The notes under the pieces are model-generated. The model did no database searches and had not been told where the DNA came from. It was given only the letters and a program-made list of their open reading frames with translations. 64,000 nucleotides of DNA. It comes from Comamonadaceae bacterium (GTDB lineage Bacteria > Pseudomonadota > Gammaproteobacteria > Burkholderiales > Burkholderiaceae_C). The stretch's first letter is position 1. Each line of letters begins with the position of its first letter. The stretch covers positions 1-64,000 of the forward strand of contig CANGPN010000009.1 in the NCBI GenBank assembly GCA_947456305.1. Reading direction: 5' to 3'. The translations under genes were made by a program, and so were the position numbers. Shown here in pieces: positions 1-64,000 of this stretch.

Positions 1-308
1 CGCCGGATTCTGTGCACGCCGGTTGCCCGGCGCGTGACCGTCATTCCTCTGGGCCGGGAGTCGCCTGCCCGGCTCGGTGCTACCTACCCGCCAACTCAGC
101 GGACCGCCTCAACGTTGGCCTACTTGGTATTGCTGCGCGCAGAGATTGCTCGTTTCACCCGAACTTAATCGGCTCGTCTCTGTAGCTCTGATCCTCACCT
201 CACGGTGGAGAGGTATTACCTCCTGCGCTGTCCTATGCAGTCCGGACGTTCCTCCAGTGCCTGGTTTCCCAGATCGCACCAGCGACGGCCTAGCGAGCTT
301 CACACGGG
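1..308 (-). ncRNA. rnpB: RNase P RNA (3' end cut by the window edge)
   Basis: Catalytic RNA subunit of ribonuclease P, which removes the 5' leader from tRNA precursors. Read on the minus strand, the stretch contains the hallmark GAGGAACGTCCGGACTGC (near the 5' end, about 238-257), the internal segment near AGAGGAATGAC, and the late ACAGAATCCGGCG at the window edge, all in the order expected for bacterial type A RNase P RNA. The 5' end is placed near 308 by the start of the P1-like stem (GTGAAGCTCGC), so it is approximate. The last bases (3' P1 strand) lie outside the window. Open frames across this region are spurious. Confidence 0.93.
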
Positions 309-348
309 CATTATCAGCTTTCAGTGGCGCTGCTTGATGCGCTGACGC

Positions 349-762
349 TCAGTCTGCAAATGGATTGATCAACCCGACACCTGTATTTTCAAAATCCACG
401 ATATTGCGCGTGACCAGCGTCATGCGGTGCTGCAAAGCAGTGGCTGCAATCATCGCGTCACGCTCGGGTTTGGGGCTGGGGAAATGCAAGGACGCGCAAA
501 TGATGGCGGTGTCTTCTGTGAACGGCAAGATGCGGTCTGCAAACGCCGTTTTCACCCGGTCTAGCCAATCGCGAAGCGCACTGCCTTGAGACGGTTTTTT
601 TTGCTCCAGGGCTTGCACGCCTTTTTCCAATTCCAGCACTGTGATGGCCGATAAAAATAAGCGGCTCATTTCTTGACCGGCGGCCCAATCTCGCACAGCT
701 TGTGATTGTTTGGGTTTGCCATGGCGCAGTTCTGAAATGATGTTGGTGTCCAATAAATACAT
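349..762 (-). CDS. vapC: VapC-type PIN-domain ribonuclease toxin
   Basis: Predicted toxin of a type II toxin-antitoxin pair; PIN-domain toxins are metal-dependent RNases. The 137-aa product has the usual PIN length and acidic residues: the N-terminal LLDTN aspartate, a glutamate in IISELRHG, a central glutamate near LELEKG, and the C-terminal ERDAMIAATA aspartate followed by LVTRNIVDF, which is typical of FitB/VapC proteins. It lies 6 bp downstream of the antitoxin gene, so the two are probably co-transcribed. The rRNA, tRNA or mRNA target cannot be told from sequence. Confidence 0.9.
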   Translation of the reverse strand: MYLLDTNIISELRHGKPKQSQAVRDWAAGQEMSRLFLSAITVLELEKGVQALEQKKPSQGSALRDWLDRVKTAFADRILPFTEDTAIICASLHFPSPKPERDAMIAATALQHRMTLVTRNIVDFENTGVGLINPFAD

Positions 763-768
763 GACACA

Positions 769-1029
769 TCAACCCAGATCGGCTGGCGGTGTGTGTATGT
801 CTAAACGCGCGGGCTCGAAATCCAGGCCCTCGCTGCCTTGAATGGCATCCATGCAGGTCAACAAAGTCACGTCCTGCTTTCCGCACAACTGGTAGTAGTC
901 TCGGATATTGAGCAATGCATAAGACGGCTTGCCCCGGTCGGTGATGATGACCGGGCTGCGCTCAGCGGCCCGCTTGGCAGCGCTGACATCACGGGTGAAT
1001 TCACGGCTGGAATAGGTATTCAGGCTCAT
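769..1029 (-). CDS. Phd/YefM-type antitoxin (partner of the PIN toxin)
   Basis: An 86-aa protein with the N-terminal pattern of Phd/YefM antitoxins: an early SSREFTRDVSAAKRAAE helix, then SPVIITDRGKPSYALLNIRDY, the beta strand and helix of the DNA-binding and dimerisation domain. The C-terminal 30 residues are the probable toxin-neutralising tail. A good ribosome site (AGGAGC) precedes the ATG. It is the first gene of the pair, and antitoxins of this family usually repress their own promoter, so the AT-rich sequence at about 1035-1075 is the likely operator region. Confidence 0.88.
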   Translation of the reverse strand: MSLNTYSSREFTRDVSAAKRAAERSPVIITDRGKPSYALLNIRDYYQLCGKQDVTLLTCMDAIQGSEGLDFEPARLDIHTPPADLG

Positions 1030-1188
1030 GGAAAGGCTCCTGACATAGATATGCTTGTATGTTATGACATTTGTCTGGTCTTTTCAAGCCACTGATCCAA
1101 ATCAAGGTATGGTCATTTGGTGAGCGCCAATCGACACCTAGAATCCACACCTATTGCCGCCACTGCCCGATAACCACGGGCCCCGCAC

Positions 1189-3000
1189 ATGATCCGCTTG
1201 TCCGAACTCAAACTGCCTTTGTCGGCCCTGCCGGTGCAACTGCCCCGCGCCGCCGATGCCCCCGCCGAAACCGATGCCGACCGTCATGTACCGCCGCACC
1301 CTGATGCTGTGTTGTGCGAACTGGTTGCGCAAGCATTAAGCATCCCTAAAGAAGACATCGCCACACTATCGGTGTTCAAACGCAGTTTTGATGCGCGCAA
1401 ACAAAACCTGCTGGTGGTTTACATCGTCGACATCTCGCTGCACAGTGCCGCGCAAGAAACACAACTGCTGCAACAACACGCCGCGCACCCGCACATACAA
1501 GCCACGCCTGATATGGTGTGGCACTCACCTGTGCAAGCGCCTGCGAATTGGAGCCCTCTTGACGGCCAGCGCCCGGTGGTGGTTGGTTTTGGGCCATGCG
1601 GCATGTTCGCCGCGCTGGTACTGGCGCAAATGGGGCTCAAGCCCATCGTCATCGAGCGCGGACCCGCAGTACGACAACGCACCAAAGACACTTGGGGCTT
1701 GTGGCGCAAATCCGTGCTCAAGCCCGAGAGCAATGTGCAATTTGGCGAAGGGGGAGCCGGCACGTTTTCCGACGGCAAGCTCTACAGCCAGATCAAAGAC
1801 CCGCGTCATCTGGGTCGCAAGGTGATGCAAGAGTTTGTGAACTTCGGTGCGCCCGAAGAAATTTTGTGGGCAGCGCATCCGCACATAGGCACATTCAAAC
1901 TGGTCAAAGTGGTGGAAGGTTTGCGCGAACACATCATCCGGCTTGGTGGCGAGGTGCGATTCAACCAACGCGTGGTGGATATAGCGTTTGACACACATGG
2001 CACGAAACGCCAGATGCAAGCGCTGCACATCCTTCAACAAGACAGCGGCGAGCGTTACACCTTGCACGCGCAACACGTGGTGATGGCCTTGGGACACAGC
2101 GCGCGCGACAGTTTCACCATGTTGCACAGACACGGTGTCGCGATGTCTGCCAAACCGTTTTCCATCGGCGTGCGTATCGAGCACCCGCAAGGCCTGATCG
2201 ACAAAGCGCGTTGGGGCATGCATGCGGGTCACCCCATGTTGGGCGCGGCTGATTACAAACTCGTGCACCACGCGGCCAACGGACGCTCGGTCTACAGTTT
2301 TTGCATGTGCCCGGGCGGCACGGTGGTCGCGGCCACCAGCGAAGCCGGTCGCGTGGTCACGAATGGCATGAGCCAGTATTCACGCAACGAGCGCAACGCA
2401 AACGCAGGCATCGTCGTCGGCATTGACCCGCGAGACTATCCAACTGATGCGGCTTCGTTTGAAGCGACACTCGGGCAAGAACTCGGCAACGCCGTGCGCT
2501 TGGACACGCGCGACACCACAGATGGATTTCACCCACTGGCCGGCATGGTGTTGCAACGACAACTTGAGTCTGCGGCATACCTGGCTGGTGGCAGCAATTA
2601 CCAAGCCCCGGCGCAACTGGTGGGCGATTTGCTTGCCAACAAAGCCTCCACCGCCTTGGGCGATGTCGACCCTTCCTACAAACCCGGCGTACACATGACC
2701 GACTTCCACAACGTGCTGCCTGCTTACGCCATCGATGCCATGCGTGAAGCGCTGCCTGTGTTTGGCAAAAAAATCAAAGGCTTTGACCGCGCAGACGCGG
2801 TGCTCACTGGCGTGGAAACACGAACATCATCGCCATTGCGGATTGAGCGCGACGCTAGTTTGCAAAGCCCGAACCTGCGCGGGCTGTATCCCGGCGGTGA
2901 AGGCGCAGGTTATGCAGGCGGCATTTTGTCGGCGGCAGTGGATGGCATCAAACTCGGCGAAGCCTTGGCTGTGCAACTGTTGCAAAATCCAACCCATTAA
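1189..3000 (+). CDS. FAD-dependent dehydrogenase (COG2509-like)
   Basis: A 603-aa flavoprotein of a conserved but poorly characterised family related to NAD(P)/FAD oxidoreductases. An N-terminal domain of about 120 residues precedes the dinucleotide-binding motif VVGFGPCGMFAALVLA (about residue 130). The family signature FGEGGAGTFSDGKLYSQ follows at about 185-200, and a C-terminal GGEGAGYAGGILSAAVDG completes the FAD site. The length matches the family. cysK starts 15 bp downstream, so the two are probably co-transcribed. The substrate is not known, and the sequence gives no direct clue. Confidence 0.85.
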   Translation: MIRLSELKLPLSALPVQLPRAADAPAETDADRHVPPHPDAVLCELVAQALSIPKEDIATLSVFKRSFDARKQNLLVVYIVDISLHSAAQETQLLQQHAAHPHIQATPDMVWHSPVQAPANWSPLDGQRPVVVGFGPCGMFAALVLAQMGLKPIVIERGPAVRQRTKDTWGLWRKSVLKPESNVQFGEGGAGTFSDGKLYSQIKDPRHLGRKVMQEFVNFGAPEEILWAAHPHIGTFKLVKVVEGLREHIIRLGGEVRFNQRVVDIAFDTHGTKRQMQALHILQQDSGERYTLHAQHVVMALGHSARDSFTMLHRHGVAMSAKPFSIGVRIEHPQGLIDKARWGMHAGHPMLGAADYKLVHHAANGRSVYSFCMCPGGTVVAATSEAGRVVTNGMSQYSRNERNANAGIVVGIDPRDYPTDAASFEATLGQELGNAVRLDTRDTTDGFHPLAGMVLQRQLESAAYLAGGSNYQAPAQLVGDLLANKASTALGDVDPSYKPGVHMTDFHNVLPAYAIDAMREALPVFGKKIKGFDRADAVLTGVETRTSSPLRIERDASLQSPNLRGLYPGGEGAGYAGGILSAAVDGIKLGEALAVQLLQNPTH

Positions 3001-3015
3001 ACAAGGAGTAAACGC

Positions 3016-3933
3016 ATGAAAGCAAACAACATTCTGGAGACCATCGGTCATACACCGCATATTCGCATCAACCGCTTGTTCGGTGCGAATCACAACGTGT
3101 GGATCAAGTCTGAGCGCAGCAACCCGGGCGGCTCCATCAAAGACCGGATCGCGCTGTCCATGATTGAAGACGCCGAAAAATCCGGCGTACTCAAACCCGG
3201 CGGCACCATCATCGAGCCGACCTCGGGCAACACCGGTGTAGGTCTTGCCATGGTGGCTGCGGTTAAAGGCTACAAATTGATTTTGGTGATGCCCGACAGC
3301 ATGTCGATTGAGCGCCATCGTTTGATGCTGGCCTACGGCGCGACCTTTGATTTAACCCCGCGTGAAAAAGGCATGAAAGGCGCGATTGCCCGCGCACAAG
3401 AATTGGTGGATGCCACTCCCGGCGCGTGGATGCCGCAGCAATTTGAGAACCCGGCCAACATCGCGGTGCATGTACGCACCACGGCGTTGGAAATCCTGGC
3501 GGACTTCCCCGACGGACTGGACGCCATCATCACCGGTGTGGGCACCGGCGGTCACCTCACCGGTTGCGCGCAAGTGCTGAAAGAGAAATGGCCGAAGCTG
3601 CAAGTGTTTGCGGTCGAACCCAAAGCTTCTCCCGTCATCTCCGGCGGTGCACCCTCTCCCCACCCTATCCAAGGCATAGGCGCGGGCTTTATTCCAAAAA
3701 ACCTGCACACCGATTTGCTAACCGGCGTGATCCAAGTCGATGCCGAAGACGCACGCGAATATGGTCGCCGCGCAGCACGTGAAGAAGGCATGTTGGTAGG
3801 CATATCCAGCGGAGCCACTCTGGCTGCGATTGCACAAAAGCTGCCCGAGTTGCCCGCAGGTGCGAAAGTGCTGGGCTTTAACTACGACACCGGCGAGCGC
3901 TATTTATCCGTCGAAGGCTATTTGCCTGTTTGA
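3016..3933 (+). CDS. cysK: Cysteine synthase (O-acetylserine sulfhydrylase)
   Basis: PLP enzyme joining O-acetylserine and sulfide to give cysteine, in the cytoplasm. The 305-aa protein has the PLP-lysine motif [12 protein letters not shown] (about residue 40), the substrate loop [10 protein letters not shown], the phosphate-binding [10 protein letters not shown] and the late GISSGAT. AAGGAG stands 8 bp before the ATG. The overall sequence is closer to CysK than to cystathionine beta-synthase, and no extra regulatory domain is present. CysM-type substrate use cannot be excluded by eye. Confidence 0.92.
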
Positions 3934-3948
3934 TGTTGTATTTAAAGT

Positions 3949-5898
3949 TTGTCTGATCGTTTGACTTTGCACGCTGCCTCGCCCGACTCACAGGCACAGG
4001 TGCGCGTGCTCAGCGTCATCCCGCCGATGACGCAACTCAACACGCCCTACCCATCCACTGCGTACCTCACAGGTTTTTTGCGCAGCCGTGGCATAGCGTC
4101 TCAACAAGTCGATTTGGCTTTGGGCTTGGTGTTGCATTTGCTGACACCTGAATGCCTCAAGCAAGTACAGCTACTCGCGTTGGCTTTGCCAGAAGATAAA
4201 CGCAGCGCCAGCGTGAATGCATTCCTCGATCATTTCCCGCGTTACCAACAAAGCATTTCGCCCACGATTGCGTTTTTGCAAGGCCGCGATGCCACGCTGT
4301 GCCACCGCATCGCAGGACGTGGTTTTTTACCGGAAGGCCCGCGCTTCGCGTCTCTCGATGCGTTTGACGATGAAAGTGGCGACGCACTCGGCTGGGCTTT
4401 CGGTGCTTTGGGCCAGCAAGACCGGGCGCGACATTTGGCCACGCTGTATTTGAACGACATTGCCGATGTGTTGCGCGACGCGGTGGACACGCGTTTTGAA
4501 TTTGTGCGCTATGGTGAATCCTTGGCCGGCAGCCAGTCGAGTTTTGATGCACTGGCTGATGCATTGGCTGCACCGCCAAATTTGATCGACACACTGCTAC
4601 AGCAATTGACGCTGCAAGCCATGCAACAACACCAACCGACACTGGTGTTGTTGTCGGTCCCGTTTCCGGGCGCGGTGTATGCAGCACTGCGTATCGCGCA
4701 AACCATCAAACTGCATCACCCCGATGTGACCGTGTGTTTGGGCGGCGGCTACGTCAACACCGAATTGCGTTCCTTGAGCGAGCCGCGCTTGTTCGACTTT
4801 GTCGATGTGGTCACGCTGGACGCGGGCGAACGCCCGGTACTCTCATTGATAGAACACCTGCAAGGCCAGCGTTCACAACAACGCTTGGTGCGAAGTTTTG
4901 TGCGCGTAGACGGCGCGGTGAAATACATCAACTGGGCTGAACCGGATGTGGCGTTTGACGATGTGGGCACGCCCACTTGGGACGGTTTACCTTTGCACAA
5001 GTATTTATCACTGCTGGACATGCTCAACCCTATGCACCGACTGTGGAGCGACGGGCGCTGGAACAAGCTGACTGTGGCACACGGTTGCTATTGGAAGAAA
5101 TGCAGTTTTTGCGATGTGTCACTCGACTACATTTCGCGCTATGACACGGCCACGGCGACCACGTTGGTCGATCGCATAGAACGTGTCATTGAAGAAACCG
5201 GTCAAACCGGTTTTCATTTTGTCGATGAGGCCGCACCACCCAAAGCGCTGAAGGCCATGGCGGAAGAAATTTTGCGCCGCCAATTGCAACTCACCTGGTG
5301 GGGCAATATCCGTTTTGAGAAAACCTTTACGCCTGACTTGTGCGAACTGCTGGCCGAGAGCGGTTGCATCGCCATGTCGGGCGGCTTGGAAGTCGCCTCC
5401 GACCGTTTGCTGACACTCATGCAAAAAGGCGTGACCGTGGCGCAGGTGGCGCGGGTCACACAAGGTTTTGCACGCGCTGGTGTGTTGGTGCATGCCTACC
5501 TGATGTATGGCTTTCCCACGCAGACCGTGCAAGACACGGTGGACGCGTTGGAGTATGTGCGGCAGTTGTTTGAAAACGGTTGCATACACAGCGGGTTTTT
5601 TCACCGTTTTGCTTGCACCGTGCATTCGCCTGTGGGCATGAACCCTTCTGCTTATGGTGTGAGCTTGTTGCCCTTACCTGCTGGTGGTTTCGCGCAAAAC
5701 GATGTGGGATTCATAGACCCCACCGGCACCGACCATGATTTACTGGGGCGCGGTTTGAAAAAAGCCATTTACAACTACATGCACGGCGTTGGCTTGGAAG
5801 AGGACGTGCGCAGTTGGTTTGATCTGTCTACGTGCCCAAAACCTAAGGTGGCGCGTCATGCCATTCAACAAGCACTGACAAATAACAGCACCAGTTAA
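3949..5898 (+). CDS. B12-binding-type radical SAM protein with a CX4CX2C motif
   Basis: A 649-aa protein. The N-terminal third begins with VLSVIPPMTQLNTPYPS, typical of cobalamin-binding radical SAM proteins, and a Rossmann-like region with VCLGGGYVNTEL follows at about residue 260. No DxHxxG motif is seen. The cluster motif HGCYWKKCSFCD (near residue 380) has spacing C-X4-C-X2-C instead of the usual C-X3-C-X2-C. The codons at 5087-5115 read without ambiguity. A barrel with SGGLEVASDR and YLMYGFPTQT follows. The start used is TTG; the first ATG would cut the N-terminal strand. It overlaps hicB by 4 bp at the 3' end (convergent). Substrate unknown. Confidence 0.82.
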   Translation: MSDRLTLHAASPDSQAQVRVLSVIPPMTQLNTPYPSTAYLTGFLRSRGIASQQVDLALGLVLHLLTPECLKQVQLLALALPEDKRSASVNAFLDHFPRYQQSISPTIAFLQGRDATLCHRIAGRGFLPEGPRFASLDAFDDESGDALGWAFGALGQQDRARHLATLYLNDIADVLRDAVDTRFEFVRYGESLAGSQSSFDALADALAAPPNLIDTLLQQLTLQAMQQHQPTLVLLSVPFPGAVYAALRIAQTIKLHHPDVTVCLGGGYVNTELRSLSEPRLFDFVDVVTLDAGERPVLSLIEHLQGQRSQQRLVRSFVRVDGAVKYINWAEPDVAFDDVGTPTWDGLPLHKYLSLLDMLNPMHRLWSDGRWNKLTVAHGCYWKKCSFCDVSLDYISRYDTATATTLVDRIERVIEETGQTGFHFVDEAAPPKALKAMAEEILRRQLQLTWWGNIRFEKTFTPDLCELLAESGCIAMSGGLEVASDRLLTLMQKGVTVAQVARVTQGFARAGVLVHAYLMYGFPTQTVQDTVDALEYVRQLFENGCIHSGFFHRFACTVHSPVGMNPSAYGVSLLPLPAGGFAQNDVGFIDPTGTDHDLLGRGLKKAIYNYMHGVGLEEDVRSWFDLSTCPKPKVARHAIQQALTNNSTS

Positions 5899-6326
5899 AC
5901 AGCTTGTAAGCCTATGACCAGTCGCCTGTCAAGCGCAGCAATGGCTTGGGCAATACGCGGTAGTTTGGAACCATAGTGCGGATCAAGCAATCGCCTGACC
6001 GCTTTTTCATCTATGCCCAGTCGTTTGGCCAATTCAACATTGGTTATGCCTGCCTCAGCCATGGCGACATACAAAGCAGCCTTAGCTACTGTATCCGCAG
6101 GCGGAGAAATCATGTGCTCATTGCGTCGCGCTTTGCTAGGAGGCGGGAATATCAAACCAGCTTTCATGTAGGCGGCGAAAACTTCATCCATGGCATCAGT
6201 GGCTTCAACCAAGGCATGAGGCAAGTCATCCCCTTGCGTGATTAATTCAGGCAAATCTCGGCAAGTCACAATCCAACCACCTTCATCACTGGCCGTGATT
6301 TTGACCGCATACTCGAACTGGTTCAT
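5895..6326 (-). CDS. hicB: HicB-family antitoxin
   Basis: A 143-aa antitoxin. The N-terminal half has the degenerate RNase-H-like HicB fold (FEYAVKITASDEGGWIVTCRDLPEL, then ALVEATDAMDEVFAAYM). The C-terminal half carries a helix-turn-helix (ITNVELAKRLGIDEKAVRRLLD) that would bind its own promoter. It lies 12 bp downstream of hicA on the same strand, the usual hicA-hicB order. HicB binds and inactivates the HicA mRNA interferase. Confidence 0.92.
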   Translation of the reverse strand: MNQFEYAVKITASDEGGWIVTCRDLPELITQGDDLPHALVEATDAMDEVFAAYMKAGLIFPPPSKARRNEHMISPPADTVAKAALYVAMAEAGITNVELAKRLGIDEKAVRRLLDPHYGSKLPRIAQAIAALDRRLVIGLQAV

Positions 6327-6338
6327 AGATAAGACCTT

Positions 6339-6551
6339 TTACAAATCGCTTGTTTTGATGCCCAGTTGGCTACACATCGCATGCAAGGTTCCGGTTTTCA
6401 ACTCATCTTTCGGATTTCGAAGAACACTAAACCTTTGACCAAAATAAACCGTTTCATGGCTACCCTTACCTCGGGAGGCGTCACGCAGAACCGTAATTCC
6501 GCGTGCCTTTCCCAGTGCTTTTAATCGTCGGAAGAATTCGTTACCCGTCAT
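6339..6551 (-). CDS. hicA: HicA-family mRNA interferase toxin
   Basis: A 70-aa double-stranded-RNA-binding-fold toxin. HicA proteins cleave mRNA during translation; the active-site histidine is seen in RGKGSHETVYFGQRFSV. The C-terminal LKTGTLHAMCSQLGI is the conserved end helix of the family. The size is typical. Its promoter must lie in the AT-rich stretch at about 6555-6585, between it and the end of htpX. Confidence 0.9.
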   Translation of the reverse strand: MTGNEFFRRLKALGKARGITVLRDASRGKGSHETVYFGQRFSVLRNPKDELKTGTLHAMCSQLGIKTSDL

Positions 6552-6589
6552 GAATTGAAAGTATATTATCGGTCAAAAACGTCCGATTT

Positions 6590-7459
6590 TCAACTCGATT
6601 GCAAAGCTGCAATACGCTCTTCCAAAGGCGGGTGAGAAGAGAACATCTTTCCTAAGCCACCACTGATGCCCATGGCCTGCAAACTGGCAGGAAGACCTTC
6701 TGATTCCATGGTTTGCAATCGCTGCAAGGCGTTGACCATGGGTTGCTTGCGGCCCATCAATGCAGCAGCACCTGCATCAGCGCGGAATTCACGCTGCCGG
6801 CTGAACCAGGCCACCACCACACTGGCGGCAATGCCCAACACAATATCGAGCACAAAACTGGTCATGTAATAACCGATGCCGGGACCGGTGTTTTCCTCAT
6901 CGTTTTTACGCAAAGCGCTGTCCACTGCATAACCAATGACGCGGCTTAAGAACACCACAAACGTATTGAGTACACCTTGCACCAGGGTGAGTGTGACCAT
7001 ATCGCCGTTTTGAATGTGGGCAACTTCGTGGGCCAACACCGCTTCCACTTCTTCGCGTGTCATGCCTTGTAACAAGCCGGTGGACACCGCCACCAAAGCG
7101 GAGTTGCGAAATGCGCCGGTGGCAAACGCATTCGGTTCGCCTTCGTAAATGGCCACCTCTGGCATTTCCAAACCCGCGCGTTGGGACAGTTGTTTCACGG
7201 TGTCGACCAACCAGGCTTCATCCGGGTTTTGCGGTTGAGTGATGACTTGCGCGCCTGTTGTCCACTTGGCCATGGGCTTGCTGATCAACAAAGAGATGAA
7301 AGCACCGCCAAAACCCATGACGGCTGCAAAGCCGAGTAAGGCGGTGAGGTTCAGGCCATTGGCTGTCAAAAAGCGGTTCACGCCTAACAGGCTGGCCACA
7401 ATGCCCAGCACCAGCATGACAGCAAGGTTGGTGACGATCAAAAGAAAAATACGTTTCAT
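6590..7459 (-). CDS. htpX: Membrane zinc metalloprotease HtpX
   Basis: Inner-membrane M48 protease that degrades misfolded membrane proteins. Starting at the internal ATG ([15 protein letters not shown]) gives 289 aa, close to the E. coli length. A longer frame reaches a TTG at 7531 but adds a leader without membrane character. Two N-terminal membrane segments precede the zinc motif [10 protein letters not shown] (about residue 140). Two further hydrophobic segments follow, with the third ligand region at [14 protein letters not shown]. The C-terminus [13 protein letters not shown] is the usual end of the family. Confidence 0.92.
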
Positions 7460-7527
7460 AGCGTCCTTAAAAACCGGCCCACACAAACGGACCAGGTGGA
7501 GAGAATGTAAGGGTGTTAGCGCTTTCT

Positions 7528-8325
7528 TCAATCCCTGAATACTTTTTTGTCCTCAAAAAAAACAGGGTCTTGGTTTGCTGGCCACCAACCGGGAATCCCT
7601 GATAGCGGCAGGGGTACAAACGGTTTGGTTTTCAACAACTCATCGCTGAGTTGTTGACACAACCAAGTGTCAATTGCTTCATCTGTTTGAAACTCGGGCA
7701 TAGGTATACACAACACATGTGCTGTGATTCCTTTGTAAGGGTGCAAAAATTTCTCTAACAGTGCGTGACCAAACAATAACAACTTCGCCTCTTGCCACGC
7801 ATCACGGTGCAAAACAAACAACTCAGGCCATTGTTTGAGCTGCAAAGCCTGCCAGATAGCCGGAGGCGCACTCAGCAATGCAGCGTTTTCATCGAACAGC
7901 GTGAGTGCATCCCGCAATGCACCGCGTTGTGCTTTCACGCCGTCGATTGATATGGCTTGCGCTTGCATATGGTTCAACTTAGTTTTGCTTTGCGGAAAAC
8001 GCAACCAACACAAACCATTGAAAAAATCATGTGCGTTGTTCCGCGTAGGTATGTGTTTGTGCTGAAAAATGAACGTCTCATAAGCCGTTCCTGAGGGTAA
8101 GTCTTGTTGCGGCACAAAACGCACACACCCGTCTTCTGACAAAGCTTCTCGAGAGATTTGTAATTTGTTGTTTTTTTCACCTAACTGGTTGCCGGAACCA
8201 GTGAGAAATGATCGATTCAAAGCCTGGTGCAAATGCTGCGCATTCTGTTGCCAGTCCAAGAGCACTTTTTCACCGTACGGGGCCCACGTCGTGAACCAGG
8301 GCTGCTGCCAGTCTAAGTGCAACAC
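7528..8325 (-). CDS. DUF3025 domain protein
   Basis: A conserved protein of unknown function. The family pattern is visible in [20 protein letters not shown] followed by [17 protein letters not shown], and in the C-terminal [16 protein letters not shown]. The GTG at 8325 (265 aa), just after the pyrC stop, is chosen as start; the frame remains open upstream to 8430 but that part overlaps the end of pyrC. A TTG three bases further downstream has better spacing from GAGGT. Gene order implies co-transcription with pyrC. The family is frequent in betaproteobacteria. Confidence 0.78.
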
Positions 8326-8329
8326 TACC

Positions 8330-9367
8330 TCAGTCTGTCGCCAATTGCCAGGCCAGTGTTTCACCGCCGCACAAAGGTTTGATACCCGCTTGTCCGAGCG
8401 GCAGCTCTTCAGGCAAAGTCCAAGCTTCACGCTTTAAGGTAACTGTCCCAGAGTTGCGAGGTAAGCCGTAAAAGTCCGGCCCGTGAAAGCTGGCAAAGCC
8501 CTCTAACTTATCCAAAGCCTTGATGCTGTCGAAAGCCTGTGCGTACAACTCCAGCGCCGATAAAGCGGTGTAGCAGCCGGCGCAACCGCTGGCGTGTTCT
8601 TTCAAATGCGTGGCGTGAGGAGCGCTGTCAGTACCTAAAAAGAAGCGATCACTTCCTGATGTAGCGGCTTTTAACAAGGCCTGTCGGTGCACTTCGCGTT
8701 TAAGCACAGGTAAACAGTAATAGTGCGGCCGCATACCGCCTAAAAACAAGGCATTACGGTTGAACAGCAAATGGTGGGCAGTGATGGTAGCTGCGGTGAG
8801 TCGACCGGCTTGCGCCACGTATTGCGCAGCTTCACGCGTGGTGATGTGTTCGAACACAATTTTCAGTTCGGGAAAGTCTTTTCGCAGTGGCACCAAGTGT
8901 TTGTCTATAAATACCGCTTCACGGTCGAATAAATCTATGTCCGGGTCCGTGACCTCACCATGCACCAACAGTGGCATGCCAACTCGCTGCATGGCGTCGA
9001 GTGCTGCACGCGTGTGACGCAAATCCGTGACACCCGCGTTGCTGTTGGTGGTGGCACCGGCAGGATAGAGCTTGACTGCCACCACACCGGCCTCGTGAGC
9101 TTTCAAGATTTCACCTGCCGCCGTTTGGTCAGTCAAGTACAAGGTCATCAAGGGTTGGAAATCACTGCCTGCGGGAAGTGCAGCGAGTATGCGCTCTCGG
9201 TAAGCCATGGCCAGCGCAGTGGTGGTGACCGGCGGCTTGAGATTGGGCATGACGATGGCGCGGGCGAATTGCGCAGCGGTATGCGGCAACACGGCGGCGA
9301 GTGCATCGCCATCACGCAGGTGAACGTGCCAGTCATCGGGGCGGGTGAGAATGATAGTGTCCTGCAT
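8330..9367 (-). CDS. pyrC: Dihydroorotase
   Basis: Zinc amidohydrolase closing N-carbamoyl-aspartate to dihydroorotate in pyrimidine synthesis. The 345-aa protein is of the E. coli PyrC type. It shows the metal motif [10 protein letters not shown] (about residue 15), the lysine that is carbamylated in AVKLYPAG (about 100), histidines in LLVHGEVTD and [10 protein letters not shown], and the catalytic aspartate in LGTDSAPH (about 250). The start ATG is followed by the typical PyrC N-terminus. Confidence 0.95.
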
Positions 9368-9562
9368 TTAATTTAGGATTTATTTCCACTTATCCTTCAA
9401 GTTGTTTTTCTTAAAGCATCTTGATTTTACGCTGCGGAAATCAAAAAAATTACCTTAGTGCTTCAATATAGAATTCGGCTGCTTTTTTTATTTGATATGG
9501 ATTAATAAAATATTTATATGCTTAAACAAACTACAAATTCAAAACCCAGGAAGCTATCAACT

Positions 9563-11593
9563 ATGAAAAATCCCAAAGTCAATCTTGCATTTTCAAACAT
9601 GATTCATAATAAGTTAGTTACTGCTTTTAATTTTCACAATCAAGGATGTTTCGATAAGGCTCAAATTATTTATGAACAGATACTTGAGTTAGATCCACTT
9701 AATTTTGACGCACTTCGCTTATTAGGTTCCCTTGCAGCTCAAATAAATGAGTTCGATTTAGCTCTCACTCTATTAATTAAAGCCTTGAAACTTAATTCAA
9801 ATAATCCTTACTTGTTTAATAGTCTTGGGAACGTTTATACCGAACTAGGAGATATGAAGAATGCTTTAAATAATTTCAATAGGGCAGTTTCATTGAAACC
9901 GGATTTCGCTGAAGCTTATAGCAATCGATCAAAAGCTTTGAAAGAACTTGGCTTTTTAGATCAAGCCTTAAAGAGTTGCAACAATGCCATTGCGTTAAGC
10001 TCCGATTACGCTGATGCATATAACAATCTTGGCTTGATTTTTCTCAAATTAAATTTATACGACGAATCACTAGCATCTTTTTCGACTGCCATAAATATAC
10101 GTCCTAACTATGCTGAGGCTTATTTTCACCAAGGTTTGGTTTTTGTTGAATTGCTTAAACTAAATGAAGCTAGATCTTGTTTTATGAAAGCGATTGAAAT
10201 TAATCCTTTATATTTCAACGCTCGCTGGGCCATTCCATTTTCATATGTGCCTTATTTTTTTATTGAGCAAACAAACTATGATTTGTTACGCGAGCAACTT
10301 TCTTTATCTTTCGATGAATTATCTGATTGGTTAACTGATGACAAATTGAAAGATGCCTATAAAGCCGTCGGCTCTACTCAGGCTTTTTACCTTGCATACC
10401 ATAATTTCAACAACAAGAATTTGCTTTCAAAATATGGGGCTATTTGCTGCAATTTAATGAATTATTGGCAATTACATAATAACTTCCAGTCTTCACCATT
10501 ATCCAAATCAGGAAAAATAAGGGTAGGTATTATTGGAGAGCATATTCGATACCATTCCGTTTGGAATGCTATTACCAAAGGGTTTGTTCTTAATTTTGAT
10601 TTAACTAAATTTGAAATACATATATTCCATCTCGGATCTTTCCAAGACAATGAAACAAGACTTGCGAAATCAACAGCCAGTTCATTTACTGAGAACATCA
10701 CCCATTTACCTTCATTATGCAAATCTATTCTAAGTAAACACATTGAAGTGTTGCTATACCCTGAAGTCGGTATGAATCCATTGACTTGTCAACTTGCCAG
10801 CTTAAGACTTGCACCTATTCAATTAGCGACCTGGGGTCATCCTGAAACCACAGGTTTACCTTCTATCGATTACTATTTATCTGCTGAATTTTTTGAACCT
10901 GTTCATGCAGAGCAGGCCTATGCTGAAGTACTGATTAAATTACCTAATCTTGGCTGTTATTATTCTAATTTGAAAGTCACTCCTAAACCTCTTGATCTAA
11001 ATTCTTTAAATATCAATGTTGATTTTCCTATATTACTTTGTCCCGGCGTCACTTTTAAATACACACCAGAAAATGATTATGTTTTCATTGAAATTGCAAA
11101 ACAATTAAAGTTATGTCAATTTGTTTTTTTTATTAAAGACAAACATAGTGCTGATCTTTTAAAAAACCGCCTTACCAATTCTTTCTTATCCGCAGGAATG
11201 GATGTCAATGAATATGTATTTTTTATACCCTGGCTTAATTCAGAGGAATTTTACGGGTTGATGCATCAAGCTGATGTTTATTTAGATACATTAGGTTTTT
11301 CAGGGTTTAATACTGCCATGCAGGCCATCGATTGCGCTCTGCCTTTGGTTACCATTGACGGTGAGTTCATGCGAGGACGCTTGGCAAGTGGTATTTTGAA
11401 AAGGATGGGATTAACAGAACTTATCGCAAATTCTAAGCAAGCGTTCATTGAATTGGCGGTTCGATTGGCTTCAAACAAAACATACCGCCAAAACATTAGC
11501 GAAAAGATTATTGAATTAAGAGCTATTTTGTATGAAGATAAAGAACCTGTACTTGCCTTGCAAAATTTCTTAACTGACAAATGTCGAAAATAA
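9563..11593 (+). CDS. TPR protein with O-GlcNAc-transferase-like (GT41) domain
   Basis: About 676 aa from the ATG at 9563, chosen because AGGAAG stands 9 bp before it; an upstream in-frame ATG at 9518 lacks a ribosome site. The first ~210 residues are tetratricopeptide repeats (LDPLNFDALRLLGSLAAQ, NPYLFNSLGNVYTELGD, and so on). The C-terminal part resembles the bacterial SPINDLY/OGT catalytic domain: KIRVGIIGEHIRYHSVW, LATWGHPETTGLPSIDYYLS and SGFNTAMQAIDCALPLVT. Such enzymes transfer sugars to protein Ser/Thr; the target is unknown. The gene is strongly AT-rich compared with pyrC next door, suggesting transfer. Confidence 0.82.
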   Translation: MKNPKVNLAFSNMIHNKLVTAFNFHNQGCFDKAQIIYEQILELDPLNFDALRLLGSLAAQINEFDLALTLLIKALKLNSNNPYLFNSLGNVYTELGDMKNALNNFNRAVSLKPDFAEAYSNRSKALKELGFLDQALKSCNNAIALSSDYADAYNNLGLIFLKLNLYDESLASFSTAINIRPNYAEAYFHQGLVFVELLKLNEARSCFMKAIEINPLYFNARWAIPFSYVPYFFIEQTNYDLLREQLSLSFDELSDWLTDDKLKDAYKAVGSTQAFYLAYHNFNNKNLLSKYGAICCNLMNYWQLHNNFQSSPLSKSGKIRVGIIGEHIRYHSVWNAITKGFVLNFDLTKFEIHIFHLGSFQDNETRLAKSTASSFTENITHLPSLCKSILSKHIEVLLYPEVGMNPLTCQLASLRLAPIQLATWGHPETTGLPSIDYYLSAEFFEPVHAEQAYAEVLIKLPNLGCYYSNLKVTPKPLDLNSLNINVDFPILLCPGVTFKYTPENDYVFIEIAKQLKLCQFVFFIKDKHSADLLKNRLTNSFLSAGMDVNEYVFFIPWLNSEEFYGLMHQADVYLDTLGFSGFNTAMQAIDCALPLVTIDGEFMRGRLASGILKRMGLTELIANSKQAFIELAVRLASNKTYRQNISEKIIELRAILYEDKEPVLALQNFLTDKCRK

Positions 11594-11634
11594 TCTTAAA
11601 ATGACCATTATTTTCTTATAAATTATGATTATTT

Positions 11635-12318
11635 TTAATTATTGATGCCCTGCCCTGATCTTTTGAATGCATCCCACCAGAGATCGGACATTTCTGTTGA
11701 TTTAAATTCTTCAAAGCAGGGAGTACCGAGTGTGTAATGAATCAACTTAGCCTTAGGATTTTGCTCATACTCAATGGCTAAATAATTCCACTCTAGCGGC
11801 AACTCTCCAATGTCCGCATCATTCAGCCAGGAAAATCTGTGTAGAAAAGCACCATCGTGCGATTGAACAAACTCTGGTGTCAGTACGCGGTTTGCAGGAT
11901 GCTCACAATTAAATACCATCAGGCTTGACCAGTTTTTTCTAGGATAGTTCTCATTTTTATTATTTAGATATTTCACAGCACGTTTTGTTTTGTAATCGTG
12001 TTTAACCACTTGTACTGCTTTCGCGGGATCAAATAACTTTTGCAACTCGGCAATATCTGAATTGCAAATCATGTCACCATCAGCAAATATTGCAAAACCC
12101 TTAAAGTCACACAAATATGGCGTTAAAAATCTACTGTAAATAAATCGATTGCTGCCATCTAAATGTGATTCTTTGTAAAAATATAATGAATTATCTGCAA
12201 GAGGTATGAATTGAACAGGTAGGGATGCCTTTTCTAGTACGCTTTGACAAAACGTATGATAGGCAACTGCTTCCGTCTGGTCAAACCCCACCACTATAGT
12301 TAGTTTAGGTTTTATCAT
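11635..12318 (-). CDS. Glycosyltransferase-like protein (GT-A fold, DxD motif)
   Basis: A 227-aa protein starting LTIVVGFDQTEAVAYHTF, with the nucleotide-sugar metal motif in FAIFADGDMICNSDI (DGD, about residue 75) and a late LIHYTLGTPCFEEF histidine. This pattern fits GT8-like sugar transferases. The start overlaps the end of the upstream TPR gene by 14 bp, so the two are translated from one mRNA. Donor and acceptor sugars cannot be inferred. It shares the AT-rich composition of its neighbours. Confidence 0.72.
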   Translation of the reverse strand: MIKPKLTIVVGFDQTEAVAYHTFCQSVLEKASLPVQFIPLADNSLYFYKESHLDGSNRFIYSRFLTPYLCDFKGFAIFADGDMICNSDIAELQKLFDPAKAVQVVKHDYKTKRAVKYLNNKNENYPRKNWSSLMVFNCEHPANRVLTPEFVQSHDGAFLHRFSWLNDADIGELPLEWNYLAIEYEQNPKAKLIHYTLGTPCFEEFKSTEMSDLWWDAFKRSGQGINN

Positions 12319-14287
12319 TGATTTTATTTTTTATCTTATTGCAAATCATTTGAATCGGTTGACTCCATTCGCCCGGTATCTCTTGCTTATATATTTGAAT
12401 ACTGGGATACCACATACTTTTTCCATTTATTTGATTAGACCAATACCACATGGCGCCTTTTCCTGAAGGGCATATCAAATATGTTTCTTTACCTATAGCT
12501 CCAGCGATATGCGCTGTGGTGTTGCTTATGAGAACAACGAAATCGCATGCTTCAATTAAGGCCGCATGCCCATCAAGATCATTAAAATTATCTACCTTTT
12601 GACATTCTTGAATATTTATCCTATTTTTTTCATTGAATTCGTCTAACTCGCTTTGAATATTTCCATACTGTAAACTCACGAAAGCGATATCTTCTATTCG
12701 TAACAAAGGTAGTAAATCATCTAATTTTATTGATTTTTTTGCACCTGTTTTTTCGGCATTACTACTCCAAGTAATTCCGCATAAATATTTTTTACCATTT
12801 AACAGACTATGGCGAATTTCACTTGCTCTGGATGAATCAGATATTAAATAATGATTTCTTGACATATCAAAATCATTATTATCATTTCTGAATAATTTCC
12901 CTAAATCTCCTATAGGCATATGCAAATCATATTCAATTTTTTCAATAGATGCACTTGTTTCTATAAAAATACACTGAGGAAAAGATCTTTTTAGCAGTGG
13001 CAGTATTTTATTATTTACTCTTATTTGACTCAATGGTGCTATTTTTATTAACTGATCTAATAAACCAGCGTACATAATTTGATCTCCTACACCTTGCTCT
13101 TCCCATATGAATATTTTTAATTCTTCATTATTAGGTATGCCAGTTAACTTAGGCTTATCACTAAAGAATTCTTTGTTGCATAGTGATTTAATTTTCCAAC
13201 GCCAATCATACAGTTGCCAACCATTTGTAAAATCATTTAGTGATAACAATACAAATGATTTATTCCAATATGCGTCTGAATAATCTGGTTTGATACTAAT
13301 CGCTTTGTCATAACTGACTATAGCTTCTTCCATTCTATTTAATATATATAATTCAATCCCACAATTAAAATGCGCTTCAGCGTTGTCATTTTTTAAACTT
13401 ATAGCAATTTGATAGTTTTTTATTGCTTCCTCATGCAGATTTAATCCACTCATAGCTAATCCACAGTTAATATAAGCTGCTGCTAAATTAGGATTTATAG
13501 CAATAGCTGCTTGACTGCTTTCAAGACCATCTTCATACAAGAATAGCTCTACTTGAGCTAAACTTTTATTTGAGTAAGCTTCTGCATACTCTTTTTTAAT
13601 AGTAATAGCACTGTTAAATTTAACAATAGCTTCTTGTAATTTACTCAATTTATATAAAGCGTTACCACTGTTAAAATATGCTTCAGCATAATCATTTTTT
13701 ATTCTTAAAGCTTTATCGTAACTGGCTACTGCCTCCTTAAATAATTTGAGCTCAGATAATATATTACCTCTTTTAAAGTAATCTGTCGGATTATTCGGAT
13801 TAATAAAAATAGCTTGATCAATATTAATTAAAGCCTCTTCAAAATTAAATATTTCACTAAGTGCTATGCTTTTATTTAGATAAGCCAGATAATAATCTTT
13901 TTTTAATCTTATTGCTTTATCGTAATTAGTAATTGCATTTTCATATTGGTTTAGTTCTTTCAGAACATTACCTCTGTTGCAATAATATGCTGCATTACTA
14001 GCATTATATTGTATGGCTTTTTCAAAATATTTATCTGCTTGCTCGAAGTCTTTTAATTGCGCCTTAACAATTCCTGATAGATGGTATGCGTCTGGATTTT
14101 TAGGACTTAGTTGGGTTATTTTTTCAAATAATTGACCAGCTTGTTCTAATTTTCCTTGGTTCAATAATGCCAAACCTTGTTGAAATAATTGATCTATCGC
14201 ATTCACCACACCAAAACCTACGGGGTGTTTAAAAACAATATTGGTTTTTTGTGGTTTGAATAATTGCTTAGACATTATTTTTCTCAT
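12305..14287 (-). CDS. TPR protein with a GT9/heptosyltransferase-like C-terminal domain
   Basis: A 660-aa AT-rich gene. About ten TPR units fill residues 20-350 (repeating pattern AYYNRGNxLxxLxxYEEAIxxYDKAIxI). A GT-B-like domain follows: IFIWEEQGVGDQIMYAGLL, CGITWSSNAEK and ALIEACDFVVLISNTTAHIA, the ending seen in ADP-heptose-type transferases attached to TPR arrays. The start at 14287 directly follows the T-run of the porin terminator; a second ATG at 14275 (MSKQLF) is possible. It forms an operon with the gene at 11635. A surface-glycosylation role is inferred, not shown. Confidence 0.75.
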   Translation of the reverse strand: MRKIMSKQLFKPQKTNIVFKHPVGFGVVNAIDQLFQQGLALLNQGKLEQAGQLFEKITQLSPKNPDAYHLSGIVKAQLKDFEQADKYFEKAIQYNASNAAYYCNRGNVLKELNQYENAITNYDKAIRLKKDYYLAYLNKSIALSEIFNFEEALINIDQAIFINPNNPTDYFKRGNILSELKLFKEAVASYDKALRIKNDYAEAYFNSGNALYKLSKLQEAIVKFNSAITIKKEYAEAYSNKSLAQVELFLYEDGLESSQAAIAINPNLAAAYINCGLAMSGLNLHEEAIKNYQIAISLKNDNAEAHFNCGIELYILNRMEEAIVSYDKAISIKPDYSDAYWNKSFVLLSLNDFTNGWQLYDWRWKIKSLCNKEFFSDKPKLTGIPNNEELKIFIWEEQGVGDQIMYAGLLDQLIKIAPLSQIRVNNKILPLLKRSFPQCIFIETSASIEKIEYDLHMPIGDLGKLFRNDNNDFDMSRNHYLISDSSRASEIRHSLLNGKKYLCGITWSSNAEKTGAKKSIKLDDLLPLLRIEDIAFVSLQYGNIQSELDEFNEKNRINIQECQKVDNFNDLDGHAALIEACDFVVLISNTTAHIAGAIGKETYLICPSGKGAMWYWSNQINGKSMWYPSIQIYKQEIPGEWSQPIQMICNKIKNKINDKT

Positions 14288-14322
14288 AAAAAAACCCCGC
14301 TGTGTTTCGACAGCGGGGTTTT
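14288..14322 (-). terminator. Rho-independent terminator of the porin gene
   Basis: A perfect 9-bp stem (CCCCGCTGT / ACAGCGGGG, loop GTTTCG, 14295-14318) flanked by four A-T pairs. On the minus strand it is followed by seven T. It lies 40 bp after the porin stop. The T-run ends immediately before the ATG of the next gene on the same strand. Confidence 0.92.
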
Positions 14323-14361
14323 ATCTTTTTAAAACCTTGACTGGCTTGCGCCAGCGTCAGA

Positions 14362-15450
14362 TTAGAAAGAGTGGTTCAAACCGAAGCCATAAGTCTGGCG
14401 GGTTTCGCTGTTGGTGGTGTCTTTGATAGAACCGCCTTCAACATACACGTAAGTTTTCTTGCTCAGTGCATATTTGGCTGAGTACTGATAGCCTGTGTAG
14501 TCGGTTGTGGCAGCGCCGTTAGGTGTAGCTGAACCTGTACCGAATGTGTAAGCCAGTGTCAGGTTGCCAAATGGTGCAGAAATAGCACCTGATTGACCTT
14601 GGACTTTGTCGCCGGCAGTGTATTCAGTTCTTGAACCCCAGTAACCGACTTTGACAACACCCAGGTCATAGCTGACGCTGTATGTTTGCTCTGTGCGTGT
14701 ATCGCCGTCAGCAGTATCAGCTGCAGTATGTACTACATGGTTAGATGTACCACTAGCATTTCCAACCAAGGCGCCTGCACCAATATCTACTAAATTAGTA
14801 CTAGCTCCACCACTGATTGTTTGCTCATGGCGAGCGTAAGATGCGTTCAAAGGACCATTGGCATAAGACAATGAATATCCATAAGCATTACCTGCATTGC
14901 TTCCGCTGTGTGTTGACTCATTTGCACCGTAGTTTTGCATCACAGATACTGTGAAACCGTTGAAGGCAGGTGAAGCATAAACGATGGAGTTGCCGCCCAG
15001 CACGGTTGAGATGCCGAGGTTACCCATGGCGCCCTTGATGTTGTTAGCGCCCATGGGGTCAGCTCCAATAGCCGTCAGGAATGAAGGGGCGTATTGGTTA
15101 CCAAAGCTGAATGTACCGATGTCTGATGAAACACCAGCCCATGCTTCGCGGTTACCGTTACCAGTTGTGTTAGCACTAAATATTGTGCTGTTTCCAACGC
15201 TATTGTTCAAATCCAAAGCTTGTTCCAGCTTGAATTTAGCTGTCAGACCGTTACCCAGATCTTCAGTACCGGAAAATGTGAGGAAGCTGTCATTGCTGAG
15301 GCTATGCATACCTTGGACAGTATATTCATTTGTACCGCCTCTGAGGCTGTCAGATGTAACAGCCTGGTTCAGGTTACCGGAAATAGTGACATCAGCCATT
15401 GCGCCTGTGACGGCTGCTGCTGCTGCGATTGCAACGAGGGTTTTTTTCAT
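14362..15450 (-). CDS. Outer-membrane porin (Burkholderiales general porin type)
   Basis: A 362-aa trimeric-porin family protein. The ATG at 15450 is preceded by GGAG at 9 bp and opens a clear signal peptide (MKKTLVAIAAAAAVTGAMA, cut before DVTISG). Family landmarks are the GTEDLGNGLTAKFKLEQAL strand, the NREAWAGVSSDIGTFSFGNQ strand, and the C-terminal YALSKKTYVYVEGGSIKD ... YGFGLNHSF ending in the phenylalanine recognised by BamA. It has its own terminator and a long AT-rich upstream region. A broken paralogue lies at 21.3-21.8 kb. Confidence 0.93.
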   Translation of the reverse strand: MKKTLVAIAAAAAVTGAMADVTISGNLNQAVTSDSLRGGTNEYTVQGMHSLSNDSFLTFSGTEDLGNGLTAKFKLEQALDLNNSVGNSTIFSANTTGNGNREAWAGVSSDIGTFSFGNQYAPSFLTAIGADPMGANNIKGAMGNLGISTVLGGNSIVYASPAFNGFTVSVMQNYGANESTHSGSNAGNAYGYSLSYANGPLNASYARHEQTISGGASTNLVDIGAGALVGNASGTSNHVVHTAADTADGDTRTEQTYSVSYDLGVVKVGYWGSRTEYTAGDKVQGQSGAISAPFGNLTLAYTFGTGSATPNGAATTDYTGYQYSAKYALSKKTYVYVEGGSIKDTTNSETRQTYGFGLNHSF

Positions 15451-15873
15451 TTCAAATTTCTCCAAGGGTTAAACAAAGGGCTCCGGAACTGCGGTTTGCA
15501 AGCAAACCACCGGATCCCCGGGCCAACCTCCATTTCGGAAGCTGCCGCTATTTGACCAGACCCCATAGCACCAAGCAAAGGCTTTGAGCATATAAATGGT
15601 CATCTCGTTGTCACAGGACAACATGATGAAATTGGGGATTTTCTCGTAAATTGTATTTTAGTTCTATTTTTATTAATTTTTATATCTAAAAGAATTGTTT
15701 TTAACTTTTCGGCGCTGAGAATCGCCCGTGAAAGCTAACAGGGCCGGATACAGCGGCTTTTAATTCATTTTTAGGCTTGAAATACTTGGCCCGCTGCTTA
15801 TCAAATACAAAACAAGCGTATGTATTGCAACACGCAGGTGCGTTGCGATTCCGGCTTGCTTGGTCATTTCAAT
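15451..15873. other. Upstream region of the porin gene; no gene seen
   Basis: About 420 bp without a credible reading frame on either strand. The part at 15650-15715 is very AT-rich and is the likely porin promoter region, leaving a 5' leader of 200 nt or more, a common arrangement for porins under small-RNA control. I could not fix a -35/-10 pair with confidence. Confidence 0.5.
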
Positions 15874-15903
15874 AAAAAAAACCGCTGCCTAAGCAGCGGT
15901 TTC
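15874..15903 (-). terminator. Rho-independent terminator of the 15933 barrel gene
   Basis: Palindrome AAACCGCTGC-CTAA-GCAGCGGTTT followed on the minus strand by a continuous run of eight T. It lies about 30 bp downstream of the stop of the outer-membrane protein gene on the same strand. Confidence 0.9.
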
Positions 15904-15932
15904 ATGTTCAAGCCTTGGAGCTTGTATAAAGA

Positions 15933-16604
15933 TTAGAAGCTTCTAGAGTAAGTCAAGCTGGTGGTGTTGTATTCGGAAGAAGCATTTCCGATTGCATCTG
16001 CGCGCTCAAGCTTTTTGGCCACTCTGATGCTGTCTTTCGGCGTAAATCTGTAGATGATGCCGAAGGTAGCTTCGTTGGTTTTGTATTTTGTGGCTGTTGA
16101 AACAGTAGCAGTGTCAATGTAGTCAGTTGTTGCTTGACGGTGACGCCAGTTAAATTGAAGACCGATTGAATCATCGACCTTGTAATTGGTACCGATATCG
16201 TATCTGTAGATATCAAAATCCATATCCTTTTTAAATTTGTGACCATAAGCCGCTTTGACATAAGGAGTAAAGCTGCTGAACATAGAGTTTTCTATCTTGA
16301 AGCTTTTGCCAATGCCGATTTGCACGAGGCCTTCCATGGAGGCGGAGGCAGTTCCAGTTGAATAGTCAACTCTTTCGGTTTCATTGACCGCTTCAACGCT
16401 CCAACCATCGTGGAATTTGGCAGCGATAGTCATGGTCATCACGTTGTGAACTTCTGATGTTGTGACGTTTTGCTTTTCTTTGTATGAGTACTCACCGCTG
16501 CCAGACCAGCCAGTGATGTCATACCAGTTTTTTTCTTTAGCTTCTTCAGCGAATGAGGCGCTGAAAGCAGACAAGGCTGCCAAAGCAACAAGTGTTTTTT
16601 TCAT
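15933..16604 (-). CDS. Outer-membrane beta-barrel protein, function unknown
   Basis: From the ATG at 16604 the product is 223 aa with a clear signal peptide (MKKTLVALAALSAFSASFAE). The frame is open further upstream, but those 36 codons are not signal-like. The mature part has alternating strand patterns (WSVEAVNETERVDY, SFTPYVKAAYGHKF, IGLQFNWRHRQATTDY, EATFGIIYRF) and ends in an aromatic residue (TYSRSF), as in BamA substrates. Loops are short, so a 10-12-strand barrel is likely. I do not recognise a named family. The ~195 bp before it is AT-rich and shared with coq7, which is divergent. Confidence 0.75.
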   Translation of the reverse strand: MKKTLVALAALSAFSASFAEEAKEKNWYDITGWSGSGEYSYKEKQNVTTSEVHNVMTMTIAAKFHDGWSVEAVNETERVDYSTGTASASMEGLVQIGIGKSFKIENSMFSSFTPYVKAAYGHKFKKDMDFDIYRYDIGTNYKVDDSIGLQFNWRHRQATTDYIDTATVSTATKYKTNEATFGIIYRFTPKDSIRVAKKLERADAIGNASSEYNTTSLTYSRSF

Positions 16605-16799
16605 GTTAAAACTCCAGAGGATTGATAAGAGGGTTAAGCTTTTTAGGCCAACGAGTTCAATCTTTGCTTTGGCATGTTTCAATCTCGTGACAATGGTGTA
16701 TTCACACCACACAGAGAAATCACAATAATAATTCTTTTGAATTTATATTTTTTTAAAAAATACTACTTTCATATTTTTTTCATTTTTTAACCTAAGTTC

Positions 16800-17420
16800 A
16801 TGGATAAATTATTCAACACACTGGACAACGCGCTGCGCACCGTGTTTGCCAAACACCACGCGCAACGCACTTACCCGGCGCTTGGTGTGAACACATTGAC
16901 TTTGAGTGAAGAAGAACGCCGCGAGGCCGGCGCGCTGATGCGGGTTAACCATGTGGGCGAGGTGTGTGCACAGGCCTTATACGCATCACAAGCCTTAGCC
17001 ACGGGCAACCCGCAGCTCAAAGCGCATTTCCAACACGCAAGCAAGGAAGAAACCGACCACCTGGCTTGGACCGAGGCGCGAATGGCCGAGTTGGGGGCTC
17101 GCCCCAGCCTGCTTAATCCGCTCTGGTACGCCGGTGCCTTTGGTCTGGGTTATGTTGCCGGTAAGCTGGGCGGTGACGCCCTCAGTCTAGGCTTTGTGGT
17201 CGAAACCGAGCGCCAGGTAGAAGCGCATTTGCAAGACCATATGCAGCGCTTGCCGCTAGCCGACTTGGCTTCACGCGCGGTGGTGGACCAAATGAAACAG
17301 GACGAGGCGCAACACGCGGCTGACGCGCAAAAAGCCGGTGCTATGCCCTTGCCAGCGCCGGTTACCGAGGCCATGAAGCTTGCAGCAAAGGTGATGACCA
17401 CGGTGGCGCACCGCATTTAA
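16800..17420 (+). CDS. coq7: 2-polyprenyl-3-methyl-6-methoxy-1,4-benzoquinone hydroxylase
   Basis: Di-iron hydroxylase for the last ring hydroxylation in ubiquinone synthesis, at the inner membrane. The 206-aa sequence shows the carboxylate/histidine ligands: [16 protein letters not shown] (about residue 45), [15 protein letters not shown] (about 80), [13 protein letters not shown] (about 140) and [11 protein letters not shown] (about 165). The hydrophobic segment [18 protein letters not shown] would sit on the membrane. This is the Coq7 form used by many betaproteobacteria instead of UbiF. No obvious Shine-Dalgarno precedes the ATG. Confidence 0.93.
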
Positions 17421-17549
17421 GCCTTGCTGCGCTGAATCGCCTGTCCGTGGCAACGAACCTAGCTGCTGCGAGCACAGTTCTACTCATGAGCAAAGCGTTG
17501 TCGGCTATTTAAAAACTGGCTGTCAGCGGTTTGTGGTCAGCACTGTCTT

Positions 17550-17999
17550 TCAAGCTTCGATCACCTCAAAACTAGTGGTGATTTCAGCGGTCTTGCCCAA
17601 CATGATGCTGGCTGAGCAGTATTTGTCGTGGCTGAGCTTGATGGCGCGTTCCACCACATTCGGCGCAATACCTTGGCCGCGCACGGTGAAATGCATATTG
17701 ATGCGTGTGAACACCTTGGGGTCGGTGTCTGCGCGTTCGCTGCTGAGCTTGACGGTGCATCCGCTGACCGCGTGGCGGCCGCGCTTAAGCATTAACACCA
17801 CGTCGTAAGCAGTGCACCCGCCAGCGCCGGCCAGCAACAGTTCCATAGGACGCGCCGCCAGATTCTGGCCGCTCTGGTCAGGCTTGTCCGGGTCCGGTGC
17901 GCCGTCCATGGCCAGCACGTGACCGCTACCGGTTTCGGCCACAAAACCCATGGCAGAACGGGTGCCGCTCGCGCCGGTCCAACTGACTGTGCAATCCAT
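17550..17999 (-). CDS. OsmC-like peroxidase family protein
   Basis: A 149-aa OsmC/Ohr-fold protein. The two redox cysteines are present in GAGGCTAYDVVLML (about residue 60) and SHDKYCSASIML (about 130). The RPMELLLAGAGGC segment is typical of the YhfA-like branch rather than Ohr. Family members reduce organic peroxides through the cysteine pair. Its start faces ilvA and the predicted small RNA. Confidence 0.88.
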   Translation of the reverse strand: MDCTVSWTGASGTRSAMGFVAETGSGHVLAMDGAPDPDKPDQSGQNLAARPMELLLAGAGGCTAYDVVLMLKRGRHAVSGCTVKLSSERADTDPKVFTRINMHFTVRGQGIAPNVVERAIKLSHDKYCSASIMLGKTAEITTSFEVIEA

Positions 18000-18077
18000 G
18001 AACTTCTCCTTTTAAAACCATTCCATTGTCCGTCAGACCGTTATGACGCAATTGCAAATACAAAGTCACTTTTGCGG

Positions 18078-18106
18078 TTGCAGGGTTTTAGAGACTGCGA
18101 TAAAGT
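18078..18106 (+). promoter_or_regulatory. Predicted sigma-70 promoter of the small RNA
   Basis: TTGCAG (18078-18083), a 17-bp spacer, and TAAAGT (18101-18106). Spacing is ideal and both boxes are close to consensus. It would start transcription near 18113, just before three consecutive hairpins. Confidence 0.6.
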
Positions 18107-18112
18107 AACAAC

Positions 18113-18198
18113 ACGCTTTAACCAAAGCACGGTTTGTCTCCTCCACCCTCTGAAAAGGTGGTTTCAAGCCCCGCAACGCAAGTTGCGGGGCTTTTTTT
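18113..18198 (+). ncRNA. Predicted small RNA with CTCCTCC motif (or ilvA leader)
   Basis: About 86 nt between a good promoter and a strong terminator, without any reading frame. Visible elements: hairpin GCTTT-AACC-AAAGC (18115-18128); a single-stranded CTCCTCC (18138-18144), complementary to Shine-Dalgarno sequences; hairpin CCACC/GGTGG (18143-18161); and terminator stem AGCCCCGCAAC/GTTGCGGGGCT. This layout is typical of trans-acting sRNAs that block ribosome sites. As ilvA starts 50 bp later on the same strand, a transcription-attenuating leader is the alternative, although no leader peptide with Ile/Thr/Val codons is seen. Confidence 0.55.
18167..18198 (+). terminator. Strong Rho-independent terminator
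   Basis: An 11-bp perfect stem AGCCCCGCAAC / GTTGCGGGGCT with loop GCAA, followed by a run of seven T (18192-18198, the first overlapping the stem). No coding gene on the plus strand ends upstream within 600 bp, so it must terminate a non-coding transcript. Confidence 0.92.
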
Positions 18199-18248
18199 CG
18201 GCTTCGTCACATGCGGGACAATCACCGGCTGACATAACCGCGAATCCC

Positions 18249-19868
18249 ATGACATCGATCTCCAAACCAAAGCGTTCTACCCTTGCCGTCAAGGCTTTGC
18301 CCGTTGCGCGCAAACGCAAACTCACCCCGGCCGACTATTTGAAAAAAATACTCACTGCGCGCGTTTACGACGTGGCGCACGAAACCGCGCTAGACCCGGC
18401 CATCATCCTTAGTAAAAAGCTCAAAAACCAGGTGCTGCTTAAACGCGAAGACCAGCAACCGGTGTTCAGCTTCAAACTGCGTGGCGCGTTCAACAAAATG
18501 GTGCAACTCAGCCCTGAGCAACTGAAAAAAGGCGTGGTCTGCGCCTCGGCCGGTAACCACGCGCAAGGCGTGGCGTTGGGTGCTAAAAAGCTCGGTACGC
18601 GCGCCGTCATCGTCATGCCGGTGACCACGCCGGGTTTGAAAATCGACGCGGTCAAAGCCTTAGGCGGTGAAGTGCAATTGCACGGAGACAGTTATTCGGA
18701 TGCCTATGCCTACGCAGTCAAGCTGGGTGCCAAACAAGGCCTGACGTTTATTCACCCGTTTGACGACCCGGAAGTGATTGCAGGGCAAGGCACCATCGCC
18801 ATGGAAATGTTGCGCCAGCACCAAGGGCGGCTGGATGCGGTGTTTGTCGCCATCGGCGGCGGCGGATTGATTTCCGGTGTGGCCAACTACATCAAGGCCG
18901 TGCGCCCAGAGGTGAAAGTGATTGGCGTGCAAACCTACGACTCGGATGCCATGTTGCAATCTGTGAAAGCGGGCAAGCGCATTACATTGGACGACGTGGG
19001 TTTATTTGCAGATGGCACAGCAGTGAAATTGGTGGGCGAAGAAACCTTTCGCATCGCCAAAAACCTGGTCGATGACTACATATGTGTTGACACCGACGAG
19101 GTGTGCGCCGCCATCAAAGATGTGTTTGTCGACACACGCAATATCGTAGAGCCGTCCGGCGCGATGGCGGTGGCTGCCATCAAAAAATATGTGGCGCAAC
19201 ACAAAACCCAGGGCGAGACTTATGCCGCTGTACTGTGCGGCGCGAATGTGAATTTCGACCGACTGCGTTTTGTCGCCGAACGCGCACAAGTGGGCGAGGA
19301 ACGCGAAGCCTTGTTTGCTGTCACCATTCCGGAAGAGCGCGGCAGCTTCAAACGCTTTTGTGCTGTGCTTGGAGACTTGCCTGCTTTCGGCGGCAGCGCA
19401 GCGCCGCGCTCAGTCACCGAATTCAATTACCGCATCAGCGACACCCGCAAAGCCTATGTGTTTGTCGGACTGACCACCAGCGCACCTGCTCAAAGCCCGA
19501 AGATTGCTGCGCATTTGGCCAAACACGGTTTTCAGGCGCTGGATTTAACCCATGACGACTTGGCTCAGGAGCACATACGCCACATGGTCGGTGGCCGTTC
19601 TGCATTGGCGCAAAACGAGCGTTTATTGCGATTCGTCTTTCCGGAAAAGCCCGGGGCATTGATGAAGTTTTTGTCGGCCATGCGCGCCGGGTGGAACATC
19701 AGCTTGTTCCACTACCGCAACCAAGGCGCAGATTACGGTCGCATATTGGTCGGGCTGCAAGTGCCCGAGAAAGACCTGCTCAGCTTTGACAAAATTTTGC
19801 AAAGCATTGGTTACCCGTATGTGGATGAAACCGATAACCCGGCCTACAAATTGTTTTTGCGGGAATAA
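18249..19868 (+). CDS. ilvA: Threonine dehydratase, biosynthetic (threonine ammonia-lyase)
   Basis: PLP enzyme making 2-oxobutanoate from threonine, the first step to isoleucine. From the ATG at 18249 the protein is 539 aa; the open frame reaches further upstream but crosses the terminator. An Ala/Lys-rich N-terminus precedes the catalytic domain: PLP lysine in VFSFKLRGAFNKM (about residue 80), SAGNHAQGVALG, and the glycine loop AIGGGGLISG. The C-terminal ~190 residues contain two ACT-like domains (FAVTIPEERGSFKRFCAVL and LRFVFPEKPGALMKFL), the allosteric isoleucine/valine sites. Confidence 0.94.
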   Translation: MTSISKPKRSTLAVKALPVARKRKLTPADYLKKILTARVYDVAHETALDPAIILSKKLKNQVLLKREDQQPVFSFKLRGAFNKMVQLSPEQLKKGVVCASAGNHAQGVALGAKKLGTRAVIVMPVTTPGLKIDAVKALGGEVQLHGDSYSDAYAYAVKLGAKQGLTFIHPFDDPEVIAGQGTIAMEMLRQHQGRLDAVFVAIGGGGLISGVANYIKAVRPEVKVIGVQTYDSDAMLQSVKAGKRITLDDVGLFADGTAVKLVGEETFRIAKNLVDDYICVDTDEVCAAIKDVFVDTRNIVEPSGAMAVAAIKKYVAQHKTQGETYAAVLCGANVNFDRLRFVAERAQVGEEREALFAVTIPEERGSFKRFCAVLGDLPAFGGSAAPRSVTEFNYRISDTRKAYVFVGLTTSAPAQSPKIAAHLAKHGFQALDLTHDDLAQEHIRHMVGGRSALAQNERLLRFVFPEKPGALMKFLSAMRAGWNISLFHYRNQGADYGRILVGLQVPEKDLLSFDKILQSIGYPYVDETDNPAYKLFLRE

Positions 19869-19973
19869 GCAGCGCATCAAGCGGTAACAGGCTAATGCAC
19901 GCTTGCGCTGTCCTTAGTGACAAGTGCGCCGAATTGCAATTCAATATCTGGTTTGCGTTAGCGTGTGGCTGCG

Positions 19974-21194
19974 TCAAGACCGCCGCTTGCTGTGCAACAA
20001 ACTGATGTTCATCTCCGCTGACAACGTGGATGCATAAAACTTCTCAATCATTTCCACTGAAGTGCGTGCATTGCGAGCCAGCGTCAGCAAATCGATATTG
20101 CCGCCGAAGATCAAACGAAACGTGATGGCCGTGTGGCGCAGGCTGTAAAAGCTGCGGTCCGCGCCGTGCGGCCCGGCTTTGATGCCCAGCGTGTTCATGA
20201 TCCAGTTGAACAACCAGCCAATGGTGTTCAAACAGCGCAACCGGTTTTTTTCTTCCGGAAAAAACACATAGTCGTCGGGCTTGCCAAAGCCTTTGGCAGT
20301 CTGGTGCGCCAGCAGCGTTTTATAGACATTCACTGCTTGAGGAAGACTGACCATAGGCGATTTGTGTCGTTTGATTTCAGGCGGCGTTAAGCGCAAATAA
20401 TTGAACTTGCCGCTGATGATTTCAATGTGTTTGTTTTTCAATTGACGCACATCGCCCGGGCGCAAAAATGTGTAAACCATGAAGCGGATCAACCAGTTCA
20501 TCTCCAGCGGCATGCTGCGGTACTCGGGCTTGATGTGAAACCGCGTATCCGGTTTGTCCCAATGAAACACATGGCGACGCAAAGTTTTGGACTGGCGCAA
20601 TAGGGCCGCGTACTCGGTGACGGTGAACGCGCCGCGCGGCTTTTGCGTGACCTTCATTTTGGGGAACAGCGGCATTTGCGCGATGTGCTCTTGCTCGACC
20701 AAATAGCGCAGCACTTTGCGCAGTTGTGCGATATAGCCGACGATGGTGGGCGTGGATAAATCCTGGTCGGATAAATAGTCGATGAAACGCTGAATGCTGC
20801 CCATGTTGATGCCGCGCAAATCGGTGTCGGCAAAAAACGCTGCAATATGTGTTTCCAGCCTGACCTTGGTCATGCGGTATGTGCCTTCGGTGATCTCGTT
20901 ACGCACCACCTTGTGCTTTTCCTGGGCCAGAATGATGCTGACCACCCGGTCTATGGAGACGAACCCTCTAGATTGAAAACCCGGTTTTTCAAAAAGTATT
21001 TTAGTATTATTAATATTCTCTAAATCTCTTTTAAATGAATTATTTAATTTAAATTCATTATTATTAATAGGTTCTTTAGGAGGTGTATTAAAAACAGGTA
21101 ACCATTGGGTAATGTCTTGCGGCGTTTTCTGATTTAAAAGGGTAATATTTACATGAGCATTGTTAATTCGATAGTTAACTGTTTGTTGCGTCAT
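19974..21194 (-). CDS. Tyrosine recombinase (integrase)
   Basis: About 406 aa from ATG 21194; an upstream TTG at 21218 is also open. The N-terminal SAM-like core-binding domain spans roughly residues 90-190 (YRMTKVRLETHIAAFF ... YIAQLRKVLRYLVEQE). The catalytic domain shows FLRPGDVRQLKNKHI (first arginine), RSFYSLRHTAITFRL (HxxR-region) and the nucleophile in VEMIEKFYAST. The first ~80 codons are AT-rich and Asn-rich, unlike the rest, hinting at a composite origin. It sits alone between ilvA and a porin remnant that lacks its start codon, so it may have inserted there. Confidence 0.88.
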   Translation of the reverse strand: MTQQTVNYRINNAHVNITLLNQKTPQDITQWLPVFNTPPKEPINNNEFKLNNSFKRDLENINNTKILFEKPGFQSRGFVSIDRVVSIILAQEKHKVVRNEITEGTYRMTKVRLETHIAAFFADTDLRGINMGSIQRFIDYLSDQDLSTPTIVGYIAQLRKVLRYLVEQEHIAQMPLFPKMKVTQKPRGAFTVTEYAALLRQSKTLRRHVFHWDKPDTRFHIKPEYRSMPLEMNWLIRFMVYTFLRPGDVRQLKNKHIEIISGKFNYLRLTPPEIKRHKSPMVSLPQAVNVYKTLLAHQTAKGFGKPDDYVFFPEEKNRLRCLNTIGWLFNWIMNTLGIKAGPHGADRSFYSLRHTAITFRLIFGGNIDLLTLARNARTSVEMIEKFYASTLSAEMNISLLHSKRRS

Positions 21195-21267
21195 GGGTTT
21201 ATATCCGAAAGCAGTCAATGTTTTTAAAAGTCAATGAATAGTAACACGAGTTATTAATAATAGTTAA

Positions 21268-21811
21268 AAAACCCTCGTTGCAGTAGCATCTTTGTTTTCT
21301 TTTGGAGTCAGTTTTGCTGATGCCACCTTGTATGGCTGGGTCGACCAGTCTCACAACACCGTGGTCACCACTACCAAAGCCGACACCAAAAAAACCACCA
21401 ACACCTGGGGTGCTGCTCAGGGTGGCACCAGCGCACTGGGCGTCAAAGGCGATGAAGACTTGGGCGACGGCATGAAAGCCACTTATTTGATGGAAATCGC
21501 TATCAATGCCGAAACCAATGACTATCCAGATAATTTCAACCGCCAGTCTTATGTGGGCCACCCACTTCTCTGTGGCTGTGCCTATTGGTTCACTGACCTT
21601 GGGTGCCATCATCGGAAATGGCAGCTATACAGCGACAGGTACAACAACTTCGGTTGATATGAACTCCACTGGCCTCACCGCCGACTACGCCCTGAGCAAG
21701 AAGACCAAAATCTATTTCCGCTACGGTGAAACCAACGACAAACAAACAACACCAGCGAGCTATAAAGTCAAGTCCAGCACAACTGCAGTTGGCTTGCAAA
21801 TGAACTTCTGA
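21268..21811 (+). pseudogene. Porin remnant (no start codon, internal deletion with frameshift)
   Basis: The sequence from 21268 encodes a porin signal peptide without its methionine (KTLVAVASLFSFGVSFADATLYGW). The expected ATG-AAA is replaced by AGT-TAA. Porin homology runs to about 21558 (LGVKGDEDLGDGMKATYLMEI, FNRQSYVG), then jumps in a different frame to the C-terminal part (HFSVAVPIGSLTLGA, LTADYALSKKTKIYFRYGE, VGLQMNF). Roughly 180 central residues are missing compared with the intact porin at 14.4-15.4 kb. It keeps its terminator. Confidence 0.88.
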
Positions 21812-21852
21812 TCTTTCACCGGCGACATGCCGGTGTGAGGTTTGAAACTCCG

Positions 21853-21883
21853 AACCCGCTGTAGCGATACAGCGGGTTTTTTT
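21853..21883 (+). terminator. Terminator of the porin remnant
   Basis: A perfect 9-bp stem CCCGCTGTA/TACAGCGGG with loop GCGA, followed by seven T on the plus strand, 42 bp after the porin remnant stop. Very similar in design to the terminator of the intact porin. Confidence 0.9.
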
Positions 21884-21885
21884 AT

Positions 21886-22518
21886 TCAGGTTTTAGGCTC
21901 AGCCGGATTCGAAGCCGGTTCTGCACGCCTGGGGTTGCCGGGAGAACCCGGCGGCCCGGGCAGGTCCAGAGAACGCGGTTGGGCGGCCGGTGTAGCAGAC
22001 GATGCCGCGCCCGCCTGGGCAGGCGCAGGCGCCTGAGCAGACACGGGCTCGGGCCGTTTGGGCATGGGCAGCACCAGCGCGGCCGGACCATGCAGGCTGA
22101 CGCCCAAAACCGCTTCTTCCAAACTGACCGATTGCAGCAATAAACCCGGCAATACCTCGACGCCGCGCATCACGGGTTTCACCGGCTGGCCGTCCACTGA
22201 TATCAACGCCACCGCCTGTTGGTCGCTGGCACGGGCTACGCCCAGCAAACTCAAGCGGCTGGCCATTGCGGGGGCCTGCGCCACTACTTCGGGTTGACGG
22301 CCCAGCACCTTACTGATGTCTGCCTTCAAACCGGCCATGTCACCGGCACCGGGCGCCTTCATGGCGACCACGGCCACCGGGCGCTGGTCTGTGGGCCACA
22401 AAGCCAGGCCCCAGCCTGTGAAAGACGCCGCTGTCAGCGCCCACAAAGAGAACGAGACCAGCGCAGGCGCGGTGTCTGACGGCATTCGGGTGCGATGATT
22501 GGCGATTTTGGAGCGCAT
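21886..22518 (-). CDS. gspC: Type II secretion protein C-like
   Basis: A 210-aa protein: short cytoplasmic N-terminus, one membrane segment (LVSFSLWALTAASFTGWGLALW, about 20-41), then a periplasmic domain with LGRQPEV, SRLSLLGVARASDQQAVALISVDGQ and VLLGVSLH-like strands, the homology region of GspC/PilP that contacts the secretin. The C-terminal ~60 residues are Pro/Ala-rich. No PDZ domain is seen. It is transcribed away from gspG, as in several Burkholderiales T2SS loci. Its partner, the secretin, is broken here. Confidence 0.75.
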   Translation of the reverse strand: MRSKIANHRTRMPSDTAPALVSFSLWALTAASFTGWGLALWPTDQRPVAVVAMKAPGAGDMAGLKADISKVLGRQPEVVAQAPAMASRLSLLGVARASDQQAVALISVDGQPVKPVMRGVEVLPGLLLQSVSLEEAVLGVSLHGPAALVLPMPKRPEPVSAQAPAPAQAGAASSATPAAQPRSLDLPGPPGSPGNPRRAEPASNPAEPKT

Positions 22519-22563
22519 AGCCGCATTATCATTTGAGTTGAATTCTTTAAGGTTAAAAAATTC

Positions 22564-23076
22564 ATGAAAGCTTTACCACTTTGCATATATTCACGCCGCG
22601 TCATACGCTCCCAACCCGGCCTTCAAAGCACGGGTATCAAGCTCAAGACCCAAGGCAACAAAACGCACGCCCAGCTTGGTTTTACCTTGATAGAACTGAT
22701 GGTGGTGCTGGTCATCATCGGCGTGCTGGCTGCGCTGATCGTGCCCAATGTGCTGAACCGCGCCGACGACGCTCGCGTCACCGCCGCGCGCACCGATGTG
22801 AATAACCTGATGCAAGCCTTGAAGCTGTACCGCCTGGACAACCAGCGCTACCCCGCCACCGAGCAAGGACTGGCGGCGCTGGTGAAAAAACCCGTCACCG
22901 GCCCCGAGCCTATGAATTGGAAACCTTACCTGGACAAGCTGCCTAACGACCCCTGGGGCCGGCCTTACCAGTACATGAACCCTGGCTTGCAAGGCGAAGT
23001 GGATGTGTTGTCCTTTGGCGCCGACGGTCAAGCCGGCGGCGAAGGTAAAAACGCCGATATCGGCAGCTGGCAATAA
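22564..23076 (+). CDS. gspG: Type II secretion major pseudopilin
   Basis: Main subunit of the T2SS pseudopilus. The prepilin motif QLG-FTLIELMVVLVII places cleavage after Gly39, so the leader is about 39 aa, much longer than the usual 6-10. No alternative ATG or good GTG lies nearer. The mature part has the GspG landmarks: RYPATEQGLAALVKKP and LPNDPWGRPYQYMNPG, and a C-terminal aspartate/glycine loop that binds calcium in the family. It is the first gene of the secretion operon. Confidence 0.92.
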   Translation: MKALPLCIYSRRVIRSQPGLQSTGIKLKTQGNKTHAQLGFTLIELMVVLVIIGVLAALIVPNVLNRADDARVTAARTDVNNLMQALKLYRLDNQRYPATEQGLAALVKKPVTGPEPMNWKPYLDKLPNDPWGRPYQYMNPGLQGEVDVLSFGADGQAGGEGKNADIGSWQ

Positions 23077-23101
23077 GCGCAGGGCTTGCCGACACGCGCC
23101 C

Positions 23102-23557
23102 ATGAGGACAGACAGCCGCGCCCTGGGCTTTACCTTGATAGAGCTGCTGGTGGTGGTGTTGCTGGTGGCGCTGGGCAGTTCGCTGGTGGCGTTGAGTCTG
23201 GGCGATACGCCGCAGCACCAGTTGGAGCGCGAAGCAGACCGGTTAATCAGCCTGTTGGAAACCGCCCGCGCTCAGGCACGCAGCCGCAGCACGCCGCTGC
23301 TGTGGCAGGCCGACGAACAAGGCTACGCCATACGCCCGTTCAACGCGACGGGCGCTTCCAATGACGCTGTAACAGAACAAGTCGGGCAAGGACTGAACTG
23401 GTTGTCCCCAGGCACCCGGGCTGAACCCGCCAGGCTGGTCATCAGCGCCGAGCCGGTGCAAGCGCCCTTGCGATTGCAATTGATACACGCAGGCGCCGTC
23501 ACCAGCCGCGTGACGCTGGGCAGCGACGGCGCAGAAGCCTTCAGGGTGCTGCCTTGA
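23102..23557 (+). CDS. gspH: Type II secretion minor pseudopilin H
   Basis: A 151-aa type IV pilin-like protein from the ATG at 23102. It has a short leader (MRTDSRALG) and the N-terminal helix FTLIELLVVVLLVALG with Glu5. The rest (ADRLISLLETARAQARSRST, then LLWQADEQGYAIRPF) matches the GspH core. It lies 25 bp after gspG and overlaps gspI by 4 bp. GspH joins the pseudopilus tip/shaft. Confidence 0.85.
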   Translation: MRTDSRALGFTLIELLVVVLLVALGSSLVALSLGDTPQHQLEREADRLISLLETARAQARSRSTPLLWQADEQGYAIRPFNATGASNDAVTEQVGQGLNWLSPGTRAEPARLVISAEPVQAPLRLQLIHAGAVTSRVTLGSDGAEAFRVLP

Positions 23558-24024
23558 AACGGCGTGAAACGAAATCCATACCGCAGGCGCAAAAGCCAAG
23601 CTCGCGCCACTGTTTGAACGCGTACATACGCTTGCCTAAGTTCCCGTTGCCTGCGCCCCGACAGCAGCCACACTTGTCCAAAGGCTTCACGCTGATTGAA
23701 GTGCTGGTGGCCTTGTTCATTCTCTCGATCAGCGTGCTGGCCGGTTTGCGCGCTGCCGCCGGCATGACGCTGAACGCCGAGCGCCAATGGCAAATGCTGT
23801 TGGCGCAAACCTGTGCCGACAACGCAATGGTGCAACTGCGTCTGTCGCCGCAATTTGCGAATCTGGGCGAGCAGGACTTGCGCTGCCCGCAAGCCGGTTT
23901 GGCATTGCGCTTGCGGCTGACGGTGGCTGCCACGCCCAACCCGTCGTTTCGCCGCGTCGATGTGCAAGTGATGAACCGGGACACGCCGCTGCTGCGGGTC
24001 ACCGGTTTGCAAGGTCGTTACTGA
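23554..24024 (+). CDS. gspI: Type II secretion minor pseudopilin I
   Basis: A 156-aa pilin-like protein. The prepilin motif is KG-FTLIEVLVALFILSISVLAG. With the TTG at 23554 (4-bp overlap with gspH), the leader is about 44 aa, which is unusually long; no better start is seen between. The mature protein has NAERQWQMLLAQTCADNAM and the C-terminal VQVMNRD strand of the GspI family. GspI is the core of the I-J-K tip complex. Confidence 0.85.
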   Translation: MKRRETKSIPQAQKPSSRHCLNAYIRLPKFPLPAPRQQPHLSKGFTLIEVLVALFILSISVLAGLRAAAGMTLNAERQWQMLLAQTCADNAMVQLRLSPQFANLGEQDLRCPQAGLALRLRLTVAATPNPSFRRVDVQVMNRDTPLLRVTGLQGRY

Positions 24025-24025
24025 G

Positions 24026-24871
24026 ATGCACCAGACACAAGGCCAAACGCGCAGGCGCGCTGTACATCGCAGTCAGAGCGCTTTGACAAGCCAAGCCGCA
24101 TGCGGCGCGCCAGGTTTCACACTGGTCGAAGTGCTGGTGGCTTTGGCTTTGATGGCGGTGCTGGCGCTGCTGAGCTGGCGCGGGCTCGATAGCATGTTGC
24201 GTACCCGCGACATCACCGGCGCGCGCATACACACAGTGGCGCTGGCGCAGGTCAGCCTGTTGCAATGGCAAGCCGATTTGAACGCGGTGCAAGCCTTGCC
24301 GTTGCTGATGAACGACACCGCTTTGTCATGGGACGGCCGGGTGATGCGATTGCTGCGCCGCAGCGGCACGCCTTTGGTCCCAGAAGACAGGCTGAATCAA
24401 ACACAGACGCCCAATGACGCGGCGCAACCTGCCGTGGCTTCGGCAGACGCCGGTATGCAAGTGGTGGCGTGGACGGTGCGCGACGGCCATTGGTGGCGCT
24501 GGCAATCGCCGGATTTGCGCTTACGCGGCGATGTGTTGAAAGCCTGGCAGCAAGCCGCGCAGTGGGGCCAAAACCCGAACGACGACTTGCGCCGCTTTGA
24601 GGCGCGGCTGATGCCGGTACAAAGCTGGCAGGTGTTTTATTTCCGCGAAAACGCCTGGGTGAACCCGCTGAGCAGCGCAGGCAATAGCGCTGCGCCTGCA
24701 ACTGCCAATCACGGTTTGCTTGAGAACAAAGCCGGGGCAGCTAACCCATTGGCCACTCCCTTGCCGGACGCGGTGCAAATTCAACTCACACTCGACGGCA
24801 AATACGCGCCCGACAGCGGCAAGCTGACGCTGGACTGGGTCAACCCGGCTTACAACCCTAGCCGCTCATGA
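24026..24871 (+). CDS. gspJ: Type II secretion minor pseudopilin J
   Basis: A 281-aa protein with prepilin motif PG-FTLVEVLVALALMAVLALLSWRGLD (leader about 30 aa). The GspJ core shows LLQWQADLNAVQALPL, an inserted low-complexity segment around 130-145 (Gln/Thr/Asn/Ala), and the C-terminal VQIQLTLDGKYAP. It is longer than typical GspJ (about 200-230 aa). It overlaps gspK by 4 bp (ATGA). Confidence 0.87.
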   Translation: MHQTQGQTRRRAVHRSQSALTSQAACGAPGFTLVEVLVALALMAVLALLSWRGLDSMLRTRDITGARIHTVALAQVSLLQWQADLNAVQALPLLMNDTALSWDGRVMRLLRRSGTPLVPEDRLNQTQTPNDAAQPAVASADAGMQVVAWTVRDGHWWRWQSPDLRLRGDVLKAWQQAAQWGQNPNDDLRRFEARLMPVQSWQVFYFRENAWVNPLSSAGNSAAPATANHGLLENKAGAANPLATPLPDAVQIQLTLDGKYAPDSGKLTLDWVNPAYNPSRS

Positions 24872-25977
24872 GGCTGCGCCGCCTGTCGCTAAACACCCGT
24901 TTCAAAACGTTGAGCATGGCCGGTGCCAAAGCTTGTGCAATGGTCCATATAACAAACCGGACTACGCCTGACACACCCACCACTACCTGCTCTGCCCAAG
25001 CATTGGGTACGAAAAAAGAACAAGGCGCGGCCTTGCTGATGGCCATGCTGACCGTGGCGCTGGTGGCGATGCTGGCGTCTACCGCGCTTTGGCAACAGTG
25101 GCGCACGTTGTCGGTGGAAACCGCTGAACGCCACGCGCAGCAAGCGCATTGGCTGCTGGCCGGGGCACAGGACTGGGCGCGTGTGGTGCTGCGCGAAGAC
25201 GGGCGCAGCGGTAACACCGATCACCCGGGCGAGCCCTGGGCCATGCCTTTGCAAGAAGCGCGTTTATCAAATTTTTTGGCGGCTGATACCAGCGGTGTGT
25301 TGAACAACAGCGACGGTCTGGCCGATCAGGTGTTTTTGTCAGGGCGCATTATCGATATGCAATCGCGTTTGAACATTCGTAATCTGGTGGTCGACGGCGA
25401 AATCGATCACAGCGAATTTCAAATCTGGCTCAGGCTGTACCGGCTGCTGGGTTTGCCCGAAGCCGAGTTGCAGCAATGGACGGCTCAACTGAAAAGCACT
25501 TTGCAAACCAACGCAGGCAACAACACACCGCTGCTGCCTCAACATATTGAACAACTGAGCTGGCTTGGCATCAGCAACAACAGTCTGGCGCGGCTGGCAC
25601 CGCACATTACCGTGTTGCCGGTAGCCACCACTGTGAATCTGAACACCGCCAGCCCCGAGGTCTTGTCGGCGGTCATTGCGGGACTGGACATCAGCACCGC
25701 CCGCCAATGGGAGAGCGAGCGCAATACCAAGCCCTGGGAGAGTCTGGACGGCTTGCGCCAACGCATGGGTCCACTTGCACACAACCTGAACGACAAACGC
25801 CACAGCCTGAACACCCGCTATTTCCAAATCACCGGCCAGCTGCGGCTGGACAGCGTCACATTGGTCGAACGCTCGCTGGTGATGGGCGAAGGAATCGTCA
25901 GCAAAACGGTGTGGCGAGAGCGTCGCGCACTGCATGCAGAGCCAGGGTGCATTTCTACAATTTCTCCACCATGTTGA
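24868..25977 (+). CDS. gspK: Type II secretion minor pseudopilin K
   Basis: A 369-aa protein capping the pseudopilus tip. The processing site KEQG-AALLMAMLTVALVAMLAS lies after residue 53 if the overlapping ATG at 24868 is used; an internal ATG (MVHITN, residue 25) would give a shorter leader. The large periplasmic domain has IDMQSRLNIRNLVVDGEID and NTASPEVLSAVIAGLD, the saposin-like regions of GspK. It lacks Glu5, as expected for this subunit. Overlaps gspL by 7 bp. Confidence 0.9.
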   Translation: MRLRRLSLNTRFKTLSMAGAKACAMVHITNRTTPDTPTTTCSAQALGTKKEQGAALLMAMLTVALVAMLASTALWQQWRTLSVETAERHAQQAHWLLAGAQDWARVVLREDGRSGNTDHPGEPWAMPLQEARLSNFLAADTSGVLNNSDGLADQVFLSGRIIDMQSRLNIRNLVVDGEIDHSEFQIWLRLYRLLGLPEAELQQWTAQLKSTLQTNAGNNTPLLPQHIEQLSWLGISNNSLARLAPHITVLPVATTVNLNTASPEVLSAVIAGLDISTARQWESERNTKPWESLDGLRQRMGPLAHNLNDKRHSLNTRYFQITGQLRLDSVTLVERSLVMGEGIVSKTVWRERRALHAEPGCISTISPPC

Positions 25978-27155
25978 TCATTTATTTATCGCCAGTGGCG
26001 CAGGATCAATGGGACTATGTCATCAGTTCAGACGGCGTCAACGTCAACCATTTTTCCCAAGCCCCTGCCAACCGTCTTCCCGCCGGTCATGGCGAAGTGG
26101 TGGCCGTGTTGCCGTGGCAGATGCTGTCCTGGCACAGGGTGCAATTACCGCCCGGCACCGGCTCGCGCAAAACAGCGGTGCTGCACAGTCTGCTGGAAGA
26201 CAGCTTGCTGCAAGACCCGCAAGACACTTTGATCGTGACCGCGCCCGGCAGCGCTTCGTTGCTGCGTCAGGGCGGCAGCACGCTTGCTGCGGTGTGCAAC
26301 AAATCCTGGCTGCGCCAGACGCTGGCACCGTTGCAGCAGGCCGGGCTGCAAATACACCGCCTGCTGCCCGAGTTCACTCCGGTGCCCGCAGGCGATACCG
26401 CGCGTCTTTTTTTGCTGAACAACAACGGCTGGCCTGAAGCCGTGCTGTGCGACGCCGCCAGCGTGTGGCTGCTGCCGTCTCCTTTGGTGCCGGCCTTGCA
26501 AGCAGCCGGTGAGCTGCAAGTGCTGGCCGAACCGGCGGCAGTCAGTCACAGCAAACGCTGGAGTGCGCAGCCGCCGGGCATTCAGACCACAGCGCAACGC
26601 CTGCTGCTGGCCACGCAATCCGGCTGGGACATGGCACAAGACGAGTGGGCGCAAAACCGACGACTGCGCGGCTGGCGCCGTTTGCAAAAAGCGGCACGCA
26701 CACTCTGGTTTGCGCCGTCATGGCGCAGCGCCAGACGCGGTTTGCTGGCCTTGGTGATGGTGCAATTGCTGGGCTTGAATGTCTGGGCCTGGCAAGAGGA
26801 ATCGCAATGGGCGCAGCGCCAGCAAACTCTGGTGCAACAGTTTCGCCAAAGCTTTCCGGCGGTGACCATGGTGATAGACCCGGTGCTGCAAATGCGCCGC
26901 GAGGTGCAAACGCTGCGCCAACAAGCCGGTCAACTGGATCACAGCGATCTGGAAAGCATGCTGCAGGCCCTGGCCGCGAACTGGCCTGAGGGCGCGACGC
27001 CGGAAATCCTGGACTACCAGCGCGGCGAATTGCGCTTAAGCGGTTTGGCAGACACCAGCCACACGCAACTGGTCGCACAAGATTGGTCAGCGTTCAACTA
27101 CCAGTGGCAAATGCAAGGCCGGGTTGCGGTATTGCGCAGCGGGACCAAGCCATGA
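25971..27155 (+). CDS. gspL: Type II secretion inner-membrane protein L
   Basis: From the ATG at 25971 the product is 394 aa. The cytoplasmic actin-like domain comes first (LPWQMLSWHRVQLPPGTGSR, LLPEFTPVPAGDTARLFLL), then one membrane segment at about 265-285 (RGLLALVMVQLLGLNVWAW), and a periplasmic ferredoxin-like domain. In the family the cytoplasmic part holds the GspE ATPase at the membrane; no gspE is present in this cluster. Overlaps gspM by 4 bp. Confidence 0.88.
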   Translation: MLIIYLSPVAQDQWDYVISSDGVNVNHFSQAPANRLPAGHGEVVAVLPWQMLSWHRVQLPPGTGSRKTAVLHSLLEDSLLQDPQDTLIVTAPGSASLLRQGGSTLAAVCNKSWLRQTLAPLQQAGLQIHRLLPEFTPVPAGDTARLFLLNNNGWPEAVLCDAASVWLLPSPLVPALQAAGELQVLAEPAAVSHSKRWSAQPPGIQTTAQRLLLATQSGWDMAQDEWAQNRRLRGWRRLQKAARTLWFAPSWRSARRGLLALVMVQLLGLNVWAWQEESQWAQRQQTLVQQFRQSFPAVTMVIDPVLQMRREVQTLRQQAGQLDHSDLESMLQALAANWPEGATPEILDYQRGELRLSGLADTSHTQLVAQDWSAFNYQWQMQGRVAVLRSGTKP

Positions 27156-27628
27156 AGCTGAATTTTTTTCACGATTGGCTGGTACAACGCAGTCCGCGCG
27201 AACAAACCGGCATACGCGCAGGCTTGCTGTTAGTCAGCGTGTTGCTGGTTTGGCGAGTTGGCGTGGCGCCCGGCTTGCAAGTATGGACGCTAAGCGACAG
27301 CAAGCAAGCCGCTCTGGACCGCCAACTGGCCGAGATGCAAACTCTGCAACAAGAGGCCCAACGGCTGAGCGCGCAAACGCAAAACGGCCCCGACGCCGCC
27401 TTGCAGCTACTGACTGCAATGGCGGCAACGCTGGGGCCGAACACCCGGGTGAATCCGCAAGTCGACCAGGTCAGCATCGAATTCAAAGCCGCCTCGCCGC
27501 AGGCGCTGGTCGATTTCATCACTCAAGCGCGCACGCAGGCCCAATCGCGCACCTTGCAAGCGCATTGGCAATTTCGCCAAGGCCAATGGCAAGGTCAGTT
27601 GGTGCAATCACTGCCTGTCAAACGCTAA
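27152..27628 (+). CDS. gspM: Type II secretion protein M
   Basis: A 158-aa bitopic inner-membrane protein starting at the ATG that overlaps the gspL stop (ATGA). One membrane segment (GIRAGLLLVSVLLVWRVGVAPGL) is followed by a coiled-coil stretch (AALDRQLAEMQTLQQEAQRL) and a small ferredoxin-like domain (VDQVSIEFKAASPQALVDFI). GspM partners GspL in the assembly platform. Confidence 0.85.
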   Translation: MKLNFFHDWLVQRSPREQTGIRAGLLLVSVLLVWRVGVAPGLQVWTLSDSKQAALDRQLAEMQTLQQEAQRLSAQTQNGPDAALQLLTAMAATLGPNTRVNPQVDQVSIEFKAASPQALVDFITQARTQAQSRTLQAHWQFRQGQWQGQLVQSLPVKR

Positions 27629-27635
27629 GCCCTTC

Positions 27636-28421
27636 ATGCACACCACGCCCGGCGCATTCACCATAAGCAGACTGCTGTGGGCCTTGCTATGCGGCGGTCT
27701 GGCTGCGCTGCTGTGGTTTGCGCCGGCGCAATGGCTGGCGCAAGCGGTGCATCACCTGTCGCGCCAGCATGTGCAATTGCGCCAGGTGCGCGGCACGGTC
27801 TGGAACGGCAGCGCGCAATGGGTACTGGCTTCGGGCAGCGGCGGGCTCGAGGCGCTGGCTTTGCCGCAACGCGTGCATTGGCAACTGCGACCGCTGTGGA
27901 ACGCCGGTGTGTCGCTTGACTTGCTGGCCGATTGCTGCACCTCCCAATCCGTGCAACTGCAATTGCACGCGGACTGGCAGGGCTTGACGCTGGCGCTGAC
28001 CCGAGCTGATTCGGTTTGGCCAACGCAATGGCTGAGCGGTTTGGGTGCGCCGTTAAACAGCATGGATTTGCAAGGCCAGCTGGCGCTGCACAGCCGCGAC
28101 ATGCAAGCCCGCTGGTCCGGCGGCGAATGGCAACTGAGCGGCGAAGCCAGCCTGGAGTTGCGCGAACTCAGCTCCAGTTTGTCCACTCTCAAACCACTGG
28201 GCACTTATGTTTTGCAGTTGCAAGCCGGTACGACGCCGGTGTTGACACTGAATACCCGCGAAGGCAGCTTGCTGCTGCAAGGCCGGGGCAGTTGGCAAGC
28301 CGGTCGTTTCAGTTTTCTGGGTGAGGCGCAGGCCAAATCCGGCTACGAGAGCGCTCTGAATAACTTGCTGGGCGTGCTGGGGCAACGCGCGGGAGATAAA
28401 ACCATTTTGAAACTGGGATGA
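27636..28421 (+). CDS. gspN: Type II secretion protein N
   Basis: A 261-aa protein with an N-terminal membrane anchor (LLWALLCGGLAALLWFAP) and the GspN pattern LRQVRGTVWNGSAQWVL near residue 50, then beta-rich sequence ending FSFLGEAQAKSGYESALNNL. GspN is an accessory T2SS protein present only in some systems. It is followed directly by gspD (4-bp overlap). Confidence 0.82.
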   Translation: MHTTPGAFTISRLLWALLCGGLAALLWFAPAQWLAQAVHHLSRQHVQLRQVRGTVWNGSAQWVLASGSGGLEALALPQRVHWQLRPLWNAGVSLDLLADCCTSQSVQLQLHADWQGLTLALTRADSVWPTQWLSGLGAPLNSMDLQGQLALHSRDMQARWSGGEWQLSGEASLELRELSSSLSTLKPLGTYVLQLQAGTTPVLTLNTREGSLLLQGRGSWQAGRFSFLGEAQAKSGYESALNNLLGVLGQRAGDKTILKLG

Positions 28422-30085
28422 ATATGTTGCATGGACAAGCCCCTCTTTGTTGTCTGCTGGCCTCCCTGTTGTTCACAGCCTGGCCGGTGCTGGCCGCCGA
28501 TAAAAACAAACCTGCGTCACGCTCTGACAAAACCAAAGCTGAAACAGACACCCCGATCACCCTGAACTTTGTCAACGCCGACATTGAAGCTGTGGCTCGC
28601 ACGCTGGCGGGTTTGACCCGCCGCACGCTGGTGGTCGACCCGCGCGTCAAAGGGACGCTGTCGCTGACCACTGACAAGCCGGTGCCTGGGATGCTGGCAT
28701 GGAACCAGTTTCTGGCGGTGCTGCGTCTGCAAGGGTTTGCGGTCATCGAAACCCAGGGCTTGTACAAACTGGTGCCAGAAGCCGAGGCCAAGCTGCAAGG
28801 CGGGCAAACCGCTGTAGTGCCTTCTACCGGCACACCGAACAACGCGCAGGTGATGACGCAAATCTTCAAGCTCAACCATGAGAACGCCAACAACCTGGTT
28901 GCCGTGCTGCGCCCGCTGATCAGCGCCAACAACACCATCAACGTCACCCCGGGCAGCAACGCGCTGGTGATCACCGACTATGCCGACAACCTGCAACGAA
29001 TGGGTCGCATCATCGCCTCGCTGGACGTGGCCAACGCCACCGATGTGGAAGTCATTCCCTTGCAGCACACGCTGGCGGCAGACATGGCGGTGCTGCTGGG
29101 CAAACTGCTGGAAGGTGGTGCCGCCGGTGCCGCCGCTGCAGTACAAACCGACACCGGTTTCAAAACCAGCATACAGGCCGAACCGCGCAGCAACACCATT
29201 CTTTTGCGCAGCCCCAACCCGGCGCGGCAGGCGCAGGTGCGCAGCCTGATTGACAAGCTGGATCGCCCGTCCAGCGAACTGGCCGGCGGCAATATCCATG
29301 TGGTGTATTTGAAAAATGCCGATGCCACCAAATTGGCCAACACCTTGCGAGCCGCCATCGCTGCTAATGGCACGGCGGCCATAGCTGCCATTAGCAGCAC
29401 ACCTGGCGCGACTGCCCCCGGTACAGCCATCGGCCAGCCGACCACCGGCGGCCAGATTCAGGCCGACCCGTCCACCAATTCACTGGTCATCACCGCCGCC
29501 GAACCGCAGTTTCGCCAACTGCGGGCTGTCATCGATGCGCTGGACCAGCGACGCGCCCAGGTATTGGTGGAAAGCCTGATCGTCGAAGTCGATTCATCCA
29601 AAGAAGCGCAGTTCGGCATTCAGTGGCAAAACGCGGTCGGCAACTCGGGCGGCAATATCGCCGTGCTGGGCACCAACTTCGGTACCAACAACAACTTGCT
29701 GAGCATCAGCACCAGCAACGGTGCAACTTTGCCCGGCGCAGGTTTGAACATAGGCACGGCGCGCAACATCGGCGGCTCCACCGTCATGACCGCGCTGGCC
29801 AATTTTTTGCAATCCAACGGCGGCAGCAACATCTTGTCGCGGCCCTCATTGCTGACGCTGGACAACGAAGAGGCCAAGATCGTCGTCGGCCAAAACGTGT
29901 CAGCGCCGAGGTCTTGTCCAATGGCCGCTACCGCGACATGCAAGGCTTGCAAACCGAATCGCACAAGCCCGGCTCCGCGACGCTGCCGGTACCCAATGAC
30001 CAGGTGTTGCCGCGTCTGCCGGACAACAACGACAAAGTGCAACCGGTCAAGCCGCAAACAACGCTCAAGCCGCTGCCGCTTGAAA
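28418..30085 (+). pseudogene. gspD: Type II secretion secretin, secretin core deleted out of frame
   Basis: Starts normally: signal peptide, then N0 (ITLNFVNADIEAVARTLAG), N1 (NAQVMTQIFKLNHENANNL), N2 and N3 (IHVVYLKNADATKLANTL) and the beginning of the secretin domain (SRPSLLTLDNEEAKIVVGQNV, ending near 29898). There the usual continuation (PFVTG ... and the membrane strands) is missing. The sequence jumps, in another frame, to what looks like the gspD C-terminal tail (SAEVLSNGRYRDMQGLQ ... LPVPNDQVLPRLPD, 29900-30080). The open frame runs on to 30262 as nonsense. The encoded secretin cannot form a pore. Confidence 0.85.
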
Positions 30086-30089
30086 AAGG

Positions 30090-31202
30090 CCGCTACCCGT
30101 CAAGTTGCAAGCCGTCAGCGCCACCCCCACAGCGATCAAAGGCGATATCGTGCTGTGGCAGGCGCGCGTGTTCAGCCGCACCGATCTGGTGGTGTGGACC
30201 CGCCAACTGGCCAGTCTGGTCGCCGCCGGTTTGCCGCTGGAACGCACGCTGAGCGCGCTTAGCGAAGACGCTGATACACCGGCTAAGCGCGATTTGCTGG
30301 CGCAAGTGCGCGCTGAGGTGAACGCCGGTGCGCCACTGGCGCAAGCGCTGGCCATGCACCCGCGCGAATTCAACACCTTGTATGTTGCAGTCATTGGATC
30401 GGGCGAACAAAGCGGCAGGCTGGCGCAGGTGCTGCTGCAACTGACCGCCGATCTGGAAGCAGCGCACCAGATGCGCTCCAAGCTGCTGGCCGCTTCGCTG
30501 TACCCGGCCATCGTCAGCGGCGTGGCGCTGTTGATCGTGATTTTTCTACTGGCTTATGTGGTACCGCAGGTGGCGCAGGTATTCACCAGCACGCAACGCA
30601 GCCTGCCCTGGCTGACGGTCGTCATGCTGACGCTCAGCAGTTGGGTGCAAGCGCTGTGGCTGTGGTTGCTGCTGGCTGGCGCGGCGGGTGCGGTGTTGCT
30701 GAAACTGGCCTTGCGCCAGCCAGTATTTCGCGAACAATTTGATGCCGCTTGGTTGCGCCTGCCGCTGCTCGGCCGACTTAGCCTAGGCTATAACGCCGCA
30801 CGCTTTGCCGGCACCTTGGCCTTGCTGGTCGGCGCCGGTGTGCCTATGTTGAAAGCCTTGCAAACGGCGGCGCACACTTTGTCCAACACCGCTTTGCGGG
30901 CCAACGCCATGCAGGCGATTGAACTGGTGCGCGAAGGCGCGCCACTGGCCAGCGCCTTGTCGCAAAACAAACGCCTGCCGGGCTTGTTGTCCATGTTTGC
31001 CCGGCTCGGCGAGCAAACCGGTCAGTTGCCGCACATGCTGCAACACGCCGCCGACCATTTGTCCGAAGAAGTACAGCGCCGTGCTATGCAGTTGGCCACC
31101 ATCCTCGAGCCTTTGCTGATTGTTACCATGGGGGCCGTGGTCATGCTGATCGTGTTGGCGGTCATGCTGCCCATTATTCAACTCAACCAGTTCGTGCGAT
31201 GA
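30090..31202 (+). pseudogene. gspF: Type II secretion platform protein F, N-terminus missing
   Basis: Polytopic inner-membrane protein of the T2SS platform. Homology starts abruptly at about LPVKLQAVSATPT (30092); the usual first ~45-50 residues are absent, as is the whole gspE gene expected between gspD and gspF. The remainder is intact: TDLVVWTRQLASLVAAGLPL, IGSGEQSGRLAQVLL, three membrane segments, and the second repeat MFARLGEQTGQLPHMLQ. A TTG at 30105 could start a 365-aa protein, but it has no ribosome site. Possibly still translated by coupling; function doubtful. Confidence 0.82.
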
Positions 31203-31211
31203 AGGTAAACC

Positions 31212-32123
31212 ATGGCAAGTACGTTGGACGGCAAATTGGTGGTGGCCATTTCCTCGCGGGCCTTGTTCAATTTTGAGGAAGAAAACCGCGTCTTCGAGCA
31301 AAACGACGACCGCGCTTATATGGAGTTGCAACTCGCACGCTTGGAGCAACCGGCCTTGCCCGGCGTGGCGTTTTCCTTGGTGAAAAAACTGCTGGCGTTT
31401 AACCAACCCGGCGACGCGCGGGTGGAGGTGGTGATTTTGTCGCGCAACGACCCGGTCAGCGGCCTGCGTGTCATGAAATCCGCCGCGCATTACGACCTGC
31501 CCATCATCCGCTGCACCTTCACACGCGGCGAAGCCCCGTGGCGCTATTTGCAGCCGCTCAAAGCCAATTTGTTTTTAAGCACCCACTTGAAAGACGTACG
31601 CGCCGCGCTGGACGCCGGTGTCCCCGCCGCTCAGGTCTACCCGCATTCGGCGCATGCGTCGGCAGCCCACCCTAACGAAGTGCGCATCGCCTTTGACGGC
31701 GACGCCGTGCTGTTCAGCGACGAGGCCGAACGTGTGTTCCAGTCGCAAGGACTCGATGCATTTCAACAGCATGAGAAAGACAAGGCAGCGCAACCGCTGT
31801 CGGCCGGTCCGTTCAAACCGCTGCTGGCCGCGCTGCACCGCTTACAGCAGGAAGGCACGCCGGCCATACGCATACGCACGGCACTGGTGACAGCACGCAG
31901 CGCCCCGGCACACGAACGCGCCATACGCACGCTGATGCAATGGAATATTCAGGTCGATGAAGCCATGTTTTTAGGCGGTTTGCCCAAGGGCGAGTTTTTG
32001 CGCGAATTCGAACCCGATTTCTTTTTTGACGACCAGACCGGTCACATCGAATCCGCCGCCCGGCACGTGCCTTCCGGCCACGTGGCCAGCGGCGTGCAAA
32101 ATACCCTTTTGTCAGAAGATTGA
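31212..32123 (+). CDS. 5'-nucleotidase family protein
   Basis: A 303-aa cytosolic nucleotidase-like protein (the 5_nucleotid/cN-I family). Characteristic segments are LVVAISSRALFNFEEENRVF, VEVVILSRNDPVSGLRVMKS, NLFLSTHLKDVRAALDAGV, RIAFDGDAVLFSDEAERVF (the nucleophile-like DGDAV) and FLGGLPKGEFLREF. The family hydrolyses nucleoside monophosphates, with IMP/AMP preference uncertain. It starts 10 bp after gspF, so it may be read from the secretion operon promoter. Confidence 0.87.
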   Translation: MASTLDGKLVVAISSRALFNFEEENRVFEQNDDRAYMELQLARLEQPALPGVAFSLVKKLLAFNQPGDARVEVVILSRNDPVSGLRVMKSAAHYDLPIIRCTFTRGEAPWRYLQPLKANLFLSTHLKDVRAALDAGVPAAQVYPHSAHASAAHPNEVRIAFDGDAVLFSDEAERVFQSQGLDAFQQHEKDKAAQPLSAGPFKPLLAALHRLQQEGTPAIRIRTALVTARSAPAHERAIRTLMQWNIQVDEAMFLGGLPKGEFLREFEPDFFFDDQTGHIESAARHVPSGHVASGVQNTLLSED

Positions 32124-32129
32124 TGATTC

Positions 32130-33962
32130 ATGCGATTGTTTGACCCTTTTATCGGCATGTGGCGCAAAACGCAGGCGCATTTAAGCAGCGTCTGGGCCTT
32201 GTCATTGCCTTATTTCCGCTCGGATGAGCGCTGGATGGCGCGCTTTTTACTGTTTATTTGTGTGGCGCTCAATCTGGGCCAGGTCTATGTGCTGGTGCTG
32301 CTGAATGACTGGAACCGGGTGTTTTACGACGCACTGCAAAACCACGACGAAGCCGTGTTTTGGGAACAACTAAAGGTGTTCGGCATGCTGGCCGGCGCGT
32401 TCATCGTGGTGGCGGTTTACCGTTTTTACCTGACCCAATTGCTGGAAATCAAATGGCGCGCTTGGATGACCCGCGACTTTTTGACGCGCTGGACCACACA
32501 CCAGATTTTTTACCAGCTTGAGTTGCGCCAGTCGCTGGCTGGTCACGACGGACTCTACGGTTCTGATAACCCCGACCAGCGCATACAAGAGGACATACAA
32601 CTGTTCACCACCAACACGGTAGAGCTCAACCTGGGGCTGTTGGACGCTTTGGTCACGCTGGGTAGTTTTGTCGGCATTTTGTGGCTGATGTCGGGCGGCT
32701 TCAGTTTTGTCATCGCTGACATCGAATTCACTATTCCCGGTTTCATGGTCTGGATGGCCTTGCTGTATTCGGTCGGGGGCAGCGTCATCGGGCATTTTCT
32801 GGGCCGACGCATGGCGACGCTTAATTTCCAGCAGCAACGCCTCGAAGCCAATTTCCGTCACCACTTGATGCGGGTGCGCGAATACAGCGAAGCCATTGCC
32901 ATGGACCGCGGCGCGGAGTACGAGCGCCAGTCACTGCAACTGCGCTTCAAGAAAGTGCTGGACAATTTCCTGCAATTGCTGAAAGTGCAAAAACGCTTCA
33001 CCTGGTTCAGTTCGGGTTACGGCCAGGCAGCGGTGGTGTTTCCTATTTTGGTGGCGGCGCCGCGTTACTTTGCCGGCTCCATTCAACTTGGCGAATTGAT
33101 GCAAATCTCTTCTGCCTTCGGCCGGGTGCAAGACGCCATGAGCTGGATCATCAGTAATTACAGCAACTTGGCGGTCTGGACGGCCACCACCCAGCGTTTG
33201 AGCGTTTTTTCCAACCAAATGGAAACCTTGCGCGCTATCTCTTTTGCCGTGCAACAACCGTTGGGCGAAGACAGTCCCTCACCCGTGGCGCTGAAAACCT
33301 CTGCGCTGACCATCACTTTGCCTGACCGCACCGTGCTGCTCGACGATGTGGTGCTGAAAGTCAACCCGGGTGACTCGGTGTTGATTCGCGGTCCGTCCGG
33401 CAGCGGCAAATCCACCTTGCTACGGGTGCTGGCCGGTATCTGGCCCTATGTGCGCGGCTGGGATGACAAGCGCCAACCGCTGCCGATTTCTGCAGCGGTG
33501 GTGTTGCCGGACAATGCGGTGTTCATTCCGCAACGACCGTATTTCCCGGAGGGTACGCTTCGCAACGCCTTGCTGTACCCGCATGCCACCAACGAATTCA
33601 CAGACGAACAAATGAAGCAGGCGCTGGAGCTCGCGCTGCTGCCGCAGTTGTGTTCGCAACTCGACAGCTTCGGGCAATGGAGCCAGCAACTCTCAGGCGG
33701 CGAAGCCCAGCGACTAGCCATGGCGCGGGTGTTTTTAAAGCAACCCAGCTGGGTGTTTGCAGATGAAGCCACCAGCGCGCTGGATGAGGCTTCCGAGAAA
33801 ATCATTTACGAGCGATTGCTGCTGATGGTCATGCGCCAAAACGGTGCTTTGGTGTCTGTCGCTCACCGCCCCAGCGTGGCGGCTTACCACCAGCGCTTGT
33901 GGCAGCTGGTCAACGTCAACGAAGGAAGCATCAAGAGCCACGTGCTGCAAGTCAGCCATTGA
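32130..33962 (+). CDS. SbmA/BacA-like ABC transporter (fused permease and ATPase)
   Basis: A 610-aa half-transporter. The N-terminal domain is of the SbmA/BacA type (FYDALQNHDEAVFWEQL, WRAWMTRDFLTRWT, NPDQRIQEDIQLFTTNTVEL), with five to six membrane segments. The C-terminal ATPase has Walker A GPSGSGKST, signature QLSGGEAQRLAMARV and Walker B VFADEATSALDE. Relatives (YddA, BclA) move peptides or long-chain compounds and act as homodimers. Starts 7 bp after the nucleotidase gene. Confidence 0.9.
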   Translation: MRLFDPFIGMWRKTQAHLSSVWALSLPYFRSDERWMARFLLFICVALNLGQVYVLVLLNDWNRVFYDALQNHDEAVFWEQLKVFGMLAGAFIVVAVYRFYLTQLLEIKWRAWMTRDFLTRWTTHQIFYQLELRQSLAGHDGLYGSDNPDQRIQEDIQLFTTNTVELNLGLLDALVTLGSFVGILWLMSGGFSFVIADIEFTIPGFMVWMALLYSVGGSVIGHFLGRRMATLNFQQQRLEANFRHHLMRVREYSEAIAMDRGAEYERQSLQLRFKKVLDNFLQLLKVQKRFTWFSSGYGQAAVVFPILVAAPRYFAGSIQLGELMQISSAFGRVQDAMSWIISNYSNLAVWTATTQRLSVFSNQMETLRAISFAVQQPLGEDSPSPVALKTSALTITLPDRTVLLDDVVLKVNPGDSVLIRGPSGSGKSTLLRVLAGIWPYVRGWDDKRQPLPISAAVVLPDNAVFIPQRPYFPEGTLRNALLYPHATNEFTDEQMKQALELALLPQLCSQLDSFGQWSQQLSGGEAQRLAMARVFLKQPSWVFADEATSALDEASEKIIYERLLLMVMRQNGALVSVAHRPSVAAYHQRLWQLVNVNEGSIKSHVLQVSH

Positions 33963-34085
33963 TTATTTAAAAAATCGCCAGACCGGGCTCAAGAAGTTTT
34001 ACCAGTGGCCGATTCTTGTTGGGCGGGGGAACCAAGTTTCAGACCGTCCTCGCTCATAGTCCTGGTTTTAAGGGCGCGCCCTTGT

Positions 34086-34111
34086 GGCGCCGGGGACGGT
34101 CGCCTTTTTTT
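34086..34111 (+). terminator. Probable Rho-independent terminator
   Basis: Stem GGCGCCG / CGGTCGCC with one bulged T and loop GGGA, followed by seven T, about 125 bp after the ABC transporter stop. An outer inverted repeat (GACCGTCC at about 34042, GGACGGTC at 34094) allows an alternative fold. No gene is seen in 33963-34242. Confidence 0.6.
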
Positions 34112-34242
34112 CCTGTCATGGCTTGAGTAAGCTGACGCAGATGGGTGCGCCGGCGCTTGCCTTTTCTCGCGATAGTCCTTGCGCCAACAGTCTGACTTTC
34201 ATTCGGCATACACTGGGTTTTCCATTCTCAGCGCCAGCCTGC

Positions 34243-36009
34243 ATGTCTACCCCCAAGCCCACCGCCTCGCCCCAATCTCTCAGCGGCCTGTTGCCGTTTG
34301 TCAAACCCTACAAAGGCCGCATCGCGTTGGCTGGCTTGTTCTTGTTGCTCGCCGCCGGTGCCACGCTGGCGTTTCCTTGGGCGCTTCGTCAGTTGATTGA
34401 CCAGGGCTTGACCGGACCCGGTAGTGCCGAGCGGCTAGCCGGACAGTTCATGCAGTTGTTTGGTGTGGCGGCTTCGCTGGCTTTATTTTCAGCAGCACGT
34501 TTTTACACCGTCACTTGGCTGGGCGAACGCATCACCGCCGACGTGCGCAACGCGGTCTACGGCCATGTGCTGGAACAAAGCCCGGCGTTTTTCGAAACCA
34601 CGCAAACCGGCGAAGTCTTGTCCCGCTTGTCTAACGACACGACCTTGGTGCAAACCGTGGTCGGTTCTTCTCTGTCCATGGGTTTGCGCAATTTGGTGAT
34701 GGGCACCGGTGCGCTGCTCATGTTGGTGTGGAACCACCCGATGCTGATGCTGCAAGTCATTGGTTTATTGGTGCTGGTGGTGTGGCCGAGCATGACTTTG
34801 GGGAGACGCGTGCGCAAACTCTCGCGTGCCAGCCAAGACCGTGTGGCAGATGCCAGCGCCTTGGCCGCCGAGGTGTTGAACGCCATTCCCGTGGTGCAAA
34901 GCTATACCGCTGAACAACGCGAAGCCACGCGTTTTGTCGACTCCACCGAACAAGCCGTGAAAACCTCATTGCGCCGCGCATTGGCACGCTCTGTGTTGGT
35001 GGGCTTCATCATTCTGGCCAGCAGCGCGGCTTTGCTCTGGGGCTTGTACCAAGGGACCATGGCAGTGCGCGACGGCAGCATGAGCGCCGGTGAACTCGGC
35101 CAAACCGTGGTTTACGTGATTTTGTTGGCGAGTGCGTTCGCGGTGCTCGGCGAGGTGTATGGCGATTTGCTGCGCGCTGCCGGTGCCACCGAACGCTTGA
35201 TGGAATTGCTGGGCACCCGCTCCGTGGTCAGTTCACCCGACCACCCCAAGCAAGCTGCATGGCCACAAAGCGGTTCATCGGTCTCATTGCAAAGCTTGGA
35301 TTTTCATTACCCTTCGAGGCCGCAAACCCTGGCGCTGGCCGGACTCAGCGGCGAGATTCACCCGGGTCAAACCGTGGCCGTGGTTGGGCCCAGTGGTGCC
35401 GGCAAAACCACGTTGTTCGGTTTGCTGCTGCGTTTTTACGACCCTCAAGCCGGGCGTATTGTGCTCGATGGTGTGGCCATCAACGAAATGAGTTTGCATG
35501 GCTTGCGTGAACGCATAGGCATCGTGCCGCAAGAGCCGGTGATTTTTTCGGGCAGTGCCATAGACAACATCCGCTATGGCAAACCAGAGGCCAGCGATGA
35601 CGAAGTGCTGGCCGCCGCCAAAGCCGCGTTCGCCGATGAGTTCATCGTGCAACTGCCGCAAGGCTACGACACGTTTCTCGGCGAAAAAGGTGTGCGCCTC
35701 TCGGGCGGGCAACGACAGCGCATCGCCATCGCCCGCGCCATGTTGAAAAACCCGCCGCTGTTGTTGCTGGACGAAGCCACCAGTGCACTGGACGCGCACA
35801 GCGAGCGCATGGTGCAAGCCGCGCTGGAGAAAGCCATGCAAGGCCGTACCACCTTGGTCATCGCACACCGGCTGGCCACCGTGCAACAAGCCGATGTGAT
35901 TTGGGTGCTGGACCACGGACAGATGGTGGAACAAGGCACACACGCAGAGCTGGTGGCCAAAGGCGGTTTGTACGCCAGTTTGGCGGCGTTGCAGTTCAAT
36001 CAGGCTTGA
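34243..36009 (+). CDS. MsbA-like ABC transporter (fused permease and ATPase)
   Basis: From the ATG at 34243 the product is 588 aa; the upstream open part is across the terminator. The type I exporter membrane domain has six segments, with ERITADVRNAVYGHVLEQSP and TTQTGEVLSRLSNDTTLVQ. The ATPase has Walker A GPSGAGKTT, signature RLSGGQRQRIAIARAM, Walker B LLLLDEATSALDAHSERM and the H-loop VIAHRLATV. It is related to lipid A/multidrug exporters; the specific cargo is unknown. Followed by an MFS gene 17 bp on. Confidence 0.9.
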   Translation: MSTPKPTASPQSLSGLLPFVKPYKGRIALAGLFLLLAAGATLAFPWALRQLIDQGLTGPGSAERLAGQFMQLFGVAASLALFSAARFYTVTWLGERITADVRNAVYGHVLEQSPAFFETTQTGEVLSRLSNDTTLVQTVVGSSLSMGLRNLVMGTGALLMLVWNHPMLMLQVIGLLVLVVWPSMTLGRRVRKLSRASQDRVADASALAAEVLNAIPVVQSYTAEQREATRFVDSTEQAVKTSLRRALARSVLVGFIILASSAALLWGLYQGTMAVRDGSMSAGELGQTVVYVILLASAFAVLGEVYGDLLRAAGATERLMELLGTRSVVSSPDHPKQAAWPQSGSSVSLQSLDFHYPSRPQTLALAGLSGEIHPGQTVAVVGPSGAGKTTLFGLLLRFYDPQAGRIVLDGVAINEMSLHGLRERIGIVPQEPVIFSGSAIDNIRYGKPEASDDEVLAAAKAAFADEFIVQLPQGYDTFLGEKGVRLSGGQRQRIAIARAMLKNPPLLLLDEATSALDAHSERMVQAALEKAMQGRTTLVIAHRLATVQQADVIWVLDHGQMVEQGTHAELVAKGGLYASLAALQFNQA

Positions 36010-36026
36010 AGACCTAAACAGACACC

Positions 36027-37268
36027 ATGAGTCTTGTTTGCGCCACCCCCGCTGACATCGATTCACGCAAAGCCGCGTGGCGTTTGCTGACCACCTTGCT
36101 GCTCATGCTGCTGGGCAACAGCGGCATGTACGCCGTGTCGGTGGTATTGCCTGCGGTGCAAACCGAGTTCGGCATCAGCCGCGCCGATGCATCCATTCCC
36201 TACACCTTGTGCATGTTGGGCTTTGGTTTCGGCGGCATGTGGTTGGGCCGTTGGGCGGATCGCTTCGGCATCGCCCGCGTGTTGGCCGTGGGCGCAGCCA
36301 GTGTGGCCGGTGGTTTTGTGTGGGCGGGGTTGTCGGGCGGCATCGTCGGATTTGCAATGGCACAAGGACTGCTCGGTTTGCTCGGAATTGCATCCACATT
36401 TGCGCCGCTGCTGGCCGACACCGGTCAATGGTGGAACAAGCGTCGCGGCATTGCCGTGGCGGTGTGTGCAAGTGGCAATTACTTGGCTGGCACCTTGTGG
36501 CCGCCTATCGCGCAATGGGGTGTGATGCACATAGGTTGGCGCAGCACCTACATTTGCATTGGCTTGTTTTGCGGCATAGGCATGGCATTGCTGGCCTTGC
36601 GCATGCGCGAGCGCCCGCCGCAACTGGCGCACGCACCGGTGAGTCACACCGGCGTGGTGGCTTCAGACAGGCCGTTCGGTTTGTCGGTGTCGCAAGCGCA
36701 ATGGCTGCTGAGTCTGGCGGCGGTCGGTTGCTGTGTGGCCATGGCCATGCCCCAAGTGCATATCGTGGCCTATTGCAGCGACTTAGGTTTTGGCGCGGCA
36801 CGCGGCGCGGAAATGCTGTCGCTGATGCTGGCCTGCGGCATCGTCAGCCGTTTGGTGTCCGGCGCGATTTGCGACCGCATCGGCGGCATACGCACTTTGT
36901 TGCTGGGCTCGGTGTTACAAGGCATTGCGCTGTTGATGTTTTTGCCGTTCGACGGGTTGGTGCCGCTGTACCTGGTGTCGGCGATGTTCGGTTTGTTCCA
37001 AGGCGGTATCGTGCCGTCTTACGCCATCATCGTGCGCGAACATTTTCCGGCGGCGAATGTGGGAGCCAGCACCGGCACCATCATCATGGCATCGCTGGTC
37101 GGCATGGCGCTCGGCGGTTGGTTGTCGGGCAAGATTTTTGACATCAGCGGTTCTTACCACGCAGCATTCATGAACGGCGTGGCTTGGAATGCTTTGAACA
37201 TGATGATCGTGTTGTGGCTATACCGGCGGTGGAAAACGCATCAAGGCTTACGCGCCACAAACACATAG
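36027..37268 (+). CDS. Major facilitator superfamily transporter
   Basis: A 413-aa protein with twelve predicted membrane segments. The MFS loop between segments 2 and 3 is seen as GMWLGRWADRFGIARVL, and its counterpart in the second half as SGAICDRIGGIRTLL. It resembles uncharacterised MFS members near the CynX/monocarboxylate group. It probably shares a transcript with the MsbA-like gene. The 3' end overlaps the convergent methyltransferase gene by 28 bp. Confidence 0.85.
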   Translation: MSLVCATPADIDSRKAAWRLLTTLLLMLLGNSGMYAVSVVLPAVQTEFGISRADASIPYTLCMLGFGFGGMWLGRWADRFGIARVLAVGAASVAGGFVWAGLSGGIVGFAMAQGLLGLLGIASTFAPLLADTGQWWNKRRGIAVAVCASGNYLAGTLWPPIAQWGVMHIGWRSTYICIGLFCGIGMALLALRMRERPPQLAHAPVSHTGVVASDRPFGLSVSQAQWLLSLAAVGCCVAMAMPQVHIVAYCSDLGFGAARGAEMLSLMLACGIVSRLVSGAICDRIGGIRTLLLGSVLQGIALLMFLPFDGLVPLYLVSAMFGLFQGGIVPSYAIIVREHFPAANVGASTGTIIMASLVGMALGGWLSGKIFDISGSYHAAFMNGVAWNALNMMIVLWLYRRWKTHQGLRATNT

Positions 37269-38038
37269 CGGTTCAGGCTGAAGAAATAACCGCCTGCGTC
37301 TGCCATGCTGCTCACATCGGCTTGCCAATCGGCCACCAGTTGCGGGCCGTAGTCCGGCAAACCGCTGACAAACGACGCGATGAAACCCATCATGCCGCCG
37401 CTGAAAGTATTGATGCTGTAGTGCATGTTCAACAGCGGAATCGTGTGCACTTGCACATCTGCAAAACCCGCGCGTTGCATGCGTTGAATCAAGGTACGCG
37501 GCAGTTGCGGGTGCGGAATATGCTGGCTCCAGCCTTGCATCATGCGGCGCATGCGCGCTTCATCGCGGCAAGCCCAAACACAAGACTCCCAATCGGTATC
37601 GACCAGCAACACCTGCGCGCCCGGCTTCATCACGCGCGCGAGTTCATGCAAAGCATTGTCAATATCGGCCACGTATTCATACACCTGCGTGGCCAGCGAC
37701 ACATCAAAGCTGGCATTTGCAAACGGCAGTTGCAACACATCGGCTTGGTGAAATTTCACGTGAGGCTGCGTACTGCATCGGCGCGCCGCCAAATGCAACA
37801 TGGGTGGCGCGATATCAATCGCCTCCACATGACCAGCGTTGCCCACAGCCTGCGCCAATGCCAGACTGGTGAGGCCCGGGCCGCAGCCAATGTCCAAAGC
37901 GTTCATGCCGGGCTTGACATCTAACAGCTGAAATATTTGTTCACGCTGTTGCACCACATCCGGTGTGAGGTAAATTTTTTCTAAACGCTCTGCACCGGCC
38001 ACATCAAATTGCGCCAGCGTGCTGTCTGTGTCTTTCAT
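37241..38038 (-). CDS. SAM-dependent methyltransferase in the nitrile hydratase operon
   Basis: A 265-aa class I methyltransferase: SAM motif I LDIGCGPGLTSLALAQA (about residue 48), motif II acidic VEAIDIAPPML, motif III-like QADVLQLPFANASFDV, then a family-specific C-terminal half (LNMHYSINTFSGGMMGFI). Its ATG overlaps the stop of the nitrile hydratase beta gene (ATGA), so translation is coupled. The substrate is unknown. The arrangement suggests a role linked to the nitrile/amide metabolism of this operon. Confidence 0.82.
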   Translation of the reverse strand: MKDTDSTLAQFDVAGAERLEKIYLTPDVVQQREQIFQLLDVKPGMNALDIGCGPGLTSLALAQAVGNAGHVEAIDIAPPMLHLAARRCSTQPHVKFHQADVLQLPFANASFDVSLATQVYEYVADIDNALHELARVMKPGAQVLLVDTDWESCVWACRDEARMRRMMQGWSQHIPHPQLPRTLIQRMQRAGFADVQVHTIPLLNMHYSINTFSGGMMGFIASFVSGLPDYGPQLVADWQADVSSMADAGGYFFSLNRYVFVARKP

Positions 38039-38652
38039 ACATCCAACTCCAAATAACTTTCAAACACAGCCACATGCACTTGTGCAGCCTCTGCGCCTTG
38101 CGGCCACAAATGCGTGGCTTCAAAACGTACGTCGTAAGTAGGCTCGTCATCAGCGTGTAGGCCGTGACCATGCGCATCCGGAAATGGATAAGCCGGTGAC
38201 TTGCTGATCACCACACCGTGTTTGCCGCGTATGTAACCGGGCATGCGCACATGACCGGACACGTGCTCGACGCGCACACGCACGAGATCGCCAGGCACAA
38301 AGGCCACGCGCTTGGCGTGGTTGCCACGACCCGGCGTTGAAGCCATAGCCAGTGGATACGCACCGCCTGCGAGTTGCTCTAACTCTTCACGCGTCACCAA
38401 ACCTTTTTCCACACACAACGTGGCCAGACTGGTCAGCGAGCGTTCGTAATAACTGGCGCTCAGGTAATGCTGCGGTGTCATGCGCTCTATCGCGTGGCGG
38501 TATTCATCCATGTTGAACACACCGCTTTTCACCGCGAGGCTGTACAAGGCATTCGCCCGCACTTCCCAGTCCGCATGAAACACCGCAGCGTCGCGGCTGT
38601 GTATCACCGGGCCGAAACCTTGTTTACCACCCATGTCGTGCATGCCGTCCAT
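38035..38652 (-). CDS. nthB: Nitrile hydratase beta subunit
   Basis: From the ATG at 38652 the product is 205 aa and begins MDGMHDMGGKQGFGPV, the classic beta-subunit N-terminus. The C-terminal SH3-like barrel shows FVPGDLVRVRVEHVSGHVRMP, YIRGKHGVVISKSPAYPFPD and TYDVRFEATHLWP. Pairs with the alpha subunit to hydrate nitriles to amides. It starts 10 bp after the alpha gene. Confidence 0.93.
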   Translation of the reverse strand: MDGMHDMGGKQGFGPVIHSRDAAVFHADWEVRANALYSLAVKSGVFNMDEYRHAIERMTPQHYLSASYYERSLTSLATLCVEKGLVTREELEQLAGGAYPLAMASTPGRGNHAKRVAFVPGDLVRVRVEHVSGHVRMPGYIRGKHGVVISKSPAYPFPDAHGHGLHADDEPTYDVRFEATHLWPQGAEAAQVHVAVFESYLELDV

Positions 38653-38662
38653 GTGTCTTCCT

Positions 38663-39250
38663 TTAAATGAGGGCCACGCCAATCAGCGCGTCCTTGCTGA
38701 TGAGTGCCGTGAGTTGCGCCACCGTCATGCCATCGGTGCCCGAAGGACGTTGCGGCATCACCATGTAACGCGTGTCCGCCGTTGTGTCCCAGACGCGGAT
38801 TTGCGTTTGCGCGGGCAAGTCCAAACCCATTTCACGCAACACCGTGCGCGCTTCGCGCACCGCGCGAGAACGGTAAGCCAGGTCTTTGTACCAATCCGGC
38901 GGCAAGCCGATGATGGTGAACGCAGTGCATGAACACAGCGTGCAGCAAATCACGTTGTGTATGTCGGCGGTGTTTTCCAGCACAACGAAATGACGGTGGT
39001 GCGCCGGCATGCTCAAACCTGCTTCGCGTACCGCAGCAATGCCATCGGTTAACAGCAAGTGTTTGAATGCCGGGTCGGTCCATGCGCGAGCCACCAGTCC
39101 TGCCCCGTTGGCAGGCACCCAATGCTCGTGCGCGAGTTCATCAAATGTGTTTATGAATTCGGCAGGCTGCATGCCGTGGCGGTGCAGCACGGTTTGTATC
39201 GCGTCCAGCCGTTGTTCGATGCTGGCCATCGGTGTGGCGTCGGTGCTCAT
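38663..39250 (-). CDS. nthA: Nitrile hydratase alpha subunit (cobalt type)
   Basis: A 195-aa metal-binding subunit. The claw motif is CTLCSC (in VICCTLCSCTAF). Threonine after the first cysteine is the mark of cobalt-type enzymes, while the following CT resembles iron-type and thiocyanate hydrolase variants. An extra cysteine immediately precedes the motif. The WYKDLAYRSRAVREARTVL segment follows as usual. ATG 39250 is preferred (AAAGG 7 bp before). No cobalt-insertion activator gene (P14K type) or amidase is seen in the window. Confidence 0.92.
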   Translation of the reverse strand: MSTDATPMASIEQRLDAIQTVLHRHGMQPAEFINTFDELAHEHWVPANGAGLVARAWTDPAFKHLLLTDGIAAVREAGLSMPAHHRHFVVLENTADIHNVICCTLCSCTAFTIIGLPPDWYKDLAYRSRAVREARTVLREMGLDLPAQTQIRVWDTTADTRYMVMPQRPSGTDGMTVAQLTALISKDALIGVALI

Positions 39251-39318
39251 GTCAAAACCTTTCATGAATGACTGAGAATCATGTTAACGCCTCATACAAC
39301 ATTGCAATCACCATCGCC

Positions 39319-39804
39319 ATGAGCCTGTCTTCCGTTCAAGCATTTTTTCAGTCACTGCAACTTGATATTCCTATTTTGGAAACCGAGGCCAACACCGCCA
39401 CCGTCGCGCTAGCCGCAGCCGCGCATGGTGTGGAACCCGGGCGCATCGCCAAGACATTGGCGTTCCGCTTAAGTGATGGCCGCGATGTGTTGATCGTCGC
39501 TCGCGGCGATGCGCGCATAGACAACCTGAAATTTAAAAACGCATTAGGCAAAGGCAAGATGTTGTCGGCGGACATCGTGGCCGACATCACCGGCCACCCT
39601 GTTGGCGGCGTGTGTCCATTCGGCTTGGCGCAGCCGCTGCCCATTTATTTGGATGTGTCTTTAAAGGCTTATGACGAAGTGTTGCCTGCAGCGGGATCGG
39701 TTAACAGCGCGGTAAGGATATCGGTGGATATATTGGCGCAGGTGACGAATGGTGAGTGGGTGGATGTGTGTCAGGGCGTGGGCTCAACGCTTACGCCACC
39801 TTGA
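39319..39804 (+). CDS. YbaK/ProX-type aminoacyl-tRNA deacylase
   Basis: A 161-aa YbaK-domain protein from the ATG at 39319. These enzymes clear mischarged tRNAs (for example Cys-tRNA-Pro). Typical segments are VEPGRIAKTLAFRLSDGRDVLIVARGD (split by eye), the lysine in DNLKFKNALGKGKML, and GHPVGGVCPFGLAQPLPIYLD. Its C-terminus overlaps the convergent HTH gene by 14 bp. Which tRNA it edits cannot be told. Confidence 0.88.
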   Translation: MSLSSVQAFFQSLQLDIPILETEANTATVALAAAAHGVEPGRIAKTLAFRLSDGRDVLIVARGDARIDNLKFKNALGKGKMLSADIVADITGHPVGGVCPFGLAQPLPIYLDVSLKAYDEVLPAAGSVNSAVRISVDILAQVTNGEWVDVCQGVGSTLTPP

Positions 39805-40123
39805 CCTTGGTTTGTATCTCAACGCCTAAATAAGCCGCAATCGCCGCCAGCATGGCCGACACATGGCTGAGCGTGGGGTTAACGGCAGCGGACAACATGC
39901 GGTGCAGGCTTTTAGGGGGCTTGTCCATGTCGCGGGCGAGTTGCTCAAAACCGATGGACGCATTCACCAAATCACGCAACAACAACTTGGCCGTTTGCGG
40001 CTCACCTTGCAATAACAAGCTGGTGGCTTGCTGCAACAAAGCACGGGCGTAGGCGGGTTCGGATTGAACGCGGGCGGTGATGGTTTCAATGAATTCTCTG
40101 CTCATATTTGCGTGCTCACTCAT
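39791..40123 (-). CDS. Small HTH protein, antitoxin-like or controller
   Basis: A 110-aa protein whose second half reads as a lambda-repressor-like helix-turn-helix (IGFEQLARDMDKPPKSLHRML, followed by HVSAMLAAIAAYLGVEI). It resembles the antidote proteins of HigBA/addiction modules, but no toxin gene is adjacent. It is divergent from the res remnant across 130 bp of AT-rich DNA, where a controller protein of a restriction-modification system would sit. Either reading is inference. Confidence 0.7.
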   Translation of the reverse strand: MSEHANMSREFIETITARVQSEPAYARALLQQATSLLLQGEPQTAKLLLRDLVNASIGFEQLARDMDKPPKSLHRMLSAAVNPTLSHVSAMLAAIAAYLGVEIQTKVKVA

Positions 40124-40255
40124 TTATTCAAAAGGCCTCAATATAAAAGGTTTTGATTCTTAAAAATAGTATTTTTAAATTGATTTATTTTAGTTTTATA
40201 GCTATAAATTTGTATTACTATTCGGCCAGTTATTTAATGTTTAGTACTTGGCTGA

Positions 40256-41716
40256 ATGACCCATCTCTTCTTCGAAAAACCCATTCTCAATTCCCCCTAC
40301 GACTATCCAAGTCAACACTGGGAGTTGGATGAATCGGGCCAGCCAACGCAAAAAATCATCCCATCACGCAGGCGCGCTGAATTCATCACCCCCATTCCCA
40401 AACCCAAAAAGCACAAAGCCCAGCATGCACAGGCAGAGTTGGACATAGGCGAAGAGGTTTCCACCGAAGATCAGCAATACCACTCAACCATCATCAACGG
40501 TGTGCGCGCGGAGGTGGACAAATGGCGAACGATTTCTAACCCTAGCGACTGGGGTGTCACGCCCGAAACCGCGCGCTTGCTTCAACACTGGCGGTATCAT
40601 GCTTTCAGCGGTGTGCGCCCATTCTTTTGCCAAGTCGAAGCGATAGAGACCGCCATCTGGTTGATGGAGGTCGCGCCCCACAAAGGCAAAGCAGCGCAAA
40701 AGTTTGTAGAACATTTGCAAAACGCCAATGAAGATGCCAACCCCGGCATCATGCGATTGGCATTGAAGCTGGCCACCGGTGCAGGCAAAACCACCGTCAT
40801 GGCCATGCTCATCGCCTGGCAAACCATCAACGCCGTGCGGCATCCGTCCAGCAAAAAATACACCCGCGGCTTTTTGTTGGTGGCTCCGGGCCTGACCATC
40901 AAAGACCGGCTGCGCGTTTTATTGCCCAACGATGTGGACAGCTATTACAAAACACGCGAGCTCATTCCCAGCGACATGATGGGCGAGTTGGAGAAATGCA
41001 AGATAGTCATCACCAACTACCACGCGTTCAAGTTACGCGAGCGCATAGACATTTCCAAAGGCGGGCGTCAGTTGCTGCAAGGCCGTGGTGGCGAGGCGCT
41101 AGACACCTTGGAAACCGAAGGCCAGATGATTCAACGCGTCATGCCCGAACTGATGGGCTTGAAAAATGTCATGGTCATCAACGACGAGGCGCACCACTGC
41201 TACCAGGAAAAACCCCTCAAGTTCGAAGACCTGGAAGACCTCAAAGGCGACGATAAAAAAGAAGCCGAAGAAAACAACGAAGCCGCCCGCTTGTGGATCA
41301 ACGGCATCAAAGCCGTGCAACGCCAATTGGGCTTGAACCGCGTCATCGACCTGTCAGCCACACCCTTTTTCTTGCGTGGCTCTGGCTACGTCGAAGGCAC
41401 CTTGTTTCCTTGGACCATGAGCGACTTTTCGCTCATGGATGCGATTGAATGCGGCATTGTCAAACTGCCTCGCGTACCCGTGGCTGACAACATACCCGGC
41501 GCTGAGGTGCCTATCTTTCGCAACCTGTGGGCCAACATCAGCAAAGACATGCCCAAAAAAGGGCGCGGTAAAGCCCAAGGCCTAGACCCACTGAAGTTGC
41601 CCACCAAACTTCAAACTGCGCTGTCAGCCCTATACGGCCATTACGAAAAGACTTTTGCCCTTTGGCAAATCGAGGGTTTGCGCGTGCCGCCCTGCTTCAT
41701 CGTGGTGTGTAGGTAA
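40256..41716 (+). pseudogene. Type III-like restriction subunit (res), 3' half deleted
   Basis: The first 480 residues of a large SF2 helicase-nuclease. Start MTHLFFEKPILNSPYDYPSQHWELD; Walker A LATGAGKTTVMAML (about residue 180); DEAH-type box INDEAHHCY (about 310); motif III LSATPFFLRGSG. The sequence stops after PPCFIVVC, where normal proteins continue into the second helicase domain and a C-terminal nuclease. The join (about 41710) passes directly into methyltransferase sequence in another frame. The restriction activity is therefore lost. Confidence 0.86.
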
Positions 41717-43535
41717 ATGGCAAAAAAGCGATGACTTACCAACTGAGATACGGTACGCGCGAATTGATCCATTGACATCGAATCGCCCAGCAAAGGACCA
41801 TGAAAAATTTTCCATTTTATTTGAAGGAAGGAACTACCCACCTGCAGCTGGAAGAACATGGTCCACGACCGAAGATGGGCTTGGCCGACTCAATCGAGCC
41901 AGTCGAATTTACTCAACCGGAAATCAACTGTGTTACGTTCGTTGCCACAACGATTTTCCAGCTACTGTTCTAGGAAATTTATGGGATGACGTAGCAGGAA
42001 AAACTGCAAAAATTTATGTGGTTCAAACATTTGAACGCATTGTCGAACGCTGCATGTTGATGACCACCGACCCCGGCGACCTCGTGCTCGACCCGACATG
42101 TGGCAGTGGAACAAGTGCTTACGTCGCCGAACAATGGGGCCGCCGCTGGATCACCATCGACACCTCTCGCGTCGCATTGGCTTTGGCCCGTGCCCGCATC
42201 ATGGGCGCACGTTATCCGTTCTACCTGCTGGCCGACAGCAAAGAAGGACAAGCCAAAGAAGCCGAAGTCACGCGCACCGCGCCCAAGACCTCGCCCACTT
42301 ACGGCAATATCCGGCAGGGCTTTGTATACGAGCGCGTGCCGCACATCACGCTCAAGAGCATTGCCAACAACGCCGAGATTGACGTCATCTACGACCAGCA
42401 CCAAGCCTTGCTGGAACCGCTGCGCCTAGCGTTGAACAAGGCTTTAAAAACGCAATGGCATGAATGGGAAATTCCCCGCGATGCTGATACTAAGTGGAGC
42501 GAAGCCGCCAAGAAATTACACGCGGATTGGTGGAAGCAACGCATAGCCCGCCAGCAAGCCATAGACGCGTCCATCGCGGCCAAAGCCGAGTTTGAATACC
42601 TGTACGACCGGCCTTATGAAGACAAAAAGAAGGTGCGCGTGGCAGGCCCCTTCACCGTGGAGAGCCTGCTGCCCCACCGCGTGCTGGGCGTGGACGAAGA
42701 CGACAACTTGATAGACCCGGCGGTGCAAGAGCCGGGCACTACGTACGAGCGCAACTTTGCGCAAATCATCTTGGACAACCTGCGCACCGCAGGCGTGCAA
42801 CAAGCGCACAAAACGGACAAGATCAACTTCACCTCGCTCACGCCATGGCCCGGCGAGTACGTGTGCGCCGAAGGCCGCTACATGGAGGGTGCGGACGCAG
42901 AGGGCAATGGCGGCACCGAAAAACGCGCAGGCATTTTCATCGGCCCTGAGTTCGGCACCGTCAGCCGCCCCGACCTGGTGAGCGCGGCTCGCGAAGCGGG
43001 GGACGGCGGTTTTGATGTGCTGATCGCCTGCGCTTTCAACTACGACGCACACAGCAGTGACTTTGCCAAGCTGGGACGCTTGCCTGTGCTCAAAGCCCGC
43101 ATGAACGCCGACCTGCACATGGCAGAGGACTTGAAGAACACCGGCAAAGGCAATTTGTTTGTGATCTTTGGCGAGCCGGACATAGACATCACCACGGTGG
43201 GCGAGCAATTGCAAGTCAAGGTCAACGGCGTGGACGTGTTCCACCCCAACACCGGCGAAGTGCGCAGCGACGGTGCCGACGGCATCGCCTGCTGGTTCAT
43301 CGACACCGATTACAACGAAGAAAGCTTCTTCGTGCGCCATGCCTATTTCCTCGGCGCGAACGACCCCTACAAATCCCTGAAGACCACGCTCAAAGCAGAG
43401 ATCAACCAAGAGGCGTGGGAGTCGCTGAACAGCGATACGTCAAGGGCGTTTGATAAACCGAAGTCTGGGAGAATCGCAGTTAAAGTGATCAATCACCTTG
43501 GGGATGAGGTGATGAAAGTGTTTAGGGTTGTGTAA
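41711..43535 (+). pseudogene. Type III-like adenine methyltransferase (mod), 5' part deleted
   Basis: About 608 codons of the C-terminal part of a Mod-type DNA methyltransferase. It contains GRTWSTTEDGLGRL, IYVVQTFERIVERC, then motif I VLDPTCGSGTSAYVAEQWG and ITIDTSRVALALARARIM, and a long C-terminal region ending VINHLGDEVMKVFRVV. The N-terminal part with the catalytic DPPY-type motif IV is gone and there is no start codon after the join; the open frame back to 41655 is res sequence read out of frame. Modification activity should be absent. Confidence 0.84.
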
Positions 43536-43544
43536 GGAGCTGTC

Positions 43545-44777
43545 ATGGCAATGATTGAAGGTTTCAGGGTTCAGAACTACCGGGCTCTGCGAGATGTGAC
43601 GTTGGGCAAGCTTTCAACCGATAAAGGTAGCGAGGCATTGACTCCCTTTACGGTAGTCATTGGCAAAAACGGCTCGGGGAAAAGTACCCTTTTCGATGCA
43701 TTTGGCTTTGTTGCAGATTGTCTCAATCGTGATGTCGAAACCGCCTGTGATGATCCGCGCCGTGGCGGTTTTGAGCGTATGCGCTCCATGGGAACTGAAG
43801 ATCCGATTAAATTTGAGATTTACTACCGCGAAGCACCGAACGAGCGACCGATCACCTACAAGCTTGAAATTCAGTTAGACAAGCATGGCAGGCCGTATGT
43901 CGAATCGGAGTTTCTCGGGCAGCGGCGGCTGGGGCAACAATACGGCAGACCACACCCATTCTTGCGACTCAAACGCGGTAAAGGAAAAGCTTGGGCTGGC
44001 AATGAGGCGGTTCAAGGTGAGGGGGACGAAGAACCCACCATTCAAGTTGATGTGAAGTTGACTGACCCAAGGCAACTGGGAATTGCCACGTTGGGAACGC
44101 TCAAGGAGCATCCCCGTATTAAACGGTTTCGTGACTTCTTGAAAGGCTGGTATCTCTCCTACTTCCATCCAGACGCTGCCAGGACAGTTCCACCCGCAGG
44201 CGCGCAAAAGCACCTCAACATCCACGGCGACAATATCGGAAACGTAGTGCAATACATGCAGCGTGAACAAGGTGCGCGCTTCAAGCACGTGCTCAGGCGC
44301 ATCGCCGAAAAAATTCCGGGCATACAGTCGATTGAGGCGGAGCCGACTATCGACAAGCGCCTTGCACTCAAGTTCAACGATGGCGCATTTCAGGATTCCT
44401 TTTACGCAGGACAAATGTCAGATGGCACCCTTAAGGTGTTTGCCTATCTGCTACTGATGGAAGATCCTGATCCACCGCCATTTATCGGCATTGAGGAACC
44501 CGAAAACGGTCTCTATCACAAGCTTCTGGATTCACTGGCCAGTGAACTTCGATCACACGCCACAGGCAAGCGAAATGCATCGCAAGTTTTTGTAACTACT
44601 CATCAGCCTTACTTCGTGGACGCACTGGAACCCAGTGAGGTTTGGGTGCTCAAAAAGAGAGGTGATGGCTTTTCGCAGATCCAGCGCGTTTCAGACATCG
44701 TCTTGGTTCAGAACATGGTGGATCAAGGCTTGCCCTTAGGTGGTCTCTGGTACAGCGACTATTTGGACTCGGAGTGA
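43545..44777 (+). CDS. AAA (ABC-type) ATPase of the defence locus
   Basis: A 410-aa SMC/RecF-like ATPase. N-terminal FRVQNYRALRDVTLGKL, Walker A FTVVIGKNGSGKSTLFDAFG (about residue 40), a signature-like GQMSDGTLKVFAYLLLM (about 295), Walker B FIGIEEPENGLYH (about 320), and switch VFVTTHQPYFVDAL. The family is shared by OLD-like and Abi-type defence proteins. It starts 9 bp after the mod remnant with a good ribosome site and is followed 3 bp later by a DUF4276 gene, so the two form a unit. Both are intact. Confidence 0.86.
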   Translation: MAMIEGFRVQNYRALRDVTLGKLSTDKGSEALTPFTVVIGKNGSGKSTLFDAFGFVADCLNRDVETACDDPRRGGFERMRSMGTEDPIKFEIYYREAPNERPITYKLEIQLDKHGRPYVESEFLGQRRLGQQYGRPHPFLRLKRGKGKAWAGNEAVQGEGDEEPTIQVDVKLTDPRQLGIATLGTLKEHPRIKRFRDFLKGWYLSYFHPDAARTVPPAGAQKHLNIHGDNIGNVVQYMQREQGARFKHVLRRIAEKIPGIQSIEAEPTIDKRLALKFNDGAFQDSFYAGQMSDGTLKVFAYLLLMEDPDPPPFIGIEEPENGLYHKLLDSLASELRSHATGKRNASQVFVTTHQPYFVDALEPSEVWVLKKRGDGFSQIQRVSDIVLVQNMVDQGLPLGGLWYSDYLDSE

Positions 44778-44780
44778 GTC

Positions 44781-45425
44781 ATGCATATTGAAGTATTGGT
44801 GGAAGACAGTTCCGGCGCAGCTTTGATGGAGCAACTTATTCCGAAGCTTCTCAAGCCGTCAACATACACCTATACCTTCAAAGTACATGGGTACGGAGGT
44901 ATTGGGCATATTCCAAAGAACATGAAGCGCACGACAGATGCATACAAAAAAACCTTGCTCGATAAGCTGCCTGCAATGCTTCTAGGCTATGCGCAGACGC
45001 CAGGCTATGACGCGGTGATCGTGCTTGTGGACACGGACAATCGGAATCCCGTTGACTTCCGGCGCGACTTAGAAGTCATGTACAAGCGATTGGCAAAAGC
45101 ACCAAAAACAGCTTTTTGCATGGCCACAGAAGAAGTCGAAGCTTGGTATCTGGGTGATCGCAAGGCACTGCTGACCGCCTACCCGAGGGCAAACAACAAA
45201 ATATTGAAGAGATACAAGCAAGACTCAGTTTGCGGAACCTGGGAATTACTGGCAGAGGCTCTGGTCAAAGGTGGTGCAGAGGCACTTAAAAAAGAAGGTT
45301 TTCACAGCATTGGTGCATTCAAGCATGAGTGTGCCGCGCAAATCACCCCACACATGGAGCCAAGGAACAACCTCTCACCCAGTTTCAAAGATACAGAGGC
45401 CAGAGTGCAAGCATTGGTCGATTAA
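44781..45425 (+). CDS. DUF4276 protein (Toprim-like), partner of the ATPase
   Basis: A 214-aa protein. It begins IEVLVEDSSGAALMEQLIPKL, with an early glutamate, and has YDAVIVLVDTDNRNP (DxD) at about residue 77, then FCMATEEVEAWYLGD. An early E followed by DxD is the arrangement of Toprim folds, seen in nucleases that act with ABC-type ATPases. By analogy this could be the effector of a two-gene anti-phage system, but that is inference. The end ITPHMEPRNNLSPSFKD is family-typical. Confidence 0.82.
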   Translation: MHIEVLVEDSSGAALMEQLIPKLLKPSTYTYTFKVHGYGGIGHIPKNMKRTTDAYKKTLLDKLPAMLLGYAQTPGYDAVIVLVDTDNRNPVDFRRDLEVMYKRLAKAPKTAFCMATEEVEAWYLGDRKALLTAYPRANNKILKRYKQDSVCGTWELLAEALVKGGAEALKKEGFHSIGAFKHECAAQITPHMEPRNNLSPSFKDTEARVQALVD

Positions 45426-45433
45426 AACTGCCC

Positions 45434-45720
45434 ATGCAATTTAGCAATTCCGACACCTTCACCGACAGCTCACACGGCTGACCGCCAACGAGCAAAAGTC
45501 AGTCAAGATGACTGCCTTCGATTTGCAGCAAAACTTGGCCAATCCGGGTAAGCAGATGCACCGCATTGACAAGGCCAAGGCCAAGGCCAAGCATTTTTAG
45601 TCTGTCCACGTAGGGATCGATTTACGTCTCATCGTTCACAAGTTACGCCTGTATCTGAGTTTGGGTTGCGAGCCCCGTCTTGAACGCGCTGGCAAATGGC
45701 TTGCTACCCGCCATTGCTGA
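45434..45720 (+). pseudogene. Decayed remnant of a UvrD/Rep-like helicase N-terminal region
   Basis: No intact reading frame, but two stretches translate to helicase-associated sequence seen at the start of some UvrD-family proteins: LTANEQKSVKMTAFDLQQN with ANPGKQMHRIDKAK (about 45480-45580), then SVHVGIDLRLIVHK (about 45601-45645) after a frame change. Between them a GCCAAG unit is repeated several times (45577-45595), probably by slippage. The rest up to 45840 has no recognisable content. Confidence 0.5.
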
Positions 45721-45840
45721 CAAACTGCGAAACGATCAATGCCTGTATCTGCCTGACTGATTTTTTTTAATTCATTGGTTTGTAAGCCGGTTTATCCACA
45801 AACTGCCTCTATATATGTAACGCCTATACCCATCGTCTAT

Positions 45841-46164
45841 TTAAATCACGCCAATCACCAACATCATGTCTCTGTCGACCGCGCGCATTTTTTCAACTTC
45901 CAGTAGACCAAAGGTTTCGCCGACTTTGCTGCGTGGCAAAGTGGACAATTTGTCCACCATCACTTGTGATGTTTGTCGCAATCCATTCTCGGCTGAAGGT
46001 TCCACGGTAACCCTGAATTCAGCTGTGCGCAGATTGCTGCTTACTGGGCACAGCACCAGGCTGTCCAATTCGTTTAGCAAATCGTTTTGAATGACAAGTG
46101 CTGGGCGAGGTTTGCCATAGTCAACTGGCAAAGATACCGTGAAAAGGCCGCCACGTTTCGTCAT
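45841..46164 (-). CDS. mazF: MazF/PemK-type mRNA interferase toxin
   Basis: A 107-aa endoribonuclease toxin. Family segments: RGGLFTVSLPVDYGKPRPALVIQND, SLVLCPVSSNLRTAEFRV, and TSQVMVDKLSTLPRSKVGE (substrate-binding strand). The ATG at 46164 overlaps the antitoxin stop (ATGA), giving translational coupling; a TTG two codons upstream is also open. Cleavage specificity is unknown. Confidence 0.92.
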   Translation of the reverse strand: MTKRGGLFTVSLPVDYGKPRPALVIQNDLLNELDSLVLCPVSSNLRTAEFRVTVEPSAENGLRQTSQVMVDKLSTLPRSKVGETFGLLEVEKMRAVDRDMMLVIGVI

Positions 46165-46382
46165 TGCCAACCCTCAATGAGGCCAACAGCTTCTGTAGTC
46201 ATACCCAGCACGTCGGTTTCTGCCGGGTCTTCTTTCAAAGCAAGACATTGCAATCGCAATGCGTCGGCATAGCTTTGCGACCGCGTATCGGGCACCCAAA
46301 ATTGCACAGGTCTGAGTCCCGCGGCCCGCATGCGTTCTCTAGAGCGAGCCACTTTGAGTGCAGATTTATTGAGGTTCGACAT
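46161..46382 (-). CDS. mazE: MazE-like antitoxin (DUF3018 family)
   Basis: A 73-aa protein: SALKVARSRERMRAAGLRPVQ, then FWVPDTRSQSYADALRLQ, the pattern of the DUF3018/MazE-like antitoxins that always accompany PemK/MazF toxins. It precedes mazF with a 4-bp overlap. The antitoxin probably represses the shared promoter upstream of 46382. Confidence 0.88.
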   Translation of the reverse strand: MSNLNKSALKVARSRERMRAAGLRPVQFWVPDTRSQSYADALRLQCLALKEDPAETDVLGMTTEAVGLIEGWQ

Positions 46383-46469
46383 GAAAGACTCCTTTTCAAG
46401 CTAGGCAAGCCCGGTAAAACGTTACCTATGCTCATGGCTTTACGCAAGCAATTCAAAGAGGGTAAACCT

Positions 46470-46781
46470 TTATTTCAACCGTATCTCAACCGTCTTCCCC
46501 ACCGCCCTAGCCGCTTTAATGAGCGTATCCAATTGAATAGATAAATTGTTAGGGTCAAGCACACGGTCAAGTTGCGAACGGCTCGTCACCATGCGCTGTG
46601 CCATAGCCACTTTGCTGATGTTTCCGGCTTGCATGGCATCACTCAGTTGCTCGGCCAATGCACGCTTTAAGGCGCGGGCTTGCACTGCTTCATACATGCC
46701 ATCTTCAATCAAGAAGTCATCAAAGCTGCTTCCCGAGTGTTTGTTGGGTTTAGTTGTTTTGCGTGAGTTTGTTTGTTTCAA
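46470..46781 (-). CDS. Orphan XRE-type antitoxin/regulator
   Basis: A 103-aa protein with a low-complexity N-terminus (KQTNSRKTTKPNKHSGSS). A long helix RALKRALAEQLSDAMQAGN is followed by a helix-turn-helix, SKVAMAQRMVTSRSQLDRVL, and DTLIKAARAVGKTVEI. This is the HigA-2-like family of antitoxins. No toxin gene lies beside it: upstream is only 66 bp to boxA, and downstream is mazEF. Its probable operator is the palindrome at 46809-46826. Confidence 0.8.
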   Translation of the reverse strand: MKQTNSRKTTKPNKHSGSSFDDFLIEDGMYEAVQARALKRALAEQLSDAMQAGNISKVAMAQRMVTSRSQLDRVLDPNNLSIQLDTLIKAARAVGKTVEIRLK

Positions 46782-46808
46782 GGCAGAGTCTCAATGCGTT
46801 TTTTGAAG

Positions 46809-46826
46809 TGTACTTTTAAAGGTACA
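46809..46826. promoter_or_regulatory. Palindrome, probable operator of the 46470 regulator
   Basis: A perfect inverted repeat TGTAC-N8-GTACA centred about 36 bp upstream of the regulator start (46781). Self-repressing XRE antitoxins bind such sites. It also lies just past the boxA stop, so it could interact with read-through from the box operon. Confidence 0.5.
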
Positions 46827-46847
46827 AATCACGCAAGCCACACGCCC

Positions 46848-48116
46848 TCAATAAGTCTCCAACTGCAACCTGCCCTCTTGCTTCAATCTCTCGGCAACAG
46901 AAGCCCAATCCAAACCTGCGCCCACAGCAATGTCGTGCAAGGCCTGCAACACGCCTTCTTCCATGCTCTTCAAACCGCAGACATAAAAATGCGTTTGCGG
47001 GTCTTGCAGCAAAGTCGCCAGTTCGGTGGACGCGTCGCGCATCGCGTCTTGCACATAGCGTTTGGGCGCGCCGGGTGTGCGTGAAAACGCAAAGTGGATA
47101 TCGATGAAATCTTTGGGCAGTTTTTGCAACGGCCCGAAGTAGGGCAACTCTTGTTGGGTGCGCGCGCCGAAAAACAGCATCAGCTTGCCGCCTTGAAATT
47201 TGCCGTTCGCTTGTATGCGTCTGCGCCACTCGGTCATGCCGCGCATGGGCGCGCTGCCGGTGCCGGTGCAAATCATCACCAGGTGGCTGCCGGGGTGGTT
47301 GGGCATCAAAAAACTGCTGCCGAACGGACCTATCACTTGAACGCTGTCGCCGGTTTTCAAATCGCACAAATAGTTGGACGCCACGCCTTTGACGGCTTGA
47401 CCTTGGTGGTCTTGCACCACGCGTTTCACTGTGAGCGACAAGTTGTTGTATCCGGCGCGCTCGCCGTTGCGCGGGCTGGCCACAGAGTATTGGCGCGCAT
47501 GGTGCGGCTTGCCGTTGGCATCCACGCCGGGCGGCACGATGCCTACCGATTGACCTTCAAGCACAGGAAACGGCATGCTGCCAAAGTCCAGCACGATGTG
47601 ATGTGTTTCGTTGTCTGTGCCCGCTTCATTCACTTGCATATTGCCGACCACCGTCGCGGTGATGGGCGACTTGGAGCCGTGCAAATTCGTGTACGGATGC
47701 GCGGCAGACCAAGGCGGCACAACAGCGCCCATGGCTGCGGTATTGAGCGCGGGCGCAGCGGTACTGGTGGTTGGCACGGACGTGGCCAATGTTTCAAACG
47801 CGGTGCTGCCTGAAACTTGCGAAGTGGCTGGCAATGCATCCACCGCTTGCGCGGCGGGCAATTCGTCCCATGACAACTGCTCCTCTAATGTGTAAGCCTT
47901 GCTGCGCAACACTGGTAACCAATGGTCAATCGAGCCTGTGGGACAAGGCGGCACGCAAGCCATGCAGTGGTTGCATTTGTCGGGGTCGACAACGTAGTTG
48001 CGGCTGTCATGTGTGACTGCGCCGACGGGACAGGTAGCTTCGCAGGTGTTGCAGCGTATGCACACTTCAGGGTCGATCACGTGTTGCTGTAGCAGTTCGG
48101 CGGTGTCTGTACTCAT
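46848..48116 (-). CDS. boxA: Benzoyl-CoA 2,3-epoxidase reductase subunit
   Basis: NADPH-dependent flavoprotein feeding electrons to BoxB. The 422-aa protein has two N-terminal 4Fe-4S motifs, CIRCNTCEATCPVGA (about 18-32) and CNHCMACVPPCPTGS (about 47-61), and a variable Ala/Thr-rich linker. A ferredoxin-NADP reductase-like domain follows: RQYSVASPRNGE for FAD, VMICTGTGSAPMRGM for NADPH, and a final YVCGLKSMEEGV. It is third in boxC-boxB-boxA, separated from boxB by 654 bp of repeats, which is unusual. Confidence 0.95.
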   Translation of the reverse strand: MSTDTAELLQQHVIDPEVCIRCNTCEATCPVGAVTHDSRNYVVDPDKCNHCMACVPPCPTGSIDHWLPVLRSKAYTLEEQLSWDELPAAQAVDALPATSQVSGSTAFETLATSVPTTSTAAPALNTAAMGAVVPPWSAAHPYTNLHGSKSPITATVVGNMQVNEAGTDNETHHIVLDFGSMPFPVLEGQSVGIVPPGVDANGKPHHARQYSVASPRNGERAGYNNLSLTVKRVVQDHQGQAVKGVASNYLCDLKTGDSVQVIGPFGSSFLMPNHPGSHLVMICTGTGSAPMRGMTEWRRRIQANGKFQGGKLMLFFGARTQQELPYFGPLQKLPKDFIDIHFAFSRTPGAPKRYVQDAMRDASTELATLLQDPQTHFYVCGLKSMEEGVLQALHDIAVGAGLDWASVAERLKQEGRLQLETY

Positions 48117-48239
48117 GGCTTTGTTTCTTGGTGACGTTGTAGTGATTGTGTCTGCAAATGCTTGGGGCTTTGTTTATCAGTTGTTTACTGAGTGATTGTT
48201 TTGTTCTTCGTGGCGGTTTGTGATGAGCCCAAGGCCATA

Positions 48240-48297
48240 CAGGCCGGGGCCGGGTTCCTCATGCGCAAGCTTGAAATCGTCACCCGGCCCCGGCCTG
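48240..48297 (+). repeat. Fixed-loop hairpin element, copy 1 (inverted orientation)
   Basis: A perfect 16-bp stem (CAGGCCGGGGCCGGGT, 48240-48255, against 48282-48297) closing a 26-nt loop (48256-48281). The loop contains CATGCGCAAGCTTGAAATCG. Read on the opposite strand the loop matches those of copies 2 and 3 in at least 25 of 26 positions, while the stem sequence differs from theirs. Confidence 0.85.
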
Positions 48298-48410
48298 CAT
48301 GTCCTCTGCGAAGTTGCGCTCTGTGTTTACGGTGCATCCCAAGCTGAAACGGCAGTGAAAGTGCATTTTCCCATTCGAGGACATGCTTAACATGCCATAC
48401 GCAGCGCGGT

Positions 48411-48472
48411 GGCAGCGGCAGGCGGGGTAACGATTTCAAGCTTGCGCATGAGGAACCCCGCCTGCCGTTGCC
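48411..48472 (-). repeat. Fixed-loop hairpin element, copy 2
   Basis: An 18-bp stem GGCAGCGGCAGGCGGGGT (48411-48428) pairs with 48455-48472, with one G-T pair. The 26-nt loop (48429-48454) contains CGATTTCAAGCTTGCGCATG. Part of the 112-bp direct repeat A. Confidence 0.85.
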
Positions 48473-48522
48473 GTCAAGCGAGCTCAGCACTTAAGCACAT
48501 GACGACACAAAACTCGTTGCCG
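48411..48522. repeat. 112-bp direct repeat, copy A
   Basis: The hairpin copy 2 plus a tail containing TTAAGCACATGACGACACAA. It recurs exactly 220 bp later (48631-48742) with six differences by eye. A partial third tail (CCAAGCGAGCTCAGCACTTG) follows directly at 48523. Confidence 0.85.
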
Positions 48523-48630
48523 CCAAGCGAGCTCAGCACTTGAGCCAGTCACCACACAAACTTCACTGCCTCGACATCAGTTCAGCAAAAGCAAAACCTT
48601 GCACGCAAATAACGCAGTTCACAGCACAGT

Positions 48631-48692
48631 GGCAGCGGCAGGCGGGGTGACGATTTCAAGCTTGCGCATGAGGAGCCCCGCCTGTCGTTGCC
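48631..48692 (-). repeat. Fixed-loop hairpin element, copy 3
   Basis: The same left stem as copy 2 (48631-48648). The right arm (48675-48692) carries A-to-G and C-to-T changes, both of which keep pairing as G-T wobbles. The 26-nt loop (48649-48674) is identical to that of copy 1 (other strand) and differs from copy 2 at one base. Confidence 0.85.
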
Positions 48693-48742
48693 GCCAAGCG
48701 GGTTCAGCACTTAAGCACATGACGACACAAAACTCGTTGCCG
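48631..48742. repeat. 112-bp direct repeat, copy B
   Basis: Second copy of the repeat at 48411-48522, about 95% identical, ending 29 bp before the boxB stop. Together the copies fill most of the boxB-boxA gap, in which I see no gene. Confidence 0.85.
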
Positions 48743-48770
48743 ACGCGCGGGTTCAGCCCTCAAGCGGCAA

Positions 48771-50198
48771 TCAGTTGAAACGAACGTACTCGAAATCAAC
48801 CGGCTGACGATTGATACCAATCGCAGGTGGCGCAATCCAGTTCGCAAACTTGCCCGGCTCAGCCACACGCCCCATCAGACTTTGTACAAACGCACGGTCT
48901 TCAGCCGTCGGCAACCATTCGCCCACTTTGGCATTCCATTCGTTGTCGGACACCACGCGGCCATCCGGTGACACCTTGGCGCCGGACAAAGCGCCGATGT
49001 TGCGGTGAAACGCTTTGTGCGGCACGCTCAAACGGTGCGGCAAACCGGCTTTCTCAATCACACGGTTCCAACGATCCACACCACCGACAGAGTCTTTGAT
49101 GTAGTCGTCGCGCAGCACTTCGTTCAACGCATTCAGCATAGGCACTTCTTTTTCTTGCAACTGCCCGTTGACCACGTGCAGCACCTTGTACGTCTGGCCG
49201 CGCAACATATGGTCGTCGTCGCGCTTGGTTTCTTCATAGCGACCTTTGATGCCTGTCGAATAAAACGTGGCCGCGTTGCTGGACTCGTCCGCGCCAAACA
49301 AGTCGATGGTCACGCTGAAGTGGAAATTCAGGTAACGCTGAATCGTCGGTAAATCGATCACGCCTGCTGCGCGCAGTTTGCCCACGTCGTCGGTCTTCAA
49401 TTCATTCATGGCGGCGCAGGTGCGCTGAATCACGCGGCTGATGCCGGACTCGCCGACAAACATGTGGTGTGCTTCTTCGGTCAGCATGAACTTGGTGGTG
49501 CGCGCCAACGGGTCGAAACTGCTTTCCGCCAAAGCGCACAACTGAAACTTGCCATCACGGTCGGTGAAATAAGTGAACATGAAGAAGCTCAGCCAATCCG
49601 GTGTCTCTTCGTTGAAGGCTTGCAAAATGCGCGGGTTGTCTTCCTGACCGCTGCGACGCTCAAGCAGCGCCTCGGCTTCTTCGCGGCCATCGCGGCCGAA
49701 ATGCTTGTGCAGCAAATACACCATGGCCCACAGGTGACGGCCTTCTTCCACGTTGATCTGAAACAGATTGCGCAAGTCGTACATGCTAGGGGCGGTCTTG
49801 CCCAAGTGACGCTGCTGCTCGACAGACGCAGGCTCTGTGTCGCCTTGCGTGACGATGATGCGGCGCAAGTTCGCACGGTGTTCGCCAGGCACGTCTTGCC
49901 AAGCCTTCTCGCCTTTGTGGTCGCCGAAGTGAATCGTGCGATCCGCTTCGCCCTGGTTCAAGAAAATGCCCCAACGGTAGTCGCGCATCTTCACGTGGCC
50001 GAATTGCGCCCAGCCTTGCGGGTCGACGCTGACAGCGGTGCGCAAATACACCTCGTTGTCGGTCGTGCCTTCGGGGCCCATGTCGTCCCACCAGTTGATG
50101 AAGTTGGGCTGCCATTGCTCCAAGGCGCGCTGCAATGTGCGGTCGCTGCCCAGGTCCACGTTGTTCGGGATTTTTTCGCTGTAGTTGATGGCTGACAT
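48771..50198 (-). CDS. boxB: Benzoyl-CoA 2,3-epoxidase oxygenase subunit
   Basis: Di-iron oxygenase making 2,3-epoxybenzoyl-CoA, the key step of aerobic CoA-dependent benzoate breakdown. The 475-aa protein opens ISYSEKIPNNVDL-like (NYSEKIPNNVDLGSDRTLQ) and carries the iron-ligand segments EGRHLWAMVYLLHKHFG (about 150) and LTEEAHHMFVGESG (about 240), plus FHFSVTIDLFG. GGAG precedes the ATG. Middle gene of the box operon. Confidence 0.96.
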   Translation of the reverse strand: MSAINYSEKIPNNVDLGSDRTLQRALEQWQPNFINWWDDMGPEGTTDNEVYLRTAVSVDPQGWAQFGHVKMRDYRWGIFLNQGEADRTIHFGDHKGEKAWQDVPGEHRANLRRIIVTQGDTEPASVEQQRHLGKTAPSMYDLRNLFQINVEEGRHLWAMVYLLHKHFGRDGREEAEALLERRSGQEDNPRILQAFNEETPDWLSFFMFTYFTDRDGKFQLCALAESSFDPLARTTKFMLTEEAHHMFVGESGISRVIQRTCAAMNELKTDDVGKLRAAGVIDLPTIQRYLNFHFSVTIDLFGADESSNAATFYSTGIKGRYEETKRDDDHMLRGQTYKVLHVVNGQLQEKEVPMLNALNEVLRDDYIKDSVGGVDRWNRVIEKAGLPHRLSVPHKAFHRNIGALSGAKVSPDGRVVSDNEWNAKVGEWLPTAEDRAFVQSLMGRVAEPGKFANWIAPPAIGINRQPVDFEYVRFN

Positions 50199-50231
50199 GG
50201 GTACTCCAGAGTGTTTAAAAGTGAAAAAAAT

Positions 50232-50302
50232 AATTGGGGTCAGACCCCGATTAATCCTTGATTAAAAGCGAAGGGAATTAATTGGAGTCTGACCCCGATT
50301 AA
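50232..50302. repeat. REP-like inverted pair between boxC and boxB
   Basis: AATTGGGGTCAGACCCCGAT (from 50232) and, after 25 bp, AATTGGAGTCTGACCCCGAT (from 50280), two copies of a GGGGTCAGA-type unit in opposite sense. The same unit occurs three times inside metG. It fills the boxC-boxB gap and could fold in the mRNA. Such units are typical of REP elements spread by RAYT-type transposases; none is seen in the window. Confidence 0.75.
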
Positions 50303-50315
50303 AGACCCTAATGAA

Positions 50316-51980
50316 TCAGACGCGGTTCATGTCAAAAGCGGCTTTCTCGCCTTTGCCGTACACCTTTAACGCGCCCTTGTCACCGACCGCATTCGGCCGG
50401 TTGAAGATCCAGTTCTGCCAAGCCGACAAGCGGCCGAAGATGCGTGTTTCCATGGACTCTTTCTGGCTGAAGCGCAGGTTGGCTTCCAAGCCGGTGAGTG
50501 AGTCGGGCGACATGGCGGCGCGTTCTTCGATGGCGATGCGCAATTCATCCGCCCAGTCAATGTCATCCGGCGCAGCGGTGACCAAACCCAGCACCAAGGC
50601 TTTGTCTGCGTCCAACGCTTGACCAACTACCGCACGCACGGCTTCCATTGGCGCAGTCTCTTCGTAAAAACGGCGCTGCAAACGCGACTGGTGGTTCACC
50701 ATGGGGAACACGCCGAAATTCACGTCACTCAAAGCAATGTGGGGCGCGGTGTCAGGCGCATCCGGCAATGCCAACATGTAAGCGCGATCTGCAGCAAAAG
50801 CCAGTTCAGCCAATGTGCCTGCAAAGCATGAGCCTTCATCAATCAAGGCAAACATGGAACGTGAAGACACATCCAAACGCGCCAACGTGCGGCGCAACAA
50901 ACCTGTGGTTTCTTTCACCAGCCAATGGTCTTGATGCTGCATCAACACCGCATCTGATTGCAATGCCAGTTTGGCGTCGCCTTGTGTACGCAGCAGCCAA
51001 GTGCCGATGTCGAGTTCGTTGGTGCGCAAACTCAAAATTGCGTCGTCCAATTCGCGCGCCATTTGCAACGGGTACCAACTGTCACCGGCTGCTTGAATCT
51101 CAGACACATCACTCAACACTTTGCCTACAGGTGCTGAGACGCAAATAGTGGCCGTGCGTTTTTCGCGGTCGATATCGACTTTCACATAGGTGTAGTGCAA
51201 GCTGTCGGCTGTTACTGTTTTGTTCAAAGGATGAAGCTTCACGCCCTGGCCTTTTGCAGCAGCGCCTGATCGTTGGCTGCTTGCTGCGAGTTGCGCGGCA
51301 CGTTCAGACACAGCTGTCGTGAATTGCGCGGGTTTGGCAATCGCATCGACCAAACGCCAATCAACGGCACGCTGACCGCGCACGCCTTCCACACTGGTGC
51401 AAAAAATGTCCGCATGGTCGTGACGCACATGGCGCTTGTCGGTGACGCGGGTCAAACCGCCGGTGCCGGGCAACACGCCAAGCAATGGCACTTCAGGCAA
51501 TGACACGCTGCTGGAGCGGTCGTCGACCAGCAATATCTCGTCACACGCCAAGGCCAACTCGTAGCCGCCACCGGCACACGCGCCATTCACGGCGGCCAGA
51601 AATTTCAATCCGCCGTGTCGGCTGCTGTCTTCCAAACCATTGCGTGTTTCATTGGTGAATTTGCAAAAGTTAACCTTCCATGCATGGGTAGATAAACCCA
51701 ACATGAAGATGTTCGCGCCCGAGCAAAAAATGCGGTCTTTCAAGCTGGTGACCACCACGGCTTTCACCTCAGGGTGCTCAAAGCGCAAACGTTGCACCGC
51801 GTCGTTCAATTCAATGTCCACGCCCAAGTCATATGAATTGAGTTTGAGTTTGTAGCCAGGCAGGATGCCGCCGTCTTCTTGTATGTCAAGCGACAAGGTG
51901 GCAATCTCGCCATCCACGGTGAAAGACCAGTGGCGGTAGTGTTCGGGGCTGGTCTGGTAATTGACAGAAAAATCGGTCAT
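50316..51980 (-). CDS. boxC: 2,3-Epoxybenzoyl-CoA dihydrolase
   Basis: Opens the ring of 2,3-epoxybenzoyl-CoA to a dehydroadipyl-CoA semialdehyde with loss of formate. From ATG 51980 (AAGGAA before it) it is 554 aa. Two enoyl-CoA-hydratase-like halves are visible: VTSLKDRIFCSGANIFMLG, LAAVNGACAGGGYELALACDE (oxyanion-hole region) and VPLLGVLPGTGGLTRVTDKR; the second half has FALIDEGSCFAGTLAELAFA. The end FNRPNAVGDKGALKVYGKG is BoxC-specific. First gene of the operon. Confidence 0.96.
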   Translation of the reverse strand: MTDFSVNYQTSPEHYRHWSFTVDGEIATLSLDIQEDGGILPGYKLKLNSYDLGVDIELNDAVQRLRFEHPEVKAVVVTSLKDRIFCSGANIFMLGLSTHAWKVNFCKFTNETRNGLEDSSRHGGLKFLAAVNGACAGGGYELALACDEILLVDDRSSSVSLPEVPLLGVLPGTGGLTRVTDKRHVRHDHADIFCTSVEGVRGQRAVDWRLVDAIAKPAQFTTAVSERAAQLAASSQRSGAAAKGQGVKLHPLNKTVTADSLHYTYVKVDIDREKRTATICVSAPVGKVLSDVSEIQAAGDSWYPLQMARELDDAILSLRTNELDIGTWLLRTQGDAKLALQSDAVLMQHQDHWLVKETTGLLRRTLARLDVSSRSMFALIDEGSCFAGTLAELAFAADRAYMLALPDAPDTAPHIALSDVNFGVFPMVNHQSRLQRRFYEETAPMEAVRAVVGQALDADKALVLGLVTAAPDDIDWADELRIAIEERAAMSPDSLTGLEANLRFSQKESMETRIFGRLSAWQNWIFNRPNAVGDKGALKVYGKGEKAAFDMNRV

Positions 51981-52032
51981 GGCATTTCCTTGGGTTGTAC
52001 GCTCAGGCACATCGGTTCAACTGGCGAAGGTG

Positions 52033-52046
52033 TGCATGATCTTGCA
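52033..52046. promoter_or_regulatory. Probable BoxR operator 1 (boxC promoter)
   Basis: TGCA-TGATCT-TGCA, a direct pair of TGCA with 6-bp spacing, 53 bp upstream of the boxC start. BzdR/BoxR regulators are known to bind repeated TGCA boxes. Confidence 0.65.
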
Positions 52047-52063
52047 TAAAGTTTCTAACTTAA

Positions 52064-52077
52064 TGCAATATATTGCA
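52064..52077. promoter_or_regulatory. Probable BoxR operator 2 (boxC promoter)
   Basis: TGCA-ATATAT-TGCA, fully palindromic, with the same 6-bp spacing and 31 bp from operator 1 (about three helical turns). It touches the boxR stop codon. Confidence 0.7.
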
Positions 52078-52078
52078 A

Positions 52079-52852
52079 CTACACTAGGGTTTGGCAATAT
52101 TTTTTGAGCGCCTGAAAGCAGTCTTCTTGCGATTGAGCGCTGGTGTTCAACTGCCAGTCTGCGCGGGCGTAAGACGGGCTGCGGTCTTGCAGAATCCGGC
52201 GCAAATCGCCCATGGCCTCAGGGCTGGCCGCCATCGGCCGGGTGTCACCCTGTGCCACCACCCGCGCCATGTGGTCTTCGGGGGTGGCTTGCAGCCAAAC
52301 GGTGAAACACTGCGCCAGCAGCAACTGAAAACTCGCCTCATCAGACACCAGACCGCCGGGCGTGGCCAGCACCAAGTGAGAGTGTTGGGCCAGGCTGTCT
52401 TCCAAGGCGCGGCGCTCGTAGCGCCGGTAGGCCTGGGGCCCGTACAAACCATGGATTTCGCTGATGCTGCAACCGGCGAGGGTTTCGATGACTCGGCTGA
52501 CTTCGACAAACACAAAGCCGAGTTCGCGCGCCAACCGCTGGCCCAGCGTGGATTTACCGGCACCGCGCAGGCCGATGAGCGCAATATGCTGATGACGCGA
52601 CTTAACGCTGACGGCCTCTTCCAAAATCAGGCTGGCCAGGCCGCACTGCAAGGCCTTGGCCACCTGCAACAGCACCAGCACCGAGGCGTTGCCGGTACCT
52701 GCCTCCAGGTTGGCCCAATGCCGCTCAGACACCTGAGCCCGGGCGGCGGCGGCCTTGCGCGTGAGTCCGCGACGCGAGCGCAAAGCACGCACACGCTCGC
52801 CCAGCGCGGTCAAATAAGGATGCCGTTCTTCGGCAGATTCAGGTAAAGCCAT
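52079..52852 (-). CDS. boxR: Benzoyl-CoA-responsive regulator (HTH plus shikimate-kinase-like)
   Basis: A 257-aa repressor of the BzdR/BoxR family. The N-terminal XRE HTH (LGERVRALRSRRGLTRKAAA, RAQVSERHWANLEAG) is followed by a linker (KALQCGLASLILEE) and a shikimate-kinase-like domain (IALIGLRGAGKSTLGQRLA, LATPGGLVSDEASF) that in this family senses benzoyl-CoA. The P-loop is intact. It lies directly upstream of boxC on the same strand, with TGCA-N6-TGCA sites before both genes, implying control of the operon and of itself. Confidence 0.93.
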   Translation of the reverse strand: MALPESAEERHPYLTALGERVRALRSRRGLTRKAAAARAQVSERHWANLEAGTGNASVLVLLQVAKALQCGLASLILEEAVSVKSRHQHIALIGLRGAGKSTLGQRLARELGFVFVEVSRVIETLAGCSISEIHGLYGPQAYRRYERRALEDSLAQHSHLVLATPGGLVSDEASFQLLLAQCFTVWLQATPEDHMARVVAQGDTRPMAASPEAMGDLRRILQDRSPSYARADWQLNTSAQSQEDCFQALKKYCQTLV

Positions 52853-52855
52853 GTA

Positions 52856-52869
52856 TGCACTTTAATGCA
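52856..52869. promoter_or_regulatory. Probable BoxR operator 3 (boxR autoregulation)
   Basis: TGCA-CTTTAA-TGCA, same spacing as the two boxC operators, placed 3 bp upstream of the boxR start codon, so a bound repressor would block its own expression. Confidence 0.65.
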
Positions 52870-52887
52870 TTACGGCTGGCTTGCCAA

Positions 52888-53979
52888 TCAGGTGTTTGCC
52901 GACACCTTGATGGTGGGGAATTTGGACGAGAAGTCCTTGGCCTTGGCTGCCACTTTGACCGCCAGTTGACGAGCCACGGCTTTGTAAATACCGGTCACTT
53001 CGCCATCGGGCTCTGCCACCACGCTGGGTAAACCGCTGTCAGCTTGCACACGAATGGCCATGCTCAAAGGCAAGGCACCCAAATAGGCCATGCCTTCGGC
53101 CTGCGCCATTTTTTTACCACCCTCGACACCAAAGATATGCTCCGCATGGCCGCACTGGCTGCACACATGCACCGCCATGTTTTCCACAATGCCCAAAATC
53201 GGCACGCCGACTTTTTGGAACATGCGTATGCCTTTCATGGCATCAATCAAAGCAATGTCTTGCGGTGTGGTGACGATGACCGCGCCGGTCAGTGGCACAC
53301 GTTGGCTCAGCGTCAACTGAATATCGCCGGTGCCCGGCGGCATGTCCACAATCAAATAATCTAAATCGCGCCAATTGGTTTGACGCAGCAATTGCTCTAG
53401 GGCTTGGGTGGCCATGGGGCCGCGCCACACCATGGCCTGGTCTTGAGCCACCAGAAAACCGATGGACATGACTTGCACGCCGTGGGCCTCTAACGGTTGC
53501 ATGGTTTTGCCATCCTCACTTTCGGGCCTGCCGGACAAACCCATCATCATCGGTTGGCTGGGGCCGTAAATATCCGCGTCCAGCAAACCCACGCTCGCAC
53601 CTTCGGCGGCCAGCGCCAGCGCCAAATTGGCAGCGGTGGTGGATTTGCCCACGCCGCCTTTGCCAGAAGCCACAGCAATGATGTTTTTCACCTGCGGCAA
53701 CAATGCCACGCCGGGCTGCGCCGCATGCGCCACCACTTGGCTGCTCACCTGAACTTTGACAGAGGACACGCCCGGCACTTGCGACACGAGGTGTTCGAGT
53801 TGCTGCTGAAACGATGCCCACAAACTTTTGGCCGGGTAGCCCAGCACCAGATCGAAACTGACTGCGCCGTCTTTGATGCTGAGGTTTTTGATCGCTTTCG
53901 CGGCAACGAAATCCTGGCCTGTCAGCGGGTCCGCGAAACTTTGTAGCGCGAGGGTGATGTCTTGTTCGGTCACGGCCAT
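52888..53979 (-). CDS. apbC: Iron-sulfur cluster carrier protein ApbC (Mrp)
   Basis: P-loop ATPase that delivers Fe-S clusters. From the ATG at 53979 the product is 363 aa; the frame continues upstream but those 39 codons do not resemble the family. An N-terminal MIP18-like domain (DITLALQSFADPLTGQDFV) precedes the ATPase with deviant Walker A AVASGKGGVGKSTTAANLA (about 105), VGLLDADIYGPSQP, DYLIVDMPPGTGD and the cluster-binding CSQCGH (about 275). It is divergent from metG, a common arrangement. Confidence 0.94.
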   Translation of the reverse strand: MAVTEQDITLALQSFADPLTGQDFVAAKAIKNLSIKDGAVSFDLVLGYPAKSLWASFQQQLEHLVSQVPGVSSVKVQVSSQVVAHAAQPGVALLPQVKNIIAVASGKGGVGKSTTAANLALALAAEGASVGLLDADIYGPSQPMMMGLSGRPESEDGKTMQPLEAHGVQVMSIGFLVAQDQAMVWRGPMATQALEQLLRQTNWRDLDYLIVDMPPGTGDIQLTLSQRVPLTGAVIVTTPQDIALIDAMKGIRMFQKVGVPILGIVENMAVHVCSQCGHAEHIFGVEGGKKMAQAEGMAYLGALPLSMAIRVQADSGLPSVVAEPDGEVTGIYKAVARQLAVKVAAKAKDFSSKFPTIKVSANT

Positions 53980-54158
53980 AAATACTCCAGCACTTTCTAT
54001 GCGAAAAGCGGCTAGTCTAGCCAAGCGTGTCCGGCTATTGCGCACGCAGCGCATAAGACCGCTTCCATGACACAGGTCTGCGCTTTGCCCGTTCACGCGA
54101 CACTACACACAGCGCGCCGCATAAAATCGCCGTTTCCCTTGCATAGATATACCTACTT

Positions 54159-56330
54159 ATGAGCCAGCGTCGCCTGTTTGTCACTACCGCCCTGCCCTAT
54201 GCCAACGGCAATTTCCACATCGGCCACATGATGGAATACATACAAGCGGACATTTGGGTGCGGTTCCAGCGCATGCAGGGGCACGCGGTCAATTTTGTGT
54301 GCGCCGACGACACACACGGCGCGCCCATCATGATCGCCGCTGAAAAAGCGGGCATCACACCGCAACAGTTTGTGGCCAATATCGCCGCCGGACGCGCGCA
54401 GTATTTGGACGGTTTTCACATCAGCTTTGACAACTGGCATTCCACCGATGCGCCTGAAAACCACGCGTTGGCGCAACAGATATACCGCGATTTGCGCGAC
54501 CTCTCGGCCGACCAAGGCGGCACGCTGATTGAGCGCAAAACCATTGAGCAGTTTTTCGACCCGGAGAAAAACATGTTTTTGCCGGACCGCTTCATCAAAG
54601 GCGAATGCCCTAAATGCGGTGCCAAAGACCAGTACGGCGACAACTGCGAAAACTGCGGCGCTGTGTATGCGCCCACCGATTTGAAAAACCCGTACTCGGG
54701 CTTGAGCGGTGCCACGCCGGTGTTGAAGCAGGCCGAGCATTTTTTCTTTAAGTTGTCTGACCCGCGATGCGTGGAGTTTTTGCAAGACTGGACGCAAAAC
54801 GGCACACACTTGCAACCCGAGGTCGCGAACAAGGTGAAGGAATGGTTCAGCGTGCGCACCAACCCGGACGGCTCGACCAGCGAGGGTTTGGGCGACTGGG
54901 ACATCAGCCGCGACGCGCCTTACTTCGGCATTGAAATACCTGACGCGCCCGGCAAATATTTTTATGTCTGGCTGGACGCACCCATCGGCTATTTGGCATC
55001 GCTGAAAAACCTGTTGGATAAACGCGGTGAAAGTTATGACGGCTACATCACCTCGCCAGACGTTGAGCAATACCATTTCATAGGCAAAGACATCGTCACG
55101 TTTCACACACTGTTCTGGCCTGCGATCTTGAAATTCAGCGGTCGCAAAACACCGGACAAAGTGTTTGTCCACGGTTTTTTGACGGTGAACAACGGCGAGA
55201 AGATGAGCAAGAGCCGGGGCACCGGCCTTGACCCCTTGAAATACCTGAAACTGGGCATGAACCCCGAGTGGCTGCGCTATTACCTGGCCGCCAAACTCAA
55301 CGGGCGCAATGAAGACATTGACTTCAACGCCGAAGATTTCATGGCGCGGGTCAACTCTGACTTGGTGGGGAAGTACATCAACATCGCTTCAAGAGCGGCG
55401 GGTTTTATCAGCAAACGTTTTGAGGGCAAGCTGGGTGCGGTGAGTGCTGATGGACAGGCTTTGATGTCGCAACTGCAAAACGGTTTGAACGCCATTGCAG
55501 ATTTGTTTGACCAACGCGATTACGCCAAAGCCTTGCGCGACACCATGGCTTTGGCCGACCGCGTCAATGAATATGTGGATGCGAACAAGCCCTGGGAACT
55601 CGCTAAGAAGCCCGACATGGATGCGCGTTTGCAAGACGTTTGCACCACCTGCATCGAAGCCTTTAGATTGCTGAGCACCATGCTCAAACCGGTGTTGCCG
55701 CAACTGGCCGCACAAGTAGAGAGTTTCTTAAAGATCGAACCCATGACTTTCAGCAATGCGGCCAAGCCCTTGGGCGCGGGTCATGTCATCGGCAACTACT
55801 CGCATTTGATGCAACGCGTGGATGTGAAGATGTTGGATGCTTTGTTTGAGCCTGCACCGACGGTGGTCGATAAATTGGGGTCAGAGCCCGAATTTTCCTC
55901 CGGAAAATCGGGATCTGACCCCAATTTACCGAAGGGAAATTCGGTATCTGACCCCAATTTATCTATCCCCGGCGGCGAGGGCATCGCCCCGGTCATCACC
56001 ATCGACGACTTTGCCAAAATCGATTTGCGCATCGCATTAATCGTCAAATGCGAACCGGTGGAAGGCAGCACCAAGTTGCTGCGGCTGACGCTGGATGTGG
56101 GCGAGGGCCGCATGCGCAATGTGTTCAGCGGCATCGCCAGCGCATACAAACCCGAAGACCTGATCGGCAAGCACACGGTCATGGTGGCCAACCTTGCGCC
56201 GCGCAAAATGAAATTCGGCGTGTCTGAAGGCATGGTGCTCGCCGCCTCGCACGCCGACGAAAAAGCGCATCCCGGTATTTATGTGCTCAACCCCTGGCCG
56301 GGCGCGCAACCCGGCATGCGCATCCATTGA
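54159..56330 (+). CDS. metG: Methionyl-tRNA synthetase with a repeat-derived linker
   Basis: Charges tRNA-Met. The 723-aa protein has the HIGH motif [12 protein letters not shown] (about residue 15), the zinc knuckle [18 protein letters not shown] (about 150), KMSKS in [13 protein letters not shown] (about 350), the helical anticodon domain (about 400-560) and a C-terminal EMAPII/Trbp111-like tRNA-binding domain ([20 protein letters not shown], about 610-723). The linker before the latter (about 572-601) is encoded by three REP-like repeat units and reads [18 protein letters not shown] and onward. The frame stays open. Confidence 0.95.
55872..55960. repeat. REP-like repeat cluster inside metG
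   Basis: Unit AAATTGGGGTCAGA (55872-55885) and two reverse copies TCTGACCCCAATTT (55914-55927 and 55947-55960). The first two form a hairpin arm of about 26 bp with few mismatches around GGAAAATCGGG. The three share their core with the boxC-boxB repeat. The whole cluster is translated. Confidence 0.88.
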
Positions 56331-56340
56331 ACAACTTCGC

Positions 56341-56979
56341 ATGAAAACATACATGCGCACATCGGCTGTGTTGCTGGCCGCCGGTTCGGGTTCGCGCATG
56401 GGGCACAAGCCCAAATCGTTGTTAGAACTGAATGGCGAACCGCTGATACGCCGCAGCGCCCGCCAGTTGCTTGATGCAGGTGTGACGCAACTGGTGGTGG
56501 TGCTCGGTCATTACGCCGCCGACATAGAAGCCCCACTGGATGGCCTACCTATTCACAAGGTTAACAACCCCGACCCGGACCAAGGCCTGGTGTCGTCGCA
56601 ACGCTTGGGGCTGCAAGCCCTGAGCGACAACACCAACAACGTGATCATGTCGCTGGCTGATCAACCCTTGGTCACCACACAAGACATACAAACGCTATTG
56701 CACTCATTCGAATCAGCCAACACAGACATGCTGTTCCCTTTTGTCAACGGCCAGCCCGGCAACCCGGTGTTGCTGAGCGCGCGGGCACGAGCAGACATAC
56801 TGGCAGGCGACAGCCACTTCGGTTGCAAGGAATGGCGACAAAGCCATGCCGCTCACGTGCAGAAATTTCCCAGCGATAACCTGCACTTTGTCACCGACTT
56901 AGACCGGCCTGAAGACGTGGCCGGGTTTGAAAAAACACACGGCATGAAACTGCTGTGGCCCACTCACTGGTCTGATTGA
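56341..56979 (+). CDS. MobA-like nucleotidyltransferase (MocA type)
   Basis: A 212-aa NTP-transferase: nucleotide loop AVLLAAGSGSRMGHKPKSLL (about residue 10), VMSLADQPLVTTQD with the metal-binding aspartate, and GNPVLLSARARADIL. This set fits molybdenum-cofactor cytidylyl/guanylyltransferases. Starts 10 bp after metG; a second ATG four codons later is possible. CTP or GTP use cannot be decided. No molybdoenzyme gene is in the window. Confidence 0.82.
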   Translation: MKTYMRTSAVLLAAGSGSRMGHKPKSLLELNGEPLIRRSARQLLDAGVTQLVVVLGHYAADIEAPLDGLPIHKVNNPDPDQGLVSSQRLGLQALSDNTNNVIMSLADQPLVTTQDIQTLLHSFESANTDMLFPFVNGQPGNPVLLSARARADILAGDSHFGCKEWRQSHAAHVQKFPSDNLHFVTDLDRPEDVAGFEKTHGMKLLWPTHWSD

Positions 56980-57039
56980 ACACCACACCGCTTGATCTGA
57001 ATCAGCCAGCGCCGCGAGTAGCAGGCGTATAGTGAATTG

Positions 57040-58665
57040 ATGCAGTTACCGGTTTTTCGCCCCAAGTTGTTAGACGCTTTACGCGGCTACAACCGGGTGT
57101 GTTTTGTCAAAGACTTGGGTGCTGGATTGACGGTCAGCGTGGTGGCTCTGCCTATCTCTATGGCGTTTGCGATTGCCTGCGGCCTCAAACCCGAAACCGG
57201 ATTGGTCACCGCCATCGTCGCCGGTTTTTTGATCGCGGCCTTAGGTGGCAGCCGGGTGCAAATCAGCGGCGCGGCAGGCGGCTTTGTCGTCATGGTGTAT
57301 GGCATCGTGCATATACATGGTGTCAACGGTTTGATGCTCGCCACCTTGATGTCCGGCATGTGGTTGTTGCTCATGGGCGTGCTGCGCTTAGGTGTGTTGA
57401 TACGTTTCATACCCGTGGCCGTGATCACCGGCTTTACCAATGGCATTGCGGTGTTGATAGGCATGTTGCAACTCAAAGACTTTCTCGGCTTAACCCTACA
57501 AACCATGCCGGCTGATGTGCTCGGCATCGTCAGCGTCATCTCAACGCACCTCAACCAAATCGATATACCTACCTTGTCATTGACGACATGTAGTTTGCTA
57601 CTACTGGCATTCTGGCAACTGCTGATGCCACGCTGGCTACCCACACAAATTGCACGAAGACTGTTACTCATGCCCGGCCCTATGTTGGTCATGCTTTTAG
57701 CCACAGCGATTGTTTACACCACAGACTGGCCTGTCGCCACCATTGGCAGCCGCTTTGGCGGCATCTCCTCCGGTCTGCTGGCCTTGAGCTGGCCCGATAT
57801 GTCTTTGGTGCAATTGCAAGCGGTACTGGTGCCGAGTTTCACGCTGGCATTGCTCGGGGCGATTTCTTCGCTGTTGTGCGCGCGCGCCAGCGACCAGATG
57901 ATTGGCGACCACCACAACCCCAACCAAGAGTTGATGGCGCAAGGCCTGGCGAATATGCTGATGCCGTTTGTTGGCGGCATGCCTGCCACCGGCGCATTGG
58001 CCCGCACCGTCACCAATGTGAAAAACGGTGCCAGCAGTCCCGTGGCCGGTATGGTTCACGCGCTAGGCCTGTTGTTGATGGTGTGGCTGGCCGCGCCGCT
58101 GGTCTCGCACATTCCCTTGGGGGTGCTCAGCGCTATTTTGTTGTTTATCGCTTGGAACATGGGGGACTGGCGCGCGTTTGCACGCTTGTCGCAATTCCGC
58201 TGGCCTTACCGTTTCATCTTGCTGGCCGTGTTTTTTCTCACTGTGTTTGTCGATTTGACAGCAGGCATGGGCGTGGGTTTGGCCGCTGCCTGTTTGACTT
58301 TCATTTACCGCATCTCCAACCTGACGCAGAGAAAGTTGCTGCATGCCACGGCACACACACAAGTGTGGGCTTTGAACGGGGCTTTGTTTTTTGGGGCGGT
58401 TGATTTGTTAGAGCAAACAGCCCAGGACTTGCCAGAAGAAACACTGGTGTTGGAACTCGGCGGCTTGATTTACATCGATTCCAGCGGCGCAGATGCCTTG
58501 CATGGTTTGCTGAGCGCCTGCGAACAAAGACAAGTTCGACTGTTATTGTGCGGGCTGAACCCGCAACCGCTGGACATTCTTGAACGAACCGGTTTGCTGG
58601 CCAGGCTCAAAGACCACCCTATCGAGTCGGACTGGCAAACAGCTATTCGGGTTGCCACTGAGTAG
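57040..58665 (+). CDS. SulP-family anion transporter with STAS domain
   Basis: A 541-aa transporter. The membrane domain has the SulP marks GAGLTVSVVALPISMAFAIA, SRVQISGAAGGFVVMVYGI and QGLANMLMPFVGGMPATGALART. The cytoplasmic C-terminal STAS domain has LVLELGGLIYIDSSGADAL (the DSSG of anti-sigma-antagonist folds). Substrate may be sulfate, bicarbonate or dicarboxylate. The ATG at 57040 directly follows an in-frame TTG. Confidence 0.9.
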   Translation: MQLPVFRPKLLDALRGYNRVCFVKDLGAGLTVSVVALPISMAFAIACGLKPETGLVTAIVAGFLIAALGGSRVQISGAAGGFVVMVYGIVHIHGVNGLMLATLMSGMWLLLMGVLRLGVLIRFIPVAVITGFTNGIAVLIGMLQLKDFLGLTLQTMPADVLGIVSVISTHLNQIDIPTLSLTTCSLLLLAFWQLLMPRWLPTQIARRLLLMPGPMLVMLLATAIVYTTDWPVATIGSRFGGISSGLLALSWPDMSLVQLQAVLVPSFTLALLGAISSLLCARASDQMIGDHHNPNQELMAQGLANMLMPFVGGMPATGALARTVTNVKNGASSPVAGMVHALGLLLMVWLAAPLVSHIPLGVLSAILLFIAWNMGDWRAFARLSQFRWPYRFILLAVFFLTVFVDLTAGMGVGLAAACLTFIYRISNLTQRKLLHATAHTQVWALNGALFFGAVDLLEQTAQDLPEETLVLELGGLIYIDSSGADALHGLLSACEQRQVRLLLCGLNPQPLDILERTGLLARLKDHPIESDWQTAIRVATE

Positions 58666-58695
58666 AATCGGTCTCTCACTTGGAAGCCTTCGCAT

Positions 58696-58905
58696 ATGTC
58701 ATTGTTCAGCCGTCCTGCCTACACCTCTGAAACCACCGAGTTTTTGCAGCAACTCAAAGCCGCCAAGCCGTCCTTGGAGGCCGAGCAACGCCAGGGCCGT
58801 TCATTGTTGTGGGACAAAAGCCTGAACCGCCAGGAACAAGCCGGATTCAAAGACGCTCGCGTGCCGCAAAAGCCCTACGTCTACCAGACCAGCGCACCCA
58901 AGTGA
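58696..58905 (+). CDS. DUF3460 family small protein
   Basis: A 69-aa protein, MSLFSRPAYTSETTEFLQQL, then EAEQRQGRSLLWDK and RVPQKPYVYQT, the complete pattern of the DUF3460 family of betaproteobacteria. Function unknown. It overlaps scpA by 4 bp (GTGA), so expression is coupled to the condensin subunit. Confidence 0.85.
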   Translation: MSLFSRPAYTSETTEFLQQLKAAKPSLEAEQRQGRSLLWDKSLNRQEQAGFKDARVPQKPYVYQTSAPK

Positions 58906-59759
58906 GCACACCGACTGTGGCGAATTGGCCAGCCGGGCCGAATGCCGATCTGCCCCACATGCCCACGGTCATAGACCATGTGGCGGTGGCGCGTTTGTAT
59001 GGCGAACCGCTGTTCGCCATGCCACAAGACTTATATATACCCCCGGATGCACTGCAAATTTTTCTGGAGGCCTTCGAAGGCCCGCTGGATTTGCTGCTCT
59101 ATTTGATCCGCAAACAAAATTTCAATATTCTTGACATTCCCATGGCGGGTCTGACCCGTCAGTACCTGAGTTATGTCGAAGAAATCCGTAAAACCAATTT
59201 GGAACTGGCCGCCGAATATTTGCTGATGGCCGCCATGCTGATTGAAATCAAATCACGCATGTTGCTACCGCCGAAAAAAGTGGCCGAAGGCGCAGAGCCC
59301 GAAGACCCGCGTGCCGAACTGGTGCGCCGTTTGCTGGAGTACGAACAACTCAAACTGGCGGCGGCGCGTTTGAACGAAGTGCCGCAGCAAGGCCGGGATT
59401 TTTTGCGCGCCCAAGTCTATATAGAGCAATCCATGCAACCGCGTTTCCCCCATGTGGCCGTGTCCGATCTGCAAGCCGCATGGGCCGACATACTGCGCCG
59501 CGCCAAACTGATACAACACCACAAAATCAGCCGCCAGGAACTGTCTGTGCGCGAGCACATGAGTATGGTGCTGAAAAAATTGCAAGGCCAGCGTTTTGTT
59601 GAGTTCGAAAACCTGTTCGACCCCGCGCTCGGCGTGCCGGTCATGCTGGTGACCTTCATCGCGCTGCTGGAACTTGCCAAAGAAATGCTTGTCGACATCA
59701 CCCAAGCTGAAGCCTACGCACCCATCTACGTGCGTCTGGCTTATTCCCCTGCTCAATAA
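58902..59759 (+). CDS. scpA: Segregation and condensation protein A
   Basis: Kleisin subunit of the SMC condensin. From the GTG overlapping the DUF3460 stop it has 285 aa. The N-terminal SMC-binding part shows IFLEAFEGPLDLLLYLIRKQNF and AAEYLLMAAMLIEIKSRMLLP. The C-terminal winged helix shows FENLFDPALGVPVMLVTFIALLEL (read in two parts). scpB is not adjacent in the window. Confidence 0.92.
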   Translation: MSTPTVANWPAGPNADLPHMPTVIDHVAVARLYGEPLFAMPQDLYIPPDALQIFLEAFEGPLDLLLYLIRKQNFNILDIPMAGLTRQYLSYVEEIRKTNLELAAEYLLMAAMLIEIKSRMLLPPKKVAEGAEPEDPRAELVRRLLEYEQLKLAAARLNEVPQQGRDFLRAQVYIEQSMQPRFPHVAVSDLQAAWADILRRAKLIQHHKISRQELSVREHMSMVLKKLQGQRFVEFENLFDPALGVPVMLVTFIALLELAKEMLVDITQAEAYAPIYVRLAYSPAQ

Positions 59760-59780
59760 CCCCACAAAGGAGAAAGCACC

Positions 59781-60626
59781 ATGAGCGTACAACCCTCAGC
59801 CCCCGAACCAGGCAAACGACCTGCCATGACCATGCACAGCCTCATGAAAATGCTGGCTGACGGTGAAAAAATCACCATGCTCACTGCCTACGATGCCACG
59901 TTTGCTGCGGTGGCCGATTTGGCCGGTGTGGAAATTATTCTGGTCGGCGATTCGCTGGGCATGGTCTGCCAAGGCCATAACAGCACCATTCCGGTCACGC
60001 TGGAATCCATGCGCTACCACACCGAATGCGTGGCGCGCGGCGTGCAAAAACAAAACGGCCGGCCCATCATATTGGGCGATATGCCGTTCGGCAGTTACGC
60101 CACACCCGAACAAGCGTTCCAAAGCGCCGCCACGCTGATGCAGGCAGGCGCCCACATGGTCAAACTCGAAGGCGGTGCCTGGCTGGCACCCACCGTTGAA
60201 TTTTTGGTTACCCGCGGCATTCCCGTGTGTGGCCACCTCGGTTTGACACCGCAAAGCGTGAACACGCTGGGCGGCTACCGGGTGCAAGGGCGTACTGAAA
60301 CCGGCGCCCAAAAGCTGATGCAGGATTCATTGCTGCTGCAAAACGCCGGTGCACAAGCGCTGGTGCTGGAAATGGTACCTGCCGCTTTGTCGGCCGAGAT
60401 CACCCGCGCTCTGACCACCTGCGCCACGATTGGCATAGGTGCAGGCGTAGACACCGCCGGACAAATTCTGGTGTTGCACGACATGCTGGGCGTGACCCAG
60501 GGCAAAGTGCCCAAATTCGCCTACAACTTCATGACCGAATCGGGCACCATACTCGGGGCTATGCAAGCGTTTGTGCAAGCCGTGAAAACCCAAAAATTCC
60601 CTGTGAATGAACTCCACGCCTGGTAA
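59781..60626 (+). CDS. panB: Ketopantoate hydroxymethyltransferase
   Basis: Adds a hydroxymethyl group to 2-oxoisovalerate in pantothenate synthesis. The 281-aa protein has [38 protein letters not shown], the metal ligands in GDMPFGSY and MVKLEGG, the [10 protein letters not shown] loop and [24 protein letters not shown] precedes the ATG. Followed 6 bp later by panC. Confidence 0.96.
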
Positions 60627-60632
60627 TTGTTC

Positions 60633-61484
60633 ATGTTGATTGCGCGTACCGTGGCGGAGTTGCGCCAGCATTTATCGGCCTTCAAGCAACCTGCGTTTGT
60701 CCCCACCATGGGCAATTTGCACGAAGGGCATTTGAATTTGTTGCGCATTGCCAAAGTCTCTGGCGACGTATGCGTGGCCAGTATTTTTGTCAATCGCTTG
60801 CAATTTTTGCCGACCGAGGACTTTGCCAGCTACCCGCGCACGTTTGACAGCGATTGCGACAAACTGCGCAGCGTGGGTTGCGATGTGTTGTTCGCGCCGG
60901 ACGAGACCGAGCTGTATCCGCAACCGCAAACTTTCAAAGTCCTGCCTGATCCGGCGTTGGCAGACATTTTGGAAGGCCAGTACCGGCCCGGTTTTTTCAC
61001 CGGCGTTTGCACCGTGGTGTTGAAACTGTTTCATTGCGTGTTCGCGCACAGCGGCGGCGTGGCGGTGTTCGGTCAAAAAGATTTTCAGCAGTTGCTGATA
61101 TTGCGTCGCATGATGACGCAACTGGCCATGCCGGTAGACATCATCACCGGTGAGACCACGCGCGCGCCCGACGGCTTGGCGCTGAGTTCGCGTAACGGCT
61201 ACCTGAGCACCGACGAACGCGCCGAAGCCGTGCAGTTGTCCATGGCTTTAAAAGCATTGGCTGCCTCTGTGCGTGCCGCTTCCGGTCCAGGCCGGTTTGA
61301 TGTCGCGGCAGCCGAATCGGCAGCTATGGACTCGTTACGCGCTCGAGGTTGGGTGCCGGACTACATCACGTTACGACGTCAACATGATTTATCGACGGTG
61401 ACTGCCATGGGCTCAGAACCGCTGGTGGTGTTGGGTGCGGCCAGACTGGGAAAAACACGGTTGATTGATAACCTGGTTGTTTGA
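60633..61484 (+). CDS. panC: Pantothenate synthetase
   Basis: ATP-dependent ligase joining pantoate and beta-alanine. 283 aa from the ATG at 60633. The HIGH-like motif is TMGNLHEGHLNLLRIA. The next motif reads FVNRLQFLPTEDFASYPRT, where many families have FVNP-QFGP. KMSKS counterpart is near LALSSRNGYLS; FGQKDFQQLLILRRM is present. Forms an operon with panB. Confidence 0.95.
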   Translation: MLIARTVAELRQHLSAFKQPAFVPTMGNLHEGHLNLLRIAKVSGDVCVASIFVNRLQFLPTEDFASYPRTFDSDCDKLRSVGCDVLFAPDETELYPQPQTFKVLPDPALADILEGQYRPGFFTGVCTVVLKLFHCVFAHSGGVAVFGQKDFQQLLILRRMMTQLAMPVDIITGETTRAPDGLALSSRNGYLSTDERAEAVQLSMALKALAASVRAASGPGRFDVAAAESAAMDSLRARGWVPDYITLRRQHDLSTVTAMGSEPLVVLGAARLGKTRLIDNLVV

Positions 61485-61491
61485 TTGGCGC

Positions 61492-62508
61492 TTATTCTCC
61501 TTTGGCGCCCCGTCCCATCAGCTTGCTCACTGCTTGAGACGGACTGACCTCGCCTTGCAGCACGGCCACCACCGCAGTGGCAATCGGCATATCAACCCCT
61601 AATAAATTCGCGCGTTGCACCACAGTACGGGCGCTGTACACGCCTTCAGCCACATGACCCAGCGACTGCAAGACGTCAGGCAGCGACCGGCCTTGCGCCA
61701 GCCCCATGCCGACCTGGCGGTTGCGAGACAAATCACCGGTCGCAGTCAGCACCAGGTCGCCAAGTCCGCTTAAACCCATGAAGGTTTCCGGGCGGGCACC
61801 CAAAGCCACGCCAAGTCTTGTCATCTCGGCCAAACCCCGGGTGATGAGAGCGGCACGCGCATTCAATCCCAGTTGCAGGCCATCGCATAAACCAGTGGCG
61901 ATGGCCAGCACGTTTTTCACCGCGCCGCCGGTTTCCACACCGACCACGTCTTCATTGGCATAAACGCGCAAACGGTCCGCATGAAAAGCTTGCACCAACG
62001 CCTGTCTGACCGCTTCGTGCCGGCTGGCTGCCACCAACGCCGTGGGCTGACCGGCGGCGACTTCCTGAGCAAAACTCGGGCCGCTTAAAACACCTGCGTG
62101 CATGGCCGGCGCCACCCTGGCTTGCACTTCATGAGCCATCAAACCGTAAGCCTGGTACGCAAGCTCAGATGAACTGGAGGAAACCGCTTCAAAGCCTTTA
62201 CACAACCAGGCCAGCGGTTTGTCGTTGATAAACGGGCTGACCTCTGTCAGGACCTGACGCAACGCTGCCATGGGAACGGCCAGCACCACCAAATCCGCTT
62301 GTTGAACTAGCGCCGGCAAAGGGGCATGGCTGGGCGTCAGGCCCTCAGGCAATTGGTGTTCAGGAAGATAAGCTGTATTGACCCGCAGCGACGACATCTG
62401 CCGTGCATGCGCGGTATCGCGGGCCCACAATGTGACTGCATGACGCTGACTGGCCTGTATGGCCAGAGCGGTGCCCCAGGCACCAGCGCCCAGAATCAGC
62501 AGGTTCAC
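61492..62508 (-). CDS. gpsA: Glycerol-3-phosphate dehydrogenase (NAD(P)+)
   Basis: Makes sn-glycerol-3-phosphate for phospholipids. The 338-aa protein begins with a GTG that overlaps the secB stop. NAD-binding motif [14 protein letters not shown] (residues 5-18), catalytic lysine region [33 protein letters not shown] and [19 protein letters not shown] are all present. Confidence 0.95.
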
Positions 62509-62951
62509 TGCAGTTTCTGCTCAGCTTTCATGCGCTGTTGCTGGTCGTACATAGCCTGGAAGTTAATTTCTGCCATATGGACCGGGGGAAAGCCTGCGCG
62601 TTGAATCACATCCGCCACATTGCTGCGCAAATAGGGGTAAATGATTTGCGGGCAGGCGATGCCTGTGATGGGCTCCATCTGGCCGTCAGGCATATGCCGG
62701 ATTTCAAAAATACCGGCTTGCTTGGCTTCCACCAGAAACATGGTTTGCTCGTTGACTTTCGCAGTGACGGTGGCAGTGACAGTGATTTCAAATACGCCCT
62801 CACCTACTTGTTCGGAGCCAAGACCGATTTGAATGTCCACCGCAGGTTGGTCCTGGGACAACAAAATGGCCGGCGAATTGGGTTGCTCCAGCGACAAATC
62901 TTTCAGGTACATGCGTTGGATCAAAAAAACAGGTTCGGGAGTGTCTGTCAT
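62505..62951 (-). CDS. secB: Protein-export chaperone SecB
   Basis: A 148-aa tetrameric chaperone that keeps preproteins unfolded for SecA. Visible family features are [19 protein letters not shown], the strand [13 protein letters not shown] and [21 protein letters not shown] with [16 protein letters not shown]. The grxC-secB-gpsA order is standard in proteobacteria. Confidence 0.96.
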
Positions 62952-63014
62952 GGAATGTCCTGAATAAAACCCGTCATGTAGTTTGGCGGGCGGGGTTAAT
63001 TTGAAAGGATTATC

Positions 63015-63275
63015 TCAGTTTGCTTCAAGCAAGGGCATCAGGCCGCCGTTGCTGTCCAGTGCGATCAAATCATCGCAACCGCCGACATGGTGCTCGCCGA
63101 TGAAAATCTGCGGTACGGTCCGCCGGCCGGTCAGGTTCATCATGTGATCGCGTTGCTCCGGGGACAAGTCAACTCGTACTTCCTCGATATGCTCTACGCC
63201 GCGTGATTTCAGGAATTGTTTGGCCCGCACGCAATAAGGGCAAACGGCGGTGGTGTACATCTTGACGGGTGGCAT
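63015..63275 (-). CDS. grxC: Glutaredoxin 3
   Basis: From the ATG at 63275 the product is 86 aa with the active site AVCPYCVRAKQFL, the cis-proline TVPQIFIGEHHVGGCDDL and the GSH-binding end. The frame is open upstream for 51 codons but overlaps the rhodanese gene. Reduces disulfides with glutathione. Confidence 0.94.
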   Translation of the reverse strand: MPPVKMYTTAVCPYCVRAKQFLKSRGVEHIEEVRVDLSPEQRDHMMNLTGRRTVPQIFIGEHHVGGCDDLIALDSNGGLMPLLEAN

Positions 63276-63300
63276 GGTGGATGTGTTGAAGTGATGAAAT

Positions 63301-63708
63301 TCAGGCTTTTTCCAACGGCAGATTGGCTTCCTGCCAAATTTTGAGACCACCGCCCAGGCTGTGCACATTTTCATAGCCGAGTTGCTGGGCGATACGCTGG
63401 GCTTTTTGCGAGCGCATGCCACTGGCACAAACCAGAATCAGCGGACGTTTTTTATCCGAGACCGTTTTAGCTAAATCGGCCAAAATGTTTTCCATCGCCA
63501 CGTGGCGCGCGCCGATCAAGTGGCCTGAAGCGAATTCTTCGGCGCTTCGTACATCGACCACATTGGCTTTTTCACGGTTGATCAACAGCACGGCCTGAGT
63601 GGGTGAGAGGCCGGGAGCGCCCATGGCCTGCAAGTTGGGGACTAACAAAGCCAAACCTGAGGTCAAAGCAACCACCACCAATAACCAGTTTTCAAATAGA
63701 AAATTCAC
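63301..63708 (-). CDS. Membrane-anchored rhodanese-like protein
   Basis: A 135-aa YibN-like protein: one N-terminal membrane segment (NWLLVVVALTSGLALLVPNL) and a rhodanese domain with VVDVRSAEEFASGHLIGARH and the active-site loop LVCASGMRSQKA. Sulfur transfer partner unknown. GTG start. First gene of the grxC-secB-gpsA block. Confidence 0.88.
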   Translation of the reverse strand: MNFLFENWLLVVVALTSGLALLVPNLQAMGAPGLSPTQAVLLINREKANVVDVRSAEEFASGHLIGARHVAMENILADLAKTVSDKKRPLILVCASGMRSQKAQRIAQQLGYENVHSLGGGLKIWQEANLPLEKA

Positions 63709-63787
63709 GCAGTAGACCTCAAGCTGATGTAAGGACTCATTCTAGAATCCTTTTTTATTGAATATTTTCACAAGGTTTTTTTCATTC

Positions 63788-64000
63788 ATGTACAAGCTTG
63801 TTCTTATCCGCCACGGCGAATCCCTTTGGAACCTGGAAAACCGATTTACCGGTTGGACTGACGTGGACTTGACCGCCACCGGCATAGAACAGGCGCGGCA
63901 AGCAGGCCAAAAACTCAAAGATAACGGCTATGACTTTGATCTGGGCTATACCAGCGTACTCAAACGAGCCATTCACACCATGTGGCACACCTTGGACAGC
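63788..64000 (+). CDS. gpmA: 2,3-bisphosphoglycerate-dependent phosphoglycerate mutase (5' part)
   Basis: The first 71 codons: [20 protein letters not shown] carries the catalytic RHGE histidine, and [15 protein letters not shown] and [17 protein letters not shown] follow, all GpmA-specific. The rest lies beyond the window. The promoter should be in the AT-rich stretch at 63740-63785. Confidence 0.95.

Follow-up and report, generated by a model that had tools for sequence, protein, structure and literature searches.

A dispersed palindromic element with locus-specific stems and a conserved folded core, present in the boxB-boxA gap of a Comamonadaceae bacterium

Three hairpins between boxB and boxA

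The window, that is the whole stretch of 64,000 nt analysed here (contig CANGPN010000009.1 of a Comamonadaceae bacterium), includes the genes boxA, boxB and boxC, identified by NCBIfam matches above cut-off, and a 654-nt insert between boxB and boxA that holds three hairpins (Table 1). Recomputation of arms and loops confirmed that each hairpin closes a loop of 26 nt, as a sequence-only reading of the locus had stated, and that these loops match in at least 25 positions, copies 1 and 3 being identical and copy 2 one base off. In copy 1 the two arms (48232-48255 and 48282-48305) are 24 nt each and 92% complementary, and in copy 2 (48411-48428 and 48455-48472) they are 18 nt each and 94% complementary. 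Copy 3 has the same 18-nt arm as copy 2 (48631-48648) facing its partner at 48675-48692, with a G-T wobble as first pair.

Table 1. Features of the box-operon locus (positions in the window)
Feature	Position	Strand	Basis
boxA, downstream gene	46848..48116	-	TIGR03224, 713.8 bits, cut-off 459.2
Complete boxB-boxA intergenic insert, 654 nt	48117..48770		comparison of same-genus gaps
Hairpin copy 1 (loop 48256-48281)	48230..48305	folded strand -, sense to box operon	arms, fold, model R1 68.4 bits
144-nt direct repeat, first copy, with hairpin 2	48402..48545		repeat family D1
Hairpin copy 2 (loop 48429-48454)	48405..48480	folded strand +, antisense to box operon	arms, fold, model R1 59.9 bits
144-nt direct repeat, second copy, with hairpin 3	48622..48765		89% identical, repeat family D1
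Hairpin copy 3 (loop 48649-48674)	48625..48700	folded strand +, antisense to box operon	arms, fold, model R1 55.2 bits
boxB, upstream gene	48771..50198	-	TIGR03225, 903.5 bits, cut-off 499.1
boxC, context	50316..52010	-	TIGR03222, 962 bits, cut-off 712.3
Benzoate catabolism regulator (BoxR-like), context	52079..52852	-	NF006015, 357.8 bits, cut-off 204

Folded as RNA on the better strand, the three copies gave z = -7.87, -6.45 and -6.69 (copies 1 to 3), with none of 200 shuffles as good; on the other strand the values were -6.66, -5.75 and -3.17, and for copy 3 one of 200 shuffles folded as well. The better-folding strand reads GACGATTT...ATGAGGA in all three (copy 2 starting with AACG) and lies on the minus strand for copy 1 and on the plus strand for copies 2 and 3, so that the opposite orientation claimed for copy 1 stands. 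Since copies 2 and 3 both sit in the 144-nt direct repeat, whose two copies are spaced by 220 nt, they derive from one local duplication. In the rest of this genome neither the 14-nt core without mismatch nor the covariance model described below (R1) found a further site. The suspicion that the copies are merely recent duplications therefore holds for copies 2 and 3 and agrees with the lack of another match in this genome, and it fails in the relatives, which carry many copies. A consensus scan of the box gap (48100-48800) revealed no promoter-like or terminator-like site, nor an intrinsic terminator made of a short-loop hairpin followed by a T-run.

Elsewhere in the window, two genes on the plus strand (43545-45425) match the candidate defence system HEC-01 (A, PDLC04182, E 1.6e-186; B, PDLC04205, E 5.1e-80; Pfam AAA_21 and DUF4276), and a bacterial RNase P RNA of class A lies at 1-301 on the minus strand, cut by the window edge.

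Anatomy of the hairpin

Exact matches to the core gave 148 distinct sites in the genomes compared. Ten of them did not have the required 11 of 15 stem pairs and were dropped, leaving 138 copies; at least some of the ten are chance matches in unrelated genes, and some are real copies with a shifted stem (L120 and L137, both recovered by R1, a model built from 32 copies). Loops without a paired stem, which would speak against a selected structure, are thus rare. The stem has a median length of 25 bp (quartiles 25 and 27, 138 copies), and R1 matches that span the model measure 74-83 nt, with one exception of 68 nt and a GC fraction mostly between 0.5 and 0.79. Stem sequences are unrelated between most loci, related stems being found within four locus clusters (1, 5, 10 and 15). 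In alignment A2, 95.5% of 891 cells are paired, a percentage favoured by the fact that the structure was derived from the very sequences scored, and 304 two-sided changes were counted against 88.3 in shuffled alignments; the covariation score was 0.909, against 0.198 when shuffled and at most 0.172 when the structure was slid. The shuffled folding and the shuffled covariation speak against a chance origin of the hairpins. Among the departures from the majority sequence of a locus, 98 cells changed on both sides, 92 of them ending as Watson-Crick pairs, so pairing is kept at shared loci through two-sided changes; these counts include orthologous copies, which are not independent, and cores collected partly by exact match. 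The 51 one-sided departures that are neither G-T nor A-C indicate that pairing is not perfect. The relatives thus keep the core on quite different yet paired stems, which bears out the earlier suggestion of selection for structure plus loop.

Beyond the stem, eight loop letters on each side lead to a small variable inner hairpin (e.g. CTGG-TACT-CCAG, CTG-CTCG-CAG, CTG-TAA-CAG or CAG-CTCG-CTG), which is weak in the window copies (CAAGCTTGCG). The pairs across the loop were tabulated from an alignment of the 150 top-scoring matches out of 161, which include some opposite-strand echoes; 121 rows were kept after dropping 16 duplicates, eight of other loop length, four lacking loop letters and one opposite-strand echo. 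Position 1-8' is G-A in 109 copies, A-C in five, G-C, G-T and A-T in two each and A-A in one; position 2-7' is A-G (115) or C-G (6), 3-6' is C-G (116) or T-A (5), 7-2' is T-A (119), T-G (1) or G-C (1), and 8-1' is T-C (88), T-T (32) or T-A (1). The central triplet of G-A, A-G and T-T is unchanged in all 121, an invariance partly favoured by detection because R1 was built from core-matched copies. By these counts some loop positions covary, and most of the loop forms a stacked helix enclosing a non-canonical core of three pairs. Each hairpin consists of a locus-specific stem of about 25 bp, this core and an inner hairpin.

Spread among genomes

The search with a covariance model proposed in the earlier reading placed family members in 38 of the 84 same-genus genomes (16 of the 40 good ones), with a maximum of 25 matches in one genome (G057). 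Outside the genus, 16 genomes were chosen for the test, the positives because earlier searches had matched them: six genomes of four other genera gave 1-15 matches each, and 10 genomes of another family (f8) gave none. An order-wide R1 search was limited to 11 scored candidates per genome, so that its negatives say little about absence. The loop edges, searched as a gapped pattern, gave matches in 27 of the 84 same-genus genomes, with at most 16 in a single genome, and the reversed control pattern gave four in two genomes; some single loop-edge matches are chance. Among the named contigs listed for the core pattern are Limnohabitans, Rhodoferax, Polaromonas and Malikia, together with members of unrelated phyla that we take as chance matches. 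As found here, the element is seen in one bacterial family only, Comamonadaceae going by the named matches. Spread on viruses was considered and rejected, since the core pattern occurs in 33 viral contigs and the outer stem in none of them (best 14 of 24 positions).

At the gathering score, Rfam returned RNase P only for the window and nothing for 12 loci with typical copies, and at E values up to 10 it gave weak matches far below that score. One same-genus relative, G008, has six hairpins in the same box gap, five with another loop centre, which showed which loop letters matter. They form a tandem array (L053/L196, 264-940) with periods of 174, 66 and 240, indicating that the element expands locally.

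Host genes and alleles with and without the insertion

The stemmed copies occupy 110 loci, which fall into 18 groups by flanking proteins. Host or neighbouring genes include hrpA, leuS, uvrA, fdhA, pbuX, panC/gpsA, purN, pyrC, polA/thrB, ttcA, glyA/nrdR, ppc/glk, urtE, lysA/msrQ, cphA and pyrF; they are unrelated and no joint function is evident, and a common regulon was discarded. The leuS, hrpA, uvrA and fdhA copies lie inside predicted open frames; hrpA and fdhA were named from partial frames that score under the curated cut-off, which one uvrA frame (L102) narrowly misses, and contexts come from a crude longest-ORF caller, so that some labels of this kind may be wrong. The element may have struck uvrA repeatedly, because the frames examined in the genus of G308 and G385 (L096, L102) match UvrA. 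Beside a purN copy (L134, 1563-2120, minus strand) we noted a 185-aa frame with an HNH-type stretch and a weak IscB/Cas9d match far below cut-off.

The box gap was compared in 28 same-genus genomes, out of 50 in which boxB was matched (20 were left aside and two were unreadable). Counting the boxB stop codon, it measures 5-25 nt in 23 of them, 126 and 192 nt in two that lack an R1 match, and 657 nt (the genome of the window), 603 nt (G063) and 962 nt (G008) in the three that carry hairpins. In G006, whose BoxB is 99% identical, the gap is 9 nt. Family hairpins on different stems occupy the same gap in two genomes of another genus, G329 with two R1 matches and G228 with one, and a second hairpin of G228 looks half deleted.

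In leuS, 43 alleles were read, of which 20 have 15-30 nt between the flanks and five have an R1 match within 93-177 nt, while some alleles of 39-63 nt resemble a hairpin shortened by an in-frame deletion; all insert lengths are multiples of three and the frames stay open. The idea that the stem arms were copied from the target was dropped, since visual inspection of the short leuS alleles showed neither arm. The genome of the window has a 336-nt insert at the hairpin site of its relatives (G000:C17, L495) that gives no R1 match and encodes repeated peptide blocks (GSSVAGSDSSP and SPKAVSA), the former twice where other alleles hold the core; degenerate relatives of the copies lie in this leuS. 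In G042 and in G222, the latter of another genus, the leuS copy sits at the same codon position with stems that are changed yet related. The short alleles of the box gap and of leuS show that the element inserts, within genes in frame as well, and its absence from most relatives supports the mobile palindromic element that the sequence-only reading had listed among its options. Comparison of alleles established neither a target duplication nor a precise element end.

Divergent pairs

At 10 of 14 intergenic clusters (1, 2, 5-11 and 15), one or more genomes carry a second hairpin with the opposite folded strand. In the 36 pairs laid out, the folded strands point apart with 32-152 nt between them, the spacer being just 32 nt in three (L103, L132 and L153), and copy 1 of the window faces copies 2 and 3 in the same layout. 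No partner hairpin was found at the purN, hbd, lysA and cphA loci examined, which the model search covered in part. In some pairs the partners share an inner loop (CTGTAACAG and CTGGCACAG in G042, CTGTACCCAG in G078), and in L143 the inner loops differ. The related stem pairs at clusters 1, 5, 10 and 15 hint that the two hairpins of a pair can be copied together. The unit of the element is one hairpin, or two with folded strands pointing apart.

Two further observations concern arrangement. One stretch of 4.2 kb (G308:C54, 8965-13119) holds three divergent hairpin pairs, contigs C78 and C141 of G385 being part of the same observation. In G057, G074 and G049, copies lacking an exact-core partner were uniformly oriented with respect to dnaA within each replichore; the replication-strand bias of single copies, which looked strong in these genomes, was nevertheless set aside, as R1 later found partners for several of them and G047 holds exceptions.

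Comparison with known repeats and mobilisers

In the available text of Di Nocera et al. (2013, PMC3733652), GTAG/CGTC REPs, including RPE-4 and RPE-6, are dispersed palindromes with short stems (5-13 bp) and one end tagged by GTAG or CGTC, which form inverted dimers, contain G-T pairs, have variable stems with compensated changes and insert into genes, uvrA among them. The family described here shares the dispersal, the inverted dimers, the wobbles, the compensated stems and the insertion within genes, in frame in the predicted leuS, uvrA, hrpA and fdhA frames. It differs in its longer stems and in that both tags occur near stem ends at chance level (GTAG in 15 of 138 copies with 16.2 expected, CGTC in 21 with 30.0 expected); CGTC does occur in the loop of the complementary strand, away from the ends.

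The Beta-proteobacterial repeat elements (BRE), as described in the available text of Hot et al. (2011, PMC3110155), are 75-91 bp long and GC-rich, lie between genes and in coding sequences, vary in copy number per locus, and are suspected to be mobile; their hosts include Polaromonas and Rhodoferax. Size (74-83 nt here), high GC, sites that include in-frame copies, hosts and tandem variation (the G008 hairpins) are all shared, these being unspecific features compared by published description only. That text presents BRE as tandem and conserved in sequence across the class and describes no hairpin core, whereas here the stems are locus-specific and the core is folded. Our guess, from description only, is that the two families could be the same, with the balance against it. 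A literature text search returned no paper containing both GAAATCGTCA and TTCCTCATGC, and none of relevance beyond the REP/RPE and BRE work.

RAYT-like Y1 transposase genes are present in 65 of the 84 genomes, with and without hairpin copies. None of the ten loci inspected has an R1 copy next to a Y1_Tnp gene (eight of these loci are about 4 kb or less and show near flanks only), the closest copies being about 3.9 kb away, one each in G057 and G047. A RAYT was therefore rejected as the present mobiliser, and may have played a past role. The single-copy Y1 transposase genes at L368-L377 include two (L370 and L373) near AT-rich inverted repeats with AATTAATTGG, unrelated to the hairpins. In the single-stranded DNA mobility of IS200/IS605 the end hairpins lie on the same strand, whereas the 36 pairs have opposite, divergent strands. 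No enzyme or binding protein for the element was found in these comparisons.

The strand that folds

Over 24 stem pairs in 138 copies, mismatches read on one fixed strand comprise 222 G-T, 26 A-C and 111 others. Departures from the locus majority run from GC to GT in 49 cells and to AC in 14, and from AT to GT in 20 and to AC in three; the excess in the latter class means that cytosine deamination is insufficient as sole cause of the bias. Selection acts on the folding of one strand. The ratio of G-T to A-C is 47:5 between co-directional genes when the folded strand is sense and 53:5 when it is antisense, 16:3 and 36:4, respectively, within reading frames, 41:7 between convergent genes and 13:0 between divergent genes; in the hrpA copies of ten genomes, which fold on the non-coding strand, it is 21:0. 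The folding strand is thus fixed and independent of host-gene direction, which makes the host mRNA unlikely to be the selected molecule; the candidates left are single-stranded DNA and an RNA that is either antisense or independent. We lean towards DNA because some spacers are as short as 32 nt and the box gap has no promoter-like site.

On balance, and by a modest margin over even chances, we favour a mobile REP/RPE-like palindromic element whose folded core is read as single-stranded DNA by a trans-acting factor, the box copies being a mere insertion. Its dispersal, the alleles with and without it and its insertion in open reading frames are observed. The trans-acting factor would recognise the folded core on its fixed strand, during replication, transformation or transposition, and this would be the route by which the element spread, copies that cannot fold being lost or decaying. 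A folded single strand would fit the 'recombinase-type folded site' of the sequence-only reading. For the box operon, the best explanation, held with the same slight preference as the whole, is an insertion with local tandem duplication and no dedicated regulator. More tentatively, the element may represent a class defined by its fold and not by its sequence, namely a core on a 25-bp stem that a trans-acting factor would read on one fixed strand of single-stranded DNA whatever the stem or the transcription, so that each copy could evolve its own stem and stay functional.

We consider it possible, though rather unlikely, that folding is selected in RNA, in which case each hairpin, or just one per pair, would be transcribed from its own, an antisense or a read-through promoter and would act as a small RNA or a protein-bound UTR hairpin. 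G-T wobbles are better tolerated in RNA than in DNA, so that their frequency on one strand also fits RNA, as do the strong RNA folding of the window copies (copy 3 on its right strand folds better than on the other by 14 kcal/mol as RNA and by 5 as DNA) and the divergent pairs, through which a transcript in either direction would include one hairpin in the right orientation. The triplet of G-A, A-G and U-U between helices is a known feature of box C/D, k-turn and SECIS cores; here the three-nucleotide bulge of these motifs is missing, and Rfam gave the copies no match at the gathering score. If BRE are related, the 80-nt transcript BprJ1, reported from a BRE locus in Bordetella in the text available (PMC3110155), would also support RNA. 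Against it stand the equal bias at copies that fold on the antisense strand, whether between co-directional genes or within frames, the 32-nt spacers, which leave little room for two promoters, and the lack of a promoter-like site in the consensus scan of the box gap.

It is improbable that the arms were kept complementary by self-templated correction, through strand switching in an extruded hairpin and without selection: arms that stay paired regardless of sequence are what such correction would give, but it has no simple account of the fixed strand bias and leaves the invariant triplet and the covarying loop pairs unexplained. An RNA element of the box operon that uncouples boxA from boxB, an option of the earlier reading to which the stable hairpins between two co-directional genes and their recurrence in this gap in two genomes of another genus lend some appeal, is very improbable and not supported, given the 25 of 28 readable same-genus gaps that lack it, copies 2 and 3 folding antisense to the operon, the many unrelated host genes, the wobble bias alike in sense and antisense, and the negative scan of the box gap for promoters and terminators.

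Meaning for the family

What is unusual here is a mobile palindrome kept by its fold and not by its sequence, on one fixed strand and in any direction of transcription. The long stem preserves its pairing and length with little regard to sequence, and the non-canonical core of three pairs is invariant. The many compensatory changes at shared loci, taken with the fixed strand, make it possible to tell selection on the host mRNA from selection on some other single strand. The family also cautions against taking a stable hairpin inside an operon for a regulator of that operon. A core-reading protein would reveal how a repeat recognised by its structure spreads and persists, even in essential genes like leuS.
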